A stretch of DNA of 64,000 nucleotides from Fimbriimonadales bacterium (lineage in GTDB: Bacteria; Armatimonadota; Fimbriimonadia; Fimbriimonadales; GBS-DC). Below are positions 1 through 64,000 of the stretch, in pieces. Below the pieces are notes generated by a model that saw nothing but the letters and a program-made list of their open reading frames with translations, made no database searches and was not told where the DNA came from. The stretch lies in NCBI GenBank assembly GCA_026003075.1, contig BPGO01000008.1:62001-126000 (forward strand), in the 5' to 3' direction. Position 1 is the first letter of the stretch; the number at the start of each line of letters is the position of its first letter. Position numbers and translations under genes: made by a program.

Positions 1-2
1 TG

Positions 3-269
3 GACATGAACACCGCGCAGGTCGTACAGCGTGCTGATTACGGCTCCAACAAGCTGGGGGTAGGCGTAGCCATCCGTACCGCCCGCTGCGCAAGTCATAA
101 TGGCGATGTGGACAACAACGGATGTGTTGACGATGCAGACCTACTCGCCGTGCTGTTCGCATTCGGGCAATCGGGTAGCAACCTTGGGCGCGTTGATGTC
201 AACTGCGACCGTACCGTGGATGACGCCGACTTGCTCATCGTGCTGTTCAACTTCGGCAGTGGGTGCTAA
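3..269 (+). CDS. C-terminal end of a secreted protein with two dockerin-like repeats (partial)
   Basis: The reading frame is open to the left edge, so the true start lies outside the window. The last ~60 residues hold two dockerin type I-like repeats (DVDNNGCVDDADLLAVLF and DVNCDRTVDDADLLIVLF), each with the Asp/Asn-rich calcium-loop spacing followed by a hydrophobic helix, and the protein ends soon after. The same arrangement closes the proteins at 28.4, 31.8 and 54.2 kb. Dockerins classically bind cohesins, but no cohesin-like gene is visible here, so the role (calcium-stabilised terminal module or surface attachment) is inferred. The upstream domain is unknown. Confidence 0.75.
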   Translation, partial: DMNTAQVVQRADYGSNKLGVGVAIRTARCASHNGDVDNNGCVDDADLLAVLFAFGQSGSNLGRVDVNCDRTVDDADLLIVLFNFGSGC

Positions 270-327
270 CACCCCTCTCTGGAGCGCATAGCGGGCGGAT
301 GCTTTTGCAGGGCATCCGCCGTTCTAT

Positions 328-1551
328 CTAACGGAACTCTTCAGGGCGGAAATTATAGACAGCGCCCGTTTCAATCGCGGTTTTTGCGCCCAGAATGCAG
401 ACGAGTGCGGGCAGCGCGTCGGCGGCGGTGCATTTCGGCTGCTCCCCAGTGCGCACGCACTGCAAAAAGTGTTCCAGTTCGGCATAGTAGGCGTTGCGTT
501 GTCCTTGCTGCGCAAGCTGTTCACCGCGTTGCGGAGCGCGGCGGGTGGGGGTCGGTTCAATCACCACCGCGCGGCGTCCGTCCATCTGCACGGTGTTCGC
601 GTCCTCTTCCCACTCCAGTTTCTCGGCGTTGCGCTCGCGGAACAGCAAGCCCGAAGTTTCGTTGGTCAGCACGATCGTGCCCTTGTCGCCGAAGAACCAC
701 TCCCCATAGCCGTCGTAGGCGTTGGAGGTGATGCTCGAATACATCACCCGCACACCGCCCGGGTAGTTGAAAATCAGCTCCACATTATCGTACACCTCGC
801 GCCCGTCCTTCCAGTAGTCGATGCCGCCGTAGCCCATCACTGAAACGGGGAGCGCGCCCAAGAACCAGTTCACCACATCCAGTTGGTGGCTTGCGAGTTC
901 CGTGAGCAGCCCGTGCGAGTAGTCTTTATAGAGTCGCCAGTTCAGCAGGCGTTCGAACTTGGGGTCGGGTACGGGGCGTCGCCAGCTGTTATTTCGGTGC
1001 CATAGCACGCGCACATGGGTAATCTTGCCGATAGCCCCTTCTTTGATGAGCCAGTAAGCTTGGTTGTAGGTATCGTTGTAGTGGCGCTGGTGCCCGATTT
1101 GCAAGATTTTGCCCGAGCGTTGGGCGGTCTGTGCCATTTGGCGGGCTTCGTCGAGGCTATAGGCGATGGCTTTCTCGCAGAACACATGCTTGCCCGCCTG
1201 CAAGGCATCAACTGTCATCGGCGCGTGCAAATGCAAGGGGGTCGCAATCACGACGGCTTCGATGTCCTTGCGTTCCAGCAGTTGGCGATAGTCGTGGTAG
1301 CCCTGCGCTTGGAACTGGGTGAGTTCCACAGCGCGGATGCGGTTTGGGGCATAGATGTCGCACACAGCGACCACCTCGGCGCTGGGCATACTCATCAGCT
1401 GGCGCAGGAGGTTCTGTCCTTGCGCGCCCGTACCGATGACACCGACCTTAACTTTTTCCTGAGTATTCGCACGGGCGACGAGCGTGCTGAACGAAGCCGC
1501 CGCTGCCGCCACGGCACTGCGCTTCAAGAATTCCCGACGCGTGAGGCTCAT
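328..1551 (-). CDS. Gfo/Idh/MocA-family NAD(P)-dependent oxidoreductase with Tat signal
   Basis: 407 aa. Residues 1-28 form a twin-arginine signal (LTRREFLKRSAVAAAAA), implying folded export with the dinucleotide bound. A Rossmann fold follows (VGVIGTGAQGQNLLRQL, ~38-54) with the family motif CEKAIAYSLDEA near residue 130, the equivalent of the usual EKP segment, and then the C-terminal beta-sheet domain. Such enzymes oxidise or reduce sugars, inositols or related alcohols; the substrate cannot be told from sequence. Armatimonadota and Planctomycetes carry many exported members. It is transcribed divergently from secA, and its ATG lies only 6 nt after a TATAAT box, suggesting a leaderless message. 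Confidence 0.85.
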   Translation of the reverse strand: MSLTRREFLKRSAVAAAAASFSTLVARANTQEKVKVGVIGTGAQGQNLLRQLMSMPSAEVVAVCDIYAPNRIRAVELTQFQAQGYHDYRQLLERKDIEAVVIATPLHLHAPMTVDALQAGKHVFCEKAIAYSLDEARQMAQTAQRSGKILQIGHQRHYNDTYNQAYWLIKEGAIGKITHVRVLWHRNNSWRRPVPDPKFERLLNWRLYKDYSHGLLTELASHQLDVVNWFLGALPVSVMGYGGIDYWKDGREVYDNVELIFNYPGGVRVMYSSITSNAYDGYGEWFFGDKGTIVLTNETSGLLFRERNAEKLEWEEDANTVQMDGRRAVVIEPTPTRRAPQRGEQLAQQGQRNAYYAELEHFLQCVRTGEQPKCTAADALPALVCILGAKTAIETGAVYNFRPEEFR

Positions 1552-1557
1552 AACTCA

Positions 1558-1563
1558 ATTATA
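1558..1563 (-). promoter_or_regulatory. -10 box for the Gfo/Idh/MocA gene, leaderless
   Basis: TATAAT on the minus strand, followed after 6 nt by the ATG at 1551. No Shine-Dalgarno sequence fits in between, so transcription would start at or next to the start codon. Confidence 0.5.
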
Positions 1564-1707
1564 ACCCAAACGTCTATTCTACACCGATGCCATGGGGCGA
1601 GGAGTGAGGTTTCCACGAAGTCGCGTCTTTCGCCATGGTCTTACGATTCGCAACAGCCAGAACCGATAATCAGGTATCATATACCTTGCCCCATTACGGA
1701 GGACACG

Positions 1708-4700
1708 ATGATAGTTAGAGAGTGGCTCAAGAAGCTCATGGACACCAGCGAGCGCGATGTGAAGCGGTTGATGCCCGTCGTCCAGAAAATCAACGCGCTC
1801 GAACCCGAATTTCAGGCGTTATCCAACGAACAACTGAGAGCGAAAACGGACGAATTTAAGAAGCGACTGCAAGACGGCGAAACCTTAGACGATATTCTCC
1901 CGGAGGCGTTTGCGGCGTGTCGCGAGGCGGCGCGGCGTACCCTCAACATGCGCCACTTCGATGTGCAGCTGATTGGCGGCATGGTGTTGCATCAGGGGCG
2001 CATCGCGGAGATGAAGACGGGTGAGGGCAAGACGCTCGTCGCGACGCTGCCGCTGTATCTGAACGCGCTGCTGGGCAAGGGCGTGCATTTGGTGACGGTG
2101 AACGACTATCTGGCACGGCGCGACGCCGTGTGGATGGCGCCCATCTATCACCTGCTGGGACTGAGTGTGGGGGTGATTCAGGGGCAGAGCGCAGAGACCG
2201 ACGAACGCGGTGGCTCCTACATCTACGAGCCGGGCTACCAACACCCCGACCCGCGCTACTTGCACCTGCGCGAAGTCACCCGCAAGGAGGCGTACGCTGC
2301 CGACATCACCTACGGCACCAACCACGAGTTCGCCTTCGACTACCTGCGCGACAACATGGTCTATTCGCCTGAGGATCTCTCCCAGCGCGAACTCTACTTT
2401 GCGATTATCGACGAGGTAGATAGCATCCTTATCGATGAGGCGCGTACCCCGCACATCATCTCCGGGCAGATCGAGGAGGATTTGACCATCTACACGCGCG
2501 TCGATTCGGTGGTACGCCGTCTGCAGGCAGGACGCGACTATGTGGTGGATGAGAAACACCACACAGTGATGCTCACTGAAGAGGGCACAGAACGCCTCGA
2601 GCAACTGCTGGGCGTGCGGAACCTCGCCGACGAAGTGGAGCTGATGCCCTACATCAACGCCGCGCTCAAGGCACACGGCTACTTCAAAAAAGATGTGCAT
2701 TATGTCGTGCGCAACGGCGAGATTATCATCGTGGACGAGTTCACGGGACGCTTGATGCACGGGCGACGCTTCAGCGACGGCATCCACCAAGCGCTGGAAG
2801 CCAAAGAAGGCGTGCCGATCAAGCAGGAGAGCCAGACCATCGCCGTCGTGACCTTCCAGAACTACTTCCGCCTCTACCAGAAACTGGCAGGCATGACGGG
2901 AACCGCAAAAACCGAAGAGGAAGAGTTCCGCAAAATCTACGGCATGGATGTGGTGTGCATCCCCACGCACCGCCCGATGATTCGTATCGACCACCCCGAT
3001 GTCGTCTACAAAAATATGGAGGCGAAGTTGCGGGGGATTGCCTTAGAGATCCTGCGCCTCTACACGAAGCAACAACCCGTGCTGGTCGGCACGCGCTCCA
3101 TCGAGATGTCGGAAGTGGTCTCCGCGCGGCTCACCTTTGACAAACTGCAGCTACTGACCCTAATTGAACGCGTGCGCCGCGAGCTGGAGACCAACAAGAG
3201 CATCGATAAACAGAAAAAAGAAGAGTGGCGCAAGACGCTGCTGATGCCCCTCAATATGCTGTCGATGCGTCAGATTACACCGATGCTGCGCGAGTTGGGG
3301 CTGCCCACCAACCCTACCGACCCCGCGCATGTGAAGTGGTTCCTCGAACATTGGGAGTTGCCCGAGGCGAACGCGGAGTACTTTATCGAGGCGATGGAGC
3401 ATGGCATCCCACATAATGTGTTGAATGCGAAGTACCACGAGAAAGAGGCGGCGATTATCGCCGAAGCGGGACGCAAGGGCGCCGTAACCATCGCGACGAA
3501 CATGGCGGGACGCGGCGTGGACATCCTGTTGGGCGGCTCGATTGTGAAACAGGAGCCGAAACCCGAAGGCGAAGACAGTACAGATCAGACCGATGCGACC
3601 GAGCAGGAGCCACTTTCGTTTCGTCGTGGGGGTAAGGTGCGTGCAGCACCGCCGCTGCCCCTCTCCGAGCAGGAGCGCTCCGTCGCCGCAGAAGAGGTAC
3701 GCAAACTGGGCGGGCTGTTTGTGCTGGGCACAGAACGCCACGAGAGCCGGCGCATCGATAACCAGCTGCGCGGACGCTCCGGACGACAGGGCGACCCGGG
3801 CGAATCGCGCTTTTATCTGTCGCTGGAAGATGAACTGGTGCGACTCTTCGCGGAGAACTTGCGCAATAGCCCGCTGCTGAAAACTTGGCCCGAAGATGAG
3901 CCGCTGGAAGCGAAAATGCTCACCAAAGCCATCGAGGGGGCACAAAAACGCGTCGAGATGCATAACTTCGCCATCCGAAAGCATGTGTTGCAATACGACG
4001 ATGTGTTGAACAACCAACGCATGCAAATCTATGGGCTGCGGCGGCGCGTCTTGATGGGTGAGAACACACGCGAACTGGCACTGAACTACATTCGTGAGGT
4101 GGTGTCAGAGGTCGTTGACGAGTTCGCTCCACGCAACCTGCCCCCGACCGAGTGGGATTTACCAGGACTCTATCAGCGACTCAACAGCATCTTTCCGCTG
4201 GAGCTCTTCGTGAAACCCGATGATTTCACCTTCACGCGCCACGATTTGCTACTGGATCAGGTGCGTGAATGGGCGGAGCAAGCCTATGTGATGCGCGAGG
4301 AGCAGCTTGGCGCAGATTTGGTACGCGAGATGGAGCGGTACTTTATGCTGCAGGTCATCACGCGCCGCTGGGTGGAGCATCTGGCATCGATGGAGTACCT
4401 GCGCGAGGGTATCGGGCTGCGTGGCTACGGGCAGATTGACCCGCTGGTGGCGTACAAGCAGGAGTCGGCGAAGGTGTTTGCCGATACGCTGCACGCCATT
4501 CGCAACGATGTGGTGATGTTCCTGTTCCATGCGCAGGTCGCGCCGCCGCAGCCGCGTCAAATGGTGCGGATTGCAGGAGATGCGAACTCGCCTCTGGCGG
4601 GCGTGCCTCGAGGCGGCGGCGTGCAGCGCTTGGAAGACGGAGCGCAAGCAGACGCCGGAGGCGCACGCGGCACAGCGTCTGGCAAAATCGGACGCAACGA

Positions 4701-4761
4701 CCCGTGCCCCTGCGGCAGCGGCAAAAAATACAAAAAGTGCTGCTACCCGAAGTACGGATAA
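1708..4761 (+). CDS. secA: Preprotein translocase ATPase SecA
   Basis: 1017 aa motor of the Sec translocon, coupling ATP hydrolysis to export of unfolded preproteins through SecYEG. Visible parts are Walker A MKTGEGKT (~102-109), the DEVDSILIDEART region (~234-247), the second nucleotide domain with TNMAGRGVDILLGG and GTERHESRRIDNQLRGRSGR, and a C-terminal zinc motif CPCGSGKKYKKCC (~999-1011), the SecB/ribosome-binding type. The start is the ATG preceded by GGAGG with 5-6 nt spacing; the frame stays open far upstream, but the Shine-Dalgarno and family N-terminus decide it. Unusual: between VLVGTRSIEMSEVVSARL and HNVLNAKYHEKEA there are ~80-90 extra residues (nt ~3135-3405) absent from E. coli SecA. 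Confidence 0.98.
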   Translation: MIVREWLKKLMDTSERDVKRLMPVVQKINALEPEFQALSNEQLRAKTDEFKKRLQDGETLDDILPEAFAACREAARRTLNMRHFDVQLIGGMVLHQGRIAEMKTGEGKTLVATLPLYLNALLGKGVHLVTVNDYLARRDAVWMAPIYHLLGLSVGVIQGQSAETDERGGSYIYEPGYQHPDPRYLHLREVTRKEAYAADITYGTNHEFAFDYLRDNMVYSPEDLSQRELYFAIIDEVDSILIDEARTPHIISGQIEEDLTIYTRVDSVVRRLQAGRDYVVDEKHHTVMLTEEGTERLEQLLGVRNLADEVELMPYINAALKAHGYFKKDVHYVVRNGEIIIVDEFTGRLMHGRRFSDGIHQALEAKEGVPIKQESQTIAVVTFQNYFRLYQKLAGMTGTAKTEEEEFRKIYGMDVVCIPTHRPMIRIDHPDVVYKNMEAKLRGIALEILRLYTKQQPVLVGTRSIEMSEVVSARLTFDKLQLLTLIERVRRELETNKSIDKQKKEEWRKTLLMPLNMLSMRQITPMLRELGLPTNPTDPAHVKWFLEHWELPEANAEYFIEAMEHGIPHNVLNAKYHEKEAAIIAEAGRKGAVTIATNMAGRGVDILLGGSIVKQEPKPEGEDSTDQTDATEQEPLSFRRGGKVRAAPPLPLSEQERSVAAEEVRKLGGLFVLGTERHESRRIDNQLRGRSGRQGDPGESRFYLSLEDELVRLFAENLRNSPLLKTWPEDEPLEAKMLTKAIEGAQKRVEMHNFAIRKHVLQYDDVLNNQRMQIYGLRRRVLMGENTRELALNYIREVVSEVVDEFAPRNLPPTEWDLPGLYQRLNSIFPLELFVKPDDFTFTRHDLLLDQVREWAEQAYVMREEQLGADLVREMERYFMLQVITRRWVEHLASMEYLREGIGLRGYGQIDPLVAYKQESAKVFADTLHAIRNDVVMFLFHAQVAPPQPRQMVRIAGDANSPLAGVPRGGGVQRLEDGAQADAGGARGTASGKIGRNDPCPCGSGKKYKKCCYPKYG

Positions 4762-4900
4762 TCGACTCGAGTCGGGATGGGATCGCATTCGCGCGACAGC
4801 GAGCATGAGAGGTGCTGCGTCGCGGATGAGTAGTCCCTTCCCGACCACACCTTAAGAATTGCTCCAAATTTTCCGACAATTTCCTTCACGAGGCGACGCG

Positions 4901-5080
4901 ATGTCGGATTCTGTGCGTCCGCCAGAGCGTGTGGCGATGGTTCCGCAGGTTCGTGAGCGTTCTCCACGCGAGGAGCGCGAGCAAGCAGCGCGTAAAAAGC
5001 CGTCGGCTCGCGCGATGCAGACCGAGGCGCCGAAACCTGATAACGAGGACGAACCTCACGCGCTGGATGTGGAGGTCTAA
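4901..5080 (+). CDS. Small charged hypothetical protein
   Basis: A 59-aa ORF (MSDSVRPPERVAMVPQV...) rich in Arg, Glu and Pro, ending 2 nt before the ATG of the next gene, the spacing expected of an operon member. It has no signal peptide, membrane segment or motif I recognise and is probably disordered. The start was taken as the ATG at 4901; an in-frame start 42 nt upstream is possible. Only its position next to the following gene supports it. Confidence 0.4.
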   Translation: MSDSVRPPERVAMVPQVRERSPREEREQAARKKPSARAMQTEAPKPDNEDEPHALDVEV

Positions 5081-5082
5081 CG

Positions 5083-5568
5083 ATGTCCGAACTGATGGTG
5101 TTGTTGCAAGCCTTGCTACTGATTGCAGGCTGGCTGCTCTTTTTACGCGCCCAGACGGAACTGCGCGCGCAGGCAGCGCGTCAGTCGCTTACAGGCGAGT
5201 TGGAAGAACTGCGACAAACCGTCGACACACTTTTGCAGAAGCTGATCGAAGAAGCGGCGCACGCCGAGGCGCGTATCGAGGCAAGGCTACAGGAACTGGA
5301 GAGGCGCGACGCAAATAGCCCGTCCACACAGGCAAATCCGCAGACGCAAGTTTTAGAGCCAGAGGCTCCCGTCGCAAGCGCTGAAACTTTCTCGCCCGAT
5401 TCAGGGTATAACCTATCAGGTTCAGAATCTTCGCCCTATGGCGTCGTGGCGATTTTGGCGGAGCAGGGTCTCAGCGTGCCGGAAATCGCCCGTCAGACAG
5501 GCTACGCGCCCGGCGAAGTGGAACTCATACTCAATCTCAAACAACGCATTGCGGAGGAGAACGGATGA
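5083..5568 (+). CDS. Membrane-anchored coiled-coil protein with C-terminal HTH-like segment
   Basis: 161 aa. Residues ~4-22 are a single hydrophobic membrane anchor, ~28-75 are predicted coiled coil (repeated Leu/Glu/Arg heptads), then comes a low-complexity linker. The end (ILAEQGLSVPEIARQTGYAPGEVELILNLKQ) looks like the helix-turn-helix tail of DUF6115/DUF2802-type proteins found near flagellar and secretion genes. Its stop overlaps the ATG of the SurA-like gene by 4 nt, so translation is probably coupled. The function is unknown. Confidence 0.7.
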   Translation: MSELMVLLQALLLIAGWLLFLRAQTELRAQAARQSLTGELEELRQTVDTLLQKLIEEAAHAEARIEARLQELERRDANSPSTQANPQTQVLEPEAPVASAETFSPDSGYNLSGSESSPYGVVAILAEQGLSVPEIARQTGYAPGEVELILNLKQRIAEENG

Positions 5569-6629
5569 AATTATCCAGTATTTTTGGAGTCGGGTTAGCA
5601 GCGTTGGCAGTGATGACCCTGAGCGCGTGCGGCGGCAAGCAAGATAATGTGGTTGCCAAAGTGGGCGATACCTCGATCGATAAAGACATGTACCTGCGGC
5701 GGCTGGAGCTCATGCCCACCCCGGTTCAAATCGCTGGCAACCAAGCCACCACCGCCCCTGCGGGATACACCACCCTGGTCCAGATGATTCGCGAGCAGGT
5801 ACTGTTGGATATGGCGAAAGAGGAAGGGGTGCTGCCAACCGATCAACAAGTCGAAGAGCGCGTGCAGCGTGAAATGAAGAACAACCCCCAAATCAAGCAA
5901 GCGATTACGGAGCAACGGCTGACTTTGGATGACTATCGTCAACGGGTGCGCGTGGCGCTTGCCGAGTTCAACCTGCGCACGAAAGGCGTCACGGTCACCG
6001 AGCAGGAAGTGAAGAAGATTTATGACGAGAACAAGCAGGCGTTCTACCGCCCTGCGACAGCACGAGTACGCTTGATTATCGTGCAGTCTCCCGAGGTGCG
6101 CAAGCAAATCGACGACGACCTCAAGCGCGGCTTCAACTTCCAGAGCATCGTGAATAAGTACTCGCAGAACCCGGTCGCCGGTGTGCAATCGGGCGAGAGT
6201 GAGTTCGCGCTGGAGGGGCAGGTTCCCAACACGCCTGACGGTCAAATCCTGGCGCGGGTACGCACTATCCTCAAGAATGCGAAGCCGCTGCAGGTGACCG
6301 ACTGGATCCCCGTCGGCAACGGGGTCTTTGCGCGGTTCGAGGTCCTTGCCAAGAGCGAGGGACGCCAGTTGCCCTTTGAGGAAGTCAAGGACAACATCCG
6401 CGAGCAGCTGATGCTCCAGAAGGGGATGCAGACCAACCGCGATTTGAATCTGGAGTTGGCGAAGCGGATGGTGAACACGCCCGTCGAAATCAAGTCGGAG
6501 GCGTGGAAGAAACAGTACGCCAAAGACATCGAGGAGTTGAAGAAGACCCTCGCGATGCAGGAGTCGCAACAGGGCAAAGCCGCGGGGGGTACCAAACCCA
6601 CCGAGCAGCAATCCGCTGAGAAGCGCTGA
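5565..6629 (+). CDS. SurA/PrsA-like periplasmic chaperone lipoprotein
   Basis: 354 aa. A lipobox (LSACGGK, Cys at ~22) follows a hydrophobic signal, so the protein is probably lipid-anchored. The region ~28-150 matches a SurA N-terminal chaperone domain, and ~155-290 resembles a parvulin rotamase (ARVRLIIVQSPEVRKQI, FNFQSIVNKYSQNP, then PFEEVKDNIREQL). It would assist folding or passage of exported proteins, which fits its place downstream of secA. Catalytic rotamase residues are not clearly conserved, so it may act only as a chaperone. The last base is shared with the next ATG. Confidence 0.85.
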   Translation: MKLSSIFGVGLAALAVMTLSACGGKQDNVVAKVGDTSIDKDMYLRRLELMPTPVQIAGNQATTAPAGYTTLVQMIREQVLLDMAKEEGVLPTDQQVEERVQREMKNNPQIKQAITEQRLTLDDYRQRVRVALAEFNLRTKGVTVTEQEVKKIYDENKQAFYRPATARVRLIIVQSPEVRKQIDDDLKRGFNFQSIVNKYSQNPVAGVQSGESEFALEGQVPNTPDGQILARVRTILKNAKPLQVTDWIPVGNGVFARFEVLAKSEGRQLPFEEVKDNIREQLMLQKGMQTNRDLNLELAKRMVNTPVEIKSEAWKKQYAKDIEELKKTLAMQESQQGKAAGGTKPTEQQSAEKR

Positions 6630-8041
6630 TGATTTACCTGGTTGGTCTGGGCAGCGGCGGAGCGCAGGAGCTCAGCGAGTATGCGTTGCAGGCGCTTCGC
6701 CGTGCCCAGCGCGTGTTTTTGACCCACCCCGACCACCCCAGCGCCCTTGCTGTTGCGATTGCGGGAATTGCCTCCGAACCTTGCCCTACGGATATTGAGC
6801 AAGCCCTCGAAACACTTCTGAACGCTCCAGAGCGTACGGTGGCGCTGGCGACGCCCGGGCATCCCCTGGTGGCGCACCCGCTCGTGGCGCGATTGCTTCC
6901 AGCGGCGTCGGAACGCGGACGCGCCACACGCCTTGTGCCCAGCCGCAGCTTTATCGAACCTGTGCTGGAAGCCATCGAGCAAGCGGCTCCCGAAGGTCTA
7001 CAGGTCTTGAGCGCAACGCAACTGCCTCACCTTCGCTTCGACCCGACGCTGCCCACCTTGTGGTTCGGTGCCGAAACGCCCGATGCTCTACACGCCCTGC
7101 AGCAGCAGCTCTTGCGCTTCTACCCTTCTGATTTCCGGGTCTATCTAATCCACGCGCCAGGCGATCACACACGCACGGAGTATCGCCGCGTGACGATCGA
7201 GCAGCTCAATCGAATGCCTTGCGATGCGATTACCTATCTACTTGCGCCACCCTGCCCGCGTCGCGAGCAGGTCTATCGCGGATTTGAGGGGTTAGTGGCG
7301 GTCGTGGCAGCGTTGCGTGCGCCTGACGGCTGTCCATGGGATCGCGAGCAGACCCACGAGAGTCTCAAGCCCCATCTGCTGGAAGAGACCTACGAAGTTT
7401 TAGAAGCCATCGATTCACGCGACCCAGGCGCGTTGCGCGAGGAACTCGGCGACCTGCTTTTGCAGGTGCTGATGCATAGCCAGATTGCCAGCGAAACGGG
7501 TGCGTTCGACATCGATCAGGTGATCGAGCAGCTGATTGAGAAGCTGGTTTCCCGTCATCCGCATGTATTCGGCGAGGCGCACGCCGAGACAGCGGAACAG
7601 GTGCTGAAAAACTGGGACAAGACCAAGCGGGTGCAAAAGGGGCGCGATTCGGTACTGGAGGGCGTGCCTCGCGCGATGCCGGCACTCGCGCGCGCTCAGG
7701 AAATCTCCAAACGCGCGGCACGTGTGGGGTTCGAGTGGGAGACCATCGAGGGCGTGCTGGACAAGTTGCGCGAAGAGGAAGCCGAGCTGCGCCAAGCGAT
7801 TGAGTCGGGCGACCCCGCGCGCATCGAGAGCGAAATTGGCGACCTGCTGTTCACGGTGGTGAATATTGCTCGGCATGCACAGATCGACACGGAACAGGCG
7901 TTGCGTAGCATGGTGGAGCGTTTCACGCGCCGTTTCCAGTGGATGGAGGCGGAGGCGGCGCGTCAGAATCGCCCGTTGGAAAGCCTGGACGCCGACGAGT
8001 GGGAGGCACTGTGGCAGCAGGCGAAAACCGCCAACCCTTAA
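6629..8041 (+). CDS. mazG: MazG nucleotide pyrophosphohydrolase fused to a tetrapyrrole-methylase-like domain
   Basis: 470 aa in the YabN arrangement. Residues 1-~215 form a tetrapyrrole (corrin/porphyrin) methylase-like domain (MIYLVGLGSGG, ALATPGHPLVAHPLV), and ~220-465 form two MazG helical repeats with the acidic metal-binding pattern EETYEVLEAID...EELGDLLLQVL and a second EEEAELRQAIESG...EIGDLLFTVVN. MazG hydrolyses NTPs to NMP and pyrophosphate, clearing aberrant or stress nucleotides. The role of the fused methylase domain is not established. It is the last gene of the operon; a strong hairpin follows at 8049. Confidence 0.92.
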   Translation: MIYLVGLGSGGAQELSEYALQALRRAQRVFLTHPDHPSALAVAIAGIASEPCPTDIEQALETLLNAPERTVALATPGHPLVAHPLVARLLPAASERGRATRLVPSRSFIEPVLEAIEQAAPEGLQVLSATQLPHLRFDPTLPTLWFGAETPDALHALQQQLLRFYPSDFRVYLIHAPGDHTRTEYRRVTIEQLNRMPCDAITYLLAPPCPRREQVYRGFEGLVAVVAALRAPDGCPWDREQTHESLKPHLLEETYEVLEAIDSRDPGALREELGDLLLQVLMHSQIASETGAFDIDQVIEQLIEKLVSRHPHVFGEAHAETAEQVLKNWDKTKRVQKGRDSVLEGVPRAMPALARAQEISKRAARVGFEWETIEGVLDKLREEEAELRQAIESGDPARIESEIGDLLFTVVNIARHAQIDTEQALRSMVERFTRRFQWMEAEAARQNRPLESLDADEWEALWQQAKTANP

Positions 8042-8048
8042 ACAGAGC

Positions 8049-8070
8049 CGCCCTCCCTAAAGGGAGGGCG
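8049..8070. terminator. Hairpin between convergent genes
   Basis: Perfect 9-bp inverted repeat CGCCCTCCC/GGGAGGGCG with a 4-nt loop, placed between the end of mazG and the convergent LTXXQ gene. There is no strong U-tract, so it may be a processing barrier or a two-way terminator. Confidence 0.55.
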
Positions 8071-8108
8071 TACTCTGCCGGTGTTCGCTTGAGGAGGTAA
8101 GCCAAAGA

Positions 8109-8858
8109 TTAGTTGCCGAAGCCGCGTCCGCCGCCGAAGCCACTGCCGCCGCGCGGTGCGCCTTGCGGGGCGCCACGCATACCGCCCCACGGCATCGGAC
8201 GACCGCCCTCAAACTGGAACGGCTTCCCCTGCATCTGTTGCCACTGCTGACGCTGCGCAGGGGTCAGCACTTCCAGCATCTGCTTCTCCATCTGCTCGCG
8301 CATCTGCTGCATCTGCTGGGCGCCCTGCCCTTGCCCGAAACCGCCTCCTTGGAACTGCTCGCGCATCTGCTGCATCGATTGCATGATGATGCCTTGCAGT
8401 TTCGAGCGCTGCTCCTGGGTCAGTTTCAGCTCATCGGCGACTTCGGGCTGCATGAGGGCAAATGCGCCCATCGCCTGCAGTTCAATCTCGCGTAGTCGCT
8501 TCTTCTGGGTCTCGTTCAACACTTTGGTCGGGTCGTTCTTCGTGCGCAGCTCTTCCATCTTCTGGCGTCGCTCTTGAGGCGGTAGATTACGCAGTTCTTG
8601 CATCGCGACGCGCTGGCTCTCCTGCATTTGGCGAATCTGGTTCTTCTGCTGCTCGGTTAGGTTCAGTTCGCGCTGGACATCGGGGCGTTGCAGCAGCATG
8701 CCTGCCATGTTCATGCCCATCATGCGTCCGAAGCCCTGCTGTCCTCGTGGTCGCTGATCTGCGCCGCCTTGACGGGGTTGCCCAAAACCACCCTGGGCAA
8801 GCGCACCGCTCACGAAAACCGCAGCGCAAACGCTCACAACAATCCATTTAAGTCGCAT
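8109..8858 (-). CDS. Secreted Spy/CpxP-like LTXXQ-motif protein
   Basis: About 249 aa. After a signal peptide (cleavage probably after VSGALAQ), the chain is Gln/Arg/Gly-rich with repeated helix motifs LNLTEQQKNQIRQMQ, LNETQKKRLREIE, LKLTQEQRSKLQGI and LTPAQRQQW. That is the LTXXQ pattern of periplasmic metal-stress/chaperone proteins of the Spy family, here in four copies. The tail is glycine-rich. I chose the second ATG because GGAGG lies 9 nt before it, while the first ATG directly abuts the GGAGG. Confidence 0.75.
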   Translation of the reverse strand: MRLKWIVVSVCAAVFVSGALAQGGFGQPRQGGADQRPRGQQGFGRMMGMNMAGMLLQRPDVQRELNLTEQQKNQIRQMQESQRVAMQELRNLPPQERRQKMEELRTKNDPTKVLNETQKKRLREIELQAMGAFALMQPEVADELKLTQEQRSKLQGIIMQSMQQMREQFQGGGFGQGQGAQQMQQMREQMEKQMLEVLTPAQRQQWQQMQGKPFQFEGGRPMPWGGMRGAPQGAPRGGSGFGGGRGFGN

Positions 8859-8991
8859 CGTTGTCATCCTCCGCGTCTATAGACGACAGGCATAGGGAGA
8901 TGTTCACTGGATTGGAGAAATGGTTCGCAATCAGCCTGCATCTGAAACCGTAGCCTGCTAAATCGTGTAGACTTATACGGAGGTGACGACG

Positions 8992-10038
8992 ATGCGGTAT
9001 TGGACGGTAGTGGGGCTGCTGATAAGCGTCTTGTGGGCGCAGGAGCCACACTCGCGTATTGATTTTGAAAATACGCACCATGGCTGGTTTGTGCTGCCAG
9101 GCGCCGGTGGCAAAGTAGAACTGACGGAGAATCCCAACGATGTCAAATCGGGCAAAAGCGCCCTGCGCTACACCTACACGGCGGCGGCAGGCAAGCTGAA
9201 CGCGCTGATTTACTTGCAGCCTGAAAACTGGGCGCAGGCGTTCCGATTTTGGATTAAAGCCGACCGCCCCGCGCTGTTCGCCCTCAGCGTGCAAGAAGAA
9301 AGTGGCGAACGCTGGCACGCCCCGTTTTGGGTGAGCGGCAACGACTGGCAACAGGTCACGATTGCGCTCAGCGACTTTATGCTTGCAGAGGACACCAAAC
9401 CCGTGAATAACAAGCTGGACATGGACGATGTGCAGGGCATCGGGCTAATCGATGTGAGTGCGCTGTTTTTGGCGACGCCCGACGCCGCGATTCTATTCGG
9501 CGACCAATCGGGCACGCGCATGATGTGGCTGGACGATTTCGAGTTCTTAGGCAAAGCCCCCACGCGACGGAATGACCCCAACATCATCGATGACTTCCAA
9601 CGCGATTACCTCACTTGGATGGCGACCGCTTACACCACAATTAAGCGCGAGGCAGGGGGGATGCGCGTGGAGTACAATCTGCCGTTCCCCTACATCTTCG
9701 GCGTGTTGCGCATGCTGGAACCCAACGCCCTGCGCGACACCAAGGGCATTGAGGTTGCCGTTCAGGTCAAGACACCGACCACGCTGGCGGTTTTTGTCGA
9801 AGAGGTGGACGGCGAACGCTGGCAAGCCACTTTCGAAGCGGGCGGCGAGAGCAAACCCGAACCGAAACGCCTACTCTGGAACCAGTTCACAATTGCCGAC
9901 GACACCAAAGGCAAAGGCGACGGCAAGTTCGACCCCGCGAAGGTTAAAATGCTTGCACTGGCGGATTGGGGCGCGCTGAGCGAGGGCGGTCCGAGTGTGA
10001 ACCGTTGGCTGGTGCAGTCGCTGCGCAAGGTGAAGTAG
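8992..10038 (+). CDS. Secreted protein with two carbohydrate-binding-like beta domains
   Basis: 348 aa with a signal peptide (MRYWTVVGLLISVLWAQ). There are two similar halves: ~18-180 (DFENTHHGWFVLPGAGG, SGKSALRYTY, WLDDFEF) and ~195-348 (IIDDFQRDYLTWM...). The pattern recalls galactose-binding/CBM11-like or CIA30 jelly-roll domains that bind sugars. No catalytic residues are evident. The start is the ATG with GGAGG 8 nt upstream. The ECF sigma gene begins 2 nt after the stop, so they may be co-transcribed. Confidence 0.6.
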   Translation: MRYWTVVGLLISVLWAQEPHSRIDFENTHHGWFVLPGAGGKVELTENPNDVKSGKSALRYTYTAAAGKLNALIYLQPENWAQAFRFWIKADRPALFALSVQEESGERWHAPFWVSGNDWQQVTIALSDFMLAEDTKPVNNKLDMDDVQGIGLIDVSALFLATPDAAILFGDQSGTRMMWLDDFEFLGKAPTRRNDPNIIDDFQRDYLTWMATAYTTIKREAGGMRVEYNLPFPYIFGVLRMLEPNALRDTKGIEVAVQVKTPTTLAVFVEEVDGERWQATFEAGGESKPEPKRLLWNQFTIADDTKGKGDGKFDPAKVKMLALADWGALSEGGPSVNRWLVQSLRKVK

Positions 10039-10040
10039 CC

Positions 10041-10580
10041 ATGCAAGACGATGCGATATTGGTGGAGCATTCGCTCAGGGGCGACACGCGGGCGTTCGAT
10101 ACGCTGGTGGAACGGTATCGCGATCGCGTGTTCTCGCTGGCGTTTCGGATTCTGGGCGAGGCAAGCGCTGCGGAAGACGCGATGCAGGAGTCGTTCCTGC
10201 GGGCATACACGCGCTTGCCCCTGTATGACCCCAAGCAACCGTTTTCCACTTGGCTGCTCTGCTTGACAGCGCGGGTGTGTTTGAATGCGCGGCGCCATCA
10301 GGCGACGGAGCAGCGTCATCTGGAGCAAGCGGCGAAAGCGATGCCTCCGGCGCCGAGTATCGAGGAGCGACTGTACGAGCGCGAGCAGCGACGCACGCTC
10401 CAACGCCTGCTGATGCGCCTGCCCGCACCCCAGCGCGCCGCGATGCTCCTTTACTACTATGAGGAGTTGCCCGTAGCGGAAGTCGCCCGCGCGTTGGAGG
10501 TTCCTGAAGGCACGGTCAAAACTTGGCTCTATCGTGGACGGGAGAGCCTGCGTCGTTGGTTGGAGGAGGAATTGGGATGA
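10041..10580 (+). CDS. ECF-family RNA polymerase sigma factor
   Basis: 179 aa. Region 2 (LVERYRDRVFSLAFRILG...AEDAMQESFLRAY, ~24-60) and region 4 (LPAPQRAAMLLYYYEELPVAEVARALEVPEGTVKTWLYRGRESLR, ~128-172) are typical. It redirects RNA polymerase to extracytoplasmic-stress promoters. Its stop overlaps the start of a gene with a zinc-finger-like N-terminus and a membrane anchor, the classic sigma/anti-sigma pair. The signal and regulon are unknown. Confidence 0.92.
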   Translation: MQDDAILVEHSLRGDTRAFDTLVERYRDRVFSLAFRILGEASAAEDAMQESFLRAYTRLPLYDPKQPFSTWLLCLTARVCLNARRHQATEQRHLEQAAKAMPPAPSIEERLYEREQRRTLQRLLMRLPAPQRAAMLLYYYEELPVAEVARALEVPEGTVKTWLYRGRESLRRWLEEELG

Positions 10581-10981
10581 GAGACGCATGTAAGCCACTG
10601 GAGCCATTACTGCACGATTACTTGGAGGGCTGGCTTGCCGAGTCGCAGCGGGCAAGTTTGCTGCGACATCTGCAACGCTGCGCGGCGTGCCGAGAGAAAC
10701 TCCGAGCTTGGGAGCAGGTTGGGCTTGCCCTGCGCGCGTTGCCGCGTCTGCCTGCGCCTGCGCTGGTGCGTGCGCCGATCGCTGACCCTGAGCCGCGTGT
10801 AGCGTTGCGCCTCGCGCTGGCGCTCTGCCTACCCGCCGCGATGCTTGTCGCTGCCTACATCAGCCACTTCCAGCCGCCTGCACTGGAGCAGATTGCCCCC
10901 TACGCGCCGCTCCATACGCTCGCAGAACGCGCGCAGGAAGGGCTGAGCCTACTCTGGAGTTGGGTACGAGGGATGCTATGA
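10577..10981 (+). CDS. Putative anti-sigma factor with zinc-finger motif and membrane anchor
   Basis: 134 aa. Residues ~1-40 carry the zf-HC2-type H-x3-C-x2-C motif (HLQRCAACREKL) used by anti-sigma factors to hold the ECF partner, and ~78-98 form one transmembrane helix. It overlaps the sigma gene by 4 nt and the next gene by 4 nt (ATGA). It probably sequesters the sigma factor at the membrane until a signal releases it. Confidence 0.8.
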   Translation: MRDACKPLEPLLHDYLEGWLAESQRASLLRHLQRCAACREKLRAWEQVGLALRALPRLPAPALVRAPIADPEPRVALRLALALCLPAAMLVAAYISHFQPPALEQIAPYAPLHTLAERAQEGLSLLWSWVRGML

Positions 10982-11517
10982 ACCACTCACTGGACGGGGC
11001 TTTGGGCGTACTGTTTCTGTATCTCGCGCTCGCAGGTGTTGGGATTGTGGATGTTGCGCTGTTTCGCGGGCTGACCGCCGATTACCTGACGCTGTTTCAG
11101 CGCAACGAGCGCGGTGTGCTGGTGCGTGGCGTGTTGACGGTGTTGGGTGCGGTCGTGTTGGTGGTGTTGCTGAACGCCGTCGCGCAGAGTAGCCCTCCCG
11201 ATGTGCCTGCGCGGGGCGTGATACCGCTGTTGGTCGCGCTGGTTTTATTGTTGCTCGCTCTGGCGTTGCTACTGGGCTATGGCGCCCTGGCGTGGCGGCT
11301 GGGCGAGCGCGTGCTCATCAATTTCGGTGTTGCCGAACCGAATCCGGGCTGGTGCGTGCTGGTCGCCACCTTGCTGATACTGTCGGTGGTTTGGATTCCT
11401 GTGTTTGGTTGGGCGTTGGGGCTATATTGGGTTGTACTGGCAGTGGGCGCGGTGATGCAACGACTGATGAGTAGTCCCGAGCTAACGCAGGAGCTGCCGC
11501 GCGAACCCGACGAATAG
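10978..11517 (+). CDS. Hypothetical membrane protein of the ECF operon
   Basis: 179 aa with about four to five hydrophobic helices (~8-28, ~48-72, ~80-108, ~122-155). There is no recognised domain. It is translationally coupled to the anti-sigma gene (ATGA), so it may help sense the envelope signal, though this is only positional inference. Confidence 0.7.
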   Translation: MNHSLDGALGVLFLYLALAGVGIVDVALFRGLTADYLTLFQRNERGVLVRGVLTVLGAVVLVVLLNAVAQSSPPDVPARGVIPLLVALVLLLLALALLLGYGALAWRLGERVLINFGVAEPNPGWCVLVATLLILSVVWIPVFGWALGLYWVVLAVGAVMQRLMSSPELTQELPREPDE

Positions 11518-11524
11518 GCGCGTT

Positions 11525-12019
11525 TTATCGCTCAATAGCCCCTTCTTTGCTTCGGATGCCAGCGCGGGGAATCGCTTCCCGCACATACACGGGGGGTTCC
11601 GCGCTTGGCAATTTGGGCAACGGTAGCTCGTCTACGCTCCATTCTGATCGATAGACGCGGTAGCTGCGCGGGGGCAGGTTCTCCACCCAGAATGCTAAGT
11701 CAAACCGCCATCGGCGCGTGCCTTCTGGCGCCGGGCGCAGGCTGCCGTCTGGCATGCGCCACTCAGATACGGTTTCCAGTGTGCTGTTCAGTATTTGGCA
11801 CGGCACGCGCACGCCTTCGTGGGTCCACACGGCAGCGGGGCGGGGTGCAGCGCCTGCTTTGAGCGGCATGTCCACCCGCAGCACAGCAACGCCTGTGTAG
11901 GAGGAATCGGTGGGGTTCAGCACAATCAGCGCACGGTACTCGCCCTGCGCCTCGGCAAAGCGGGTATCGACCTCGGATGCCAGTTTGTCCAAGAGTTGCG
12001 AAACCGACTCTTCACGCAT
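11525..12019 (-). CDS. Stand-alone domain resembling the C-terminal region of GH38 alpha-mannosidases
   Basis: 164 aa. The stretch with ALIVLNPTDSSYTGVAVLRVD...VPCQILNSTLETVSEWR...DLAFWVENLPPRSYRVYRS resembles the beta-sandwich segment after the catalytic domain of family 38 alpha-mannosidases, where similar NPLSW-type and GYKTYRV-type motifs occur. No catalytic domain is present, so it is either a fragment or a repurposed binding module. The start is the ATG at 12019, overlapping the stop of the GNAT gene by 8 nt; a much longer in-frame ORF upstream is a shadow of that gene. Confidence 0.55.
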   Translation of the reverse strand: MREESVSQLLDKLASEVDTRFAEAQGEYRALIVLNPTDSSYTGVAVLRVDMPLKAGAAPRPAAVWTHEGVRVPCQILNSTLETVSEWRMPDGSLRPAPEGTRRWRFDLAFWVENLPPRSYRVYRSEWSVDELPLPKLPSAEPPVYVREAIPRAGIRSKEGAIER

Positions 12020-12497
12020 TTGCCAACGCCTCCAACGCCTCACCCGTAAGCATATAGCCGACCCAACCTGTCTCTTTCGGCACTGCGCCGAGCTTTTTGT
12101 AAAACTCGATCGCAGGGGTGTTCCATTCCAGCACGCTCCACTCGATTCGGTCATACCCGCGCTGCTGGGCAATCTGTGCCAGAGAGCGCATCAACGCACG
12201 TCCCACGCCCTGACCGCGCGATTCAAGGGCTACGAACACATCTTCCAGGTAGAGCGCAGCGCGCCCGCGAAAAGTGGAGAACACGGGATAAAACAGCGCG
12301 TAGCCGACGGCGTTCTCGCCGTGCCACGCCAGCACGGCTTCCGCGACGGGACGCTCGCCGAACAACGCACGCTCAAGGTCTTTTTCGGTTGCCTTGACCT
12401 GCTCCAGCCTGCGTTCATACGCCGCCAACTGGTGGATCAACTCCAGCAGGCGGGGCAGGTCGTTCGGTTGAGCAGGTGCGATTACAATTGTAGCCAT
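12012..12497 (-). CDS. GNAT-family N-acetyltransferase (diamine acetyltransferase-like)
   Basis: 161 aa. The acetyl-CoA-binding motif is ESRGQGVGRALMRSLAQIA (~91-109), preceded by ALYLEDVFVALE. The following motif WNTPAIEFYKKLGA and the N-terminus (DLPRLLELIHQLAAYE) resemble spermidine/spermine acetyltransferases. It transfers acetyl from acetyl-CoA to a primary amine; the substrate is uncertain. The ATG lies 7 nt behind a TACACT -10 box, so the message is probably leaderless. It is divergent from the gene at 12554. Confidence 0.85.
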   Translation of the reverse strand: MATIVIAPAQPNDLPRLLELIHQLAAYERRLEQVKATEKDLERALFGERPVAEAVLAWHGENAVGYALFYPVFSTFRGRAALYLEDVFVALESRGQGVGRALMRSLAQIAQQRGYDRIEWSVLEWNTPAIEFYKKLGAVPKETGWVGYMLTGEALEALANA

Positions 12498-12504
12498 CCC
12501 TATG

Positions 12505-12510
12505 AGTGTA
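12505..12510 (-). promoter_or_regulatory. -10 box for the GNAT gene, leaderless
   Basis: GG-TACACT on the minus strand, 7 nt before the ATG at 12497. The divergent TATAAT at 12539 lies 28 nt away, with two CTGCAG hexamers (12512-12517 and 12527-12532) in between. Confidence 0.45.
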
Positions 12511-12538
12511 CCTGCAGACAGCGGTACTGCAGATGGGG

Positions 12539-12544
12539 TATAAT
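12539..12544 (+). promoter_or_regulatory. -10 box for the 12554 gene, leaderless GTG
   Basis: GGGG-TATAAT, then 9 nt to the GTG at 12554. An ATG at 12533 in the same frame overlaps the -10 box and would be lost from such a transcript. Confidence 0.5.
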
Positions 12545-12553
12545 CGCACTACT

Positions 12554-13279
12554 GTGTTGCGCTGTTGGCTCCTCTGGGTTGTCGGGCTGGGAGTGGGTTT
12601 GGGATTTGCCCAGAGCGACTCCGCTCCCGATTTGACGCGCCACCCGAATGTGGTGGTCGTCGTGCAGGTTCAGCCCGACGGTCTGCACCCGATTTCGTGG
12701 ACCTTTGACAGGCGTGTTCCCCACAAAATGGTGCGCGAGCGGATTGAACGATTCGCGCAGTGGAGTGGACGCTCTGTCGCCTATGTCGAGGTCGCGGATG
12801 ATAGCCTCAAGCGCAACGCGAAGCCTGGGGAGCTTTTCACGGTCGCCAGTTTCGCTTCGGGGGGGCTGGTAGACCTCCGAGAGGGTACGCTTAATCTCAC
12901 GCCTATCGCGCGCACCTTTGCCGACTTGCCGGTTGTGCATGTGTATGTGTTGCTCCCGCGCCAAATTGAGTACGCTGGCTATTTCCACTATTCGAATCCG
13001 CATTTGCAGATGTGGGCGCATGCGGAGCCAGCGATGTGGCGGAGCGTGATCTTCATCCACACGCCTGACCCAGCGGTGTTAGAAATCCCCCTCAAGCGTC
13101 CCAAGCCGCAGCCGCAGGCTGTTCCTGCGCCTGCGCCCACACGCCCCCCTGCAGGCTGGTTAATTTCCCTGATTCTGCTCGCGGCGATTTTGGCGGGGGC
13201 AGGGATTTTCTGGATCACCACGAAAATTTTGAAGCGACAAACAAACGCATCCACCGTCCAACCTGAAACAGACTTTTAG
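12554..13279 (+). CDS. Hypothetical secreted/membrane protein upstream of pilT
   Basis: 241 aa from the GTG. Residues ~1-22 are a hydrophobic signal segment ending GFAQ, ~23-175 a soluble extracytoplasmic part, ~180-200 a Pro/Gln-rich linker, and ~200-222 a C-terminal transmembrane helix with a short basic tail. No family is recognised. The stop lies 15 nt before pilT, so it may be part of the type IV pilus apparatus. A longer frame starts at 12506 but would contain the TATAAT box. Confidence 0.6.
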   Translation: MLRCWLLWVVGLGVGLGFAQSDSAPDLTRHPNVVVVVQVQPDGLHPISWTFDRRVPHKMVRERIERFAQWSGRSVAYVEVADDSLKRNAKPGELFTVASFASGGLVDLREGTLNLTPIARTFADLPVVHVYVLLPRQIEYAGYFHYSNPHLQMWAHAEPAMWRSVIFIHTPDPAVLEIPLKRPKPQPQAVPAPAPTRPPAGWLISLILLAAILAGAGIFWITTKILKRQTNASTVQPETDF

Positions 13280-13294
13280 CAGGAGGCATTTCGT

Positions 13295-14383
13295 ATGCTG
13301 AGCTATACTTTAGATGACCTGATTAAGACCGCGTATGAGTTACGCGCGTCCGATATCTTTATCAAAGCAGGCGCGCGTCCTGTGATGCGCTTGCACGGAA
13401 AAATCACGCCTTTCGAGCAAGCGCTGGAGCCACTCACCCCCAGCCAATCACGCGATCTCTGCTTCTCGCACATGAGCCATGAGCAGATCGCCAAGTTCGA
13501 ACACCGCTTGGCGATTGACCTCGCGTTCACGGTGGAGGGCGTGTGCCGTATCCGTGCGAATGTGTATATGCAGCGGCAGACCGTCGCGGGCGTGTTTCGT
13601 TTGATCCCGCTGCAGCACTGGAAGCTGGAGGAACTGTGGCCCGAAGAGCCAGAAATCGCGCGTGTGCTGGCAGGGCTAACCCAGTACCGACAGGGGCTGG
13701 TGCTGGTCACAGGACCCACAGGCTCGGGTAAATCCACCACGCTCGCGGCGATGATTGACCTTATTAACGAAACCCGCCGTGGGCACATCGTGACCATCGA
13801 AGACCCGATTGAATTTGTACACACCGATAAGCTCTCTATCGTCAGCCAGCGCGAAGTAGGGATCGACACGGAGTCGTTCATCGATGCGATGCGCTCGGTG
13901 GTGCGCGAAAGCCCCGATATTATTCTCATCGGCGAGATGCGCGATGTGGAAACGATGCACGCCTGTATGCAAGCCGCCGAGACAGGGCACCTCGTGTTTT
14001 CCACCGTCCACACGCCCAGTGCGTATGAGACGATGGACCGTATTGTGAACATGTTCCCCCCCGAGGAGAAGAAGCACATTTTGCAGCGTTTGGCGAACAC
14101 ATTGCGCGGCATTGTGGCGCAAAAGCTTGTGCCGCGCGCGGGCGGTCAAGGGCGAATCGCCGCCGTAGAGATTATGATCAACACCCCCACCGTCGAGAAG
14201 ATGATCGAGGACGGGCATATCGGCGAGATTTACCACGCCATCCGCGAGGGTGAACACTGGGGCATGCGTACGATGAATCAATGCCTGTATCGCTATGTGC
14301 AGAAACAGCTCATCACGCCCGAGGAGGCGATGAACTACGCAGGCATCCACTCTGAGCTGCGTCAGATGCTGCGGCGCATGTAG
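13295..14383 (+). CDS. pilT: Type IV pilus retraction ATPase PilT
   Basis: 362 aa. Walker A GPTGSGKST (~140-148), Asp box IVTIEDPIEFVH, Walker B DIILIGEMRD and His box TGHLVFSTVHT are all present, with an N-terminal PAS-like dimerisation domain (ASDIFIKAGARPVMR). It is a hexameric cytoplasmic motor that depolymerises the pilus and drives twitching. PilT versus PilU cannot be separated with certainty. The start has AGGAGG ~9 nt upstream. Confidence 0.93.
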   Translation: MLSYTLDDLIKTAYELRASDIFIKAGARPVMRLHGKITPFEQALEPLTPSQSRDLCFSHMSHEQIAKFEHRLAIDLAFTVEGVCRIRANVYMQRQTVAGVFRLIPLQHWKLEELWPEEPEIARVLAGLTQYRQGLVLVTGPTGSGKSTTLAAMIDLINETRRGHIVTIEDPIEFVHTDKLSIVSQREVGIDTESFIDAMRSVVRESPDIILIGEMRDVETMHACMQAAETGHLVFSTVHTPSAYETMDRIVNMFPPEEKKHILQRLANTLRGIVAQKLVPRAGGQGRIAAVEIMINTPTVEKMIEDGHIGEIYHAIREGEHWGMRTMNQCLYRYVQKQLITPEEAMNYAGIHSELRQMLRRM

Positions 14384-14485
14384 CTTTCAAATCAACGCCT
14401 CTCCTTTGGAGCGTCCATTACGGGCGCGCGTCGGCGTCGTGCTGCAGGTATATGACCCTGTGTCTTGCGCTTGTGAAGAGAATAA

Positions 14486-14516
14486 CCGTGGGGCAGGTGC
14501 GATGCCCGCCCCACGG
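14486..14516. terminator. Hairpin between pilT and the convergent MBL gene
   Basis: 9-bp arms CCGTGGGGC/GCCCCACGG around a 13-nt loop in the 154-nt gap between two converging genes, so it can serve both. Nothing else is seen in this gap. Confidence 0.55.
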
Positions 14517-14537
14517 GGAGGTGGAAGGAAGGTCGCG

Positions 14538-15959
14538 TTAGTTGCGCGTTTCCAGAGGGAAGTTGTGTTCCTGCCAGGCTAAGATCCCGCCTGTTAGGTT
14601 ATACAGATTGCGGTAGCCCTTTGCCATCAGCGCGCTAATTGCCGTACTCGATCGGTCGCCCCCCAAGCAATGCACAATCACAGGGCGGTCGTTAGGGACC
14701 TCGTGCAGGCGTTGCAGCACGCGCCCTGCGTGGATGTGCAACGCGCCCGGGATATGCCCTTCTTTGTATTCTGATAGCCCGCGCACATCCAGAATCGCCG
14801 CCTCGCCCGACTTCCAGAGCTGGTACGCTTGATCCGCCGTGATTTGCGGTACGGTCTCCAGCTCGCTCGGCGCATAGCCTTCCAGCGAGGGGATGTAGCC
14901 GATCACATCATCCAACCCGACGCGAATGAGCTGGCGTACCAAGGTCTCGATTTTCTCGGGCGGGGCGAGCAGTATCAGCGGTTTGTCGTACGGGAGTAGC
15001 CAGCCTGCCCAAGTAGAGAACATTCTGCCTGCCGGGATGTTGATGGCGCCGCGGAGGTGCCCGCCGGCGAAGGCGAACTTGTCGCGCGTGTCCACCAGCA
15101 CAGCGCCTGCCTCCATCGCTTTTTGGAACGCTTCTGGCGTGAGCAGTGGCGGTTCTGGTAGTTTGCCCAGAATCGGCATTCCATCGCGATTGAGTCGCTT
15201 CATCACGGCGAAGTAGGTGGGGGCTTCGGGCTGGTCGGCGAGCAGTTCTTTGACGAAGGTCGCCTCATCGTAGTGGGCGATAGAACGCGCCCACCAAGCG
15301 TGGCGTCGCTCGTAGCCCAGCGTGGAAGCGGGGAGCGCGCCTAACGCTTTCCCACACGCGGAACCCGCGCCGTGCCCGGGCCAAATCTGCAGATAGTCGG
15401 GCTGTTCGATGAACTTTACAAGGCTCTGATAGAGTTTGCGTGCGCCCGGCTCGGCAGTGCCCGTAATGCCTGCTGCCTCTTCCAGCAAATCGGAGCGCCC
15501 TAAATCGCCCACGAACATAAAATCGCCCGTGATAGCGATAATCGGGTCTTCCGTATCCTTGCCGTCGTAAATGAGAAAGGTCATATGTTCGGGCGTGTGT
15601 CCGGGGGTATGCACGGCGCGCACGCGCACATTGCCAATCAACCACTCGTCGCCGTCTTTCAGAGAGGCGGTATTTGAATCCCTCTAACCCTCTGTATTTC
15701 CAGTTCTCGTCGCCTTCGTCGGAGAGGTAGAGGGTTGCGCCTGTGGCGTGCGCCAGTTCGCGTGCGCCAGACAGAAAATCGGCGTGGATATGTGCGTTTC
15801 GCCGACCGCCACGATGTTGAGCTTAGTCTCTTGCGCCAGTTGCAGGTACACATCGATATCGCGTCGGGGGTCAATCACCATCGCTTCCCCCGTGGCGGGA
15901 CATCCGAAAAAGTAGGATGCCTGCGCCAGTCCATCTTCGTAGATTTGCCGAAATATCAT
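14538..15959 (-). pseudogene. Persulfide dioxygenase-rhodanese fusion, interrupted by two compensating frameshifts
   Basis: An MBL-fold persulfide dioxygenase domain (start MIFRQIYEDGLAQASYFFGC, then [12 protein letters not shown]) is fused to two rhodanese-like domains; the second has the active-site loop VHCLGGDRSS (Cys ~420). The family oxidises glutathione persulfide to sulfite, and rhodanese moves sulfane sulfur. An extra AT at ~15788-15791 breaks the metal motif ETHIHADF, and an extra T at ~15661-15665 restores the frame ~125 nt later; the original frame meets TAG in between. Without these 3 nt the protein is ~472 aa, the family length. Decay or sequence error are both possible. The start overlaps the DUF3365 stop (ATGA). 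Confidence 0.8.
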
Positions 15960-16543
15960 CGTTTTCCCTCCGTTGGTTGTGCGATTATTTTCACAGAGAA
16001 CGCGCCGCGCAGGTCGCCTAACTGGTAGCCGGTGGCTTTATCGTTGGGGTAGCGTTCGCGGATGAGGCGGCGCACTTCCGGTTTGATTTGCGCGCCGTGG
16101 CACTCCAAGCAGAGCGGCATGGCGACCATAATCGGGCGCATATAGCGATAGACGCGTTGCCCGCGTTCGGTGCGCCACTCCGCCACCTCCTGCACAGGCT
16201 TGCCGGCTTTATGGTCGCGCTCCCACTGTTGCAGGATGCGTCGTTCCCAAGCGTCGGGGGCGTTGCGCGGGTTGCGGTTTTTGAGCGAGACGCGGCGGAT
16301 GTTCACGCCCTGCTCGCGTCCGATTTGCTGCGTCAAGGACTGAGCGACTTGAGCGCACACTCGGACGCCGCGCTCTGCACCGCCTTGCTGATATTCCTGA
16401 TTCAGCCGTGCAAGGAGCCGTGTGAGCAACGCATCGGACGCCGCGCGCGCCCGCTGGAGAAGTGTATCGTCTGATGCCTGCTGCCCAATGCTCATGCCGA
16501 GCAGCATACCTAACAGTCCTATAAACATCACAAGCCGTTTCAT
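15956..16543 (-). CDS. DUF3365-type c-haem periplasmic protein
   Basis: 195 aa. A signal peptide (to ~GMSIGQQ) is followed by a helical domain, then RRVSLKNRNPRNAPDAWE, a hallmark of DUF3365/Tll0287-like sensors, and one haem site CLECH (~149-153). It probably binds one c-type haem in the periplasm as an electron carrier or redox sensor. It lies between sulfide:quinone reductase and the persulfide dioxygenase, overlapping the latter by 4 nt, so a role in sulfide-derived electron flow is inferred. GGAGG precedes the ATG. Confidence 0.85.
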   Translation of the reverse strand: MKRLVMFIGLLGMLLGMSIGQQASDDTLLQRARAASDALLTRLLARLNQEYQQGGAERGVRVCAQVAQSLTQQIGREQGVNIRRVSLKNRNPRNAPDAWERRILQQWERDHKAGKPVQEVAEWRTERGQRVYRYMRPIMVAMPLCLECHGAQIKPEVRRLIRERYPNDKATGYQLGDLRGAFSVKIIAQPTEGKR

Positions 16544-16699
16544 AACCCTCCTCCCGACTTAGGGTTAAGTTCAAACGCTCCTTGATGAGAGCGCGGCAGC
16601 CCCAGGGACTATACGCGCTCTCATGAGGATTAGAGTCGCTCATGGGGCAAAAAGATTCACGCCACGCCCATTATTGGCTCGATGCTATAACTGCCCCGG

Positions 16700-17956
16700 T
16701 TATGCGCGTCCGCGCAGCATCAGGTTCCAATACATCCACGGCAGCCCGTACTTTTTGAGCAGCCACATATCGAACCGCTCTTTGCAAGTATTGATGAACG
16801 GTACGGTGGGCGTAGGCTTGTTCTCGTAATCGAACTCCGCCAGCACCATGCGTCCGTAGGCGGTGACAAGCGGGCAGGAGGTGTAGCCGTTGTAGCGTTT
16901 GTTGGGCTCCTTGCCGTTCATCACTTGAATCAGGTTATTCACGACGACGGGCGCCTGTTTGCGTACCGCCGCGCCCGTGCGCGAGGTGGGCAGTCCTGCG
17001 GCATCGCCTAAACCGAACACATTGCAGTAAACAGGGCTTTGGAGGGTGTGGATGTCCACATTCACGAAACCGACCATCGCGCCATCGGGGTGGGCGAGAG
17101 GCGATTCGCGCACGAACTTTGGGGCGCGTTGGGGCGGTCCTATGTGCAGCATATCGAACTCGATTTCGCGCGTTTCGCCGGGTTTGTCTTTCAGGGCGAA
17201 GGTCGCCACTTTACGACTGGGGTCAACCGCTATCAACTCATGTTTGGTGAGCACTTCGATGCCATAGCGATCGCACACGCCTTCTAACACTTTGCAGAAT
17301 TCGGGCACGCCAAACAGCACGCCGCCTGCTGTGGCGTAGATGACCTTCACGGGGCGTCCCGTCATGCGGAAGTAGTCAGCAGCCATGTACGCGATTTTTT
17401 GAGGCGCGCCGCCGCACTTAATCGTGTAGCCCGGCTCGGCGGTGTTGGGCATGGTAAACAACGCGACACCCTCTTTGGTCTGTTGGATGAACTCCCAGGT
17501 TTTCGGCGCGAGGTTGTAGGCATAGTTTGTGGAGATGCCATTCCGCCCCAAGGTATCGGCGGCGCCTGCGATTTTGTCCCAATCGGACACAACGCCCGGC
17601 GCAACCACTAAGAAGTCGTGATGCACGCGGGTTCCGTTACGCGTGCAGACCAGTTGCTGTTCGGGGTCGATCTCGACCGCGTAGTCTTGAATCCAGCGCA
17701 CGCCCTTCGGGATGAAGCGCCCCTCCTCGCGAACGGATTGCTCGGCTTTCGCGACGCCGGCGCCGACCAGCGTCCATAGGGGCTGATAGTAGTGTTTGTC
17801 GGAGGGTTCGATAATAGCGATATCGTGGATTCCCTTCCTCGTCAGTTGCGCAGCGACGGTAATCCCTGCGGTACCGCCGCCGACGATAACGACGCGATGA
17901 CGCACTGTCTCACGCGCCTTAATAGGCGCACTCCCCACTTCGGTGTAGGTTTGCAT
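16700..17956 (-). CDS. sqr: Sulfide:quinone oxidoreductase (flavoprotein)
   Basis: 418 aa. The N-terminal FAD-binding Rossmann motif is VVIVGGGTAGITVAAQL (~21-37), the second FAD contact is NVFGLGDAAGLPTSRTGAAVRKQAP, and conserved cysteines occur in YTIKCGGAPQK and YTSCPLVT. The membrane-associated C-terminus has YGLPWMYWNLMLRGRA. It oxidises sulfide to sulfane sulfur and passes electrons to quinone. The start is the ATG at 17956, with GGAGG 9 nt upstream; the frame extends 28 codons further but without family similarity. It is first in the sulfide cluster and divergent from the TauE gene. Confidence 0.87.
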   Translation of the reverse strand: MQTYTEVGSAPIKARETVRHRVVIVGGGTAGITVAAQLTRKGIHDIAIIEPSDKHYYQPLWTLVGAGVAKAEQSVREEGRFIPKGVRWIQDYAVEIDPEQQLVCTRNGTRVHHDFLVVAPGVVSDWDKIAGAADTLGRNGISTNYAYNLAPKTWEFIQQTKEGVALFTMPNTAEPGYTIKCGGAPQKIAYMAADYFRMTGRPVKVIYATAGGVLFGVPEFCKVLEGVCDRYGIEVLTKHELIAVDPSRKVATFALKDKPGETREIEFDMLHIGPPQRAPKFVRESPLAHPDGAMVGFVNVDIHTLQSPVYCNVFGLGDAAGLPTSRTGAAVRKQAPVVVNNLIQVMNGKEPNKRYNGYTSCPLVTAYGRMVLAEFDYENKPTPTVPFINTCKERFDMWLLKKYGLPWMYWNLMLRGRA

Positions 17957-18035
17957 GCTGCATGACCTCCAGATGGTTAGAGGCAAGCGATGCGTCGAAG
18001 GATTCATGGAACATGTCGTTTTGAGCGCAGTGGGG

Positions 18036-18041
18036 TACACT
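18036..18041 (+). promoter_or_regulatory. -10 box for the TauE/SafE gene, leaderless
   Basis: GGGG-TACACT, with 8 nt to the ATG at 18050. No Shine-Dalgarno sequence lies between. Confidence 0.45.
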
Positions 18042-18049
18042 CCACGGCG

Positions 18050-18796
18050 ATGGGGCTCCAGAACCTGGGGATCGCGTTGGGCGTGGCAGTATTGGCGTTC
18101 TTTTCGGGCATGCTGGGGTTTGGCGTCGCGCTGGCGGCAGTGCCCTTCCTAAGTTTGTTTTGGGACGATTTGGTGCATCAGGTACAGCCGATGAGCATCG
18201 CTTTGGGAGGGATAACCGCACTGTTTGCTGCATTGGGTTTTGGGCGGTCGGGCTATATAGAGTGGCGACTGGGGGCGCAGTTGGCGCTTGTGGCGGGGCT
18301 GGTCTCGCCGATTGGCGTGTGGTTGGCGCATCGCACGAGTCCGATGCTGCTATGGATTTTCTACTTGGTCAGCGTTGGCTACTTACTCTATCGGATGGTA
18401 CACCCGCGCTTCGCGTCGCTCGATCCTCGAGCAGTCGCCCCTACGAAAGCGCTGTTATTGGTCATTCCGATTGCAATCTACAGCACGATGCTGGGTGTAG
18501 GGGTTGGTTTCTTGTTGGTGCCGACGCTGATTGCGCTGGGTATGGAGCCGAAACGCGCGGCGGGCACGAACGCGCTGGCAGTGTTTGCGCAGTCGCTCAC
18601 GGCGTTTATGTATCACTTGCCCACTGCGCAAATAGATGGTAGGATGCTGGCGATTACCGCATTAGCGGGTGTGATTGGGTCGTATTGGGGAGCGCGGTTC
18701 ACCAGCAAACGGCTGGGCGCAACGCAGGTACGCTGGGTGTTTGCACTCATGATGGGGGTGATGATGCTTTATCGTGCTATCCTATTGTTTCTTTAG
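18050..18796 (+). CDS. TauE/SafE-family anion exporter
   Basis: 248 aa with about eight hydrophobic helices arranged as two halves, and the family signature GVGVGFLLVPTLIALGMEPKRAAGTNALAVF near the middle (with ALAAVPFLSLFW in the first half). The family exports sulfite, sulfoacetate or related anions. Its position divergent from sulfide:quinone reductase and the persulfide dioxygenase, which makes sulfite, supports sulfite export. Confidence 0.85.
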   Translation: MGLQNLGIALGVAVLAFFSGMLGFGVALAAVPFLSLFWDDLVHQVQPMSIALGGITALFAALGFGRSGYIEWRLGAQLALVAGLVSPIGVWLAHRTSPMLLWIFYLVSVGYLLYRMVHPRFASLDPRAVAPTKALLLVIPIAIYSTMLGVGVGFLLVPTLIALGMEPKRAAGTNALAVFAQSLTAFMYHLPTAQIDGRMLAITALAGVIGSYWGARFTSKRLGATQVRWVFALMMGVMMLYRAILLFL

Positions 18797-18857
18797 CCTG
18801 CAGCCGCTTGAGGGAGCGCTCCTCTATGCCAAAAAATGCTGTACCGACAGGCTACGC

Positions 18858-20872
18858 TTATTCGCCGCTGTCCAGCGCTTCGCGTACTTTTTGCGCGAGT
18901 TGCGAGGGTGTGTAGGGCTTGGGTAAGAAGTGAACCCCTGCGTCCAGAACGCCGTGGTGGACGATGGTGTTCTCGGTGTAGCCGGACACATACAGAACGC
19001 GCATTTGGGGGTACAAGCGGACAAGGTATTCTGCCAGTTCACGCCCGCTCATGATGGGCATAACGACATCGGTTACGAGCAGGTGGATTGGCTCGCTGAG
19101 GTTTTGCACGATTTGGAGCGCTTCTGCGGGCGAGTTCGCTGCAAGCACTTGGTAGCCATACTGACGCAGTGTTTCGGTGGCGACTTCCAGTACGCCCGGC
19201 TCGTCTTCCACGACGAGGATGGTTTCGTGCCCTCGCGGCACTTCAGTAGGTGCTGCCGTTCGCTCCACCGATTGTGCGTTGTCGTACGCGCGTGGCAGGT
19301 AGATTTTGAAAGTTGTCCCCTTGCCGACTTCGCTGTAGACCCAGATATGCCCACCCAGCTGCTTCACGACACTGTAGACGATCGAGAGACCCAGCCCAGT
19401 ACCATGCCCTTGCGGTTTGGTGGTGAAGAACGGCTCAAAAATACGCTCGCGCACCTGCGGCGTCATGCCGACCCCCGTGTCACTAATCATAAGCATCACA
19501 TACTCGCCTGGGACGACCTCGTAGTGGTTTCGCGCGTATTCGGTATCCAGTTCGACATTCTTGGTTTCGATAACGATCGCGCCGCCCGTTTCTGGGATAG
19601 CATCGCGGGCGTTCAGCAGCAGGTTCTGGATTACCTGAACCAGTTGGGCATGGTCTGCTTCTGTTTGCCAGAGTTCCTCGCTTAGGTAGGTTTGAATCTG
19701 AATATACGAGGGCATCCATGTCTCGGCAAGCTGAACCGCCTCTTGCACAATCGTATTGAGATTGAGCAATTTGCGTTGCATAGGCTGATTACGAGCAAGC
19801 GCCATAAGTTGGCGCGTGACACCTGCTGCTTTCTCGATGGCAAGAATGGCGTTGTTGAGGAATCCGTGTGCGGGGCTGTTTTCGGGGATGGCGCTTTGCG
19901 CCAGTTCGGCGTAGCCCAGCACGGCGGTCAGGAGATTGTTGAAGTCGTGCGCTAAACCGCCTGCCATGCGTCCGATGCTCTCCATCTTCTGCGCCTGAAG
20001 GAGCTGTTCTTGGATCTGCTGGGCGTTTTGTTCGGCTTGCTCTCGCATAAGTTCGTGCGAGATGCGCGTGGAAAGCAGTTGGAAAAACTCTTGTAAGGAG
20101 GATACTTCGGGAAGTGGCTTGGTATCCGCGATCCAGAAAATCCCCAGCACTCTTCCGAATGAGTCGCGCAGGGGTGCGCCGAGATAGCTTTCCAGCCCCA
20201 TGCGTTGCAATTCGCGGTCTTCGGGAAACAGACGCTGCACCTCGCGCGGGTAGAAGCAAACGCCTTGCGCCACGACATTTTCACAGGGCGTTGCTCGGAG
20301 TGAGTAGTTGATTGGTTCCCGCAGTTCACCGCCGATTGCGTACACTAATCCCTCCACATGGTCTGCGGCGACCAGCCTCCCTATATACACATGGGCATTA
20401 TCGCCAAGTGCTGCGGAAAGCACTCGCGCCACCTCGCGCAGGAAGTCAAGCCCTGTGCGCTGAGGGGGTATGGTACTGATTCGGCTTGCGAGCCTATAAG
20501 GTAGATGCAGTGGGTAAGGTCGGCAAAGCTGAAATGGAGCAGCTGGTATTCGGGCAGTTCGTGGATGATACCTTCGATGATTCGTTCCTCTCGGTTGGGG
20601 AGGCGCGCGGTCAGCACGAAAGGAGGATGGCTCCGCGCGTGGGCAAGAATTGCATTTACCTGATCGGGGGGTTCCACGAGTAAGTCGTGCAGGGTTTTTT
20701 GCATGAGCTGTTCATGGGAGTAGCCCAACACACGCGCAGCCGCGTCCGTCGCGCGATAGATCTTCAAACTATCGGGCAACAGTAAGAGCGTCGGCATGAA
20801 GGTCAGGTTGAACAACGGCGAGGCGACCAGTTCACGCCGCTTTTGCTCCAGAGCGTCCTCGGGACTCATCAT
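18858..20872 (-). pseudogene. Hybrid sensor histidine kinase (PAS-GAF-HisKA-HATPase-receiver) with a frameshift
   Basis: An N-terminal PAS domain (~25-125) is in one frame; GAF, kinase and receiver are in the next. Kinase parts are the H box MAGGLAHDFNNLLTAVLGYAEL, N box LLLNARDAI, and G boxes DTGVGMTPQVRERIFEPFF and GTGLGLSIVYSVV. The receiver has VVEDEPG, the phospho-Asp in VTDVVMP, and the Lys in LPKPYT. The frames join if one C is restored in the run at ~20512-20514, giving ~671 aa. As given, the downstream part could start at a GTG at 20432 and lose PAS. It is probably an orphan signalling kinase; the ligand is unknown. Confidence 0.8.
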
Positions 20873-20966
20873 CGCCTCTTTAAAACAAGAGTTTACCTAA
20901 CCGAACACACAACTCTGACTACGCTTTGAATGCATGTAATTTTACCCGAAACCACCGCGTGCCAGG

Positions 20967-20972
20967 TATACT
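20967..20972 (+). promoter_or_regulatory. -10 box upstream of the SIS gene
   Basis: AGG-TATACT 45 nt before the ATG at 21018, giving a leader of ~40 nt that contains GGAG at the right distance. This is a leadered contrast to neighbouring genes. Confidence 0.4.
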
Positions 20973-21017
20973 CTGTTGGCAAAGGGGCGCGTTTCAGCCC
21001 CTCTGGAGCCAACTACA

Positions 21018-21753
21018 ATGCGAACAGATTATATCCCAAAGGTGATTGAACTGCTTCAGCGAGCCTATGACCGTCAACAGCAAACGCTTCAGACGGCGGC
21101 AGAATGGATTGCCGACGCGCTTGAAGCGGACGGCGTGTTGTATGTGTTCGGCGCGTCGCATGCGGGGATTATCACCGAGGAACTCACTTATCGGGCAGGC
21201 GGGCTGGTTCCTGTGAGCCCGATTTTCGTTCCGGGTCTGACTTGCGATGTGCGTCCGTTGCCGTTGACTTCCGCACTGGAACGCTTGGATGGCTACGCGC
21301 TGGCGGCGGTGAAGCACATTCCGATTAGTGCCGCGGATGTTGCGCTAATCCATTCGGTTTCGGGGCGCAACGCCGCGCCGGTGGAGGTCGCGCTCTATGC
21401 GAAACAGCAGGGTGCGAAAGTCATCGCGCTCACCTCCTTGGCAGTATTCGCAATCGGTTAGCCCGCGCAGCCAGACGGGCTATCGGCTTTTTGAGGTTGC
21501 GGATTTGGTGATTGATAACGGGGCGCCGCCCGGCGATGCGATTGTGGAACTGGAGGGGTTTCCGCAGCCGGTCGCGCCTGTCTCCACGGTGTTGGGCGCG
21601 GCGCTTGTGAACGCGATGGTGGCGGAGGCTGTGCGCCTACTCTTGGAGCGCGGCGTCGTGCCCCCCGTGTTTATGTCGGCGAACTTAGACGGCGGCGACG
21701 CGCACAATAACGCCCTCATGGAACGCTATAAAGGCAGGGTGCTGTATCTGTAG
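21018..21753 (+). pseudogene. SIS-domain phosphosugar-binding protein (UPF0309-like), one frameshift
   Basis: The N-terminal part (MRTDYIPKVIELLQRAYDRQ ... VLYVFGASHAGIITEEL) and the C-terminal part (YSQSVSPR...ADLVIDNGAPPGDAIVEL...GGDAHNNALMERYKGRVLYL) together form a 244-aa SIS protein of the UPF0309 type, which binds phosphosugars. An extra G at ~21444 (after TTGGCA) throws the frame into TAG at 21459-21461. Removing it gives TSLAYSQSVSPR, as expected for the family. Start ATG has GGAG 9 nt upstream. Confidence 0.75.
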
Positions 21754-21792
21754 GCTAAAATCCGAACACTTGACGGAGACAACGGAGCGTCC

Positions 21793-22081
21793 CTACCGAC
21801 TTTCGGAATCTTCGTCATACGCCAGTGCCTGTAGCCCTAACCGGCTCCATTGCAGGTCTTCGGCTAACTCTTCGATATCGTCCGCGCGGAAGTAGAGCGG
21901 TTGGCGGCGTTGAGACGGTATGGGCTGTGTGAAGATATTTCTGTGCTGCTTTGCGCGGTGAGGTTTGGTTGTCTTTCAAGAGGATGTAGGGCGTGAGGTA
22001 GCCCGCCTGTGCCCACTGCAGTAAGCGCCCCTCTTCGATGTTCAGCCGCTGCGCCGCCTGTTTCAGCGTGATATATCGCAT
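21793..22081 (-). pseudogene. Small helix-turn-helix (MerR/excisionase-like) protein, one frameshift
   Basis: The N-terminus MRYITLKQAAQRLNIEEGRL with LQWAQAGYLTPYILLK is a winged-HTH excisionase-type DNA-binding domain. The C-terminus is found one frame over: PLYFRADDIEELAEDLQWSR then LGLQALAYDEDSESR. One extra A in the run at ~21964-21966 accounts for the shift; the repaired protein is ~95 aa. It may be a small regulator or structural DNA-binding protein. Without repair the frame runs to an 88-aa product with an unrelated tail. Confidence 0.6.
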
Positions 22082-22137
22082 CGTCTCCCGTGTCTGTATA
22101 AGACACTACCTCCGTCCATAGTATACCACATTTCGGG

Positions 22138-22143
22138 TATCTT
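22138..22143 (+). promoter_or_regulatory. -10 box for the OsmC gene, leaderless
   Basis: GGG-TATCTT, with 7 nt to the ATG at 22151. Confidence 0.45.
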
Positions 22144-22150
22144 TGTTCCT

Positions 22151-22567
22151 ATGGACGGCGAACTGGTATGGAAAGGCAACATGTTGTTTGAGGGCGCGTG
22201 CGACATCACAGGGCACAAAGTGTTGTTCGATGCGCATCCGCACTCTGGCGGCAACGATGTGGCGGCGACGCCGATGGAGCATCTGCTGTTGGCGGTGGCG
22301 GCGTGTACGGCGATCGATGTGGTGGCTATTTTGCGCAAGATGAAGCAGGAGCTGACTGCCTACCGTATTGAGATCCATGCCGAGCGCAACCCTGAACATC
22401 CGCGCCGCTTCACGGAGGTTGTGATCACGCACTACCTTCAGGGCAACTCGCTCGATCCCAAAGCGGTGGAGAAGGCGGTTAAGCTGTCGGATGAGAAGTA
22501 TTGCTCGGCTTCGGCAACGCTGCGGATGCCGACCGAGGTGCGCAGCGAGTTTGTGATTGAGGAGTAG
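22151..22567 (+). CDS. OsmC/Ohr-family peroxide-detoxifying protein
   Basis: 138 aa. The two conserved cysteines are in AACTAIDVV (~56) and KYCSASATL (~117), with the family motif GGNDVAATPMEHLLLAVAAC before the first. OsmC proteins reduce organic hydroperoxides through a Cys-based dimer. A leaderless start is likely. The plsC-like gene follows after 6 nt. Confidence 0.9.
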   Translation: MDGELVWKGNMLFEGACDITGHKVLFDAHPHSGGNDVAATPMEHLLLAVAACTAIDVVAILRKMKQELTAYRIEIHAERNPEHPRRFTEVVITHYLQGNSLDPKAVEKAVKLSDEKYCSASATLRMPTEVRSEFVIEE

Positions 22568-22573
22568 CCTCGC

Positions 22574-23236
22574 ATGGTACGCTCCGACGACTGGCTTTAT
22601 CGTACCGGATGGGTGCTGGTGCGGGGTGTGGCACGGCTTTTATGGAAGCTGGAAGTGGTGGGTGCGGAGCGTGTGCCGTTGGAGGGCAGTGTCATCCTCG
22701 CGCCGAACCATCTGAGTTTGCTCGATCCGCCGCTGATTGGCTGCGCTTGTCCGCGTGAGCTGCGTTTTATCGCCAAAGCAGAGTTGTTTCGTTATGGGCT
22801 GTTCACGAAGCTGATTCAACGATTGGGGGCATTCCCCGTGGAGCGGGGTACGGCAGATGTAGGAGCGATTAAGACCGCGTTGCGTTTTCTCAATGAGGGG
22901 CGCGCCGTGATGATTTTTATTGAGGGCACGCGCGGGGATGGCACGCGCCTGCTCCCCCCGACGCCGGGCGTGACTCTGCTGGCGCGTCAATCGGGCGCGC
23001 AGGTGGTGCCGACCGCGATTGTGGGGACAGACATGGCGTGGCCCAAGGGGGCGAAGTTGCCCCGTCGGACGCAAGTTAAGGTGGCGTTTGGCGAGCCAAT
23101 CACCTATGCGGCTCTGTTTGATCATCGCACCGACCGTGCCGCACGCGACGCCTTTAGTGAGTGGGTGATGGAGCGTATTGAAGCGTTGACGGTGGAGTTG
23201 GGGCATCCGATACCGCGCTCAGAGGTATCGGCATGA
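22574..23236 (+). CDS. plsC: 1-acyl-sn-glycerol-3-phosphate acyltransferase (PlsC-like)
   Basis: 220 aa. The acyltransferase motifs are NHLSLLDPPL (NHx4D, ~48-57), FPVERG (block II) and FIEGTRGDG (block III, ~116-124). It acylates lysophosphatidate at the membrane to make phosphatidate. GGAG sits 9 nt upstream of the ATG. Its last 83 nt overlap the end of the convergent PIG-L gene. Confidence 0.9.
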   Translation: MVRSDDWLYRTGWVLVRGVARLLWKLEVVGAERVPLEGSVILAPNHLSLLDPPLIGCACPRELRFIAKAELFRYGLFTKLIQRLGAFPVERGTADVGAIKTALRFLNEGRAVMIFIEGTRGDGTRLLPPTPGVTLLARQSGAQVVPTAIVGTDMAWPKGAKLPRRTQVKVAFGEPITYAALFDHRTDRAARDAFSEWVMERIEALTVELGHPIPRSEVSA

Positions 23237-24539
23237 GCCCCGTTCGATCCAGTTCTGCGCCGTAGAGTCGCACGCTCACCATTAAGTAGGCGCGTTCCGC
23301 TGTGCCGAGGGGGCGGTGAGGTAGCCAGAGGTGAACGGTGTTGCCTTCGCGGCGGGCTGCAAGCCGCGCGTTCGGATACCGCCAGCGTGTGTCGCTCCAG
23401 TTGCCTGCGGAGTCCACCGTGAGCAAGGTAATCTCCATCTGATAGGGTGCGCGGAACGGTTTGAGCGTTTCGATACTCACGCGCACGCCCTCGCGTCCCG
23501 CTTGCGCCTGCACGCTTACGATGTCGGCGCGGGGTTGTAGGTGGATGGCTGGGTTATCGTCGTACGGCTGGGTAGAGTAGGCGCGTGGCGGGGAGGCAGG
23601 TGCGAATAGTTCGTTTTGGCGGACGAAACTGCTCAGGAATCGCGCCATCAAGGCGTACTGCGACTCGTGTGCTTCGAGCGCAACGCGTTTGCGTTCCTGC
23701 GCTGTGCGACTGAGTGGAAGCGTTAGCCAAGTTTCACGGAGCAGACCGAAGGGGGGTGTGAGGGGGCGATTGGGATGCTCTCCTTGCGGCAGGGGCCAGT
23801 CGCCGCGATGCACGATGTAGTAATACAGCGTGGGTTTCTGTGCTAACTCGCCTGCGGCAAGTGCTTGCTCAATCGCTTCGCGGGTAAACAGGGCGGCGGC
23901 GGTATGGTCTTCGTGGTCATCGAGAGGGTGCGTGGTGAAGACGCGCGTGGGCTGGAACGCGGCGATTACGCGGCGCAGGTCGGCGATGAGGGCAGGCGCG
24001 ATGTAGGGCGCCCCAGGCGTCTGCGCGTTTGAGTAGGGTACGGTCGTGGCTTGCGTCGCAGGCGAGCGGTACACTCGGTTCGGACGCAGCGCCATCGCCA
24101 GCAGCCCACGGTCGGGATAGCCCAAGCAGACGCCTGTTTCGGGGTTCTGTGCCAGCTGCTGGAGGGCGTTGTGGGCTTCTTGGAGGCGCAGTTGTCCCAG
24201 TTCCAAGCAGTCGCGGGCGTCGGGCGCGCTTCGGGTGGTCAGCGCGGCGGCGGCGGTGAAGCCATCGCCTGCGGTAAGGTAAACCACCTTGACCGGAATG
24301 CGCTGTGCAGTGGCGGTCGCAATTAGCCCGCCGCAGCCCAGCACTTCATCATCAGGGTGGGGGGCGACAATCAGCAGGCGGTCGTGTGCTTCGAGGGGTG
24401 GGAAGGGTTGCCAGTGGCGCGATTCTTGCGAGAGGCTGGCGCGGTGCATCGTTGCCACGAAGAGTAGCACGCTCAGCCCGATATACGAGCTCAGCCCACC
24501 TGCTATCGCCAGCGCGAGGCGCACAAGCCAGCGTCGCAT
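23154..24539 (-). CDS. PIG-L/LmbE-family deacetylase with membrane anchor and C-terminal extension
   Basis: 461 aa. Residues ~5-30 are an N-terminal membrane segment. The zinc-deacetylase motif is APHPDDEVLGCGG (~59-71), with the second His-x-x-Asp-His motif in HPLDDHEDHTAA. The last ~130 residues are a separate beta-rich domain. The family removes acetyl from N-acetylglucosamine-type groups. The 3' end overlaps plsC by 83 nt on the other strand. GGAGG precedes the ATG closely. Confidence 0.87.
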   Translation of the reverse strand: MRRWLVRLALAIAGGLSSYIGLSVLLFVATMHRASLSQESRHWQPFPPLEAHDRLLIVAPHPDDEVLGCGGLIATATAQRIPVKVVYLTAGDGFTAAAALTTRSAPDARDCLELGQLRLQEAHNALQQLAQNPETGVCLGYPDRGLLAMALRPNRVYRSPATQATTVPYSNAQTPGAPYIAPALIADLRRVIAAFQPTRVFTTHPLDDHEDHTAAALFTREAIEQALAAGELAQKPTLYYYIVHRGDWPLPQGEHPNRPLTPPFGLLRETWLTLPLSRTAQERKRVALEAHESQYALMARFLSSFVRQNELFAPASPPRAYSTQPYDDNPAIHLQPRADIVSVQAQAGREGVRVSIETLKPFRAPYQMEITLLTVDSAGNWSDTRWRYPNARLAARREGNTVHLWLPHRPLGTAERAYLMVSVRLYGAELDRTGLMPIPLSAVSDAPTPPSTLQYAPSPTH

Positions 24540-24617
24540 AAGCCTCCCCTTCGGCGCACGGAGCGGGGTGTCCGTGCAGGTGTTTGTGCTTGGACATGCG
24601 TGTCCAAGCAGCGATGG

Positions 24618-24708
24618 TGGCGGAGGGGGAGGGATTCGAACCCCCGTCCCACACGAGGTGGGATGCGGTTTTCAAGACCGCCGCCTTCAGCCACTCGGCC
24701 ACCCCTCC
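24618..24708 (-). tRNA. tRNA-Ser (anticodon UGA)
   Basis: 91-nt tRNA including encoded CCA. The acceptor stem GGAGGGG pairs with CCCCTCC, the anticodon loop is CTTGAAA with anticodon TGA, there is a long variable arm as expected of class II serine tRNA, and a T-loop TTCGAAT. It sits between the PIG-L and ornithine cyclodeaminase genes. Confidence 0.97.
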
Positions 24709-24747
24709 GCACGGCTTGATATTATACCCTGCATCTTTCGATTCGGG

Positions 24748-24753
24748 TATCCT
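24748..24753 (+). promoter_or_regulatory. -10 box for the ornithine cyclodeaminase-like gene, leaderless
   Basis: GGG-TATCCT with 7 nt to the ATG at 24761. Confidence 0.45.
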
Positions 24754-24760
24754 TGCTCTG

Positions 24761-25717
24761 ATGACGGAGCGCATGCTGTTGGGTGAAAGTCAGCCGATGG
24801 TGATTCGGGAGGCGCAGGTGCGTGCGGTGCTCACGATGCCCCGCGCCATCGATGCGTTGGAGGCGGCGTTCCGCGACTGGGCGCATGGCAGAGCCGCCAA
24901 CCAGCCGCGTCAACGCGTGCATACCCCCCAGGGCACACTCCACCTGATGGGCGCTGCGTGGCACAGCAAGGGCTACATCGGCTATAAGGCTTACTTCTCG
25001 TTCCCCACGGGGACGCGCTTCCATGTGGTGCTTGCCTCCGCGCAGACGGGCGAACTCCTCGCGCTCATTGAGGCGGATTGGCTGGGGCGGATCCGCACAG
25101 GCGCCGCGTCGGGGGTGGCGACCAAGTATCTTGCACGAGAAGATGCGCAAACCGTCGCCATTCTCGGTGCTGGTGAGCAAGCCGCGACCCAGCTGCAGGC
25201 GGTGTGCGCGGTGCGCCCTATCAAGCAGGCATTTGTCTTCAGCCGTACGCCCGAAAAACGCGCCGCCTTTGCGCAACAGATGGCGGAGCAACTCGGAATC
25301 CCGGTGCAAGCCACGGATAGTGTAGAGGAAGCGGTTGCCGAGGCGGATGTGATTTGCACGATCACCACCGCACGCGATCCGATTCTAACGGGTGCGATGC
25401 TCAAGCCCGGCATGCACATCAACGCCGCTGGGGCAAACTCGCTGGCACGGCGCGAACTGGATACCTTTGCCGTCGGGCGCTGCGAGCGGATTGCCGTCGA
25501 CGACCCGCAACAAGCCCGAATCGAGGCAGCGGAGCTGGTGATCCCCATCGAACTGCGTAAGTTGAGTTGGGAGCGCGTGCAGCCGCTCTCCTCGATTGTT
25601 GGGGGGTTGCTGCCAGCGCGCCAGTCGCCGGAGGAGATTACCCTGTTCAAGTCGCTTGGAATCGCGCTTGAGGATGTCGCTGCGGCGGCGGTCGTGTATG
25701 AGACGCTTAGCGATTGA
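24761..25717 (+). CDS. Ornithine cyclodeaminase/mu-crystallin family protein
   Basis: 318 aa. The NAD-binding Rossmann motif is VAILGAGEQAATQL (~130-143), preceded by ADWLGRIRTGAASGVATKYLARED, and followed by AGANSLARRELD with the conserved catalytic-type Asp region. Members reduce imines or deaminate ornithine; alanine dehydrogenase activity also occurs in this family, so the substrate stays open. The start at 24761 follows a -10 box by 7 nt; the same frame extends upstream through the tRNA gene, which cannot be coding. Confidence 0.87.
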   Translation: MTERMLLGESQPMVIREAQVRAVLTMPRAIDALEAAFRDWAHGRAANQPRQRVHTPQGTLHLMGAAWHSKGYIGYKAYFSFPTGTRFHVVLASAQTGELLALIEADWLGRIRTGAASGVATKYLAREDAQTVAILGAGEQAATQLQAVCAVRPIKQAFVFSRTPEKRAAFAQQMAEQLGIPVQATDSVEEAVAEADVICTITTARDPILTGAMLKPGMHINAAGANSLARRELDTFAVGRCERIAVDDPQQARIEAAELVIPIELRKLSWERVQPLSSIVGGLLPARQSPEEITLFKSLGIALEDVAAAAVVYETLSD

Positions 25718-25777
25718 ACAAACCCGTTGTGTTGTCGTCGATGGGGGTGAAACCTACACAGTTCCTCGCGTGTAGGC

Positions 25778-25783
25778 TATAAT
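25778..25783 (+). promoter_or_regulatory. -10 box for the DUF1501 gene, leaderless GTG
   Basis: TATAAT with 8 nt to a GTG at 25792; an ATG in the same frame lies at 25801. Confidence 0.45.
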
Positions 25784-25791
25784 AGCGTAGG

Positions 25792-27105
25792 GTGATAGCG
25801 ATGCGGGAACATGGAGAGCAACGGGAGCATGGCGCGCCGTTGTGTGAGCGTGCTGGGGGCGAGTTTTGGGCGGCGGAGATGTCGCGTCGCCAGTTTCTGA
25901 AGGCGGGCTTGACGCTGGTGGCGGTCGGGCTGGCGGCGCCGCCGTGGCTGGCGCAAATCGCCCACGCCGACGCGCAACGCCTGCGCAAGGGCGAGAAACT
26001 CCCCAACGATCATATCTTGGTAGTACTGCAACTCACGGGAGGCAACGACGGGCTGAACACGGTCATCCCCTACCGCGATGAGTTGTATTATCAAGCGCGT
26101 CCCACTTTGGCGATTCCCGAATCGCAGGTGGTGCCCCTCGATGAGCGAGTTGGGCTGCACCCTGCGCTCGCGCCGCTGAAACCGCTGTATGACCAGCGCA
26201 CGCTGGCAATCTTGCAGAATGTGGGCTATCCGAACCCGAACCGTTCCCACTTCCGCTCGATGGAGATTTGGCAGACGGCAGACCCCGACGGGCAGAGCCG
26301 CTACGGCTGGCTGGGCAAGTATCTGGACACCCTAACCGACTCTGCGGCGAACCCGGTGATGGCGATCAGCTTCACGCAGGAGCTGCCCATCGCGTTGCAC
26401 GGCAAAAAGGCGCAGGTTCCATGCTTTGCGAGCCTAACCGACTTGCAGGTGATGACGCGCGACCCCGAACTGGAGCGCACGCTTAAAACCCTCTCGCAGG
26501 CGGAAGAGCGAAAGATGGATAGCCCCGCGACTGTCGTGCGTCAGTCGACGCGCACAGCGTTGGAGGCGATGGAGCAGTTGCGCGAGCGTATCCGCAACTA
26601 CCAGCCGAACGCGCAGTACGCGAACGATCCTTTCGCACGCGGGCTGCAACAAGCGGCGCAGATTATCGCCACCTCTCCCCAGACGCGCGTGCTGTATGTG
26701 TCGGTGAACGGATTCGACACCCACGCAGGGCAGGCGAACACGCACCAGCGACTGCTGAGTCAGTTCGCGGGCGCAGTGAGTGCGTTCTACAGCGACCTGC
26801 AGGCGATGGGCAAAGCGGATAAGACGCTGTTGATGGTCTTTTCGGAGTTCGGCAGGCGCGTGCGTGAGAACGGCAGTCTGGGCACAGACCATGGCGCCGC
26901 CGCGCCGATGTTCCTGCTGGGTGGGCGTGTGCAAGGTGGTTTACATGGCGACCCGCCCGACCTGCGCAACCTCGACGGCAACAACGACCTGCGGATGCAG
27001 CTTGACTTTCGGCGCGTATACGCCACCGTACTGGAGTGGCTCGGCGGCGACCCCGAAGCCGTGCTGGGCAAGAATTTCGCGCCACTCAGCATTGTGCGCG
27101 GGTAG
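25792..27105 (+). CDS. DUF1501 family protein with internal Tat signal
   Basis: Up to 437 aa. A twin-arginine signal (MSRRQFLKAGLTLVAVGLAA) begins ~30 residues in. Then comes the DUF1501 core: LQLTGGNDGLNTVIPYRD, PLDERVGLHPALAPLK, RSHFRSMEIWQT, VFSEFGRRVRENGS and TDHGAAAPMFLLGG, resembling the sulfatase/alkaline phosphatase fold. In Planctomycetes and Armatimonadota these are exported proteins of unknown substrate. Start options are the leaderless GTG 25792, ATG 25801 and ATG 25879; a long N-region before the twin arginines is tolerated by Tat. Confidence 0.87.
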   Translation: MIAMREHGEQREHGAPLCERAGGEFWAAEMSRRQFLKAGLTLVAVGLAAPPWLAQIAHADAQRLRKGEKLPNDHILVVLQLTGGNDGLNTVIPYRDELYYQARPTLAIPESQVVPLDERVGLHPALAPLKPLYDQRTLAILQNVGYPNPNRSHFRSMEIWQTADPDGQSRYGWLGKYLDTLTDSAANPVMAISFTQELPIALHGKKAQVPCFASLTDLQVMTRDPELERTLKTLSQAEERKMDSPATVVRQSTRTALEAMEQLRERIRNYQPNAQYANDPFARGLQQAAQIIATSPQTRVLYVSVNGFDTHAGQANTHQRLLSQFAGAVSAFYSDLQAMGKADKTLLMVFSEFGRRVRENGSLGTDHGAAAPMFLLGGRVQGGLHGDPPDLRNLDGNNDLRMQLDFRRVYATVLEWLGGDPEAVLGKNFAPLSIVRG

Positions 27106-27111
27106 CACGGC

Positions 27112-28341
27112 TTAGAGGCGGACTCGTCTCAACGGCGCGGTTTCGTCGCGTTCGCGCGTTTGCCGAAACCCCGACGCCTGCATGCCGCGCTGGATTGCGG
27201 GGATCTTTGCGCATACCTCCCACACAAAGCCTGTTTGGTGGTTCTCCAGCGCCAGCAACATCATGCCCAGATCGATACCGATAACCTCCTTGTCCCACCA
27301 GTCGCGGTCGGCGTTGAAAGCGTTGCCGAAGCCGTAGCGTCCCCAGAGTTTAGCGTGGTAGCGGTCGTAAATTGCCTTAATCGCACGCAGACTCTCGTTC
27401 GGTGTGAAGATGACGGAGGTAATCGAGGCGGTGGGCGCGACCGTGCCGTCGTGTTCGACCCAGCCTGGCGCACCGTATGCCCGATAGCCGTCGGGTCCGT
27501 CGGAAGCGGTCAGTCCCCACACATCGGCGTCGTAGGTCTTGAAGCGGTTGGCATGCTCGATGCAAAATGCGCGCTGTGCCAGCGTCGCGTTGCGTGAGGA
27601 GACCCAGTAGTTGTAGCCCAACCGGTCGCGTTTGCCCTTGAAATCGATGTAGGCGTGGCTCATCTGGTGAATAAAGAGCGGTCCGCCGAGCAGCAGTTCG
27701 TACTCCTTGTAGTGCACATGGGGGCGTCGCCATGCGTCCCAGCAGTCGGCGGGGATTGGTTCGGGCGCGCCCATCGCCAGAAGATAGAGGAACATATGTT
27801 CGGAATACTCTTCCCAACGGTTTTTCAGGAACCCTGTTTCAGGCTTCCAGCCGTGCCCCAGCGTCTTTTCGTTCGGTTTCGCGCCGCCGTCGGTGAGCAT
27901 CCACTGGAAGTCCATCCGTTCATAAAACTGGTTCACTTTGCGCGTAAGCGCGGCGTCGTTCAGCGCGTGGGCGGCGAACAGCGCACCCATGACAAACAGC
28001 CCCGTATCGATAGAGGAGATTTCGCTCTGCCACATGCGCTTGCCCGTTTCCCAGTGGATAAAGTGATAGAGCCACCCGCGCTGATGTTCGAGTTGCAGGT
28101 GTCCGTCCAGCATCGTATGGGCACGGCGCAGGGCATTCGCGCGTGAGATCCAGCCGCGGCGAACGGCGATGGGCAGACTGGCTAATGCATAGCCGCTCGC
28201 CGCGATGCTGGATACATCGAACGAGTCGCGCTCGTAGTTGTTCGCGCGGTCTTTCGTGAATCCCGATTCAGGGTGCGTTTCGTTCCAGAAGAAATCGAAC
28301 GCGCGCTTCGCTAACTGTTCCAGCAGAGTTTTTGTGTCCAT
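27112..28341 (-). CDS. Glucoamylase-like (PF10091) glucan-active protein
   Basis: 409 aa, alpha/alpha-barrel type. Matching motifs are FDFFWNETHPESGFTKDRAN near the start, SSIDTGLFVMGAL, YKEYELLLGGPLFIHQMSHAYIDF and GLTASDGPDGYRAYGAP...DGTVAPTASITSV. This is the family that includes GH144 beta-1,2-glucanases, which cleave or process glucans. No signal peptide is visible at the N-terminus, so it looks cytoplasmic, which is unusual for the family. The end is 7 nt from the convergent DUF1501 stop. Confidence 0.85.
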   Translation of the reverse strand: MDTKTLLEQLAKRAFDFFWNETHPESGFTKDRANNYERDSFDVSSIAASGYALASLPIAVRRGWISRANALRRAHTMLDGHLQLEHQRGWLYHFIHWETGKRMWQSEISSIDTGLFVMGALFAAHALNDAALTRKVNQFYERMDFQWMLTDGGAKPNEKTLGHGWKPETGFLKNRWEEYSEHMFLYLLAMGAPEPIPADCWDAWRRPHVHYKEYELLLGGPLFIHQMSHAYIDFKGKRDRLGYNYWVSSRNATLAQRAFCIEHANRFKTYDADVWGLTASDGPDGYRAYGAPGWVEHDGTVAPTASITSVIFTPNESLRAIKAIYDRYHAKLWGRYGFGNAFNADRDWWDKEVIGIDLGMMLLALENHQTGFVWEVCAKIPAIQRGMQASGFRQTRERDETAPLRRVRL

Positions 28342-28425
28342 TGTTCAGCGTCTCCTGTCGGCAGGCTACCGACACGATGCGCTCTTCTCTTCGATACTGT
28401 TGGAAAGGAGAAACGCAGTCATAGG

Positions 28426-29481
28426 TCAGTACTCAGTACCATAGTAGATTAGTACCGTCAATACATCCGCGTCGTCCACATAGTTGCTTCGGTCTACGTC
28501 AGCGAGGGAACGCGCTCCGCTCAAGCCGTACTCACTGAGTACTGTCAATAAGTCGCCATCGTCCACGCGGTAGTCACCGTTAACATCCGATCGGATTGCA
28601 TCTAAGGGAACGGGTATCGAGTCGCGATAAGCAACAAGCATTACCGAGAGGCTCGGAGCAGAAGCGGCACTGCCCAGAGCAGTACATGCACCACAATTTA
28701 GACTCTCTGGGTAGCTTAACACGGCAACGGCTACTGACTCCACAAAAGAACCCGCATCGCCTGACAAATGATGCAACCCAGCAGGCAGAATGATTGTCCG
28801 TCTATAATGTCGCATCGTAGAGTTACTCGATGTGAATGCATCCGAAAAGACATTGGAGAGAGAGACGTGGTAAGTGGCTTGTGGCGCGTAGTCGAAGTAG
28901 GTTCCCAGACTGCAGGTACCGTTCGAGTCGCCTGACCCAGACGAGGCATGGGTCAGGTTTAAGTTCAAGACAACGGGGCCGGGTTCTAACATCATGAAAG
29001 GCATGAAGAAACCTCCACTTTGACTAGCACGGCTTGATGACTGTTGTAGTGAGAAGGATGTGCAAGGATGATTAGGAGGATAGTTTCTAGCAACTGCTAG
29101 AGCGAGATCCGCCTCACTTGCTCCAATCACATTCGCCTCTATCCACGCGGTGTTGCCTTTTACAGTCACCACTACGGTTGCAGAGGCGGCCTCGTGCCTG
29201 TCGCCGCTTCCCGCGCCCAGTGTGGGAGGTGAGCCACTCCAGTGATAGTCGTCAGAGACTGCACTACTGGATCCTGAAGCAGCCCACATAGCGCTGCGAA
29301 TTGCCTCTGAAACATTCATAGAGAATGTCTTCGTCATTGCCACAGTATTACTGTCGCAGACAGCGAAGTCACCTACTGGATATCGAAATCCTGGTTGCGC
29401 GTGAAGTTGACCTGCTTGAAGCACGCATCCCGTGAAAAGCGAAAGATCTACTATCCTTCGCAGATAAGAGAATTGTCGCAT
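28426..29481 (-). CDS. Secreted protein with C-terminal dockerin-like repeats
   Basis: 351 aa. A signal peptide ends near GQLHAQ. A long Ser/Thr/Gly-rich domain with few motifs follows, and residues ~295-351 carry two dockerin-like repeats (DVNGDYRVDDGDLLTVLSEYG and DVDRSNYVDDADVLTVLIYYG). The start was set at the ATG with GGAGGG 4 nt upstream; the frame is open further upstream. The codon and base composition is less GC-rich than its neighbours. Function unknown. Confidence 0.7.
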   Translation of the reverse strand: MRQFSYLRRIVDLSLFTGCVLQAGQLHAQPGFRYPVGDFAVCDSNTVAMTKTFSMNVSEAIRSAMWAASGSSSAVSDDYHWSGSPPTLGAGSGDRHEAASATVVVTVKGNTAWIEANVIGASEADLALAVARNYPPNHPCTSFSLQQSSSRASQSGGFFMPFMMLEPGPVVLNLNLTHASSGSGDSNGTCSLGTYFDYAPQATYHVSLSNVFSDAFTSSNSTMRHYRRTIILPAGLHHLSGDAGSFVESVAVAVLSYPESLNCGACTALGSAASAPSLSVMLVAYRDSIPVPLDAIRSDVNGDYRVDDGDLLTVLSEYGLSGARSLADVDRSNYVDDADVLTVLIYYGTEY

Positions 29482-29629
29482 AGAACCCTCCACTGTATGG
29501 TGATCCTCTAAGATCACCATTTTGTCAAGGCGGCGAAAACGCAGCCTCAATTGTTCCTCTTCTGGCTTAGGATAGATACTCTACCCACAGCGCATTATGC
29601 GGAGCAAGATGAATCTCCGCATGGAAGTC

Positions 29630-30523
29630 TTAAGGGTCGTTTGCAAACTGCAGCGTGTAGCAGAAGGTCTTAATCCAGTTATAGTGCCCGCCGCCGCAGC
29701 CTGTATAAGTATAGTTGAAGTTGGGGTCGTACTGCCACATATTGGTATTGTCCGAGTTGACAGGGCGACAGGTTTCGCTCCAGTGGGTCAGCTTGACATG
29801 ACCGTCGGCGAAGATGATGTTGGCCCTCCTGTCACTACCCCGATGGCGTGCGCCCCAGTTGCTATAAGGGCTGTTATTCCAGCTGTTGGGGCACAGCGGG
29901 CGTGGGCAAAGATACGACATCCACGGACCGTAGTCGGGGAAAGCGTCCTTGTTCTCCCCCACCAACAGAGCGGTTGCAGGGTGGGTGATCGAGGTCAGCG
30001 TGTAGTTCAGCCCTGCCCACCACGCGCTGGTTCCTGCCGGGAAGGACGACTTGAAAAAGGCATGGTAGTAGAAGTAGCCGCGTCGGAAGAAGGGCTGGAT
30101 GCGCTGGTTCGCAGGACACACAGCTGCACCAGGCGCGTCTTGCGGGTCAGCGGAGGTGGTATCTAAACTACGGGCGAGCGGGTTGGTGGGACAGGAGAAC
30201 ACATCAGCGTTCTTGATATAGGGCAACACGAGGTGCTTCCACGAACGACACACGTTTTCCTGATACCCCTCTCGACAGGGGTCTGGGTTCGGGGCAACGA
30301 GCAACGTTTCCCGACGCGGAGGCAACCCTTCGTCGTAGTCGGTGGCGTAGCTCAGCAAGGCTAACCCGATTTGGCGCATGTTGCTGGCGCACTGGGTGAG
30401 ACGCGCCGACTCGCGCGCCTGCGCAAACACAGGGAACAGAATCGCTGCCAGAATCGCAATTATCGCAATCACGACCAAGAGCTCGATGAGCGTGAATCCA
30501 TAGGGTTGCTTCTGCTGTTTCAT
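29630..30523 (-). CDS. Prepilin-type N-terminal methylation protein, DUF1559 family
   Basis: 297 aa. After a short leader, the type IV prepilin motif [14 protein letters not shown] with Glu+5 is followed by a hydrophobic stalk helix to ~35 and [24 protein letters not shown]. The middle has a Cys-rich pilin-like globular domain, and the H-X9-DG module is represented by [19 protein letters not shown]. These are processed by prepilin peptidase and assembled by type II/IV-like systems. GGAGG lies 6 nt before the chosen ATG. It closes the LacI operon. Confidence 0.9.
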
Positions 30524-30533
30524 AAGCTGCCTC

Positions 30534-30758
30534 CTATCGTGTTTGTGGGGCACTTGATACCCCGTTTTGATTTGCCCACGGCGGGGGCGGAATTTCGGCA
30601 GGGATTTCACCGGGGCGTACAGGGTCACCCGCGCCTGCTTCTTTCGCGCTAATCACGCCCGACGGCGTGCGGAAGAAGAAGTAGTAGCCCAGCGCCACAA
30701 GCACAATAATTAGCCCAATTGCGCCCCAGGCGATTTTGGGATCTAGTTCGTTTTTCAT
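30534..30758 (-). CDS. Small single-helix membrane protein of the LacI/pilin operon
   Basis: 74 aa with one transmembrane helix (~8-29) and a Pro-rich tail ([15 protein letters not shown]). The start overlaps the lacI stop (ATGA) and the stop is 10 nt before the pilin gene, so it is surely co-transcribed. No family recognised; perhaps a small assembly partner of the pilin. Confidence 0.7.
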
Positions 30759-31792
30759 GCTTGCGCCTCCTTATGCGCTCCGCACGAGCCACGCACATCG
30801 AGCTTCGGTTCGAACACGCGCGTGTGCGCCTCCAGCGGCTCGTTGCGGATCAGTTTGACCAGCATCTCCAGCGCGGTCGCCGCCATCTCATAGATTGGTT
30901 GACGCACGCTGGTCAGCGGTGGGTTCGTATGCTCGCAAATCTGGGTCGAGTCGAAGCCGACCACTGCCACATCGTCAGGCACTTGTAGCCCCAGCTCTTT
31001 GCAGAGGTTCATCGCACGGATGGCGACCTCGTCGCTCCACGCGAAGAGCGCGGTGGGGCGTTTGCGTTGTAGCATCAGCGTCGCCAGCGGTGTGAGGTCT
31101 GCCCCGCCGTAGTGCGCGGGGATAATCCACTCTGCAGGGACGCACAGCCCGTGTTGCTCCATCGCGTCGCGGTAGCCTTGCAATCGGTCTAACGCACTGC
31201 AGGCACTGGGTGGTCCTGCAAGGTGCGCGATTCGGGTATGTCCCAAGCGCAGCAAGTGTTCCACGGCGAGCTGCGCTCCTTGGTAGTTGTCGCAGTCCAC
31301 CCAGCACCCATCGGGGCGTGAGCTGCGTGTGAAAAACAGCACGTGCGGGAAGTCGCGTTGCGCGAGTAGGAGCGAAAGCGGGTCGTCGTAATCGCGCAAG
31401 AGCAACGCGCCGTCCACGCGCCCGTCCATCAGCGATTGCGCTTCCAACTCCACGCTTGGTTGGGCGCGCGTGTGGAGCAAGATATCGTAGCCCAGCTCAA
31501 TCGCCTTGTCCGAGACGCCGTGCATCAATTCGTTCGTGAAGCCCGACCAGCCCTGAAAAATGGCGGGGAACTGCAACACGATGGCGATCGTGTCGGTGCG
31601 TTGGCGAGCTAAGGCGCGCGCGACAGCGTTCGGGTAGTAGCCCAGCTCCTGAACGACTGCCAGCACGCGCTGTCGCGTCGCCTCGCTAATGGGAACGGCG
31701 GTCGGGCGGTTGTTCAGGATGTTGGAGACCGTCACCTTCGAGACGCCCGCACGCCTTGCGACATCCTCCAAAGTGATGCGTCGTTTGGTCAT
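30755..31792 (-). CDS. LacI-family transcriptional regulator
   Basis: 345 aa. The N-terminal HTH is RRITLEDVARRAGVSKVTVSNILNN (~4-28), the hinge helix region is YYPNAVARALARQRTDTIAIV, and a periplasmic-binding-protein-like sugar domain covers ~60-340 (DDVAVVGFDSTQICEHTNPPLTSVRQP). It probably represses or activates sugar-linked genes on effector binding. The ATG at 31792 was chosen because the HTH begins there. A LacI-type operator lies at 32784, over the probable transcription start of the upstream dockerin gene, so it may regulate its own operon. Confidence 0.92.
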   Translation of the reverse strand: MTKRRITLEDVARRAGVSKVTVSNILNNRPTAVPISEATRQRVLAVVQELGYYPNAVARALARQRTDTIAIVLQFPAIFQGWSGFTNELMHGVSDKAIELGYDILLHTRAQPSVELEAQSLMDGRVDGALLLRDYDDPLSLLLAQRDFPHVLFFTRSSRPDGCWVDCDNYQGAQLAVEHLLRLGHTRIAHLAGPPSACSALDRLQGYRDAMEQHGLCVPAEWIIPAHYGGADLTPLATLMLQRKRPTALFAWSDEVAIRAMNLCKELGLQVPDDVAVVGFDSTQICEHTNPPLTSVRQPIYEMAATALEMLVKLIRNEPLEAHTRVFEPKLDVRGSCGAHKEAQA

Positions 31793-31807
31793 AGCCGTGA
31801 AGTCCCC

Positions 31808-31829
31808 CCTCGCCCGCACGCGGGCGAGG
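31808..31829 (-). terminator. Intercistronic hairpin upstream of lacI
   Basis: 9-bp arms CCTCGCCCG/CGGGCGAGG with a 4-nt loop in the 53-nt gap between the dockerin gene and lacI. It lacks a U-tract and may lower read-through, so that lacI is expressed less than the dockerin protein. Confidence 0.5.
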
Positions 31830-31845
31830 AGGGCAGGGGTAAGGT

Positions 31846-32727
31846 CTAATTCCCGCAACCAGTGCCGAAGTTGAACAGGGTCGTGAGCAGGTCGGCGTCA
31901 TCCACGCAGCCGTCCAAGTTCACATCACCCGAGCCTAGTCCGAGAATGGTCTTGCCGTTCAGTTTGATGGTACACCACTGTGCAGTTCCACCTGCCGTAT
32001 TGCCCTGATTGATGCCGTTGATCTGCAGGTAGCCACCCAGTTGGAAATAGCGCAAGCCGTGCGGACCGCCGTTATAGGTGCTGGCGGAGTCGCCTGGCGC
32101 GAGCCATGGGCTGGTCGCCGTGGTGCTGCCGTAACGGACTTCGTATTGAACCTTCTTCTGCTGTCCGTCATAGCGGAACACGAGGGTGATGGGTCCGCCT
32201 TGGTAGCGCACGCCACTGCCGCCCCAGAAAGGCAGACGCCCGCCGAACGCGGCGATTTCGCCGCCGTTGCCTCCAGCGGCTTCGTTCGCTACCATAAACA
32301 CGCCATCTGCCCACCAGTTGCCTTGGTCGTTCACATCACGCGGATAGCGCGGGAAGGGACGCTCCAGCACAATAAGCCCGGCTTCCACCGTGCGATTCGC
32401 CTGCATTACGGGGGTCAGGTTGAAAGTGACCTCTAACTCCAGGAAGCTCCCGTTCGAGTCGGGGTCGAAAAAGGTGGGGCTAATGCCGTCCATCGAGAGG
32501 AACCAATAGTGACGGTTGCCCCAACCACACTGGGAATACCAGTCAGGGGAGGCGCCTTGACAGTCGGTCGAGGTGTCGGACAGGGTCAAGCAGCCGTTGT
32601 TAAACGAGGCAGAGAAGTCAGACGAGGCGTCATCATGCCACACATAGGGGCGCACGACGATGCTCTGCGCGCTTGCCAGCGCTGTCAGCGCGCTGCACGC
32701 TGTAAGAATCATCACTAATCGCTTCAC
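31846..32727 (-). CDS. Secreted protein with C-terminal dockerin-like repeat
   Basis: 293 aa from a GTG start, with GGAGG 7 nt upstream. A signal peptide ends near ALASAQS. The middle resembles a carbohydrate-binding jelly roll (GNRHYWFLSMDG, DPDSNGSFLELEVTFNL, GGPITLVFRYDGQQKK). The last ~25 residues are one dockerin-like repeat (DVNLDGCVDDADLLTTLFNFG). It is first in the lacI operon and sits behind a consensus promoter with a probable operator. Confidence 0.8.
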   Translation of the reverse strand: MKRLVMILTACSALTALASAQSIVVRPYVWHDDASSDFSASFNNGCLTLSDTSTDCQGASPDWYSQCGWGNRHYWFLSMDGISPTFFDPDSNGSFLELEVTFNLTPVMQANRTVEAGLIVLERPFPRYPRDVNDQGNWWADGVFMVANEAAGGNGGEIAAFGGRLPFWGGSGVRYQGGPITLVFRYDGQQKKVQYEVRYGSTTATSPWLAPGDSASTYNGGPHGLRYFQLGGYLQINGINQGNTAGGTAQWCTIKLNGKTILGLGSGDVNLDGCVDDADLLTTLFNFGTGCGN

Positions 32728-32783
32728 TGCTATACCTCCGTTCGTTGGATTCGTCATGCATCGGCGTGATAAGGCTAACCGCC

Positions 32784-32796
32784 TATCGTTAACCGA
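32784..32796. promoter_or_regulatory. Probable LacI-family operator
   Basis: TATCGTTAACCGA, near-palindromic around GTTAAC, beginning 11 nt downstream of the -10 box of the dockerin/lacI operon, i.e. covering the early transcribed region. The same 13 bases recur at 36549. A LacI-family gene is in the same operon. Confidence 0.55.
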
Positions 32797-32807
32797 TTAG
32801 CGTCTCT

Positions 32808-32836
32808 ATTATAGCACATTTTTCGGCGTTTGTCAA
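32808..32836 (-). promoter_or_regulatory. Consensus sigma-70 promoter of the dockerin/lacI operon
   Basis: TTGACA (32836-32831), 17-nt spacer, TATAAT (32813-32808), with TGC before the -10 (extended -10). It is the best canonical promoter in the window. It shares 18 identical bases (AAAAATGTGCTATAATAG) with the promoter of the dockerin gene at 54.2 kb. Confidence 0.8.
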
Positions 32837-32862
32837 GGGGATTGGAGGGATTTTCGAGCAAA

Positions 32863-33165
32863 TTGAACGCCATCATCCCTGTATTTTTGGTGTGCGGCGT
32901 TTGGTTATTGATCGCAACGCTCGACGCCTGGTTTCGCCTAGATCGACAGCGTCCTGAGTGGCGTCTTTCGTGGGTGCATGCGATGAAGGATTTGTCGATT
33001 CCCACCTCTTGTTTTCTGGCAACCACAATAGTTTATCCCTTCGACCCGTCTGAGCGTTGGATTAATTATCTGGGGACATTAGGGGCTATCTTGACTTGGG
33101 ATTTGACAGCAGGGTACGTGAAGCGGCGCGAACTATCGCTTTTTCAACTGGAGCATGAGAGATAA
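32863..33165 (+). CDS. Small hypothetical membrane protein
   Basis: About 100 aa from a TTG at 32863 (an in-frame TTG at 32830 is another option; there is no ATG start). There are two hydrophobic segments (~3-25 and ~68-88) around a soluble loop with RLSWVHAMKDLSIPTSCFLATTIVYPFDPSERW. It ends in a charged tail. It starts inside or next to the divergent promoter. No family recognised and the start is uncertain. Confidence 0.5.
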   Translation: MNAIIPVFLVCGVWLLIATLDAWFRLDRQRPEWRLSWVHAMKDLSIPTSCFLATTIVYPFDPSERWINYLGTLGAILTWDLTAGYVKRRELSLFQLEHER

Positions 33166-33189
33166 TCCGAGACGCGCCTCGCAGAGCGG

Positions 33190-33195
33190 GTATCC
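33190..33195 (+). promoter_or_regulatory. -10 box upstream of thiE
   Basis: GGG-TATCCT 30 nt before the ATG at 33226, so this gene has a short leader. No TPP-riboswitch-like fold is seen. Confidence 0.4.
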
Positions 33196-33225
33196 TAAGT
33201 TCTGCGTGGAACACGCGAGGACACC

Positions 33226-33846
33226 ATGCGCCTTGTAGGACTTTATGTGATTACGGAGCCAGCCCTACGCGACCCGATTGAGGGGGCGCGGCTCGTGCTG
33301 GAGGGTGGAGGGCGAATTCTCCAGCTACGCGACAAGCATGCCACAACACGCCAACTTGTGCAGATGGGACAAGAACTGCGCGCCCTGACGCGCCAGTACG
33401 GGGCGTTGCTAATTGTCAATGACCGTCTTGATGTCGCCCTGGCGGTGGAAGCCGACGGCGTGCATTTGGGGCAAGACGATCTGCCGGTCGCGTTGGCGCG
33501 TCGACTCGCAGGCGAGAAGTTTATCATCGGCGTCTCGGCGGAGACCCTTGAAGAGGCGCGTCGAGCCGAAGCGGAGGGAGCAAGCTACCTCGGCGTCGGA
33601 CCGATGTTCGCGACTGCCACCAAAGCCGACGCAGGCGCACCCATCGGACCGGCGCGACTACGCGCGATTAAACAGGCGGTTTCCATCCCCGTGTTCGGAA
33701 TCGGTGGGATTACCCTACAGAACGCGGCGCAAGTATTAGAAGCAGGCGCGGACGGAATCTGCGTCATCTCGGCGATTATGGGCGCAGCCGACCCCGCCGA
33801 GGCGACACGACAGTTCCTCACGATGTTAGCCCAACGGGGCATGTAG
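33226..33846 (+). CDS. thiE: Thiamine-phosphate synthase
   Basis: 206 aa TIM barrel. Diagnostic motifs are LQLRDKHATTRQL, NDRLDVALAVEADGVHLGQDDLP, GVSAETLEEARRAEAEGASYLGVGPMF with TATKADA, and GIGGITLQNAAQVLEAGADGICVISAI. It joins HMP-pyrophosphate and thiazole phosphate to give thiamine phosphate. It is a single gene here with no other thi genes nearby. Confidence 0.95.
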   Translation: MRLVGLYVITEPALRDPIEGARLVLEGGGRILQLRDKHATTRQLVQMGQELRALTRQYGALLIVNDRLDVALAVEADGVHLGQDDLPVALARRLAGEKFIIGVSAETLEEARRAEAEGASYLGVGPMFATATKADAGAPIGPARLRAIKQAVSIPVFGIGGITLQNAAQVLEAGADGICVISAIMGAADPAEATRQFLTMLAQRGM

Positions 33847-33848
33847 GG

Positions 33849-33901
33849 TATAATCCCCGTGGGCGAGCGGTCTTCTTGTCGGCGGGAGCGCCGACGCTCC
33901 C
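33849..33901 (+). promoter_or_regulatory. ilvE promoter and leader hairpin
   Basis: GGG-TATAAT (33849-33854) is followed ~30 nt later by a perfect 7-bp hairpin GGGAGCG/CGCTCCC (33884-33901), then GGAGG and ilvE at 33939. The hairpin could modulate leader structure; no leader peptide with branched-chain codons is seen, so classic attenuation is unlikely. Confidence 0.45.
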
Positions 33902-33938
33902 TACCGCGAGATGCCCCAAATAAGGAGGCACTGCAACG

Positions 33939-34829
33939 ATGCGAATGATGGTCAACTGGAATGGTCGTATCACCCCGTTAGAGGAAGCATGCTTGCCTGT
34001 TTTCGACCACGCCTACCTCTATGGGGACGGTTTATTCGAAGGTATCCGTATCTATAACCGCAATATCTTCAAGTTAGACCCCCATCTGGAGCGGCTGTAC
34101 GATGGCATCCGCCACCTGGATATTCGGGGGATGATTCCTTACGAGGAACTCAAGGCGCGCATTCTGGAAACGGCAGAGGCATCGGGCGCGGAAAACGCCT
34201 ATATTCGCGTCTCGGTGTCGCGCGGTACCGGGATTGGGCTGAACCCAGAGAATATTGACCAAACACCGAATGTGATGGTCGCCATCACCCGCCTCGCGCT
34301 CTACCCGCCCGAGCTGTATGAGACGGGGCTGCGCGTTGTGACGGTCGCCACGCGCGTCATGACGCCCGATGCATTAGACCCGCGCATCAAGTCCATCGGG
34401 CGCTATGTGGCGAACATTCAGGCAAAAATCGAAGCGAATCGCCGCGGCGCAGGCGAAGGGCTGATGCTCAATGCGCAGGGCTATGTCGCGGAAGCAACGG
34501 GCGACAACCTGTTTATCGTCAAGGATGGCGTGTTGCGCACGCCGCATCCTTCCTGTGGCATTCTGAAAGGGATTACGCGCGGGACGGTGATCGAAATTGC
34601 CCGCGATTTCGGGATTCCTGTGGTGGAAGACTGGCTGACGCTACACGATGTCTACACGGCGGACGAGGCGTTCCTTACAGGCACCGCGGCGGAGATTATC
34701 CCGATGATCGAGTTAGACCACCGTACGATTGGCTCCGGCAAGCCGGGCGAACTGACGGAGAAGATTATCGCCGAGTTTCGCCAGCGCGTGCGCGAGGACG
34801 GCGTGCGCCTCGGCGTCAGTGTGCGATGA
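33939..34829 (+). CDS. ilvE: Branched-chain amino-acid aminotransferase
   Basis: 296 aa, fold-type IV PLP enzyme. Motifs are FDHAYLYGDGLFEGIRIYN near the N-terminus, the probable PLP lysine in DPRIKSIGRYVANIQAK (~150), EATGDNLFIVKDGVLRTP, and LTGTAAEIIPMIELDHRTIG. It interconverts Leu, Ile and Val with their keto acids. Two ATGs lie three codons apart; the first has GGAGG 10 nt upstream. It overlaps the next gene by 4 nt. Confidence 0.93.
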   Translation: MRMMVNWNGRITPLEEACLPVFDHAYLYGDGLFEGIRIYNRNIFKLDPHLERLYDGIRHLDIRGMIPYEELKARILETAEASGAENAYIRVSVSRGTGIGLNPENIDQTPNVMVAITRLALYPPELYETGLRVVTVATRVMTPDALDPRIKSIGRYVANIQAKIEANRRGAGEGLMLNAQGYVAEATGDNLFIVKDGVLRTPHPSCGILKGITRGTVIEIARDFGIPVVEDWLTLHDVYTADEAFLTGTAAEIIPMIELDHRTIGSGKPGELTEKIIAEFRQRVREDGVRLGVSVR

Positions 34830-35086
34830 ACTGCGTGTTCTGTGAGCGTCCTGCAAGTTATGAGGCGCGGGCTGGTTTGCAACGCCTGCGCCTGTGTACC
34901 CACTGCGCGCGTTCTTGGGCGCGTCGTGAGCTGAACGCTCCTATCACCTCTTGGCTCCAGCAACTGAAGCCTCCCCAACGCCCGCATACCGAGTGTCCCT
35001 TCTGCGGTTGCACCCCAGCCACTGTGCGTGAGACGGGACTGTATGGCTGCGCACTGTGCTATCTATTCCTGAGTGAAGACATCTAA
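34826..35086 (+). CDS. Small zinc-ribbon protein resembling McsA repeats
   Basis: 86 aa with four CxxC pairs: CVFC (~3), CTHC (~24), CPFCG (~57) and CALC (~75). The second half, with RETGLYGCALCYLFL, matches the TGxLGCxxCYxxF pattern of McsA (activator of arginine kinase McsB and ClpC control). The UVR helix of full McsA is missing and no mcsB is next to it. It overlaps ilvE by 4 nt (ATGA), so it is co-translated. Confidence 0.65.
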   Translation: MNCVFCERPASYEARAGLQRLRLCTHCARSWARRELNAPITSWLQQLKPPQRPHTECPFCGCTPATVRETGLYGCALCYLFLSEDI

Positions 35087-35162
35087 GCCGACGAGGCGAG
35101 GCTACTGATCTTCCTATCAGCGTAGAGGGAGCAGAGCGGCGCTACGAGGAGCGCATGATTCA

Positions 35163-35199
35163 GGAGCAAGGGGTAAACTGTATACCTACCCCTTGCTCC
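35163..35199. terminator. Strong hairpin between convergent genes
   Basis: Perfect 13-bp arms GGAGCAAGGGGTA/TACCCCTTGCTCC around an 11-nt loop, between the zinc-ribbon gene and the convergent PEP-CTERM gene. Confidence 0.6.
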
Positions 35200-35205
35200 G
35201 AACCG

Positions 35206-36357
35206 CTACCGATTGCGGCGGCGCAGGCGCATTAAACCAACTAAGCCCGCGCTTAGCGCCAGCAGGCTCGTCGGCTCGGGCACCACCTCGTAGATATCGA
35301 GACGGTCACCAAAGGCAGCGGCCCCAGTACCACCTTTAACCACAAAGATGAACATGCGCCCATCGGCTGACTTACCCCAACTGGCGTTCAATAGAGTGTT
35401 GTCAAAGGCAACCTCATCAAAGCCGACTTCGCCTGTGTCCTCCAGACCGTTCAGCTCACCAAACACGCTCCCATCGGGGCGAATAATGAACACTTTGTTC
35501 TGCCCCGACACGCGCTGGTTGTAAAGCACCAGGTCGGAGAAACCACTGTAGAACTCCGTGGAGATGGGAATGTACGCAACAAACGCCTGGGCTAAAGCGC
35601 CCTCGCTCCAGGTGGCGAGGTCTACTGGCGCGCTGAAGGTGGTGTCATTCACACGGGTCGCTTTGGAGACCTTGCCCTGTGTGCGAATGTAGAGATCGCC
35701 GTTGGGCGCAAAGGCGTAATCGCGTGTGGAGGTTTGACCGCCTACAGGACCGGCGTTGCCCGCGTTGGAGCCATCCGTCAGGCTGAAGCGACGCACGATG
35801 GTAGCGCCATAACTACCCACTGCCAGCTTAGCGCCACTACCCGCGCCAGGATCAATATCCAGTGTATCGTAGCGAGAAACTCCAGCATCGCTTAGGGAGA
35901 GATTACCGTCGCCTGACCAGCTGGTATCCAGATTACCACTGAGGTCATAGCGTCGGATGCCCGTATTCGCCGCGTTACCATCGCCCAGCCCCGCACCCCA
36001 GTAGAGGTAGTTATTATGATAAACGAGGCGCGTGTCTCGGGAACCGCCTGCCTGGGTCAGATCCACCCGCCAGTCGTAGGTAGTCCAGTCACCGCTGGAT
36101 GCGCCAAGCATACTGCTAAGACTCCCCAGCCGCACCATCGACACAGTCTGACTACCACTGCCGCTGTTCCACGCACTTACATAGACATTGGCGCCATCAA
36201 ATGCCACATCCCCTACAGCGAGACCGCTGGGGAAGAGGGGAACAAGGTTGAAGCTGCGGCGATGCACGAGCGATACATCTGCGTGCGCAAGTGTGATTGC
36301 GCTCAACAACAACACTGTCGCTAAAGGCTTGTTTCGATTAAAAAGGCCTTTCATCAT
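35206..36357 (-). CDS. PEP-CTERM sorting-domain protein
   Basis: 383 aa. A signal peptide ends near TLAHADV, a ~320-aa beta-propeller-like extracellular part follows (repeats such as NVYVSAWNSGSGSQ, NLDTSWSGDGN, PNGDLYIRTQGK), and the C-terminus VVPEPTSLLALSAGLVGLMR with RLRRRNR is a PEP-CTERM tail: PEP motif, transmembrane helix, basic end. Exosortase would cleave it and sort it to the surface; no exosortase gene is in the window. The ATG at 36357 has GGAGG 7 nt upstream. Confidence 0.85.
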   Translation of the reverse strand: MMKGLFNRNKPLATVLLLSAITLAHADVSLVHRRSFNLVPLFPSGLAVGDVAFDGANVYVSAWNSGSGSQTVSMVRLGSLSSMLGASSGDWTTYDWRVDLTQAGGSRDTRLVYHNNYLYWGAGLGDGNAANTGIRRYDLSGNLDTSWSGDGNLSLSDAGVSRYDTLDIDPGAGSGAKLAVGSYGATIVRRFSLTDGSNAGNAGPVGGQTSTRDYAFAPNGDLYIRTQGKVSKATRVNDTTFSAPVDLATWSEGALAQAFVAYIPISTEFYSGFSDLVLYNQRVSGQNKVFIIRPDGSVFGELNGLEDTGEVGFDEVAFDNTLLNASWGKSADGRMFIFVVKGGTGAAAFGDRLDIYEVVPEPTSLLALSAGLVGLMRLRRRNR

Positions 36358-36548
36358 CACTTATCCTCCTCATTGCTGGAGATGAGTGGACACCAGACTC
36401 CGTGCCCTAACTATTATGACTCAGCGAGCAGTCAAAAACGGACATGACTGACCCGAAAAATTGCGGGAATTGGGCAGAAAAACCACAGAATTATAGAGTT
36501 TATCGTGCGGAGGGGAAGGGGCTGCTTCGGGTGAATCGGCGACGCCGA

Positions 36549-36561
36549 TATCGTTAACCGA
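36549..36561. promoter_or_regulatory. Second copy of the LacI-type operator motif
   Basis: Identical 13 bases TATCGTTAACCGA as at 32784, in the same orientation, in the 426-nt gap upstream of the PEP-CTERM gene. No good -10 is next to it, so it could be a remote or residual site. Confidence 0.4.
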
Positions 36562-36566
36562 CTAAG

Positions 36567-36603
36567 CGCTTCGCCCCCGACTTGATTGTTCGGAGGCGAA
36601 GCG
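36567..36603. terminator. Hairpin downstream of the thiolase gene
   Basis: 14-bp stem with one mismatch (CGCTTCGCC then CCGA, pairing with TCGG then GGCGAAGCG) and a 9-nt loop. It lies in the gap 36358-36783, 181 nt past the thiolase stop. Apart from this, the operator motif and an unconvincing 71-codon ORF, I see nothing in that gap. Confidence 0.5.
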
Positions 36604-36783
36604 TAAGGATCCGTCGTTTTAGCAGGATGCGCTGCTTCACTCTTCACTAAGCGAACGCCAAGTCAGTGGAAACCCGCACGCGACGGCAGAACGCGTCCGG
36701 GCTGCGCTGGCTATTCGCCCGTTAGGCGAGGACTCCGCTCGACCATCGGGATCATCTTCGCCGCGTGCTGGTACGGTTCCGAT

Positions 36784-37959
36784 TTACACAATCTCGTACA
36801 GTCCTGCGGCGCCCATCCCGCCGCCGACGCACATACTCACGATGCCCCACTTGCCGCCGCGCTTACGCAGCGCGTTGAGCAAGGTTGCCGTCATGCGCGA
36901 ACCAGTTGCGCCCAGCGGGTGCCCCAGCGCCACCGCGCCGCCGTTCACATTCAACCGCTCGCGCGGGATCGGCAACTCGCGTAGCACGGAGAGCACCTGC
37001 GCCGCGAACGCTTCGTTAATTTCGAACAGATCGATGTCTTCAATCTGCTTGCCATGCTTTTGCAGAAGCTTCGGAATGGCATACGCCGGTCCGATGCCCA
37101 TCGTTTCTGGGGGAACGCCCGCCAAAGCGTAGCCCACGAAGCGTGCAAGGGGCTGAACGCCCAACTGGTTCACCATCCGCTCGCTCATCAGCACCACCGC
37201 CGCGGCGCCATCGCTGCGCTGGGAAGCGTTGCCCGCGGTCACCGTGCCGTCCACTTTGAACACCGGCTTGAGCTTCGCCAACGCCTCCATGCTGGTGTCG
37301 GCGCGGGGTCCCTCGTCGCGGTCAAAAATGAATCGGTTCTCGTGGACCGCATTGCCCTTCACGATTTTTTCGTGAACCTCCACAGGCACAATCTCGCCGT
37401 CGAATGCGCCGCTGGCTTGCGCTTGGAGCGCTTTCTGGTGGCTCTGCAAGGCGAACTCATCGGCTTCCTCGCGGGTGATGCCGTAGTGCTGCACGAGATT
37501 CTCGGTGGTCATGCCCATGCCTAAATAGGCGTCGGGGTAGTGCTGGGTGAGGTACGGGTTGGGACGGAACACATGCCCCTCCATCGGGACCATCGACATG
37601 CTCTCGGTTCCGCCGGCGATGCCCACATCGATTTGCTCGGTTTGGATCCGCTGGGCGATGATGGCGATGGCTTCCAGTCCCGAGGCGCACATGCGGTTCA
37701 CGGTGGCGGCGGGCACATCGACAGGCAGCCCGGCGCGAAGCACGGCGATACGGGCGACATTCATTCCCTGCTCGGCTTCGGGCACGGCGCAGCCCAGCAC
37801 CACATCCTCGATCTGTTTCGGGTCTAACTGGGGCACACGCTGGAGCGCCCCTTGAATCGCGAACGCCGCGAGGTCGTCGGGACGGGTGTTGCGCAGGCTC
37901 CCGCGCGGCGCTTTGCCAATCGCTGTCCGCACTGCGGCGACTACATACGCTGCTTGCAT
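36784..37959 (-). CDS. Acetyl-CoA C-acetyltransferase (thiolase)
   Basis: 391 aa. The acyl-binding cysteine is in VNRMCASGLEAI (~88), the His in NEAFAAQ-GGAVALGHPLGATGSRM (~347) and the second Cys in SMCVGGGMGAAGLYE (~377). It condenses two acetyl-CoA or cleaves 3-ketoacyl-CoA; direction (atoB versus fadA) is unknown and no partner genes are next to it. The ATG is 8 nt from a TACACT -10 box. Confidence 0.93.
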   Translation of the reverse strand: MQAAYVVAAVRTAIGKAPRGSLRNTRPDDLAAFAIQGALQRVPQLDPKQIEDVVLGCAVPEAEQGMNVARIAVLRAGLPVDVPAATVNRMCASGLEAIAIIAQRIQTEQIDVGIAGGTESMSMVPMEGHVFRPNPYLTQHYPDAYLGMGMTTENLVQHYGITREEADEFALQSHQKALQAQASGAFDGEIVPVEVHEKIVKGNAVHENRFIFDRDEGPRADTSMEALAKLKPVFKVDGTVTAGNASQRSDGAAAVVLMSERMVNQLGVQPLARFVGYALAGVPPETMGIGPAYAIPKLLQKHGKQIEDIDLFEINEAFAAQVLSVLRELPIPRERLNVNGGAVALGHPLGATGSRMTATLLNALRKRGGKWGIVSMCVGGGMGAAGLYEIV

Positions 37960-37967
37960 AGTGGCAT

Positions 37968-37973
37968 AGTGTA
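37968..37973 (-). promoter_or_regulatory. -10 box for the thiolase gene, leaderless
   Basis: GGG-TACACT on the minus strand, with 8 nt to the ATG at 37959. Confidence 0.45.
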
Positions 37974-38008
37974 CCCGCTCGGATAGACAACCTGTATCGG
38001 TCGGCGCG

Positions 38009-38800
38009 TCAGCGGTACTCTTCTATCAGGTTTCGTGCGCGTTCGTCGTACAGCGGTTGGTCGCGCTCATAGGGCGTCCACCGCTGGCGCGGCACACAGG
38101 TCGCTCCCACCTTCAGCCATTTTGCGGAGCCGTCGCAGAACACCCAGTTCACTCCGCGCTGGTGGCTTTGGAGCAATCCCTTCCCTGATACCGCCCCCGA
38201 ACGCAGTACCAGCTCCTGCGTTAGCGTCCAGCCTCCCAAATCGGGATAGTTCACTCGTGTCTCCGTCAACAGAATCAGCCAACTCGGTTCTGGAATCTCT
38301 GCCAGGTACCGCGCCCGCTGATAACGCTCCCCCAGCACGCGGATGGGGATCCCCTCGTGGAAGAACGAACCGTTATACGCATACGAGATGGGCAGCTTAA
38401 GTTGCCATGCCCAGTTGCTCTCGTCGCCGCCCTCGCCCCCAAAGTTCTCGATAAACTCGTCGCTCCAGAGATAACTGTTGGAGGGACACTCCAAGACCTG
38501 AACGCTCTTGAGATAGGGTAACAGGGCGCGCTTCCAGTTGTAGCTGCTGCCTTGCAACGCGCCCCATTCGTGGCTCAGCGGATGCTGGGCGTCGGGAAAG
38601 CGGTTCATCGGGAAGGTGTCGTCGTAGTCGCTCAGATACATCTGGATTGCCAGCCCGATTTGGCGCAAGTTCGACAGGCAACGCGTTTTGCGTCCTGACT
38701 CGCGGGCGTTGCTGAACACCGGAAACACCAGCGCGGCAATTATCGCGAGAATCGCGATGACCACCAGCAGCTCAATCAGCGTGAAGGCGCGCAGGCGCAT
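38009..38800 (-). CDS. Prepilin-type DUF1559 protein
   Basis: 263 aa. The prepilin motif is [20 protein letters not shown] followed by [40 protein letters not shown]. The C-terminal module holds [19 protein letters not shown] (the H-X-DG signature). It overlaps the ligase-like gene by 29 nt, so they are co-expressed; a pilin tied to a polysaccharide ligase suggests a surface role. Confidence 0.88.
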
Positions 38801-39896
38801 CGGGTTTCACCTCCATCGCACTGACCATCCCCCAAAAGCCACTCCATAATGCCGTCGCCAACGAGTCCCCCCAGGGGTTCATAAAAATCACACAGATTGC
38901 ACTGGCAATCACCCCCAATCCCCACACCCCTGCCATCTGCCCTTGTAAGATGAACGCCCACGCACGCTTCAACAAAATACCCACAAGCCAAAGTTGCAAC
39001 ACGAAGGGAAGTACACCGTACTGAACGCCAATATCCAGATAGAAGTTGACCATAGACCCTACCGCCATGGATTGCTCCATCGTATCTGCCGACTCTTCCG
39101 ACACCCCGAACGGATAGCGAATCAGATGATGGGGAAACTGGGGCCACAGCTCCAAGCGGTTCTGCACGGAGGGGTCGTCTTGAGCCGCATACACCCCACG
39201 CTGCCACCCCAGGGGCAACCCTATCGCGCTGAACAGAAAGATCACCAGCGTGACCAAGAGCGGTATCCAGAGGGCTTTGTGAGCGCGAGCGAACAACAGT
39301 CCGACTAACAGCGCAACCCCCAGCCCCACCCACGCGCTGCGCGAGAAGGTCAGGTAAACCACCCCGGTACTCAATCCAGTGAGGAATAGCCCCCCAATCC
39401 GCCGCCAACCCGACTGCAGGCTCCACGCAAGCCCCCACGCCCAGCCCAGCAACCCCACCAAGCCCGCCTCTAAAGGGGTGGTCAGAATACCGTGCGGGCG
39501 ATAGTACCCTCGAAACGAGTAGACGAGGGGATAGTCGATAAAGCGAACGCCAGCTGCATGCAAAAGCGTAGCAACAAGCGCACTTGCCAACGCCGTACCA
39601 CCGATCACTGCTTGGAATCGCCTCAGACTTCCTGCCAAAGCCATCGAGAGGTTCGTCATCAGAAAAGCTGCGACCCATGTCCACTGGTACAAGGCGTTAT
39701 AGACTGCCCACAACGAGGTTCTCAAGACAAACTCGGGATTCCACATCCCCCAGACCGCGATGGTTGCCGTCGTCCCGACAAGGAGCGTTAACCCCCACGC
39801 GAGCAGACGCGACTCGCGCGGGGTAGGCTCCAATAATCCCCACGCTCGCAGGAGGGCAACCCCTAACGCCCCCGCCATCAGGAATGACTCAATCAT
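38772..39896 (-). CDS. O-antigen ligase/polymerase-like membrane protein
   Basis: 374 aa with ~10-11 transmembrane helices and one larger periplasmic loop ([35 protein letters not shown]), as in Wzy/WaaL proteins, including an Arg-rich GHGxG-like region replaced here by HHLIRYPFG. It probably joins or polymerises surface glycans. The ATG at 39896 overlaps the stop of the upstream small gene (ATGA); a TTG 33 nt upstream in frame is less likely. Confidence 0.75.
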
Positions 39897-40154
39897 TTTT
39901 TCGTGTTTTCCAAAACCACCAAAGACCAATTACGATTATCAATAGGTGCATCGAGTGAGGACGCCATCTCATTAAGGAATTCCTCGGAATATTCTTCAGA
40001 AATTCTGACATCCCATACAATCTTTTTGTTTTTTTAGCAAATTATCCCGACGCTGTAGCGCTTGGTAGACCTGTGGAGGTACCGTGGATTGCGCCCATGA
40101 TACCTCCACCAGAAACAGCGCTGCGACTAAACTCAAAGGATAGAGCTTTGTCAT
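39893..40154 (-). pseudogene. Short secreted protein, frame broken at an A7 run; truncated copy of the 40443 family
   Basis: The signal peptide MTKLYPLSLVAALFLVEVSW is followed by VYQALQRRDNLLKK, then the frame shifts at seven A's (40029-40035). The next frame continues IVWDVRISEEYSEEF and NEMASSLDAP to a stop overlapping the ligase ATG. Repaired length is ~86 aa. The region resembles the start of the 40443 protein (LQTIAQALQKRDAFF...LIWDAQIE), so it is a shortened paralogue. The in-frame overlap with the next gene suggests the joined form was or is functional. Confidence 0.6.
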
Positions 40155-40177
40155 TTAACACCCCTTAAGATGAAGTT

Positions 40178-40375
40178 TCACCTGTCCATCAATAGAAGGC
40201 ATGCTGGTATCACATCTGCATCCAGCACCACCTGCTCCCTCACTCGGGAGGCAAGGAACATAAGGAAACCAAGCCCTATCAGCCGCACAACCCCTATCGC
40301 TATGAGCAGTAGGGGCTGAGTGCGCTTCCCGAATAGTTGCCGCACCCTGCGCTCCGTCGCTTGTCCGATTGCCAT
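40178..40375 (-). CDS. Truncated copy of the DUF1573 membrane protein (internal deletion)
   Basis: 65 aa. The N-terminus with QLFGKRTQPLLLIAIGVVRL and IGLGF matches the 42227 protein (QPFWKHALPLLLIAIGTVWLIGLGF), and REQVVLDADV matches its last strand (QEQVVIRLEVVN), but the DUF1573 domain between is gone. The upstream DNA also matches the end of a sigma-factor gene (Pro-Glu-x-x-Leu-Gly-Ser-Val-Leu-Ile-Asp-Gly-Gly-Gly). It is a remnant of a duplicated module, though the ORF is intact and has GGAGG 7 nt upstream. Confidence 0.55.
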   Translation of the reverse strand: MAIGQATERRVRQLFGKRTQPLLLIAIGVVRLIGLGFLMFLASRVREQVVLDADVIPACLLLMDR

Positions 40376-40442
40376 TCAGCCACCTCCATCTATTAAAACG
40401 CTTCCCAGCCCCGCTTCGGGATACAGCAGCACCAGAACCAGA

Positions 40443-41723
40443 TTACGACCGACGAGTACGCCACCACCAATAGACGCCGACTGCAATCAGCAGCAGGGGG
40501 ACGCCCCACTGCACCAACCGAAGTATCCCCTGAACCATCGGATGCGGACGCCGCCCTTGAGCTTGGGCTTGCTGGCGTGCCATCTGCTCAAGACGATCCT
40601 GAGAGGGAAGATGCCCATCCCACCGATAGGATACAACGCGCTCTTCAGGCACTACCCCCACATCCCCATAAGCAATATCGGTTCCGCCAAGACGAAAGTC
40701 CAGAACATCCGTACCAGAAGGAAAATGCATCGCGACCTCTTGCCTCCCCCACTTTATTTGCCTCAAGCTGATAATCCTCGTTTCCTTATGCGATAACCTT
40801 ACACCGGCACGCAACTGCTTGCCAATTAGCCGAACCCGCTCCCAACGCTGAGGCATCCAGAACCGTTCTGTTTTTCTCCACTCTAAAACCCTTATTTTTA
40901 TCGCAGGAAAGGATTGGTAAACCACCTTGTTACCAGCAGTTATTCTCGCAGGAGAATACTCCTCCAACCAACTCGGTGCATAACCGTGTTGTTTGGATAA
41001 GCCAACCCGAAAGCGTTGCGGATTTGCATAGACAGCGCCGCCGTTCAGCTCCGCTTCCAGAATGACCTCCGAATCGGTTGCTTTGACAATGCGCCAAGCG
41101 TTCCTCCTGCTAAGCCCTGCCACATGCAGCACAGAGAAGTTCGCCAGAAACACCCAATCACTGGGGTAGAAAAAATAAGTTTCGCTGGTACTATTCAAAG
41201 GGGCAGGAGAGGAATGGCTGAAAATCCATAGTTGAGGCTTGCCATCAGGACTCCCAGCGTGGATGCCCGTTCCATAAATCATGCCGTATCCCTGCTCGTC
41301 GTTGTAAAGAAGGTATATGGGGATTTTTTCGATGGAGCCGTTTTCACACGCTCCTCCTTTCTCGGACTTTAGCGAGGTAATCGCTCCACTTCGCATAACC
41401 GTGATGGTGGTTTGATAGCGACATCGGTGGGTTTGCCGAGCCTTTCGTAAGAACTCCTCCTTTGCCTCGGAGGTAATTTTTGCATCGGGACGCTGCTGAT
41501 CCCACTGTTCTAATCCTTTCAAAAAGGCTTCGGGATCTTCCAGGGGGTAGGCAATCACCTCAATCTGGGCGTCCCAGATGAGGGAGCCGTGGGCAAAGAA
41601 GGCGTCTCGTTTTTGGAGGGCTTGGGCTATAGTCTGGAGCAGTAAGCTCTCTTCAGATAGCCCAAGCCCACCTGTGAAGAGTATCCAAGCCAAAACGCCG
41701 ATGCACCTCGTCAACGGTCGCAT
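40443..41723 (-). CDS. Large secreted, tail-anchored protein of the island family
   Basis: 426 aa. A signal peptide (~1-22, GGLGLSEE) is followed by a soluble ~370-aa part, and a C-terminal transmembrane helix (VPLLLIAVGVYWWW) with a basic end. No family recognised; size and strand pattern loosely recall outer-membrane lipoprotein carrier folds. Paralogues: the 43469 gene (shared motif LSKQHGYAPSWLEEY versus LSRRHGDAPEVIEIEY) and the broken 39893 gene. The ATG at 41723 has AAGG 7 nt upstream; the gene follows the Cys-rich gene by 11 nt. Confidence 0.7.
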   Translation of the reverse strand: MRPLTRCIGVLAWILFTGGLGLSEESLLLQTIAQALQKRDAFFAHGSLIWDAQIEVIAYPLEDPEAFLKGLEQWDQQRPDAKITSEAKEEFLRKARQTHRCRYQTTITVMRSGAITSLKSEKGGACENGSIEKIPIYLLYNDEQGYGMIYGTGIHAGSPDGKPQLWIFSHSSPAPLNSTSETYFFYPSDWVFLANFSVLHVAGLSRRNAWRIVKATDSEVILEAELNGGAVYANPQRFRVGLSKQHGYAPSWLEEYSPARITAGNKVVYQSFPAIKIRVLEWRKTERFWMPQRWERVRLIGKQLRAGVRLSHKETRIISLRQIKWGRQEVAMHFPSGTDVLDFRLGGTDIAYGDVGVVPEERVVSYRWDGHLPSQDRLEQMARQQAQAQGRRPHPMVQGILRLVQWGVPLLLIAVGVYWWWRTRRS

Positions 41724-41734
41724 ACCCAAACCTT

Positions 41735-42175
41735 CTAATCACAAGTTAGGAATTCCACGATTATCGTTCTTAGCTGCCAATTGTTTTCACACCCACAGCC
41801 AGTATAAGTTTCAAAACAGTCTGCCGCTACAACCTGCATTTGTTGCACTACGACCCTTGCCGAGCAAGTACTATTGGGACTCTCGTCGCAATATTTTCCT
41901 GCTTGGGTGACCTCCACGCAATAATTCTTACAGATTGGATCGTTGCCGAGTGCCTCCCGCAGGCACATGTTAACCCGTGCTGGAGGACGGTTTACCTTTC
42001 TGCAATATTTGCGAGGTATCCTTTTCGGGGGCATAGGCGCAACAGGTGCTGGCTTAAACAATGCTAAACCGATGTCACCAAGCGCAGGGGCATTCTGGCT
42101 GTACACCGAGCCTCCTAACAAAACGAATGTACCCACCATCACTATCGTACCGTAAACCGTAAGCCTCTTCAGCAT
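41735..42175 (-). CDS. Small Cys-rich secreted protein (type A)
   Basis: 146 aa. The N-terminus (MLKRLTVYGTIVMVGTFVLL) is a signal peptide ending VYSQN, nearly identical to the start of the 46006 protein. The mature part has about ten Cys, including CKNYC, and CETYTGCGCENN-like pairs (FETYTGCGCENN). It resembles in plan, not in sequence, secreted small peptides that travel with DUF1573 and thioredoxin genes in Bacteroidota. It follows the DUF1573 gene in the same direction. GGAGG is 10 nt upstream. Confidence 0.7.
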   Translation of the reverse strand: MLKRLTVYGTIVMVGTFVLLGGSVYSQNAPALGDIGLALFKPAPVAPMPPKRIPRKYCRKVNRPPARVNMCLREALGNDPICKNYCVEVTQAGKYCDESPNSTCSARVVVQQMQVVAADCFETYTGCGCENNWQLRTIIVEFLTCD

Positions 42176-42248
42176 CTTCTGTCGACCTCCATTCTATTAA
42201 ACGCTCCCGATGCCTCTTTGGGGACATCAATTCACCACTTCCAGCCGA
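42091..42248. repeat. Island repeat A, copy 1 (signal-peptide/leader module)
   Basis: About 158 bp covering the end of the DUF1573 gene, the leader and the signal peptide of the 41735 gene. It matches 46248-46404 in the same orientation at roughly 85% by eye. Confidence 0.7.
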
Positions 42249-42670
42249 ATCACCACCTGCTCCTGCCAGCGCATATCACCCAAAGAGGCAGTCAAGCCCA
42301 CTACACTCTCCCGATAACCAATCGGCAACCCCCAAGTGCTCACCTGCACCTCCACGGGAAAGCCGTTCAACGGGGGCACCTCTCGATAGGGCAACTCCGC
42401 GACCGTGCACCCACATGCAGCTGCTGCCTCTAACTGCACTGAGCGCAGCGAGGGGTTGAACACCCACACTCGATGCGAAATCACCTGGTTCCGTTTCACC
42501 TTGCCCAAATCCACCTCGGCGCCTATCAGCCACAATCGCTCGCCAGACACTTGCGAGCGAAAGCCAAGCCCTATCAGCCATACGGTTCCTATCGCTATCA
42601 GCAGCAAAGGCAATGCGTGTTTCCAAAACGGCTGCCGCGTATCGCGCCCCATCACTTGCTCGCTTACCAT
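42227..42670 (-). CDS. DUF1573-domain membrane-anchored protein
   Basis: 147 aa. One transmembrane helix (~18-38: LPLLLIAIGTVWLIGLGF) is followed by a single DUF1573 domain (GAEVDLGKVKRNQVISHRVWVFNPS ... AACGCTVAELPYREVPPLNGFPVEVQV), with the Cys-Gly-Cys-Thr signature ~85-90. DUF1573 domains are ASH/MSP-like Ig folds outside the cytoplasmic membrane, often with thioredoxin-like partners. The ATG directly follows the sigma-factor stop (TGAATG), so it is translationally coupled. Confidence 0.78.
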   Translation of the reverse strand: MVSEQVMGRDTRQPFWKHALPLLLIAIGTVWLIGLGFRSQVSGERLWLIGAEVDLGKVKRNQVISHRVWVFNPSLRSVQLEAAAACGCTVAELPYREVPPLNGFPVEVQVSTWGLPIGYRESVVGLTASLGDMRWQEQVVIRLEVVN

Positions 42671-43351
42671 TCAACCACCTCCATCTATTAAAACGCTCCC
42701 CAGCTCCACTTCGGGACAGAACAGCGCGTGAATTACCCCCCCCCCGCCACTTTGCGCCCACTTTTGCATCTTTTTGATCGCGCGCTGGCAGATTTTCTTG
42801 GCGCGTTCGGTCGGGATACCCAGTTCCTTACCGATGGCGCTAAAGGGCTGTTCTTCCAGATAGCGTCGTTCTACAATCGCACATTCCAGCGGTTTGAGCT
42901 GCGCCAGCGCCTGCTCCAGCAATAGCCGATCCTCCACCTGCTGATAGCCCCTCTCGGCGACCGCGCAGCGCCCACAGTCGTCCAGTGAAAGGAGGGGGAG
43001 CTGCCGATTGCAGCGACGCGCGTGATCGCACAGCACGCTCTGACAAGTGCGGTGCAGGTAGGCAACTGTAAGGGCTTGCTGACGCTGCTGACACAGAAGG
43101 AGGCGGCGACACACCTCTTGGGCTAAGTCTTCCGCACGATTCGTCCCTACTCCATGCGCTAAGAACCAGCGCAGCGCACCATCGCGCCATTCCGATTCGT
43201 CTCTCAAAACCTTGACCTCAGCGTCCACCGGTACTTCCCCCAACTGATTAGGTAGATTCAAAGGCGGTAAGAGGATTCCTGCTAAACTGGGAGCAGAAAG
43301 TGCTACCGTGCTTGGGAAGGTGTTCGGATTCGCACCTCGTAGAATTTGCAT
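42671..43351 (-). CDS. ECF-like sigma factor (island sigma 1)
   Basis: 226 aa as called; the first ~55 residues look non-conserved and the true start may be internal. Region 2 is RWFLAHGVGTNRAEDLAQEVCRRLLL with LHRTCQSVLCDHARR. Region 4 is LKPLECAIVERRYLEEQPFSAIGKELGIPTERAKKICQRAIKKMQ. Its stop abuts the DUF1573 ATG. No anti-sigma is evident, so activity may be set by transcription or the C-terminal extension. It probably directs the island's own genes (inference). Confidence 0.75.
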   Translation of the reverse strand: MQILRGANPNTFPSTVALSAPSLAGILLPPLNLPNQLGEVPVDAEVKVLRDESEWRDGALRWFLAHGVGTNRAEDLAQEVCRRLLLCQQRQQALTVAYLHRTCQSVLCDHARRCNRQLPLLSLDDCGRCAVAERGYQQVEDRLLLEQALAQLKPLECAIVERRYLEEQPFSAIGKELGIPTERAKKICQRAIKKMQKWAQSGGGGVIHALFCPEVELGSVLIDGGG

Positions 43352-43468
43352 CAGCGTTTACGCATCGCCCGCAGAGCGCTGTCTTATCACCCCTTCAACG
43401 GCTTCTCTTGGGTCGGTGGCTCTGCTAACGCGCGTGCCCGAAATCCAGAGGCATGGATGAAAGTGTCC

Positions 43469-43951
43469 CTATTCGGGATCTGCTATGAAGTGATCGTTCC
43501 ACATCTGTGTTGTAGTACCCTGTACCTCTAAGTTGCCTCCCACATCCCGACCGATTGTCCATACCCGAATCGGCGTGTTGTTGGGGATCTCCAAATGTAA
43601 GCGGTCAGGGGAAGTACGAACCACCCTCTGCAAAACATGCCTCGTAAGTGTGGATTGATAGCTGCCTTGGAAAAGTTCTTCCACTTCAGCAGCAAACCAC
43701 TCCCCGAAGTAGAGAGCAAAGCGTCGCGTGCGCAACACATGTTTCCTGCCGTCGGCATACTCGATCTCTATGACTTCTGGAGCATCTCCGTGCCGGCGAG
43801 ATAGCCGTACAATCGCTTGTTTTACTTGGCGTACCGTCCCTTCACGCAGCCGAAAAACCCACTCTTCAGGGGAAACCGCTACAATCTCCCAGTCTTTTAG
43901 TGTAACGCCGAAGAGGCGTAGCGGTGAGAAACCCATGTAAAATATCAGCAC
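43469..43951 (-). CDS. N-terminally shortened paralogue of the 40443 protein
   Basis: 160 aa from a GTG at 43951 (or ATG at 43936, MGFSPLRLFGV). It aligns with the C-terminal half of the 40443 protein around LSRRHGDAPEVIEIEY and LQRVVRTSPDRLHLEIPN, but lacks its signal peptide, N-terminal half and membrane tail. It may be a remnant or the last part of the decayed gene 18 nt upstream. The 117-nt stretch downstream, to 43352, shows no gene. Confidence 0.5.
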   Translation of the reverse strand: MLIFYMGFSPLRLFGVTLKDWEIVAVSPEEWVFRLREGTVRQVKQAIVRLSRRHGDAPEVIEIEYADGRKHVLRTRRFALYFGEWFAAEVEELFQGSYQSTLTRHVLQRVVRTSPDRLHLEIPNNTPIRVWTIGRDVGGNLEVQGTTTQMWNDHFIADPE

Positions 43952-43969
43952 ACTGCTATCCAGTGGTGG

Positions 43970-44498
43970 TCAGGGCGCATTGGGCACATCAAGCCTAAAA
44001 ATTGAGGAACCGTCTCCAACATCGCTGAATTTCAGTAGATCCGCTGACCGTATCTTAGCCTCCTCATCGAACGACAAATACAAGACTTGGTCGCCTGAAT
44101 TATAGAAAATCGTTGTCTGGTAATCCGCTTCTGAGTGGTCGAGGTTAATGTTTTGTTCCAATAGCTTAATTATTGAACGATTTCCATATCTAACTACGAA
44201 ATAATTGCAACTGATATTATATATTTTTTTCGGCAGATTTTTCTGCATCCACCAGATTAGGTGAGGCGTCTATTCTACGCGCCTGTTCGAGCTTTGCCAG
44301 ATTGACTTGTTCATAAAAAGCGCGTTCCATCTTTACTTGAGACTCCGCAACCTACTCGAAGGTGAGGCTTGCCGCGCACCGCTCACGTGTGTCGTAATGG
44401 CTCTTGTTTTCACCGTTTTTGTCCGCACACAACGAGGTACTGACGGCAAAGGCGATGTACGCAACGCTCAATATCCCACGATTTAATTTTGCGCCCAT
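43970..44498 (-). pseudogene. Decayed secreted-protein gene (nonsense codon plus A7 frameshift)
   Basis: A signal peptide (MGAKLNRGILSVAYIAFAVS to STSLCAD) is followed by a TAG at 44352; the same frame reopens (VAESQVKMERAFYEQVNLA), runs into an A7 run (44224-44230) where it shifts, and continues YNISCNYFVVRYGNRS to VPNAP. Correcting both gives one protein of ~175 aa. AT-rich composition differs from the GC-rich window. GGAGG is 8 nt upstream of the ATG. No family recognised. Confidence 0.6.
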
Positions 44499-44682
44499 GG
44501 TATTATCCTCCATAGCTAGCTTTTCGGATTCGCGGCTACAGGCATTGTATCCCGCCGATTTCCTCCATCTCCACTGGATATCGAAGCCGCTCGAATTCGC
44601 AGGTACAAGCAGCTCCTTTGCAAGCACCTACATGCGTTATTCTGACCTTAATTTTGCCCAAGCGTAGTTTGCATGTAGAACC

Positions 44683-44713
44683 TGGCTGCCCGCACCCGCC
44701 CAAGACGCTTCGA
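44683..44713. repeat. Remnant of a sigma-factor 3' end
   Basis: About 29 bases are identical to 46510-46538 inside the island sigma 2 gene (its KRLGRVRAA region). Here they stand alone in the 224-nt gap 44499-44722, downstream of the thioredoxin-like gene, and the rest of the sigma gene is missing. Nothing else convincing is in that gap. Confidence 0.6.
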
Positions 44714-44722
44714 CGCCAACAC

Positions 44723-45280
44723 TCAGCGATCTTGGAGGTCTTGAGCCAGCTCCTTTGCCATAAGTAGCGCCGCCTGCAAGCTCTCCGAAATCGGCTGCAC
44801 ATAAGCGATTTTGCCGCTTTCGTCAATCACATATACTCTCGGTGTCCACTGAACTCTCAGGTTATGCCACACCTTTTTGTCAGGATCGTGTCGCAGCAGC
44901 AAGTTTTTTGGCTGCGGGGTTAGGGTGTTGCTGCAAGCATCTACACGCTGGGAGTATACTACGAACAAAACAGCGGGCATCTGCTGCGCCATCTCGATTA
45001 CTGGCTTAAGCGCGTTGCAGTCAGCAGCTAAATGATAGGTCAAGACGACGACTCGCCCCGTGATTTGAGGCTCCAGCAGCGCTTTCTCGCCAGGGGACCG
45101 ATCTTGCACGGGACTGTACGGAGAACCTGCCCCAATAGGGACAGTGAGCGGAGGATAGTGCGTGATCGCTGACTCGTATTTCCAAAACGCGCTCACCACG
45201 CTGTAATAGTACACCGAAACCGCAGCCAGTCCGATCGCCCCCAGTAGGCTTACGCCCACAGCCAACTTTTTGAATTTCAT
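44723..45280 (-). CDS. Membrane-anchored thioredoxin-fold protein lacking a CxxC
   Basis: 185 aa. The N-terminal membrane segment (~5-28: LAVGVSLLGAIGLAAVSVYYY) is followed by a thioredoxin-like fold: VVVLTYHLAADCNALKPVIE (the usual active-site spot, with only one Cys, ~92), VLFVVYSQRVDACSNTL, then VQWTPRVYVIDESGKIAYVQP with the cis-Pro type TP motif. The single Cys suggests a redox partner, peroxidase or non-catalytic role. The ATG overlaps the pilin stop (ATGA). Confidence 0.75.
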   Translation of the reverse strand: MKFKKLAVGVSLLGAIGLAAVSVYYYSVVSAFWKYESAITHYPPLTVPIGAGSPYSPVQDRSPGEKALLEPQITGRVVVLTYHLAADCNALKPVIEMAQQMPAVLFVVYSQRVDACSNTLTPQPKNLLLRHDPDKKVWHNLRVQWTPRVYVIDESGKIAYVQPISESLQAALLMAKELAQDLQDR

Positions 45281-45963
45281 CGCGCCTCCTGATTGCAAGG
45301 GAGATCGTAATAAAAACCTGTCCCGTATGCATAATCCTCCATGCCTGGGTAGACCGCAAAGAAGACCCTCAATCCTGGCGAGTCTACTCCCCAAATTCTG
45401 CGGATATCGCACAGGTGAACTCGGTTGACCGCTCCGTTATAGCGCAGAACCTGTATAAATGTGCGCGGCGGCATTTCAGAAGTGTCGTAGCTGGGGAACG
45501 CATTCGAAGGTGAGTTGGTAAAAATAATCCGCCAATCCAGATGGTGATCACAAGATACCATGACGAAGTTTGGGTCCATCTGAATGCTGTTGTGATAACG
45601 GGGCTGCTGCATATAAAAGCTTGTTGCTCTGTAGTAGCTTTCGGGGTCACTGTAGGTGTAGGAAGAAGCAAGTTTTTGAAGAGGGACGGCGAGACGGTCA
45701 GCAGGGCAAATAAGAACGCGTGAATCCCCCAAGTACGGTTCGATATAGAGATACCAACTCGGGGGGAGCTGCTCGTGGTCTGCGACATACATGTGGATTG
45801 CCGCAGCGATTTGTCGGAGGTTCGAGGCGCACCCCACGAGGTAGGACTGTCGGCGCACACTTAGCGCGATTGTGGCGATGAGTGCTATCACAATCACCAC
45901 AATCGCGATGACCACAATCACTTCCAATAAAGATAATCCCTTCTGACGCCTGCAGTTGGGCAC
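45277..45963 (-). CDS. Prepilin-type protein of the island (DUF1559-like)
   Basis: 228 aa from a GTG with AGGAG upstream. The prepilin motif is KGLSLLEVIVVIAIVVIVIA, with Leu-Ser-Leu-Leu-Glu in place of FTLIE, then CASNLRQIAAAIHMYVADHEQLPP. The C-terminal part has few of the usual DUF1559 features. It is co-directional with the Cys-rich gene upstream (43-nt gap) and coupled to the thioredoxin-like gene. Confidence 0.8.
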   Translation of the reverse strand: MPNCRRQKGLSLLEVIVVIAIVVIVIALIATIALSVRRQSYLVGCASNLRQIAAAIHMYVADHEQLPPSWYLYIEPYLGDSRVLICPADRLAVPLQKLASSYTYSDPESYYRATSFYMQQPRYHNSIQMDPNFVMVSCDHHLDWRIIFTNSPSNAFPSYDTSEMPPRTFIQVLRYNGAVNRVHLCDIRRIWGVDSPGLRVFFAVYPGMEDYAYGTGFYYDLPCNQEAR

Positions 45964-46005
45964 GATGGATCTCCTGTCAAAGAGTGAACACGATATCAGC
46001 CTCTG

Positions 46006-46332
46006 CTACAAGCACGGCATCAAAGGTGTGACTGCCCTGCAGCTATGAGGGCCAGCATACTTCACAAGTCGCTGACCTCTGTAAGTTTTCTCGTACCGAT
46101 CGAGAATACACATCGCACAGTGGTATCGCCCATCCCCGTCGCTGTCGATACAGCAGAGGTTATCAATTGAACCATTCACACGGTTCCATCCCTGAGTATC
46201 AGAATCGCACGAAGCACAGGGAGGCAAAATAGGAAGGGGCAGCGGAACATTCTGGCTGTACACCATGCCTCCTAACAAAAGCAGTGTACCCGCCATCACC
46301 ATCGTACCGTAAACCGAAAGCTTCTTCAGCAT
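46006..46332 (-). CDS. Small Cys-rich secreted protein (type B)
   Basis: 108 aa. The signal peptide MLKKLSVYGTMVMAGTLLLL to VYSQN is almost the same as in the 41735 protein, but the mature part differs: CASCDSD, NLCCIDSDGDGRYHCAMC (a Ca-loop-like DSDGDGR) and a C-terminal HSCRAVTPLMPCL, ~8 Cys. A conserved export signal with a changed cargo suggests cassette swapping. GGAGG is 10 nt upstream; the upstream DNA is the remnant of a DUF1573 gene end. Confidence 0.7.
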   Translation of the reverse strand: MLKKLSVYGTMVMAGTLLLLGGMVYSQNVPLPLPILPPCASCDSDTQGWNRVNGSIDNLCCIDSDGDGRYHCAMCILDRYEKTYRGQRLVKYAGPHSCRAVTPLMPCL

Positions 46333-46404
46333 CTTCTGTACACCTCCATCTAATTAAACGCTCCCGATGCCGCTTTGGGGACATCGATCCACCACTTCCA
46401 GCCG
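46248..46404. repeat. Island repeat A, copy 2
   Basis: Direct-repeat partner of 42091-42248 with the same leader, GGAGG and signal-peptide code. The DUF1573 gene that precedes it in copy 1 is reduced to its last codons here. Confidence 0.7.
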
Positions 46405-46406
46405 AG

Positions 46407-46463
46407 GCGTTGGGTACACGCTTCTACCCCTAATTATTCTGAAACGCCTTCCGAATTACAACC
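46407..46463. repeat. 57-bp direct repeat, copy 1
   Basis: 57 bases identical to 48697-48753, same orientation. Together the copies bracket the 2.2-kb block holding sigma 2, the 47156 gene and the Cys-rich 48130 gene. Confidence 0.8.
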
Positions 46464-46478
46464 GTCTCCGCATCATTT

Positions 46479-47090
46479 TCACCCCTGTTCACCCAGTTTC
46501 GCACGCAGCGCTGCCCGCACCCGCCCAAGACGCTTCGACACCGCTTGTTGTGACAGCCTCGCCCGACGCGCCGCCTCCGCCTGCGACCAACCCTCCACCC
46601 ACACCCACTCTACCAACTGCCGATCCATCGCGGACAACTCCGCCAACGCTTGCCACCAAGCCACACGCGCACACACAACCTCTATCACCCGCTCGCTTGC
46701 AGGATCCGCCCACTCCTGCACGCACGCCTCCCCTTCCGCGTGTCGCGTGAACGCCTCCAGCGAAACGCACGCCCGCGCCCCCCAGCGCCATTCACCCCTC
46801 CAAAACGCCAGCAAGTGGTACCAGATTGCCCGCGCCAGATAACCGTCTAAGCCCCCTCGGATAGGGTTGTAGGTAGACAAGGCGTCGGACACACAGCTCC
46901 ACGCTTCGCCGAGGCATTCGGCGTGCCATTCGTTGGGTTCATAGCGGGGCGGTGGGGTATAGCGATACACGAACCGTGCGACGGTCTGTTCTATCACACG
47001 CGTAAGCGTGTTGGGCGAGGTGCATGGTTTCTCGTCCTCGTCTGGCGCCGTAAGCGTCTTGTGTTCAAGGTGTTCAGGTGGATCTGCCAT
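46479..47090 (-). CDS. Sigma-70-like regulator (island sigma 2)
   Basis: 203 aa from the ATG at 47090 (AGAGG 9 nt upstream); a TTG frame extends to 47159 into the upstream gene's stop. The N-terminal part has YEPNEWHAECLGEAWSCVSDALSTYNPIRGGLDGYLARAIWYHLLAF (region 2-like), and the C-terminus has LSAMDRQLVEWVWVEGWSQAEAARRARLSQQAVSKRLGRVRAAL (region 4 HTH). It differs in sequence from sigma 1. Its 3' end is partly duplicated at 44683. Confidence 0.72.
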   Translation of the reverse strand: MADPPEHLEHKTLTAPDEDEKPCTSPNTLTRVIEQTVARFVYRYTPPPRYEPNEWHAECLGEAWSCVSDALSTYNPIRGGLDGYLARAIWYHLLAFWRGEWRWGARACVSLEAFTRHAEGEACVQEWADPASERVIEVVCARVAWWQALAELSAMDRQLVEWVWVEGWSQAEAARRARLSQQAVSKRLGRVRAALRAKLGEQG

Positions 47091-47155
47091 CGTTGGCGAC
47101 CTCTGTAAAATGGTTCGCTCCAGCAGGGAACAATTCCTGCTAACAAATGCAGTCC

Positions 47156-48130
47156 TCAATCATTTCCGTAGAATGTATCCAGTGGAAGGTAGACCTCAAT
47201 CGTTCCCGTCGTTGAGAGTGGATCTTGGTAGACAAGCCATAGTCGTGGTTCCCACCGTTTGAAGGTCAGTACTGTATCAGAAGTAGGCGGTTGCCGAGAG
47301 TACCAACGCAACGCGCGTATCTCTTCAGGAAGGTCGTCCCAGCGATACACGGTTTCGGGCAAGAGGTGAGGCGATTTATAAAGTTGACTATATATGCTGT
47401 TCATCGCTTGTATCATTCGTTCGCGTCGCTGAACATGCAACACTTTCAACCACTCCAAATACGCCTGCATATGCTCGGTCTGTTCCGTCAGTCGCAGGGG
47501 CGCTGAGAAAAGGAACCACCACTGATTTTTTGCAGGCGTTGCGGGCGCGTCGCGACGATTGGGAGATGCAGAAGGCGTTGGCTGCGGCAGTTCCGAATGC
47601 GGCAACTTTTTGATGAAACGCGGATGTTCTGCGAGGTATAAATTTGGCTCGGCTTCGCCCTCGTTTGTTGCAAACCGCCACCAGTCGCCTGCTCGAATCC
47701 AGACCTCTCCCGCACGCAGCCGCTCCTGAAACTGAGCCAAAGAGATATTCTGCAAGTGGTACTGCATGGCGTCCTCTTGGTATATTCTGAAGATTTCTTC
47801 TCGGAACATTTCGGGCAATTCGGTGACTTTGACGAGATCATCCCGATTTTTGAGGTAATCGTACAAAGGCAGGAAGACCGTGTCTACATACTCAGGCGTC
47901 AAGTGGAGGGGGATTAGGTAAGCCACTTGGTCATCACCGACGACACTAAAGCCTGCTTCAATCGCTCGTTTACGGAAGGCTTCCTTGTCGAAGGGTTGCT
48001 GGATGTGTCGCTTGATTAGTTGTTCTGTGCGCGTTTGCAGACTTTCCGAGTCGCCTCCTGCTACAATCAACCTCTGAGCATGGATACACCCCATCAAAAC
48101 CAGTAACCCGCAGAGAATTGTCCTTCGCAT
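47156..48130 (-). CDS. Secreted hypothetical protein of the island
   Basis: 324 aa with a signal peptide (MRRTILCGLLVLMGCIHAQR; a Cys at ~15 could be a lipobox). The mature part is mostly polar, with LHLTPEYVDTVFLPLYDYLKNRDDLVKV and a Pro/Ser/Ala-rich linker ~190-205. No family recognised. It overlaps the Cys-rich gene by one base (TGATG) and sits just before sigma 2. Confidence 0.65.
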   Translation of the reverse strand: MRRTILCGLLVLMGCIHAQRLIVAGGDSESLQTRTEQLIKRHIQQPFDKEAFRKRAIEAGFSVVGDDQVAYLIPLHLTPEYVDTVFLPLYDYLKNRDDLVKVTELPEMFREEIFRIYQEDAMQYHLQNISLAQFQERLRAGEVWIRAGDWWRFATNEGEAEPNLYLAEHPRFIKKLPHSELPQPTPSASPNRRDAPATPAKNQWWFLFSAPLRLTEQTEHMQAYLEWLKVLHVQRRERMIQAMNSIYSQLYKSPHLLPETVYRWDDLPEEIRALRWYSRQPPTSDTVLTFKRWEPRLWLVYQDPLSTTGTIEVYLPLDTFYGND

Positions 48131-48678
48131 CAGGGCACCTCCTCAACAGGAAATATCGGAACCCAGCTGGGGCAGCATCTCGTGGTCGGTAAGGGTTCTG
48201 TGTGATCGACTATGATTCTATGCCCTGTGGGACATTTACTGGCGCACCTTCCAAAAACACGCCCATCGCTACACGAAACAGTGACACACACCTGGGTTCC
48301 TTCGAGTATGTATATGACCGTTCGTTTAGAGCAGGCAGGCAGTATCCCAGAAAAATCTATTCTGTATAGACCGCCGCTCAAAACTCCACAATGGGGGTCA
48401 AAAAATGAGCATGTGCATGTGGGATCAGTGTCAGGAGTCGGGTTAAATATCTGTACCCCTACTGGATACCAACGGCTTTCAAAGTAAGGCAGTCCTTCTT
48501 GACAGTTTTCATTAGCGATTGTGAAGATGTCCACACCGCATTCTATATTCACATAGTGTGCTTCGGAAGATACAGGCTCGCAGGTCCCGCAGGGGTCGTC
48601 GGTGTTGGCATACACCAGCCAAACATCTCCCTGTAGTATCAACGCCAGTAGTGTTATCACTCGGCTCAAACATTTCAT
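48130..48678 (-). CDS. Cys-rich secreted protein (type C)
   Basis: 182 aa. A signal peptide (MKCLSRVITLLALILQGDVW) ends near VYANTD. About 16 Cys are spread through the mature part: CGTCEP, CTCSFF, CVTVSCSDG, CASKCPTG, TTRCCPSW, suggesting several disulfides. It is first in the transcription direction of the island. The ATG at 48678 has GGAG 5 nt upstream; a GTG two codons earlier is possible. Confidence 0.68.
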   Translation of the reverse strand: MKCLSRVITLLALILQGDVWLVYANTDDPCGTCEPVSSEAHYVNIECGVDIFTIANENCQEGLPYFESRWYPVGVQIFNPTPDTDPTCTCSFFDPHCGVLSGGLYRIDFSGILPACSKRTVIYILEGTQVCVTVSCSDGRVFGRCASKCPTGHRIIVDHTEPLPTTRCCPSWVPIFPVEEVP

Positions 48679-48696
48679 TTCCACTCCCCCTTCGAA

Positions 48697-48753
48697 GCGT
48701 TGGGTACACGCTTCTACCCCTAATTATTCTGAAACGCCTTCCGAATTACAACC
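48697..48753. repeat. 57-bp direct repeat, copy 2
   Basis: Identical to 46407-46463. It lies just upstream of the 48130 gene on the minus strand, within the 187-nt gap before the + strand TPR gene, and may carry that gene's promoter. Confidence 0.8.
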
Positions 48754-48871
48754 ATTTTTCCATGCATTTTGCCCGTTGTTGCCACCACGGGAAGGCTCGC
48801 GGCAGTAGACCTGCTCGGTCCAGATCGCTTGGCAGGAGTCTGTCGCGCCTGCACGAATTAAGCGCACTGTT

Positions 48872-50533
48872 ATGAAGGCATTACGGCAGATATGGTGGCT
48901 GGCGGGGCTGCTCAGCGTGTGCGCCTTCGCCCAGCCGAAGCAAGCGGCGACGATTAGTCTCAATCTGGAAAACGGCGCGACCGTCAAGGGCACGGTGAAA
49001 GTGGTTGCCCGCGTTCAATCCGATCTGCTGGTGGAGCGTGTGGAGTTCGCTGTCGACGGCGTGCTGCGCGAGGTGGACGAAAGCACACCTTACGAATATG
49101 AGTGGGATACGCTCGCCGATAGCGAGGGTGAACGCGTCTTGAAAGTCACAGTGTACCTGGAAGGGAATAAGAGCGTTTCGCAGGAACTGAAGGTCGTCAT
49201 CGATAACGGCGTGGCGCAAGGGGCGGCGCACCACTATCAGCAAGCGCGGGAGGCGTTCGCCGAGGGCAAGTTCGAGGACGCGCTCTACCACACGCGCGTC
49301 GCCCTCAAAGCCGACTCCACGCATCGGGAAGCCCGCGTCCTGCAAATTCAGACGCTCCTACGGCTGGGGCGCACTGCAGAAGCCGACGATGCCGTGGAGG
49401 ATCTGGCGCGTCTGTACCCTGACTTTTTGGAGACGCAGGAGTTGCGTGTGGCTGCCAGCCTGCGCCGTGCAAGAAACGCTCGCAACGAGCGGGAGATCTT
49501 GCGCAACGCTATCGACGCACGCCACAAAATCAACCAGATGCGCCTGAAAGCGCTGGACGACTCGGAGGATCCAGAGGCTATTATCAATCGCGTGCTCCTG
49601 ACGATGGCGGAGGGCATCACAGGCGCGACCATCGATGCCCTGCTCCGGCTCACAGAGCGCGAGCCGAACAATACCCGCTACCTGAACATGCTGGCGTATG
49701 CGTACCTCTATGCAGGACGCCTTCGGGATGTGATGGTGATCACCACCACTGCGATTCGGCGTGGCGCCGCCGACGATTACACCTACGCGATTCGGGGGTT
49801 GGCGGCGGCGCTGCTCAACGATACGCGCGAACAGGAGCGCGCTTTCGAGGAGGCAGAGAAACGGGACAAGCAGTCCAAAGCGCTGCTGGTCGCGCAGGCG
49901 AACCTCGCGATGCTGAGCCGACGCGCCCCCACGGTCGGCAGATTGGCTGCGCAAGCGCAAGGACTGAGCGACAACACCCCTCAAACCGCGTTCCTGCGCT
50001 ATTGGAGCTTCGTCAACACACGCGAATACGACCGTGCTAAAGACGCCTTCTGGCGCGTGCTGGACTTAGACCCGCTGATGGCGGAGGCGTACCAGCTGCG
50101 CGGGATGCTCAACCTGATGGATGGCTTGCGTCCGGGTGACGAAGACCTGTTGACTGTTGCGCGCGAGTGGTTCGAGTTGGCGTTGGCGGCGCGTCCGAAC
50201 TACGCGCCAGCGCATCTGGGCATCGCGATGAGCTACGCATTCGAGGCGTACACCACCAAGCGCGACGGCAACCGTCCCGAGCCAGAGACCCTGCAAAAAG
50301 CGGAGGAAGCGCTCAATAAGGCGTTAGCGATGGCGCGCGACACGGCATGGGTACAGGTCGGCGCATCCTATGTCTACACGGAACTGGGCAAGGTACGCGC
50401 TGCGGATGAGGCGATTCGACGCGCCGCGCAGATAGACCCGAATCGCGTTGTCAGCCTCACGCCGCCCGAACCGCCCCGCGCGATGGAGCTGCTGATGGGG
50501 CTGTTGTTTGTGCCCATGTTCCCCGCGCCTTAG
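48872..50533 (+). CDS. Secreted Ig-like/TPR protein
   Basis: 553 aa. A signal peptide (to ~CAFAQ) is followed by one bacterial Ig-like domain (~25-105: SLNLENGATVKGTVKVVARV, VEFAVDGVLREVDESTPYEYEWDT), then tetratricopeptide repeats (~115-540, e.g. YQQAREAFAEGKFEDALYHT, YNKALAMA-type helices). It would scaffold protein contacts outside the cytoplasmic membrane. It begins the + strand block next to the island; ruvA follows after 4 nt. Confidence 0.82.
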   Translation: MKALRQIWWLAGLLSVCAFAQPKQAATISLNLENGATVKGTVKVVARVQSDLLVERVEFAVDGVLREVDESTPYEYEWDTLADSEGERVLKVTVYLEGNKSVSQELKVVIDNGVAQGAAHHYQQAREAFAEGKFEDALYHTRVALKADSTHREARVLQIQTLLRLGRTAEADDAVEDLARLYPDFLETQELRVAASLRRARNARNEREILRNAIDARHKINQMRLKALDDSEDPEAIINRVLLTMAEGITGATIDALLRLTEREPNNTRYLNMLAYAYLYAGRLRDVMVITTTAIRRGAADDYTYAIRGLAAALLNDTREQERAFEEAEKRDKQSKALLVAQANLAMLSRRAPTVGRLAAQAQGLSDNTPQTAFLRYWSFVNTREYDRAKDAFWRVLDLDPLMAEAYQLRGMLNLMDGLRPGDEDLLTVAREWFELALAARPNYAPAHLGIAMSYAFEAYTTKRDGNRPEPETLQKAEEALNKALAMARDTAWVQVGASYVYTELGKVRAADEAIRRAAQIDPNRVVSLTPPEPPRAMELLMGLLFVPMFPAP

Positions 50534-50537
50534 GCAA

Positions 50538-51152
50538 ATGATCGGACGGCTCAACGGCGTATTGACCGCTATTGAGGAGAACTTTGCACTGATTGAGGTG
50601 GGCGGCGTCGGCTACGAGGTGCGCCTCCCGCCCAACCTCAAAGAGCAGCTCCCGCCCCTGGGCGAGCCAATCACGCTCTACATCCGCACCCTGTTCCACG
50701 AGGAAGAGGGCATTCTGCTCTTCGGTTTTCTGGAACCTGCGCAGCGTAGGCTCTTTGACCTGCTCATCACGGTCAGCGGCGTCGGACCGCGCTTGGCGTT
50801 GAACCTGATGGGCGCCAGCGAACCAGAGACCTTAGCGCGCGCCATCGCCCGCAAAGACACGCGCTACCTCAAGTCGCTGCCCGGCGTGGGCGCGAAACTG
50901 GCAGAACGGCTCGCGCTGGAACTCTCCGACAAGGTCGCTCAGTTCGCCTTTGAGCGACAGGTGGAGCGGCTTGCCGCTGCCAAGCGCGTCAGTGCCATCG
51001 ATCTCGACGCGCTGGTCGACGGGCTGACGCAGCTGGGCTACAGTCGTCGCGAAGCACAGACCGCACTTAACGCCGTGCTGAACGAGCAGCCCGAAGCCGA
51101 CGAGCAAACCCTGATGCGCCTCGCACTGGCGCGACTCTCACCCCGAAGGTAA
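50538..51152 (+). CDS. ruvA: Holliday junction branch-migration protein RuvA
   Basis: 204 aa. The N-terminal OB fold (MIGRLNGVLTAIEENFALIE), the central double HhH (LITVSGVGPRLALNLM and LKSLPGVGAKLAERLALEL) and the C-terminal UBA-like domain that binds RuvB (LVDGLTQLGYSRREAQTAL) are all present. As a tetramer it holds the four-way junction while RuvB moves it. ruvB is not adjacent. Confidence 0.95.
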   Translation: MIGRLNGVLTAIEENFALIEVGGVGYEVRLPPNLKEQLPPLGEPITLYIRTLFHEEEGILLFGFLEPAQRRLFDLLITVSGVGPRLALNLMGASEPETLARAIARKDTRYLKSLPGVGAKLAERLALELSDKVAQFAFERQVERLAAAKRVSAIDLDALVDGLTQLGYSRREAQTALNAVLNEQPEADEQTLMRLALARLSPRR

Positions 51153-51163
51153 ACCAGGTTGGG

Positions 51164-51169
51164 TATACT
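51164..51169 (+). promoter_or_regulatory. -10 box upstream of the fused peroxiredoxin gene
   Basis: GGG-TATACT 52 nt before the ATG at 51222, which also has GGGAGG nearby, so the message has a leader. Confidence 0.4.
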
Positions 51170-51221
51170 CTGAACAACGCGCGTCGCTGCGCGTCAAATC
51201 CTTTGTAGGGAGGTTTCAGTT

Positions 51222-52310
51222 ATGCAGAAGCGCAACCGTTTCTGGTGGTTAATCCCGTTTGGAATCGGGATTCTGTTGTGGGGCGTCTGGGGTGTGGTGT
51301 TTTCCTCCACGCCTCTGAAAGAAGGTTCTAAAGCCCCTGAGTTCACGCTGCAAGGCAGCGACGGCAACACATACCGCCTCAGCGATTTTCGGGGCAAGCG
51401 TGTCGTGTTGATGTTCTACCCGAAATCGAACACGCCTGGCTGCACCGTGCAGAACTGCTCCGTGCGCGACCAGTACGAGAAGCTTAGCCAGTACGCGGTG
51501 GTGGTGGGGATCAGCGTCGACTCGCCCGAAACGCAGGCTCAATTCGCTAAGCAGCACAATCTCAAGCATGTTGTGCTGGCGGACGCGGATGGCAAGGTGG
51601 CGGAAGCCTATGGCGTGCGCACGACGGCAGGCTACGCGAGCCGCACGACCTTTGTGATAGCGCCCGATGGCACCATCGAAAAGGTGTTCGAGAAAGCGGG
51701 CACGAGCAACCATGCGGACGAGCTGCTTGCCTACTTCACCGCGCGCACACAGCAGGGCACCGCGCCGGCCGCCGCCGAGAAACCCGAAATCGGCAAGCGT
51801 GTCCCGAACTTCACCCTGCCCAATGTGAACGCACGCGAAGGGCTGCCCAAAGAGGTCACCCTCTATGATATCAAAAATCAGAAAGCCATCGTGATTATGT
51901 TTATCGCCACGCGCTGCCCCGTATCACTGGCTTATGACGAGCGCATGGCGAACCTCGCCAAAGAGTACGCCGACAAAGGCGTGATGTTCCTCGGGATCAA
52001 CTCCAACCATATCGAACCCGCTTCTGAAGTCACGGAACACGCGCAGAAGAATGGGTTCATATTCCCCGTGCTGAAAGATGAGGGCAACCGCGTGGCGGAT
52101 ATGTACGATGCACGGGTGACTCCCGAAGTCTTTGTGGTGGACTCGAACTTCGTGCTGCGCTATCACGGGCGCATCGACGACAGCCAGAACCCCGCGCGTG
52201 TCAATCAGCGCGACCTAAAGAACGCGCTGGACGCGCTGCTGGCAGGCAAAGAGCCGCCGGTGAAGGAAACCCGCGCCTTTGGTTGCACGATCAAGCGCGT
52301 GCAACAGTAG
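51222..52310 (+). CDS. Membrane-anchored peroxiredoxin (BCP-type) fused to a second thioredoxin-fold domain
   Basis: 362 aa. A membrane anchor (~7-28) precedes a BCP/PrxQ domain ([19 protein letters not shown]; peroxidatic and resolving Cys in [17 protein letters not shown], five residues apart). After an Ala/Pro linker (~178-190) comes a second redoxin domain (PNFTLPNV...[17 protein letters not shown], one Cys). The first domain reduces peroxides; the second resembles TlpA/AhpC-type proteins that may pass electrons. The fusion is unusual. Confidence 0.87.
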
Positions 52311-52317
52311 TCCCCAA

Positions 52318-52355
52318 AATTCGGTACGACGGCGGAGATGCCGTCGTACCGAATT
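52318..52355. terminator. Strong bidirectional hairpin
   Basis: Perfect 16-bp arms (AATTCGGTACGACGGC and its complement) around a 6-nt loop, between the peroxiredoxin gene and the convergent DUF2892 gene; the end just touches the latter's stop codon. Confidence 0.65.
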
Positions 52356-52545
52356 AGGATTGCTTCACTTTGCAGGTGGAGACGCCCAGCAGTTTGTAAG
52401 CAAAGCAAACGCCTGTCAGTCCCGACAGAAGAATCGGAACCCCAATCACGCCCCACCAACTGTGGGCGTACACTCCCCAGCCGATAATCGCAGCGCCCAG
52501 CACGACACGTACTACTCGATCAATCCCGCCTACATTCGGTTGCAT
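52354..52545 (-). CDS. DUF2892 (YgaP transmembrane-like) membrane protein
   Basis: 63 aa. The signature MQPNVGGIDRVVRVVLGAAI and two hydrophobic helices (~13-30, ~33-52) match DUF2892, a small membrane module linked to rhodanese/sulfur proteins in other bacteria. No rhodanese is adjacent here. Confidence 0.82.
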   Translation of the reverse strand: MQPNVGGIDRVVRVVLGAAIIGWGVYAHSWWGVIGVPILLSGLTGVCFAYKLLGVSTCKVKQS

Positions 52546-52612
52546 CGTCTTTACCCTCCAAGTTTAATGTACTTTCTCCTATCGTCGTTGGTTCCTCAAA
52601 CGATAGAGTCTT

Positions 52613-53536
52613 CTAATCCGAATCGTCTCTTAGCGCATATTCCAAAACAGCGGCGCGCACAGAGATGCCGTGGCGCACTTGGGCAAGGATCAGGGAACGC
52701 TCCCCATCGGCGATTTCGTCGCTGATTTCGATGCCGCGTTGAATCGGACCGGGGTGCATCACCACGCAGTCGGGTTTCGCCCCGCGCAACCGTTCGGCGT
52801 TGATTTGGTAGTCGCGACGGTAGGCGTTCAGACTGGGCAGCAGCCCTTGCGCCATCCGCTCGGTTTGGAGGCGCAACACCATCACGATATCGGCGTTCTG
52901 GAGGGCTTCTTCGGGGTCGTGCGTGAGATGCGCATCGGGGAGCGGGGCGTCGGGTAGGAGCGTCGGCGGGGCACAGAGCCACACCTCCGCACCCGCTTGA
53001 CGCAGCAGGACCCGATTGGAGCGTGCCACGCGACTGTGCCGAATATCGCCCACAATCGCCGCCTTGCGCCCGCGAAGCCAGCGCGTCTCCGGGGCGGGCT
53101 TCCCGTAGTGGAGCCAGAGCGTGTAGAGGTCGAGCAACCCCTGCGTGGGGTGTTCGTGGGCGCCGTCGCCGGCGTTGAGGATGGGGGCGTCGGAGACCTG
53201 CGCCGCGGTCCGAGCCGCGCCCGCTTGGGGATGGCGTAGCACGATAGCGCGAACGCCCTGCGCGTTCAAGGTGCGTATTGTGTCTTGCAAACTCTCGCCC
53301 TTGGCGATACTGCTCGCTTCAGCGGTAATGGTGAGGGGGTGGTAGCCCAAAAGCACGGTTGCCTGCTCGAACGCAGCGCGTGTGCGTGTGCTGGGTTCGT
53401 AAAACAGCAACGCGACCACGCGGGCGCGCGGCGGAACGGGTGGAAACGGGTTCGCATGCAGTCGCTGACGCCACGCTTCCGCACGCACCAGCAGGTCAGC
53501 CACAGGCAACTCGGCGGCGGTCAACACATGCGGCAT
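52613..53536 (-). CDS. pyrB: Aspartate carbamoyltransferase catalytic chain
   Basis: 307 aa. Carbamoyl-phosphate motif FYEPSTRTRAAFEQA (~44-58), AGDGAHEHPTQGLLDLYTL (HPTQ, ~125), and the aspartate-binding HPGPIQRGIEIS near the C-terminus. It makes carbamoyl aspartate in pyrimidine synthesis. No pyrI is adjacent, as with other PyrR-controlled ATCases. GGAG is 6 nt upstream; pyrR lies just before. Confidence 0.95.
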   Translation of the reverse strand: MPHVLTAAELPVADLLVRAEAWRQRLHANPFPPVPPRARVVALLFYEPSTRTRAAFEQATVLLGYHPLTITAEASSIAKGESLQDTIRTLNAQGVRAIVLRHPQAGAARTAAQVSDAPILNAGDGAHEHPTQGLLDLYTLWLHYGKPAPETRWLRGRKAAIVGDIRHSRVARSNRVLLRQAGAEVWLCAPPTLLPDAPLPDAHLTHDPEEALQNADIVMVLRLQTERMAQGLLPSLNAYRRDYQINAERLRGAKPDCVVMHPGPIQRGIEISDEIADGERSLILAQVRHGISVRAAVLEYALRDDSD

Positions 53537-53545
53537 AGCAGGCTC

Positions 53546-55030
<1,485 letters not shown>

Positions 55031-55038
55031 TCTGCCGA

Positions 55039-55103
55039 ATTCCTCGCTTTCGGCTCGGAATAGCACTCGACACTCCTCTGGGCTTCCGACCGAAGCGAGG
55101 AAT
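55039..55103 (+). terminator. Long hairpin after the dockerin gene
   Basis: An 11-bp stem (ATTCCTCGCTT/AAGCGAGGAAT) with extra CGG/CCG pairing inside a bulge and a ~37-nt loop, 9 nt past the stop and before the pilin gene. Confidence 0.45.
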
Positions 55104-55184
55104 CTAACCGTTCAGGAACTTTTGACAGCAGGAATCCTGACTAATGGGTAGAATCATCCAGATTACGAGGAGGTAAACAGAACG

Positions 55185-56027
55185 ATGCGGTATCGTGGAT
55201 TCACACTGATTGAGCTGTTGGTCGTTATCGCGATTATCGCCATTTTAGCGGCGATTCTGTTCCCTGTGTTTGCGCAAGCGCGTGAGAAGGCGCGCCAGAC
55301 CCAGTGTGTCAACAACATGAAACAGGCGGGCTTGGGGGTTATCCAATACATCCAAGACTACGACGAGACCTATCCGATGAGCGTCTACCGAGCGCGCAAT
55401 CAGCAGAACCAGGAGTGCGCCTACACGATGCTCGCGGCGATTGAACCGTATGTGAAGAATAAGGACATCTTCGAGTGTCCCTCCCGGCGACGCGAAATGG
55501 ATTTGGATGCGTTCTGGCGCCAGTTTGGTCTACCAGGTGGCGAGTGTGGGCGCTTCCAGTGGCTCAGTTATGTCGCGAACTTTGCCCTGTTTGAAGACGG
55601 TCCCAACAACACGATTACGGGCGCGCAGAACCAGCCTCCTATCAAGCAAGCGGAGCTGGAGTATGTGGTGGAGACGGCTGCCTATCTGGACGGGCAGCTC
55701 ACGGTTGCTGGCGGCACGGGCAACTGTTCGATTTTCAACTCGCCCGTGGAGGGACGCCACAACGAAACGGTCGACGTCGCTTATGCGGACGGGCACGCGA
55801 AATCGTTGAAGGTTGCCCCAGCGAACCAGGCATGCATCAACATTAGCAACAAGCAGTTCCGCCTGTGGTGCGTGCAATCCGCTCCCTACAATCGCAACTG
55901 TAACAACCAGAACCGCAAGGTCTGCGACACGAGCGCGAATATTCCTGGCTCGCGCGACCTCTGGGGTATCCCGTCCGATGACCAGTATTCTGGGACGCTC
56001 GGTCGCTGCGTGAAAGCGTTGCGATAG
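55185..56027 (+). CDS. Prepilin-type DUF1559 protein
   Basis: 280 aa. The prepilin motif is [20 protein letters not shown] followed by [39 protein letters not shown]. The C-terminal H-X-DG module is [18 protein letters not shown], and many Cys follow ([19 protein letters not shown]). GAGGAGG lies just upstream of the ATG. Probably surface pilin-like. Confidence 0.9.
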
Positions 56028-56043
56028 TAGTAGTTCTATCTGG

Positions 56044-56077
56044 GCATCCCTGCGAGGGACGCCCCCTGCGGGGATGC
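56044..56077 (+). terminator. Hairpin after the pilin gene
   Basis: 7-bp arms GCATCCC/GGGATGC with further inner GC pairing, 16 nt past the pilin stop. It overlaps an ATG at 56074, which argues for the ATG at 56086 as the start of the next gene. Confidence 0.5.
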
Positions 56078-56085
56078 TCTTGATT

Positions 56086-57270
56086 ATGTCCATCGCTTAT
56101 CAGAATCTCCGTGAGCTGATTCACGCCTTCGGCGCGCGCCCTGCGACCTCGGAAGCGGAGTCGCGCCTGCGCAGCTATCTCCACCGCCGTCTCCAGGAAC
56201 GTGGACTGACCGTTTTTGAGCAACCGTTTTCCAGTGTCTCTTCGCTCACGCCTGCGTGGCTGGTCGTTTCGGTGCTTTTTGTGGGGGCGGCGGTTTTGGC
56301 GTGGCAGGATGCGCCGCTGGCGTGGTGGGCGGGAGCGCTGTGTAGCGTCGTCGGTATGGCGATGTTCTGGGGCTTAGCGAGCGGGCGTTGGGATGTGATG
56401 CGTCTGTTTCCCCAGCGCGAGAGCGCGAACCTGATTGTCGTGGCGCCGGCGTCGTCGGAGGTGCGGCGGCGGGTGGTGCTAATGGCGCACATCGATAGCC
56501 AACGCGCTGCACTGATGTGGCGCCCACGCCATGTACGGGCGTTCGGGCGGAACTTCCAACTGCAGGCGGGACTGTTGGGCGTTCATACGCTCATTGCCCT
56601 GTTGCTGCCGCTTGCGCCGCTGCTGGGGCAGGCTTGGTTCGTTGCACTGGCACGCGGCGTGATGACGCTAAGCGGGCTGGTCGCGCTCTACGGGATGGGC
56701 ATGCTCCTTCATCGGGAGATGTTCCTGCCCTGGGTGCAGGGCGCCAACGATAACGGCTCTGGAACCGCCGCGCTCCTGACAATACTGGAGCGGATTGCCG
56801 AACAACCGCTACCGCACACAGAGGTCTGGGGCGTGTTCACAGGATGCGAAGAGGTGGGCAGACCAAACGGCGCCTTCGCCTTTGAGCGCGAGTACGGATT
56901 CCAACTGCGCGACGCGGAGTTTTTGATTATTGATCATATCGGGCTGGGCGAGCCGCGCTACTTGACGGCGGAGGCAATGCTGCCCCGCACCCGCGCTCAT
57001 CCCGAAATGATTCGGCAGTCCGAGTGCCTTGCGCAGGCGCATCCCGAATGGCGACTTCAGCCCAGCGCTGTGCCGCACGGCGCCTACACCGACGCCTTGC
57101 CGTTCTACCTAAAAGGCTACAAAGCGATTGCGCTCTGGTGCGAGCAAGAGCCGGGCGTGCCTCCCAACTGGCACTGGATAACGGATACGCTGGAACATGT
57201 GTCAGCAAACGATTTGGAGCGCGCTGTGCAGGTGATTGAGGCGTTTTTGGGGCACAAAGCGGCTCAATGA
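56086..57270 (+). CDS. M28-family zinc aminopeptidase-like membrane protein
   Basis: 394 aa. The N-terminal ~45 residues are soluble, then two transmembrane helices (~60-100), then the M28 peptidase body with metal ligands in LMAHIDSQ (~133), GANDNGSGTAALLTILE (~220), GCEEVGRPNGAFAFE (~252), IIDHIGLG and PHGAYTDALPFYLKGY. It probably removes N-terminal residues from peptides at the membrane face. Two further helices lie ~165-205. Confidence 0.83.
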   Translation: MSIAYQNLRELIHAFGARPATSEAESRLRSYLHRRLQERGLTVFEQPFSSVSSLTPAWLVVSVLFVGAAVLAWQDAPLAWWAGALCSVVGMAMFWGLASGRWDVMRLFPQRESANLIVVAPASSEVRRRVVLMAHIDSQRAALMWRPRHVRAFGRNFQLQAGLLGVHTLIALLLPLAPLLGQAWFVALARGVMTLSGLVALYGMGMLLHREMFLPWVQGANDNGSGTAALLTILERIAEQPLPHTEVWGVFTGCEEVGRPNGAFAFEREYGFQLRDAEFLIIDHIGLGEPRYLTAEAMLPRTRAHPEMIRQSECLAQAHPEWRLQPSAVPHGAYTDALPFYLKGYKAIALWCEQEPGVPPNWHWITDTLEHVSANDLERAVQVIEAFLGHKAAQ

Positions 57271-57315
57271 CGCTTCGCCACAGAGGACTGCGGAACTTTT
57301 TGGGGGAAAGCATGG

Positions 57316-57321
57316 TATAAT
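57316..57321 (+). promoter_or_regulatory. -10 box of ssrA
   Basis: TGG-TATAAT (extended -10), 9 nt before the acceptor stem of tmRNA. Confidence 0.6.
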
Positions 57322-57330
57322 ATAGCACAC

Positions 57331-57680
57331 GGGGGCGTCAGGGTTCGACGGGACACGATTGACGCTCAGTTGCGAGTCGAGGCGCCGCAGGCCTCGTAAA
57401 AAAGCGGCAAACAAGAAGTGCGAACACTAACTATGCTCTCGCTGCCTAATTGAGCAGCGCGCCGCTCACCCTGCGGTCGATCCGGGGTGAGCTGAGCGTG
57501 GGCCAGATCGACTGACTCTCGAAGCTGCGCTCAGGGCTGAGAGAGGACACCTTACTGAGCTGGCGTGGGAACGCCCTGCCCTTCGGGACATCCCACGCGA
57601 GAACAAAAGAAGGGCTACACTCGTAGACGCTGAGTGGGCAACGGTCTCGGAAGGGGGTTCAATTCCCCCCGCCTCCACCA
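57331..57680 (+). ncRNA. ssrA: Transfer-messenger RNA
   Basis: 350-nt tmRNA with encoded CCA. The acceptor stem GGGGGCG pairs with CGCCTCC, and a T-arm GGGGG-TTCAATT-CCCCC precedes the 3' end. The tag frame begins with GCG at 57420 and reads ANTNYALAA then TAA at 57447-57449. It is the same tag I recall for Thermus, and typical in ending ALAA. It rescues stalled ribosomes with SmpB (not in window). Confidence 0.97.
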
Positions 57681-57716
57681 AAATTCCCTCTGCCTCGCCG
57701 ATAATTTCCTCCTGAT

Positions 57717-58793
57717 GTGTTCTGGCTGAGCTTCCTGGTGACCAGCCTTGCGGTTCTGGTGCTGGGCTGGTGGTGCGTGCGTGCGGATGCGCCTGTCGGG
57801 CGTTGCTTGCGTCGGCTCAAACGGCTCCTGTGGCTCTCCATCGCCTTGAAAACCGGCATCGGCGTCGCCATGTACGCGATGGGGGGGCGGGCGTCGTCCC
57901 CGCTCGCGGCGGCAGCGCTCATCACGGGCGCCGCGTGGGTGGTCGGCGAGTTCTGGGTGATTTTTGGCTGGGTGTATCTGATCGAGAAGGCGCAGCGTTC
58001 TCTCGCTACCTCGCGGAGTGACTATCTGCGGATGCGGTTGCGCCTGGTATGGGAGGCGCTCGCGCCGTTGTTGGCAGTGGGGCTGGGCGCACTGGCATTC
58101 GGCGACCTGCAGCGGGGGGCGTATCACACGGGAGGGCTATGGGGGCTACTCTCCACAGGCGCCATCGCGCTGGGTGCGGGGCTGATCGCTATCGGGCTGA
58201 TTCGGCGACCGATACCGCTGCCGGTGCATTCCGTGCCCGTGGAGACCCACCTGCTCGCAGAAGCGCAGCGCATGGGACGGGAGTTGGGCGTAACGGTACG
58301 CGAGATCCTGGTGTTGGACGGGATGCGCCTGCGCAACGCGAACGCCTTCGCGCTGAGCGGGGGCAGAATCGCCATCACTGACTATCTGCTGGCAAACTTG
58401 ACGGAACCCGAAACGCTCGCGGTTCTGGCGCACGAAGTGGCGCACCTCGCCCAACGACGGCGACTGATAGGAATTTGGACAAGGCTGCTGAGTGTCGGGC
58501 TGGGTACAGCGATTGTGTATGCACTGCTATGGGAGCGCCTACCGCTGTGGGGCGTGTTGGTCTGGGTGAGCGCGCTTGGGGTGGGGATGACCCTGCCGAT
58601 TCTGCGGCTCCGTCAGCGGCACGAACACGAGGCGGACGCCTTCGCCGTGAGCCAGTTCGGGGTCGAGCCACTGGAAAGCGCACTCCGTAAGATTGCCGCC
58701 ATCCATCAGCGACCCACTCACACACAAAGCGACGCTGTGCATCCAGCGCTTGCCACGCGACTACAACGCTTGCGCCATCACGCGAGGGGCTGA
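57717..58793 (+). CDS. M48-family membrane zinc metalloprotease
   Basis: 358 aa from a GTG. There are four N-terminal hydrophobic helices and two more around ~250-295. The zinc motif is HEVAH (~239-243), with the third ligand Glu in RHEHEADAFAVSQFG (~305). It resembles HtpX/Ste24-like proteases that handle membrane or envelope proteins. The start is uncertain: the frame opens 36 nt after ssrA with no clear Shine-Dalgarno sequence. Confidence 0.83.
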   Translation: MFWLSFLVTSLAVLVLGWWCVRADAPVGRCLRRLKRLLWLSIALKTGIGVAMYAMGGRASSPLAAAALITGAAWVVGEFWVIFGWVYLIEKAQRSLATSRSDYLRMRLRLVWEALAPLLAVGLGALAFGDLQRGAYHTGGLWGLLSTGAIALGAGLIAIGLIRRPIPLPVHSVPVETHLLAEAQRMGRELGVTVREILVLDGMRLRNANAFALSGGRIAITDYLLANLTEPETLAVLAHEVAHLAQRRRLIGIWTRLLSVGLGTAIVYALLWERLPLWGVLVWVSALGVGMTLPILRLRQRHEHEADAFAVSQFGVEPLESALRKIAAIHQRPTHTQSDAVHPALATRLQRLRHHARG

Positions 58794-58800
58794 GGGCGCG

Positions 58801-59574
58801 TCAGAAATCTTCCAACGCCAAACTCGATTCGGGCAGCACCTGCCCGCCGTCGACGACCAGCGTCTGCCCCGTGATGTAGTTCGCCTCTTCCGAAGCGAAG
58901 AAGAGCGCGGCGTACGCGACATCCTCGGGTCTCCCCAACCGTTTGAAGGGTATCATGGCTTCCATCTTACGCCGATACTCCTCACCGATTTCACCCAAGC
59001 CTTCCGTCGCGATGTTCCCCGGCAAAATCGCATTGACCGTGATGCCATATTTTGCCAGTTCGATAGCCGCCGAGCGCATAAATCCCAGCATACCGGCTTT
59101 CGTCGATCCGTAGTGTGCCCAGCCTGGGAATCCCGTGATAGGTCCCGTAATCGAAGAGGTCAACACAATCCGCCCACGCTTAGAACGCTTGAGCATGGTT
59201 AGGAATGCCTTCACCGTGAAAAACATCCCTTTAAGGTTAACTCGATGTACGGCGTCCCAGTCGGCTTCGGTCATGGTTTCCAGGAACGCTTGGGGATAGA
59301 TGCCCGCGTTGCAGCAGAGGATGTCCGTGCCGCCGAAGGTGTTTTGTACCTGCTCTGCGGCTTGCTCCATCGAAGCGGGATCGCCCACATCCGCTCGGAG
59401 AAAGAGTGCCTCCCCGCCCGCTTCATGAATCGCTTGGACAACCGCCTCACCAGCTGGCGCATCGATGTCAAGAACAGCCACCTTCGCTCCATGCGCCGCA
59501 AACTGCTGCGCCATCGCCTTGCCAATCCCTTTCGACGCGCCCGTGATCACCGCTATGCATCCTGTGAATTTCAT
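58801..59574 (-). CDS. Short-chain dehydrogenase/reductase
   Basis: 257 aa. Cofactor motif TGASKGIGKAMA (~10-20), NAG motif CCNAGIYPQ (~86), catalytic Ser in LTSSITGP and the Tyr/Lys pair in HYGSTKAG (~152-156). The C-terminus NYITGQTLVVDGG is standard. It oxidises or reduces an alcohol/carbonyl; the FabG or glucose-dehydrogenase types are the nearest. Two adjacent ATGs; the second has the better spacing to AAGG. Confidence 0.9.
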   Translation of the reverse strand: MKFTGCIAVITGASKGIGKAMAQQFAAHGAKVAVLDIDAPAGEAVVQAIHEAGGEALFLRADVGDPASMEQAAEQVQNTFGGTDILCCNAGIYPQAFLETMTEADWDAVHRVNLKGMFFTVKAFLTMLKRSKRGRIVLTSSITGPITGFPGWAHYGSTKAGMLGFMRSAAIELAKYGITVNAILPGNIATEGLGEIGEEYRRKMEAMIPFKRLGRPEDVAYAALFFASEEANYITGQTLVVDGGQVLPESSLALEDF

Positions 59575-59609
59575 CATGTGCCTTCGTTTCGATTCTACCT
59601 TCTTAAGAC

Positions 59610-59639
59610 TTGCAAAACCCAATCTGCATCGGGTATACT
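59610..59639 (+). promoter_or_regulatory. tRNA-Glu promoter
   Basis: TTGCAA (59610-59615), 18-nt spacer, GGG-TATACT (59634-59639), 11 nt before the mature tRNA end. Confidence 0.6.
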
Positions 59640-59650
59640 TATCTCCGCGT

Positions 59651-59727
59651 GGCCCCATGGTCTAGTGGTCTAGGACGCCAGGTTTTCATCCTGGAGGACG
59701 GGGGTTCGAATCCCCCTGGGGTCACCA
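59651..59727 (+). tRNA. tRNA-Glu (anticodon UUC)
   Basis: 77 nt with encoded CCA. Acceptor GGCCCCA pairs with TGGGGTC (one G-U pair), anticodon stem CCAGG/CCTGG with loop TTTTCAT, T-loop TTCGAAT. It lies between the SDR and the hydrolase, which converge or diverge around it. Confidence 0.97.
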
Positions 59728-59730
59728 TTT

Positions 59731-61086
59731 TTATTTCTCGCGCCCAAGCTCGTCCAACCAGTTGCGAATCATCTCTAACGCTTCGGGGTTGAAGGTCTCC
59801 TCGATCTCAACATACTCGGTGATGAGTCCGGTGCGTGCTTTTTGGAACAGGTGGTTCAGCCCGGGCAGTTTTCGAATTGTGATGCGTTTGTTGCCTCCGT
59901 CGCGCAGAGCGCGCTCAATGGCGGGCAGGTTTTGGTCGGGGTCTACTTGCAGGTCTAATTCGCCGTTGAGCGCCAGCACGGGGCAACGCACTTTGCGCAA
60001 GTAGGGCGCCGGGTCAAGTTGCACGAAGGTTCGGAACCACGGGGTGGTGTAGCTTTTGGCTTGGGCTTGGAATCGGGCTTTCTGGGCGTCGGTGAGTTGC
60101 GATGCCTCTACGCCCAGCGATTGGACAATTGCCTCATAGAGGGCTTGTTGCGCTTTGGCGTCATCCTTTTCGCGCTTGAGGATTTCAAACACGCGCTGCT
60201 GCAATGCTCGATTGCGCTGGATTAGCGGCTCGGCGAGGTTCGATTTGCGGGCGATGAGTTCCGCCTGACGGTACAAAATTTGCTCGCCTGGCACGCCCGT
60301 GCCCGCCAGCAGAATCAGGAACGCCACATCGCGCGGGGCTTTGGCGGCGGCGATGGCGGCGACCAGAGCGCCTTCGCTATGCCCCAGCAAGCCGATGCGC
60401 TTACGGTCAATCTCGCGGCGGGTTTTGAGATAGTTCACCGCCGCGAGGGCATCCTCGGCGAAATCGAGCGTGGTCGCACGGCTCATGTCGCCGCCAGAAC
60501 CGCCCACACCGCGGTCGTCCATCCGCAGCGTCGCATAGCCTGCGCGCGTCAGGTAGTCCGCCAGCACCAAGAACGGCTTGTGTTCGAAAATTTCCTCGTC
60601 GCGGTTCTGCGCCCCCGAACCGGTGAGGAACACGATTGCAGGGAATGGCGGCTTGCCGTTGGGGAGCGTGAGCGTGCCCGCCAGTTCGATTTTGGCTTTG
60701 CGGTTCGGCACGCGCACCTCTTCGGTTGTGTAGGGGAAAGGCGGCTTCGGCTCTTGAGGGCGTTTGCGGGCAGGCGGCTCGCCGGGGGTGAGGGTCAGTT
60801 TCCACTCACCCCCACCCTGTTTCCAGAGACCTTCCAGGCGTTTGCCGTCCTCGCTGAGCGTGCCCACAAACTCGCCTGCCACCGCCTCGGAGCGGAGGGT
60901 AATCTGCCTGCCCGCCGTCTCGACCGCGCTGACGGGGATGCCCCGCGCGCCCTGGTCAGGGCTATCGGGGGTCGCTTGCCATGTGCCATCTGCGTTGCGC
61001 CGGATACGGAACACGATGCGCAGTCGCTGCGCGCCCGTGTCCAAGACCCCCGACCAAACCCCCTCGAAGGCGGTTTGGCGTCTCAT
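59731..61086 (-). CDS. Alpha/beta hydrolase with N-terminal beta domain
   Basis: 451 aa. Residues ~5-105 form a small beta-rich domain ([21 protein letters not shown]). Then the hydrolase: oxyanion region [12 protein letters not shown], nucleophile elbow [12 protein letters not shown] (Ser ~232), Asp in [11 protein letters not shown] and His in LPGLNHLFQ. It resembles esterases/acyl hydrolases with a lipocalin-like lead domain; no signal peptide is seen, so it may be cytoplasmic. Its ATG overlaps the guaB stop (ATGA). Confidence 0.87.
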
Positions 61087-62543
61087 TCTTCGCCTCCTGT
61101 CCAGTAGTTGGGTGGTTCGCGTGTGATGGAGACGCTATGCGGGTGGCTCTCGCGTAAGCCAGAGTTCGTGATGCGAATGAATCGCGCTTTTTCACGCAGT
61201 TCTTGGAGGGTGCGTGCGCCGAGATAGCCCATTCCCGAGCGCAGCCCACCCACCAGTTGGTGAACGGTCTCGGAAAGCGGTCCGCGATAGGGCACGCGCC
61301 CTTCTACCCCTTCGGGCACAATCTTGCGCGGGTCGGTCTGGTAGTAGCGGTCGCTGGAGCCTTGACGCATCGCGGAGACCGACCCCATGCCGCGATACAC
61401 TTTGTAGGCGCGATTGCGGAAGATTTCGATTTCGCCGGGCGATTCCTCGCAGCCCGCCAACAGGTTGCCGAGCATCACGGCGCTGGCTCCCGCCGCGAGC
61501 GCTTTCACGATATCGCCCGAATAGCGGATGCCACCGTCGGCAATGAGGGGCACACTGAGCCGCTGCGCTTCGGCGGCACACTCCATAATCGCGTAAAGTT
61601 GCGGCACGCCCACTCCTGCGACCACGCGCGTTGTGCAGATGGAACCCGCGCCCAGCCCAACACGAACCGCGTCCGCGCCCGCCTCTACCAGCGCCCGCAC
61701 GCCCTCCCGCGTCGCCACATTCCCCCCTATCACCAACATGTTGGGCAAGGCGCGCTTGATCAGTCGTATCGCATTCAGCACCCCTGCCGAATGCCCGTGC
61801 GCCGAGTCCACCACAATAAAGTCCACGCCTGCATCGGCAAGGGCACGCGCTCGTTCCACAGGCTCACGCATCGGGCCCACCGCCGCCCCCACCACCAGTC
61901 GCCCGCGTGAGTCTTTCGTGGCGTTCGGATGCTGACGGATTTTGAGCAGGTCCTTAATCGTAATCAGCCCGCGCAACTTGCCATGTTCATCCACAATCGG
62001 GAGCTTCTCGATTTTGTGGCGCTGCAGTATCTTTTCCGCCTCTTCTAAGGTCGTGCCCGCAGGCGCAGTAATCAGGTTCTCGCAGGTCATCACTTCCCGA
62101 ATCGGGCGGTCGAAGTTCGTCTCGAATCGGATGTCGCGGTTGGTGAGAATCCCCACCAAGTAGCCGTCTGAATCGGTAATGGGCACGCCGGAGATGTGAT
62201 ACCGTTCCATCAGCGTCAAGGCGTCACGCACGGTATGGTCTGGCGAGAGATAGATGGGATCCCAAATCACACCGTGTTCGCTCCGCTTCACGCGGTCTAC
62301 TTCCAACGCCTGCTTCTCGATGGGCATGTTGCGATGGATAACGCCCACACCCCCCTCCCGCGCCAAGGCAATTGCCATCCGCGACTCGGTTACTGTGTCC
62401 ATCGGAGAACTCACAATCGGGATACGCAGCCGAATATCGCCCACTAAGGTTGTAGAGACATCCACTTGATCGGGCAGCACTTCGGAATGGTTCGGTAAGA
62501 GCAACACATCATCAAAGCTGAGCGCCTCAGTCAACTCGTGCAT
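61083..62543 (-). CDS. guaB: Inosine-5'-monophosphate dehydrogenase
   Basis: 486 aa. FDDVLLLP (~9), two CBS domains (~95-210), the catalytic Cys loop [15 protein letters not shown] (~300-314), the flap with [15 protein letters not shown] and [12 protein letters not shown]. It oxidises IMP to XMP in GMP synthesis. GGAGG is 8 nt before the ATG at 62543; 15 upstream codons in frame were rejected. Confidence 0.96.
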
Positions 62544-62584
62544 GCGAAACGCCTCCGTGAGGCTAATTGTACCTGATGACATAT

Positions 62585-62712
62585 CCAAGCCGCCTCCAGC
62601 GAACGTGCACTTGTCGCATCCCGTTCACTGAGTCGCCAAACGCATCCGTTATCGGCACATTCACGCTTGAGGCGTTAATCCCTGCCAAATCCCCACGCAG
62701 GTTCCAGTGTTG
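62585..62712 (-). pseudogene. Remnant of an RHS-repeat protein
   Basis: In one minus-strand frame the DNA reads HWNLRGDLAGINASSVNVPI then [18 protein letters not shown], which matches the RHS pattern HWNxRGDL...DAFGD. It has no start or stop of its own. The gap 62544-62797 holds this fragment and nothing else I can name. Confidence 0.5.
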
Positions 62713-62797
62713 CTAAGCACCCTCACACGGGTACATCACACCATCATAACCATTACACACTGGCAGGTGCAGTTTCGCCATCTCATCTTGCGCCATC

Positions 62798-63103
62798 CTA
62801 ATCCTCTTTCGCAAAGCGAGACCATCTACCATATCTCAAGCCAAACCAGCAAACCAATATCACAGCCATTGCCGTGAAAAAGTTAATCGTGTTGCGCCAG
62901 TCACGCAATGAAGGCACATACCCGCTTGCTTCTAAGGCGCGAAGAGCTGTCGCGTAAGCCATAACCCCTACTGATAAATCACCAAGCAATACTCTAAAAT
63001 TCCTAAACTTTAGTTTGACAAAAGTATAGATTATACTCGCTGTGCCGACCAAAATCATCAGTAAACCTCCAGCACAGCAAAGACCACTCAAAACATCGCG
63101 CAT
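62798..63103 (-). CDS. Small membrane protein, candidate RHS-toxin immunity protein
   Basis: 101 aa with three hydrophobic helices (~8-30, ~40-58, ~70-92) and a basic-acidic tail. GGAGG is 7 nt upstream; it begins 19 nt after the stop of the RHS tip, the usual place for an immunity gene. It shows weak similarity in plan to the 63690 protein (FxGxAxxI...RFKAR, similar C-terminal WSRxxK). Confidence 0.6.
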   Translation of the reverse strand: MRDVLSGLCCAGGLLMILVGTASIIYTFVKLKFRNFRVLLGDLSVGVMAYATALRALEASGYVPSLRDWRNTINFFTAMAVILVCWFGLRYGRWSRFAKED

Positions 63104-63122
63104 GATCGTATCACCTCCACTC

Positions 63123-63702
63123 TTATTGTTCTATCCAGTCTGCTACATGCTTTGCCAGAAATATACTGCCTACCGTGACCAAACCAACCCCAACCAAAGC
63201 CGGCCCAGCCGTCACAGCGCCAGCGGCTAACACCAATCCAGCGCCAATGACAGCTATGTCTCCTATAACTGTACCGAGATTTTCTAAGGTATCGTTACCA
63301 GTCACGGAGCCAACACCACTAATTACATACCCCACTACACCGATTCCCGAACATACAGCCCCTGCGCGAGCTAAATGGGGCGCAAAAGTACCCGTCGATT
63401 CTCCCACCCTGACGAGCCAATCAATAATGCCTTTGAGAAAAAATTTCCCACTCGGATCCACCTTATTCACGGGGTCATTCACGCAATACCCATACGCATT
63501 CAGCGTGAGCGGGAGCATACAGCGAACCCAGCCACGGGTCTTGCTGCAGGAACCTGCCCACCGCAGGGTCGTACCAGCGCACGCCGACCTTCACCAAGCC
63601 GCCCGTCTCGGTCAGCTCGTTGCGATAGAGCCACGCCCCGTTCCCATGATGAAAAATTATAAGTGCCAAAGTAATCAAACCATTGTTTTTTATTTCTTCC
63701 AT
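63123..63702 (-). pseudogene. RHS core end plus hydrophobic C-terminal toxin-like tip, one frameshift
   Basis: The N-terminal piece carries the RHS core ([20 protein letters not shown] then PWLGSLY); after an extra C at ~63511-63513 the next frame gives [23 protein letters not shown]. The following ~105 residues are new and largely hydrophobic (VVGYVISGVGSVTGND, IAVIGAGLVLAAGAVTAGPA). RHS proteins deliver variable C-terminal toxins, and hydrophobic tips may attack membranes. Most of the N-terminal YD-repeat barrel is absent, so this is an orphan tip. Confidence 0.65.
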
Positions 63703-63995
63703 CGTGACCAGCTACCAGAACGGATGCTAAAAGGAAGCAAAAAGAAAACCACTGTCCACAGGGTGACTCCCACGAGGACCACCAGCCATTCACTCGTTGG
63801 AATGCCCCCACTTTTGAGGATTGCCCATGTCCCCGCCAACATAGCTACTACCGAAAGCACGGAGTCCGCTACGAAAACTTTTTTATCGGATGCACGCGCC
63901 TTAAATCGTATCACCAGCAGTATCTGGTTCGCTATGCCAAGAAAAACTACGAACAGCCCCACTATGAAGAGAGCATCTCGGAGTGCCTCAGTCAC
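63690..63995 (-). CDS. Second small membrane protein, candidate immunity protein (may extend past the window)
   Basis: 101 aa from a GTG at 63995, near the window edge, so the true start could lie beyond. It has three to four hydrophobic helices (~8-28, ~42-60, ~68-90) and ends GSWSRWKK, like the WSRFAKED end of the 62798 protein. It overlaps the RHS-tip ORF by 13 nt. It may belong to a second tip just outside the window. Confidence 0.55.
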
Positions 63996-64000
63996 GTTTC

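Follow-up and report, generated by a model that had tools for sequence, protein, structure and literature searches.

Organization of the locus

The window is a stretch of 64,000 nucleotides corresponding to C8:62001-126000 (BPGO01000008.1) of a genome of 2.6 Mb that is assembled in 18 contigs and 84% complete. At its right edge, imm1, an RHS core end, tip B, imm2, a decayed piece of RHS core, and the IMP dehydrogenase gene follow each other on the minus strand (Table 1). All four elements named in the original prediction, i.e. an RHS remnant, two immunity-like genes, and a core end with a hydrophobic tip, are present at the coordinates given there. The description of the tip needs partial revision, as the hydrophobic sequence indeed follows the core but comprises 107 instead of 105 amino acids after the DPSG motif, and a frameshift prevents core and tip from forming one open frame. 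Likewise, the lower GC content ascribed to the array applies to tip B (50.2%), imm1 (50.3%), and imm2 (44.6%) when compared with the window (58.5%), but not to the core end (63.1%).

Table 1. Features of the RHS array and of repeats associated with RHS arrays. Positions are those of the window unless a contig is given.
Feature	Position	Strand	Basis or remark
imm1	63690-63995	-	ORF; 101 aa from GTG; frame open to 63998
RHS core end up to DPSG motif	63447-63644	-	TIGR03696; DNA matches; alignment of 14 copies
Tip B, hydrophobic C-terminal sequence of 107 aa beyond DPSG (with stop)	63123-63446	-	
Ribosome-binding site of imm2, GGAGGTGAT	63110-63118	-	sequence
imm2, small membrane protein, 101 aa	62798-63103	-	ORF
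Spacer and RHS core piece containing a stop; decayed beginning of another cassette, broken off ahead of the core end	62604-62797	-	
Array edge, start of homology to relatives (IMP dehydrogenase leader)	62544-62575	-	alignments to six relatives
IMP dehydrogenase gene	61083-62543		conserved start at 62543
Copies of a transposase-like repeat	C1:52.5-53.3k, 56.7-57.6k, 538k; C9:69.6-70.4k; C4:195.6-196.5k		

The RHS gene to which this cassette can be assigned adjoins the window. It is located at C8:126400-128766 and encodes at least 788 aa, its 5' part being lost at the contig end; its own tip, tip A, is encoded at C8:126051-126371. Thus, the full order is main RHS gene with tip A, imm1, orphan core end with tip B, imm2, and decayed cassette. 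The parental gene is longer than the orphan cassette and located upstream of it on the same strand, which is the arrangement typical of orphan modules, and the predicted presence of orphan cassettes beside a full RHS gene was borne out just to the right of the window. Since tip A lies outside the window and resembles tip B, imm1 is paired with tip A and imm2 with tip B. We therefore consider imm1 the probable immunity gene of tip A and propose that imm2 encodes the immunity protein of tip B. The two small membrane proteins beside the tip are homologous, as anticipated, but imm1 does not go with the tip in the window and could not be assigned from the window sequence, which does not include tip A. 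The element in the window is almost certainly an orphan RHS cassette, and the right edge as a whole is probably where an RHS polymorphic-toxin locus with displaced cassettes has its 3' end.

About 60 bp separate the remnant from the IMP dehydrogenase gene. An array at this position is peculiar to this genome, because homology to six relatives starts at positions 62574-62577, and the relatives' DNA upstream of the IMP dehydrogenase leader is unlike that of the window. The array stops at this leader (62543-62603). As the relatives carry different upstream DNA, the upstream neighbour of the IMP dehydrogenase gene has changed repeatedly.

The hydrophobic tips and the small membrane proteins

Amino acid identity between tips A and B is 58% in an alignment that includes the core end, 54% when most of the tip is compared, and 48% for the entire tip alignment. 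Their DNA is 51% identical, and that of the two core ends 94%. The tips differ at 86% of synonymous sites, which corresponds to saturation, with a dN of 0.48. To judge from these sequence comparisons, the tips are old and the cores were kept alike.

Tip B has a GRAVY of 0.95 and contains hydrophobic stretches between residues 28 and 102. The structure model consists of four helices and is weak (mean pLDDT 62.5); within this limit, tip B displays several hydrophobic helices of membrane-spanning length and no enzymatic domain. Searches of Pfam, NCBIfam, PADLOC, and PDB with the sequence gave no match, and a fold search of tip B and imm2 against the PDB, done with low-confidence models, returned nothing significant. 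Tip B matched no known pore-forming family by sequence or fold, and glycine-zipper triplets are missing from both tips (0 found; 1.6-2.0 expected in shuffles). Scans of the genome contig collection with the tip and of viral contigs with a tip profile were likewise without a match. Weak tip matches in other genomes of the phylum turned out to be unrelated ORFs (transporters, a hexapeptide-repeat protein, repeat proteins, and spurious frames), the sole exception being that in G028 described below.

The imm1 protein is hydrophobic (GRAVY 1.0) with a charge of +6, and its GTG start is preceded by the ribosome-binding site ATAGGAGGGAAAC. The ribosome-binding sites of both imm genes are strong, and none was found upstream of the possible starts of tip B, a distribution of start signals that is typical of orphan modules. 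Imm1 and imm2 are 28% identical (BLASTP E 5e-7; shuffle z 10.7), and within their own genome each is the only other match of the other. The model of imm2 shows three long helices and is also weak (mean pLDDT 65.2). For neither protein was a significant family match found in Pfam, NCBIfam, PADLOC, or, by sequence, the PDB. Weak Pfam matches (MerT, Got1, PgpA, COX14) stayed below the cut-off, as is usual for short hydrophobic proteins. Two further small membrane proteins encoded in an array on contig C1 were considered as kin of imm1 and imm2 and dismissed, as their z was at most 2 against shuffled controls.

RHS core ends and their frameshifts

TIGR03696 (Rhs_assc_core) matches the window on both sides of the frameshift, i.e. 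in the 63478-63702 frame (E 8.6e-7) and in the 63126-63518 frame (E 1.7e-4). Owing to an indel of one base near position 63506, the core (ORF 63475-63702) and the tip (ORF 63123-63518) are read in different frames. The core end of the main RHS gene is frameshifted as well, by an indel of its own, and neither C8 tip is now fused in frame to its core, a state that the original prediction had not anticipated. As the core ends are frameshifted, tip B looks silent as it stands.

The DNA of the core end matches 16 further places in the genome with 78-95% identity over 100-270 bp. In an alignment of 14 copies, identity is high up to DPSG and gone directly after it, and the sharpness of this boundary between core and tip is again characteristic of orphan modules. 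Indels are present in six of the 14 aligned core ends, mostly at differing positions, and 4.6 kb of nearby non-repeat DNA compared with G160 showed no frameshift in coding sequence. The indels fit decay of the repeats or their misassembly. Programmed frameshifting at the core was rejected because the positions of the indels vary between copies, which agrees better with decay or repeat misassembly. An identical extra base is present in two of the 14 copies, in one of which a second indel restores the frame.

The remnant matches, at 62604-62709, core sequence located beside other core ends of the genome. It is also 86-87% identical over 222-227 bp to junctions between imm2 and the next core in contigs C59 and C56 of bacterium HR15 (G172). 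Given that spacer and core after imm2 of HR15 show this degree of identity to the remnant, we interpret the latter as the truncated start of the next cassette.

RHS arrays of the genome and exchange of cassettes

TIGR03696 yielded 30 matches in the genome, 25 of them above the cut-off, in nine places; the frameshifted copy in the window was counted twice, which leaves about 29 core ends. These and the adjoining parental gene dispose of the possibility, raised with the original prediction as a counterargument, that the genome contains no RHS gene. Other members of the genus have 0 to 12 matches and HR15 has 24. The domains found in its other cassettes, i.e. barnase with barstar after it, Tlde1, peptidase M91, DUF4258, and a DUF2380 tip, mark the arrays of the genome as arrays of toxin and immunity genes. 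In one such orphan RHS cassette (C4:206557-207786), the tip is a barnase-like ribonuclease and the next gene encodes barstar.

The stretch that joins the end of imm1 to the core is found again at C1:541818-542084 (85% identity over 271 bp), where it is linked to a different tip. Moreover, a block of 1,754 bp reaching from core end to core end is present at C1:542836-544587 and C9:72710-74460 with 98% identity, and both copies contain the same tip and two downstream genes. The recurring junction and the shared block point to recombination through core ends, in line with the predicted recombination of the cassettes with RHS genes. A relative of the 1,754-bp cassette stands after imm2 in HR15. 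The cassettes at C5:45125-46452 and C4:209135-210461 are 99.8% identical, and one of them is located at a contig end; their identity results either from very recent copying or from an overlap in the assembly. A transposase-like repeat of ~0.65-0.87 kb (IS5-type by eye) is found at the edges of several RHS arrays, with some copies being broken.

Relatives of the tip and of the small membrane proteins

G028, which belongs to another family of the same phylum, encodes an RHS protein with a homologue of tip B after DPSG (E 3.6e-5; 50% over 46 residues; shuffle z 11). About 100 bp past this tip lies a hydrophobic ORF of 111 aa, followed by another core end with another tip. Of 58 hydrophobic ORFs compared, this one scores highest against imm1 and against imm2, apart from the respective paralogue (shuffle z ~5); by BLASTP alone, its similarity to the imm family is marginal (E 0.07). 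Thus, imm1, imm2, and the ORF of G028 each follow homologous tips and are mutually related, the latter weakly by BLASTP. This suggests that tip and imm family are linked in a distant genome as well, although the link is weak on the imm side.

A scan of the genome contig collection with imm2 gave a match in bacterium HR15 only, which represents another genus of the family. There, a copy that is 88% identical to imm2 is located directly before a core end; it lies at the start of a contig, and the upstream part, with the expected tip, is lost at the contig break.

Discussion

Orphan RHS and CDI cassettes have been studied best in Proteobacteria. The locus described here belongs to a little-studied phylum, in a genome with about 29 core ends in nine places and with cassettes that have visibly been copied between arrays. 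On the basis of its sequence, the system appears to be of a known kind, and its tip/immunity family new and without named relatives.

The array resembles orphan cdiA-CT/cdiI and rhs modules of E. coli EC93, Dickeya dadantii, and Salmonella LT2 in that a fragment of the conserved core extends to a fixed boundary motif and is followed by an unrelated tip and an immunity gene (PMC3150448, PMC3967940). In both cases, moreover, the arrays lie downstream of a full gene, exchange takes place at the conserved part, and the immunity gene but not the tip has start signals. Tip fragments of orphan CdiA-CT/CdiI modules generally lack initiation signals and the immunity protein is made (PMC3150448), and in Salmonella an orphan rhs module was activated via recombination with the main rhs gene (PMC3967940). 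By contrast, the boundary reported here is formed by another RHS core, which ends in DPSG, the number of core ends per genome is very high, and the tip is unrelated to any named family found.

Two further systems are informative with regard to the function of the tip. Tse5 of Pseudomonas aeruginosa is paired with the integral membrane protein Tsi5 and, like tip B, its RHS tip has hydrophobic helices, no recognised enzymatic domain, and a small integral membrane partner (PMC9637101). However, there is no sequence match, and Tse5 is delivered by a T6SS whereas no VipB gene was found here. CDI ionophores are helical membrane toxins, as is predicted for the tips described here, and CdiI proteins of one group share about 30% identity, a value similar to the 28% of imm1 and imm2 (PMC11630599). 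They differ in having a separate entry domain and a five-helix bundle, whereas no entry domain was recognised in tip B, which has ~107 aa and, in its weak model, four helices.

As the sequence shows, tip A of the main RHS gene is succeeded by the probable immunity gene imm1, by an orphan core end carrying tip B, a relative of tip A, by the proposed immunity gene imm2, and by a decayed third cassette. We propose that the tips, once delivered by an RHS protein, act as small helical membrane toxins and depolarise the rival's inner membrane, and that the three-helix membrane proteins block their cognate tips in the membrane of the producer. Tip B probably constitutes a silent reserve because a ribosome-binding site is missing and the core is in another frame. 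The imm2 protein is probably made, given its strong ribosome-binding site, and would then protect against neighbours that carry tip B. We consider this explanation, with displaced RHS cassettes, membrane-depolarising tips, cognate membrane immunity proteins, and a silent reserve, likely as a whole. By analogy with Tse5/Tsi5 and CDI ionophores, a membrane-depolarising tip held in check by a membrane immunity protein appears the likeliest function, although the lack of any sequence or fold match and of glycine zippers argues against it. Pore or ionophore activity seems slightly favoured. It is tempting to speculate, at somewhat less than even confidence, that the tips form a compact (~107 aa) family of helical membrane toxins without recognisable entry domain or glycine zippers, each associated with a membrane immunity protein of three helices whose divergence outpaces that of the toxin. 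Recombination at core ends would have carried such a family from one RHS array to another in a member of the phylum without detected T6SS.

An explanation that retains the orphan RHS modules but dispenses with a pore is less likely, though the most probable of the alternatives. The tip might be a membrane-anchoring or translocation segment whose enzymatic part was lost, or a blocker of a membrane protein. In further tips of the genome, hydrophobic segments indeed stand before other sequence, and the missing glycine zippers and fold matches as well as the decay of the orphan by frameshift are compatible with such a role. However, tips A and B and that of G028, which are homologous, terminate at roughly corresponding positions, their hydrophobic part is not followed by an enzymatic domain, and a small membrane protein comes after each of them. 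The conservation of the protein in tips A and B in spite of differences at nearly all synonymous sites also speaks against this explanation.

We regard it as improbable that the array merely consists of decayed RHS fragments which now serve neither toxin nor immunity functions. The frameshifted cores in the window and in the adjacent main gene, the truncated third cassette with its stop, and the indels in several other core ends of the genome are what such decay would leave behind, but the frames of the tips and of the imm genes are intact, the latter have retained strong ribosome-binding sites, and imm2 has its 88% identical counterpart in another genus. Moreover, frameshifts in repeats may be assembly errors, and nearby non-repeat coding DNA has none in comparison with G160. 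Still less probable is the view that the small membrane proteins are bystanders unrelated to immunity. Chance similarity arises easily among small hydrophobic proteins, and imm1 and imm2 lack a family match; the linkage of tip and imm gene in three pairs, with similarity on both sides, and the lower scores of unrelated hydrophobic ORFs of the same loci against imm1 and imm2 speak against it.

If the tip is a pore former, it would represent an ionophore that is small, tractable, and supplied with ready-made specificity pairs (tip A/imm1, tip B/imm2, and the pair of G028). These pairs would be useful for studying how membrane immunity proteins recognise membrane toxins.

Delivery of the tips probably does not occur via a T6SS because no match to the sheath gene VipB was found in the genome (84% complete), and this route was set aside. 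Both in this genome and in that of a relative, the N-terminal parts of full RHS genes contain hydrophobic, leader-like stretches, which would fit Sec export.
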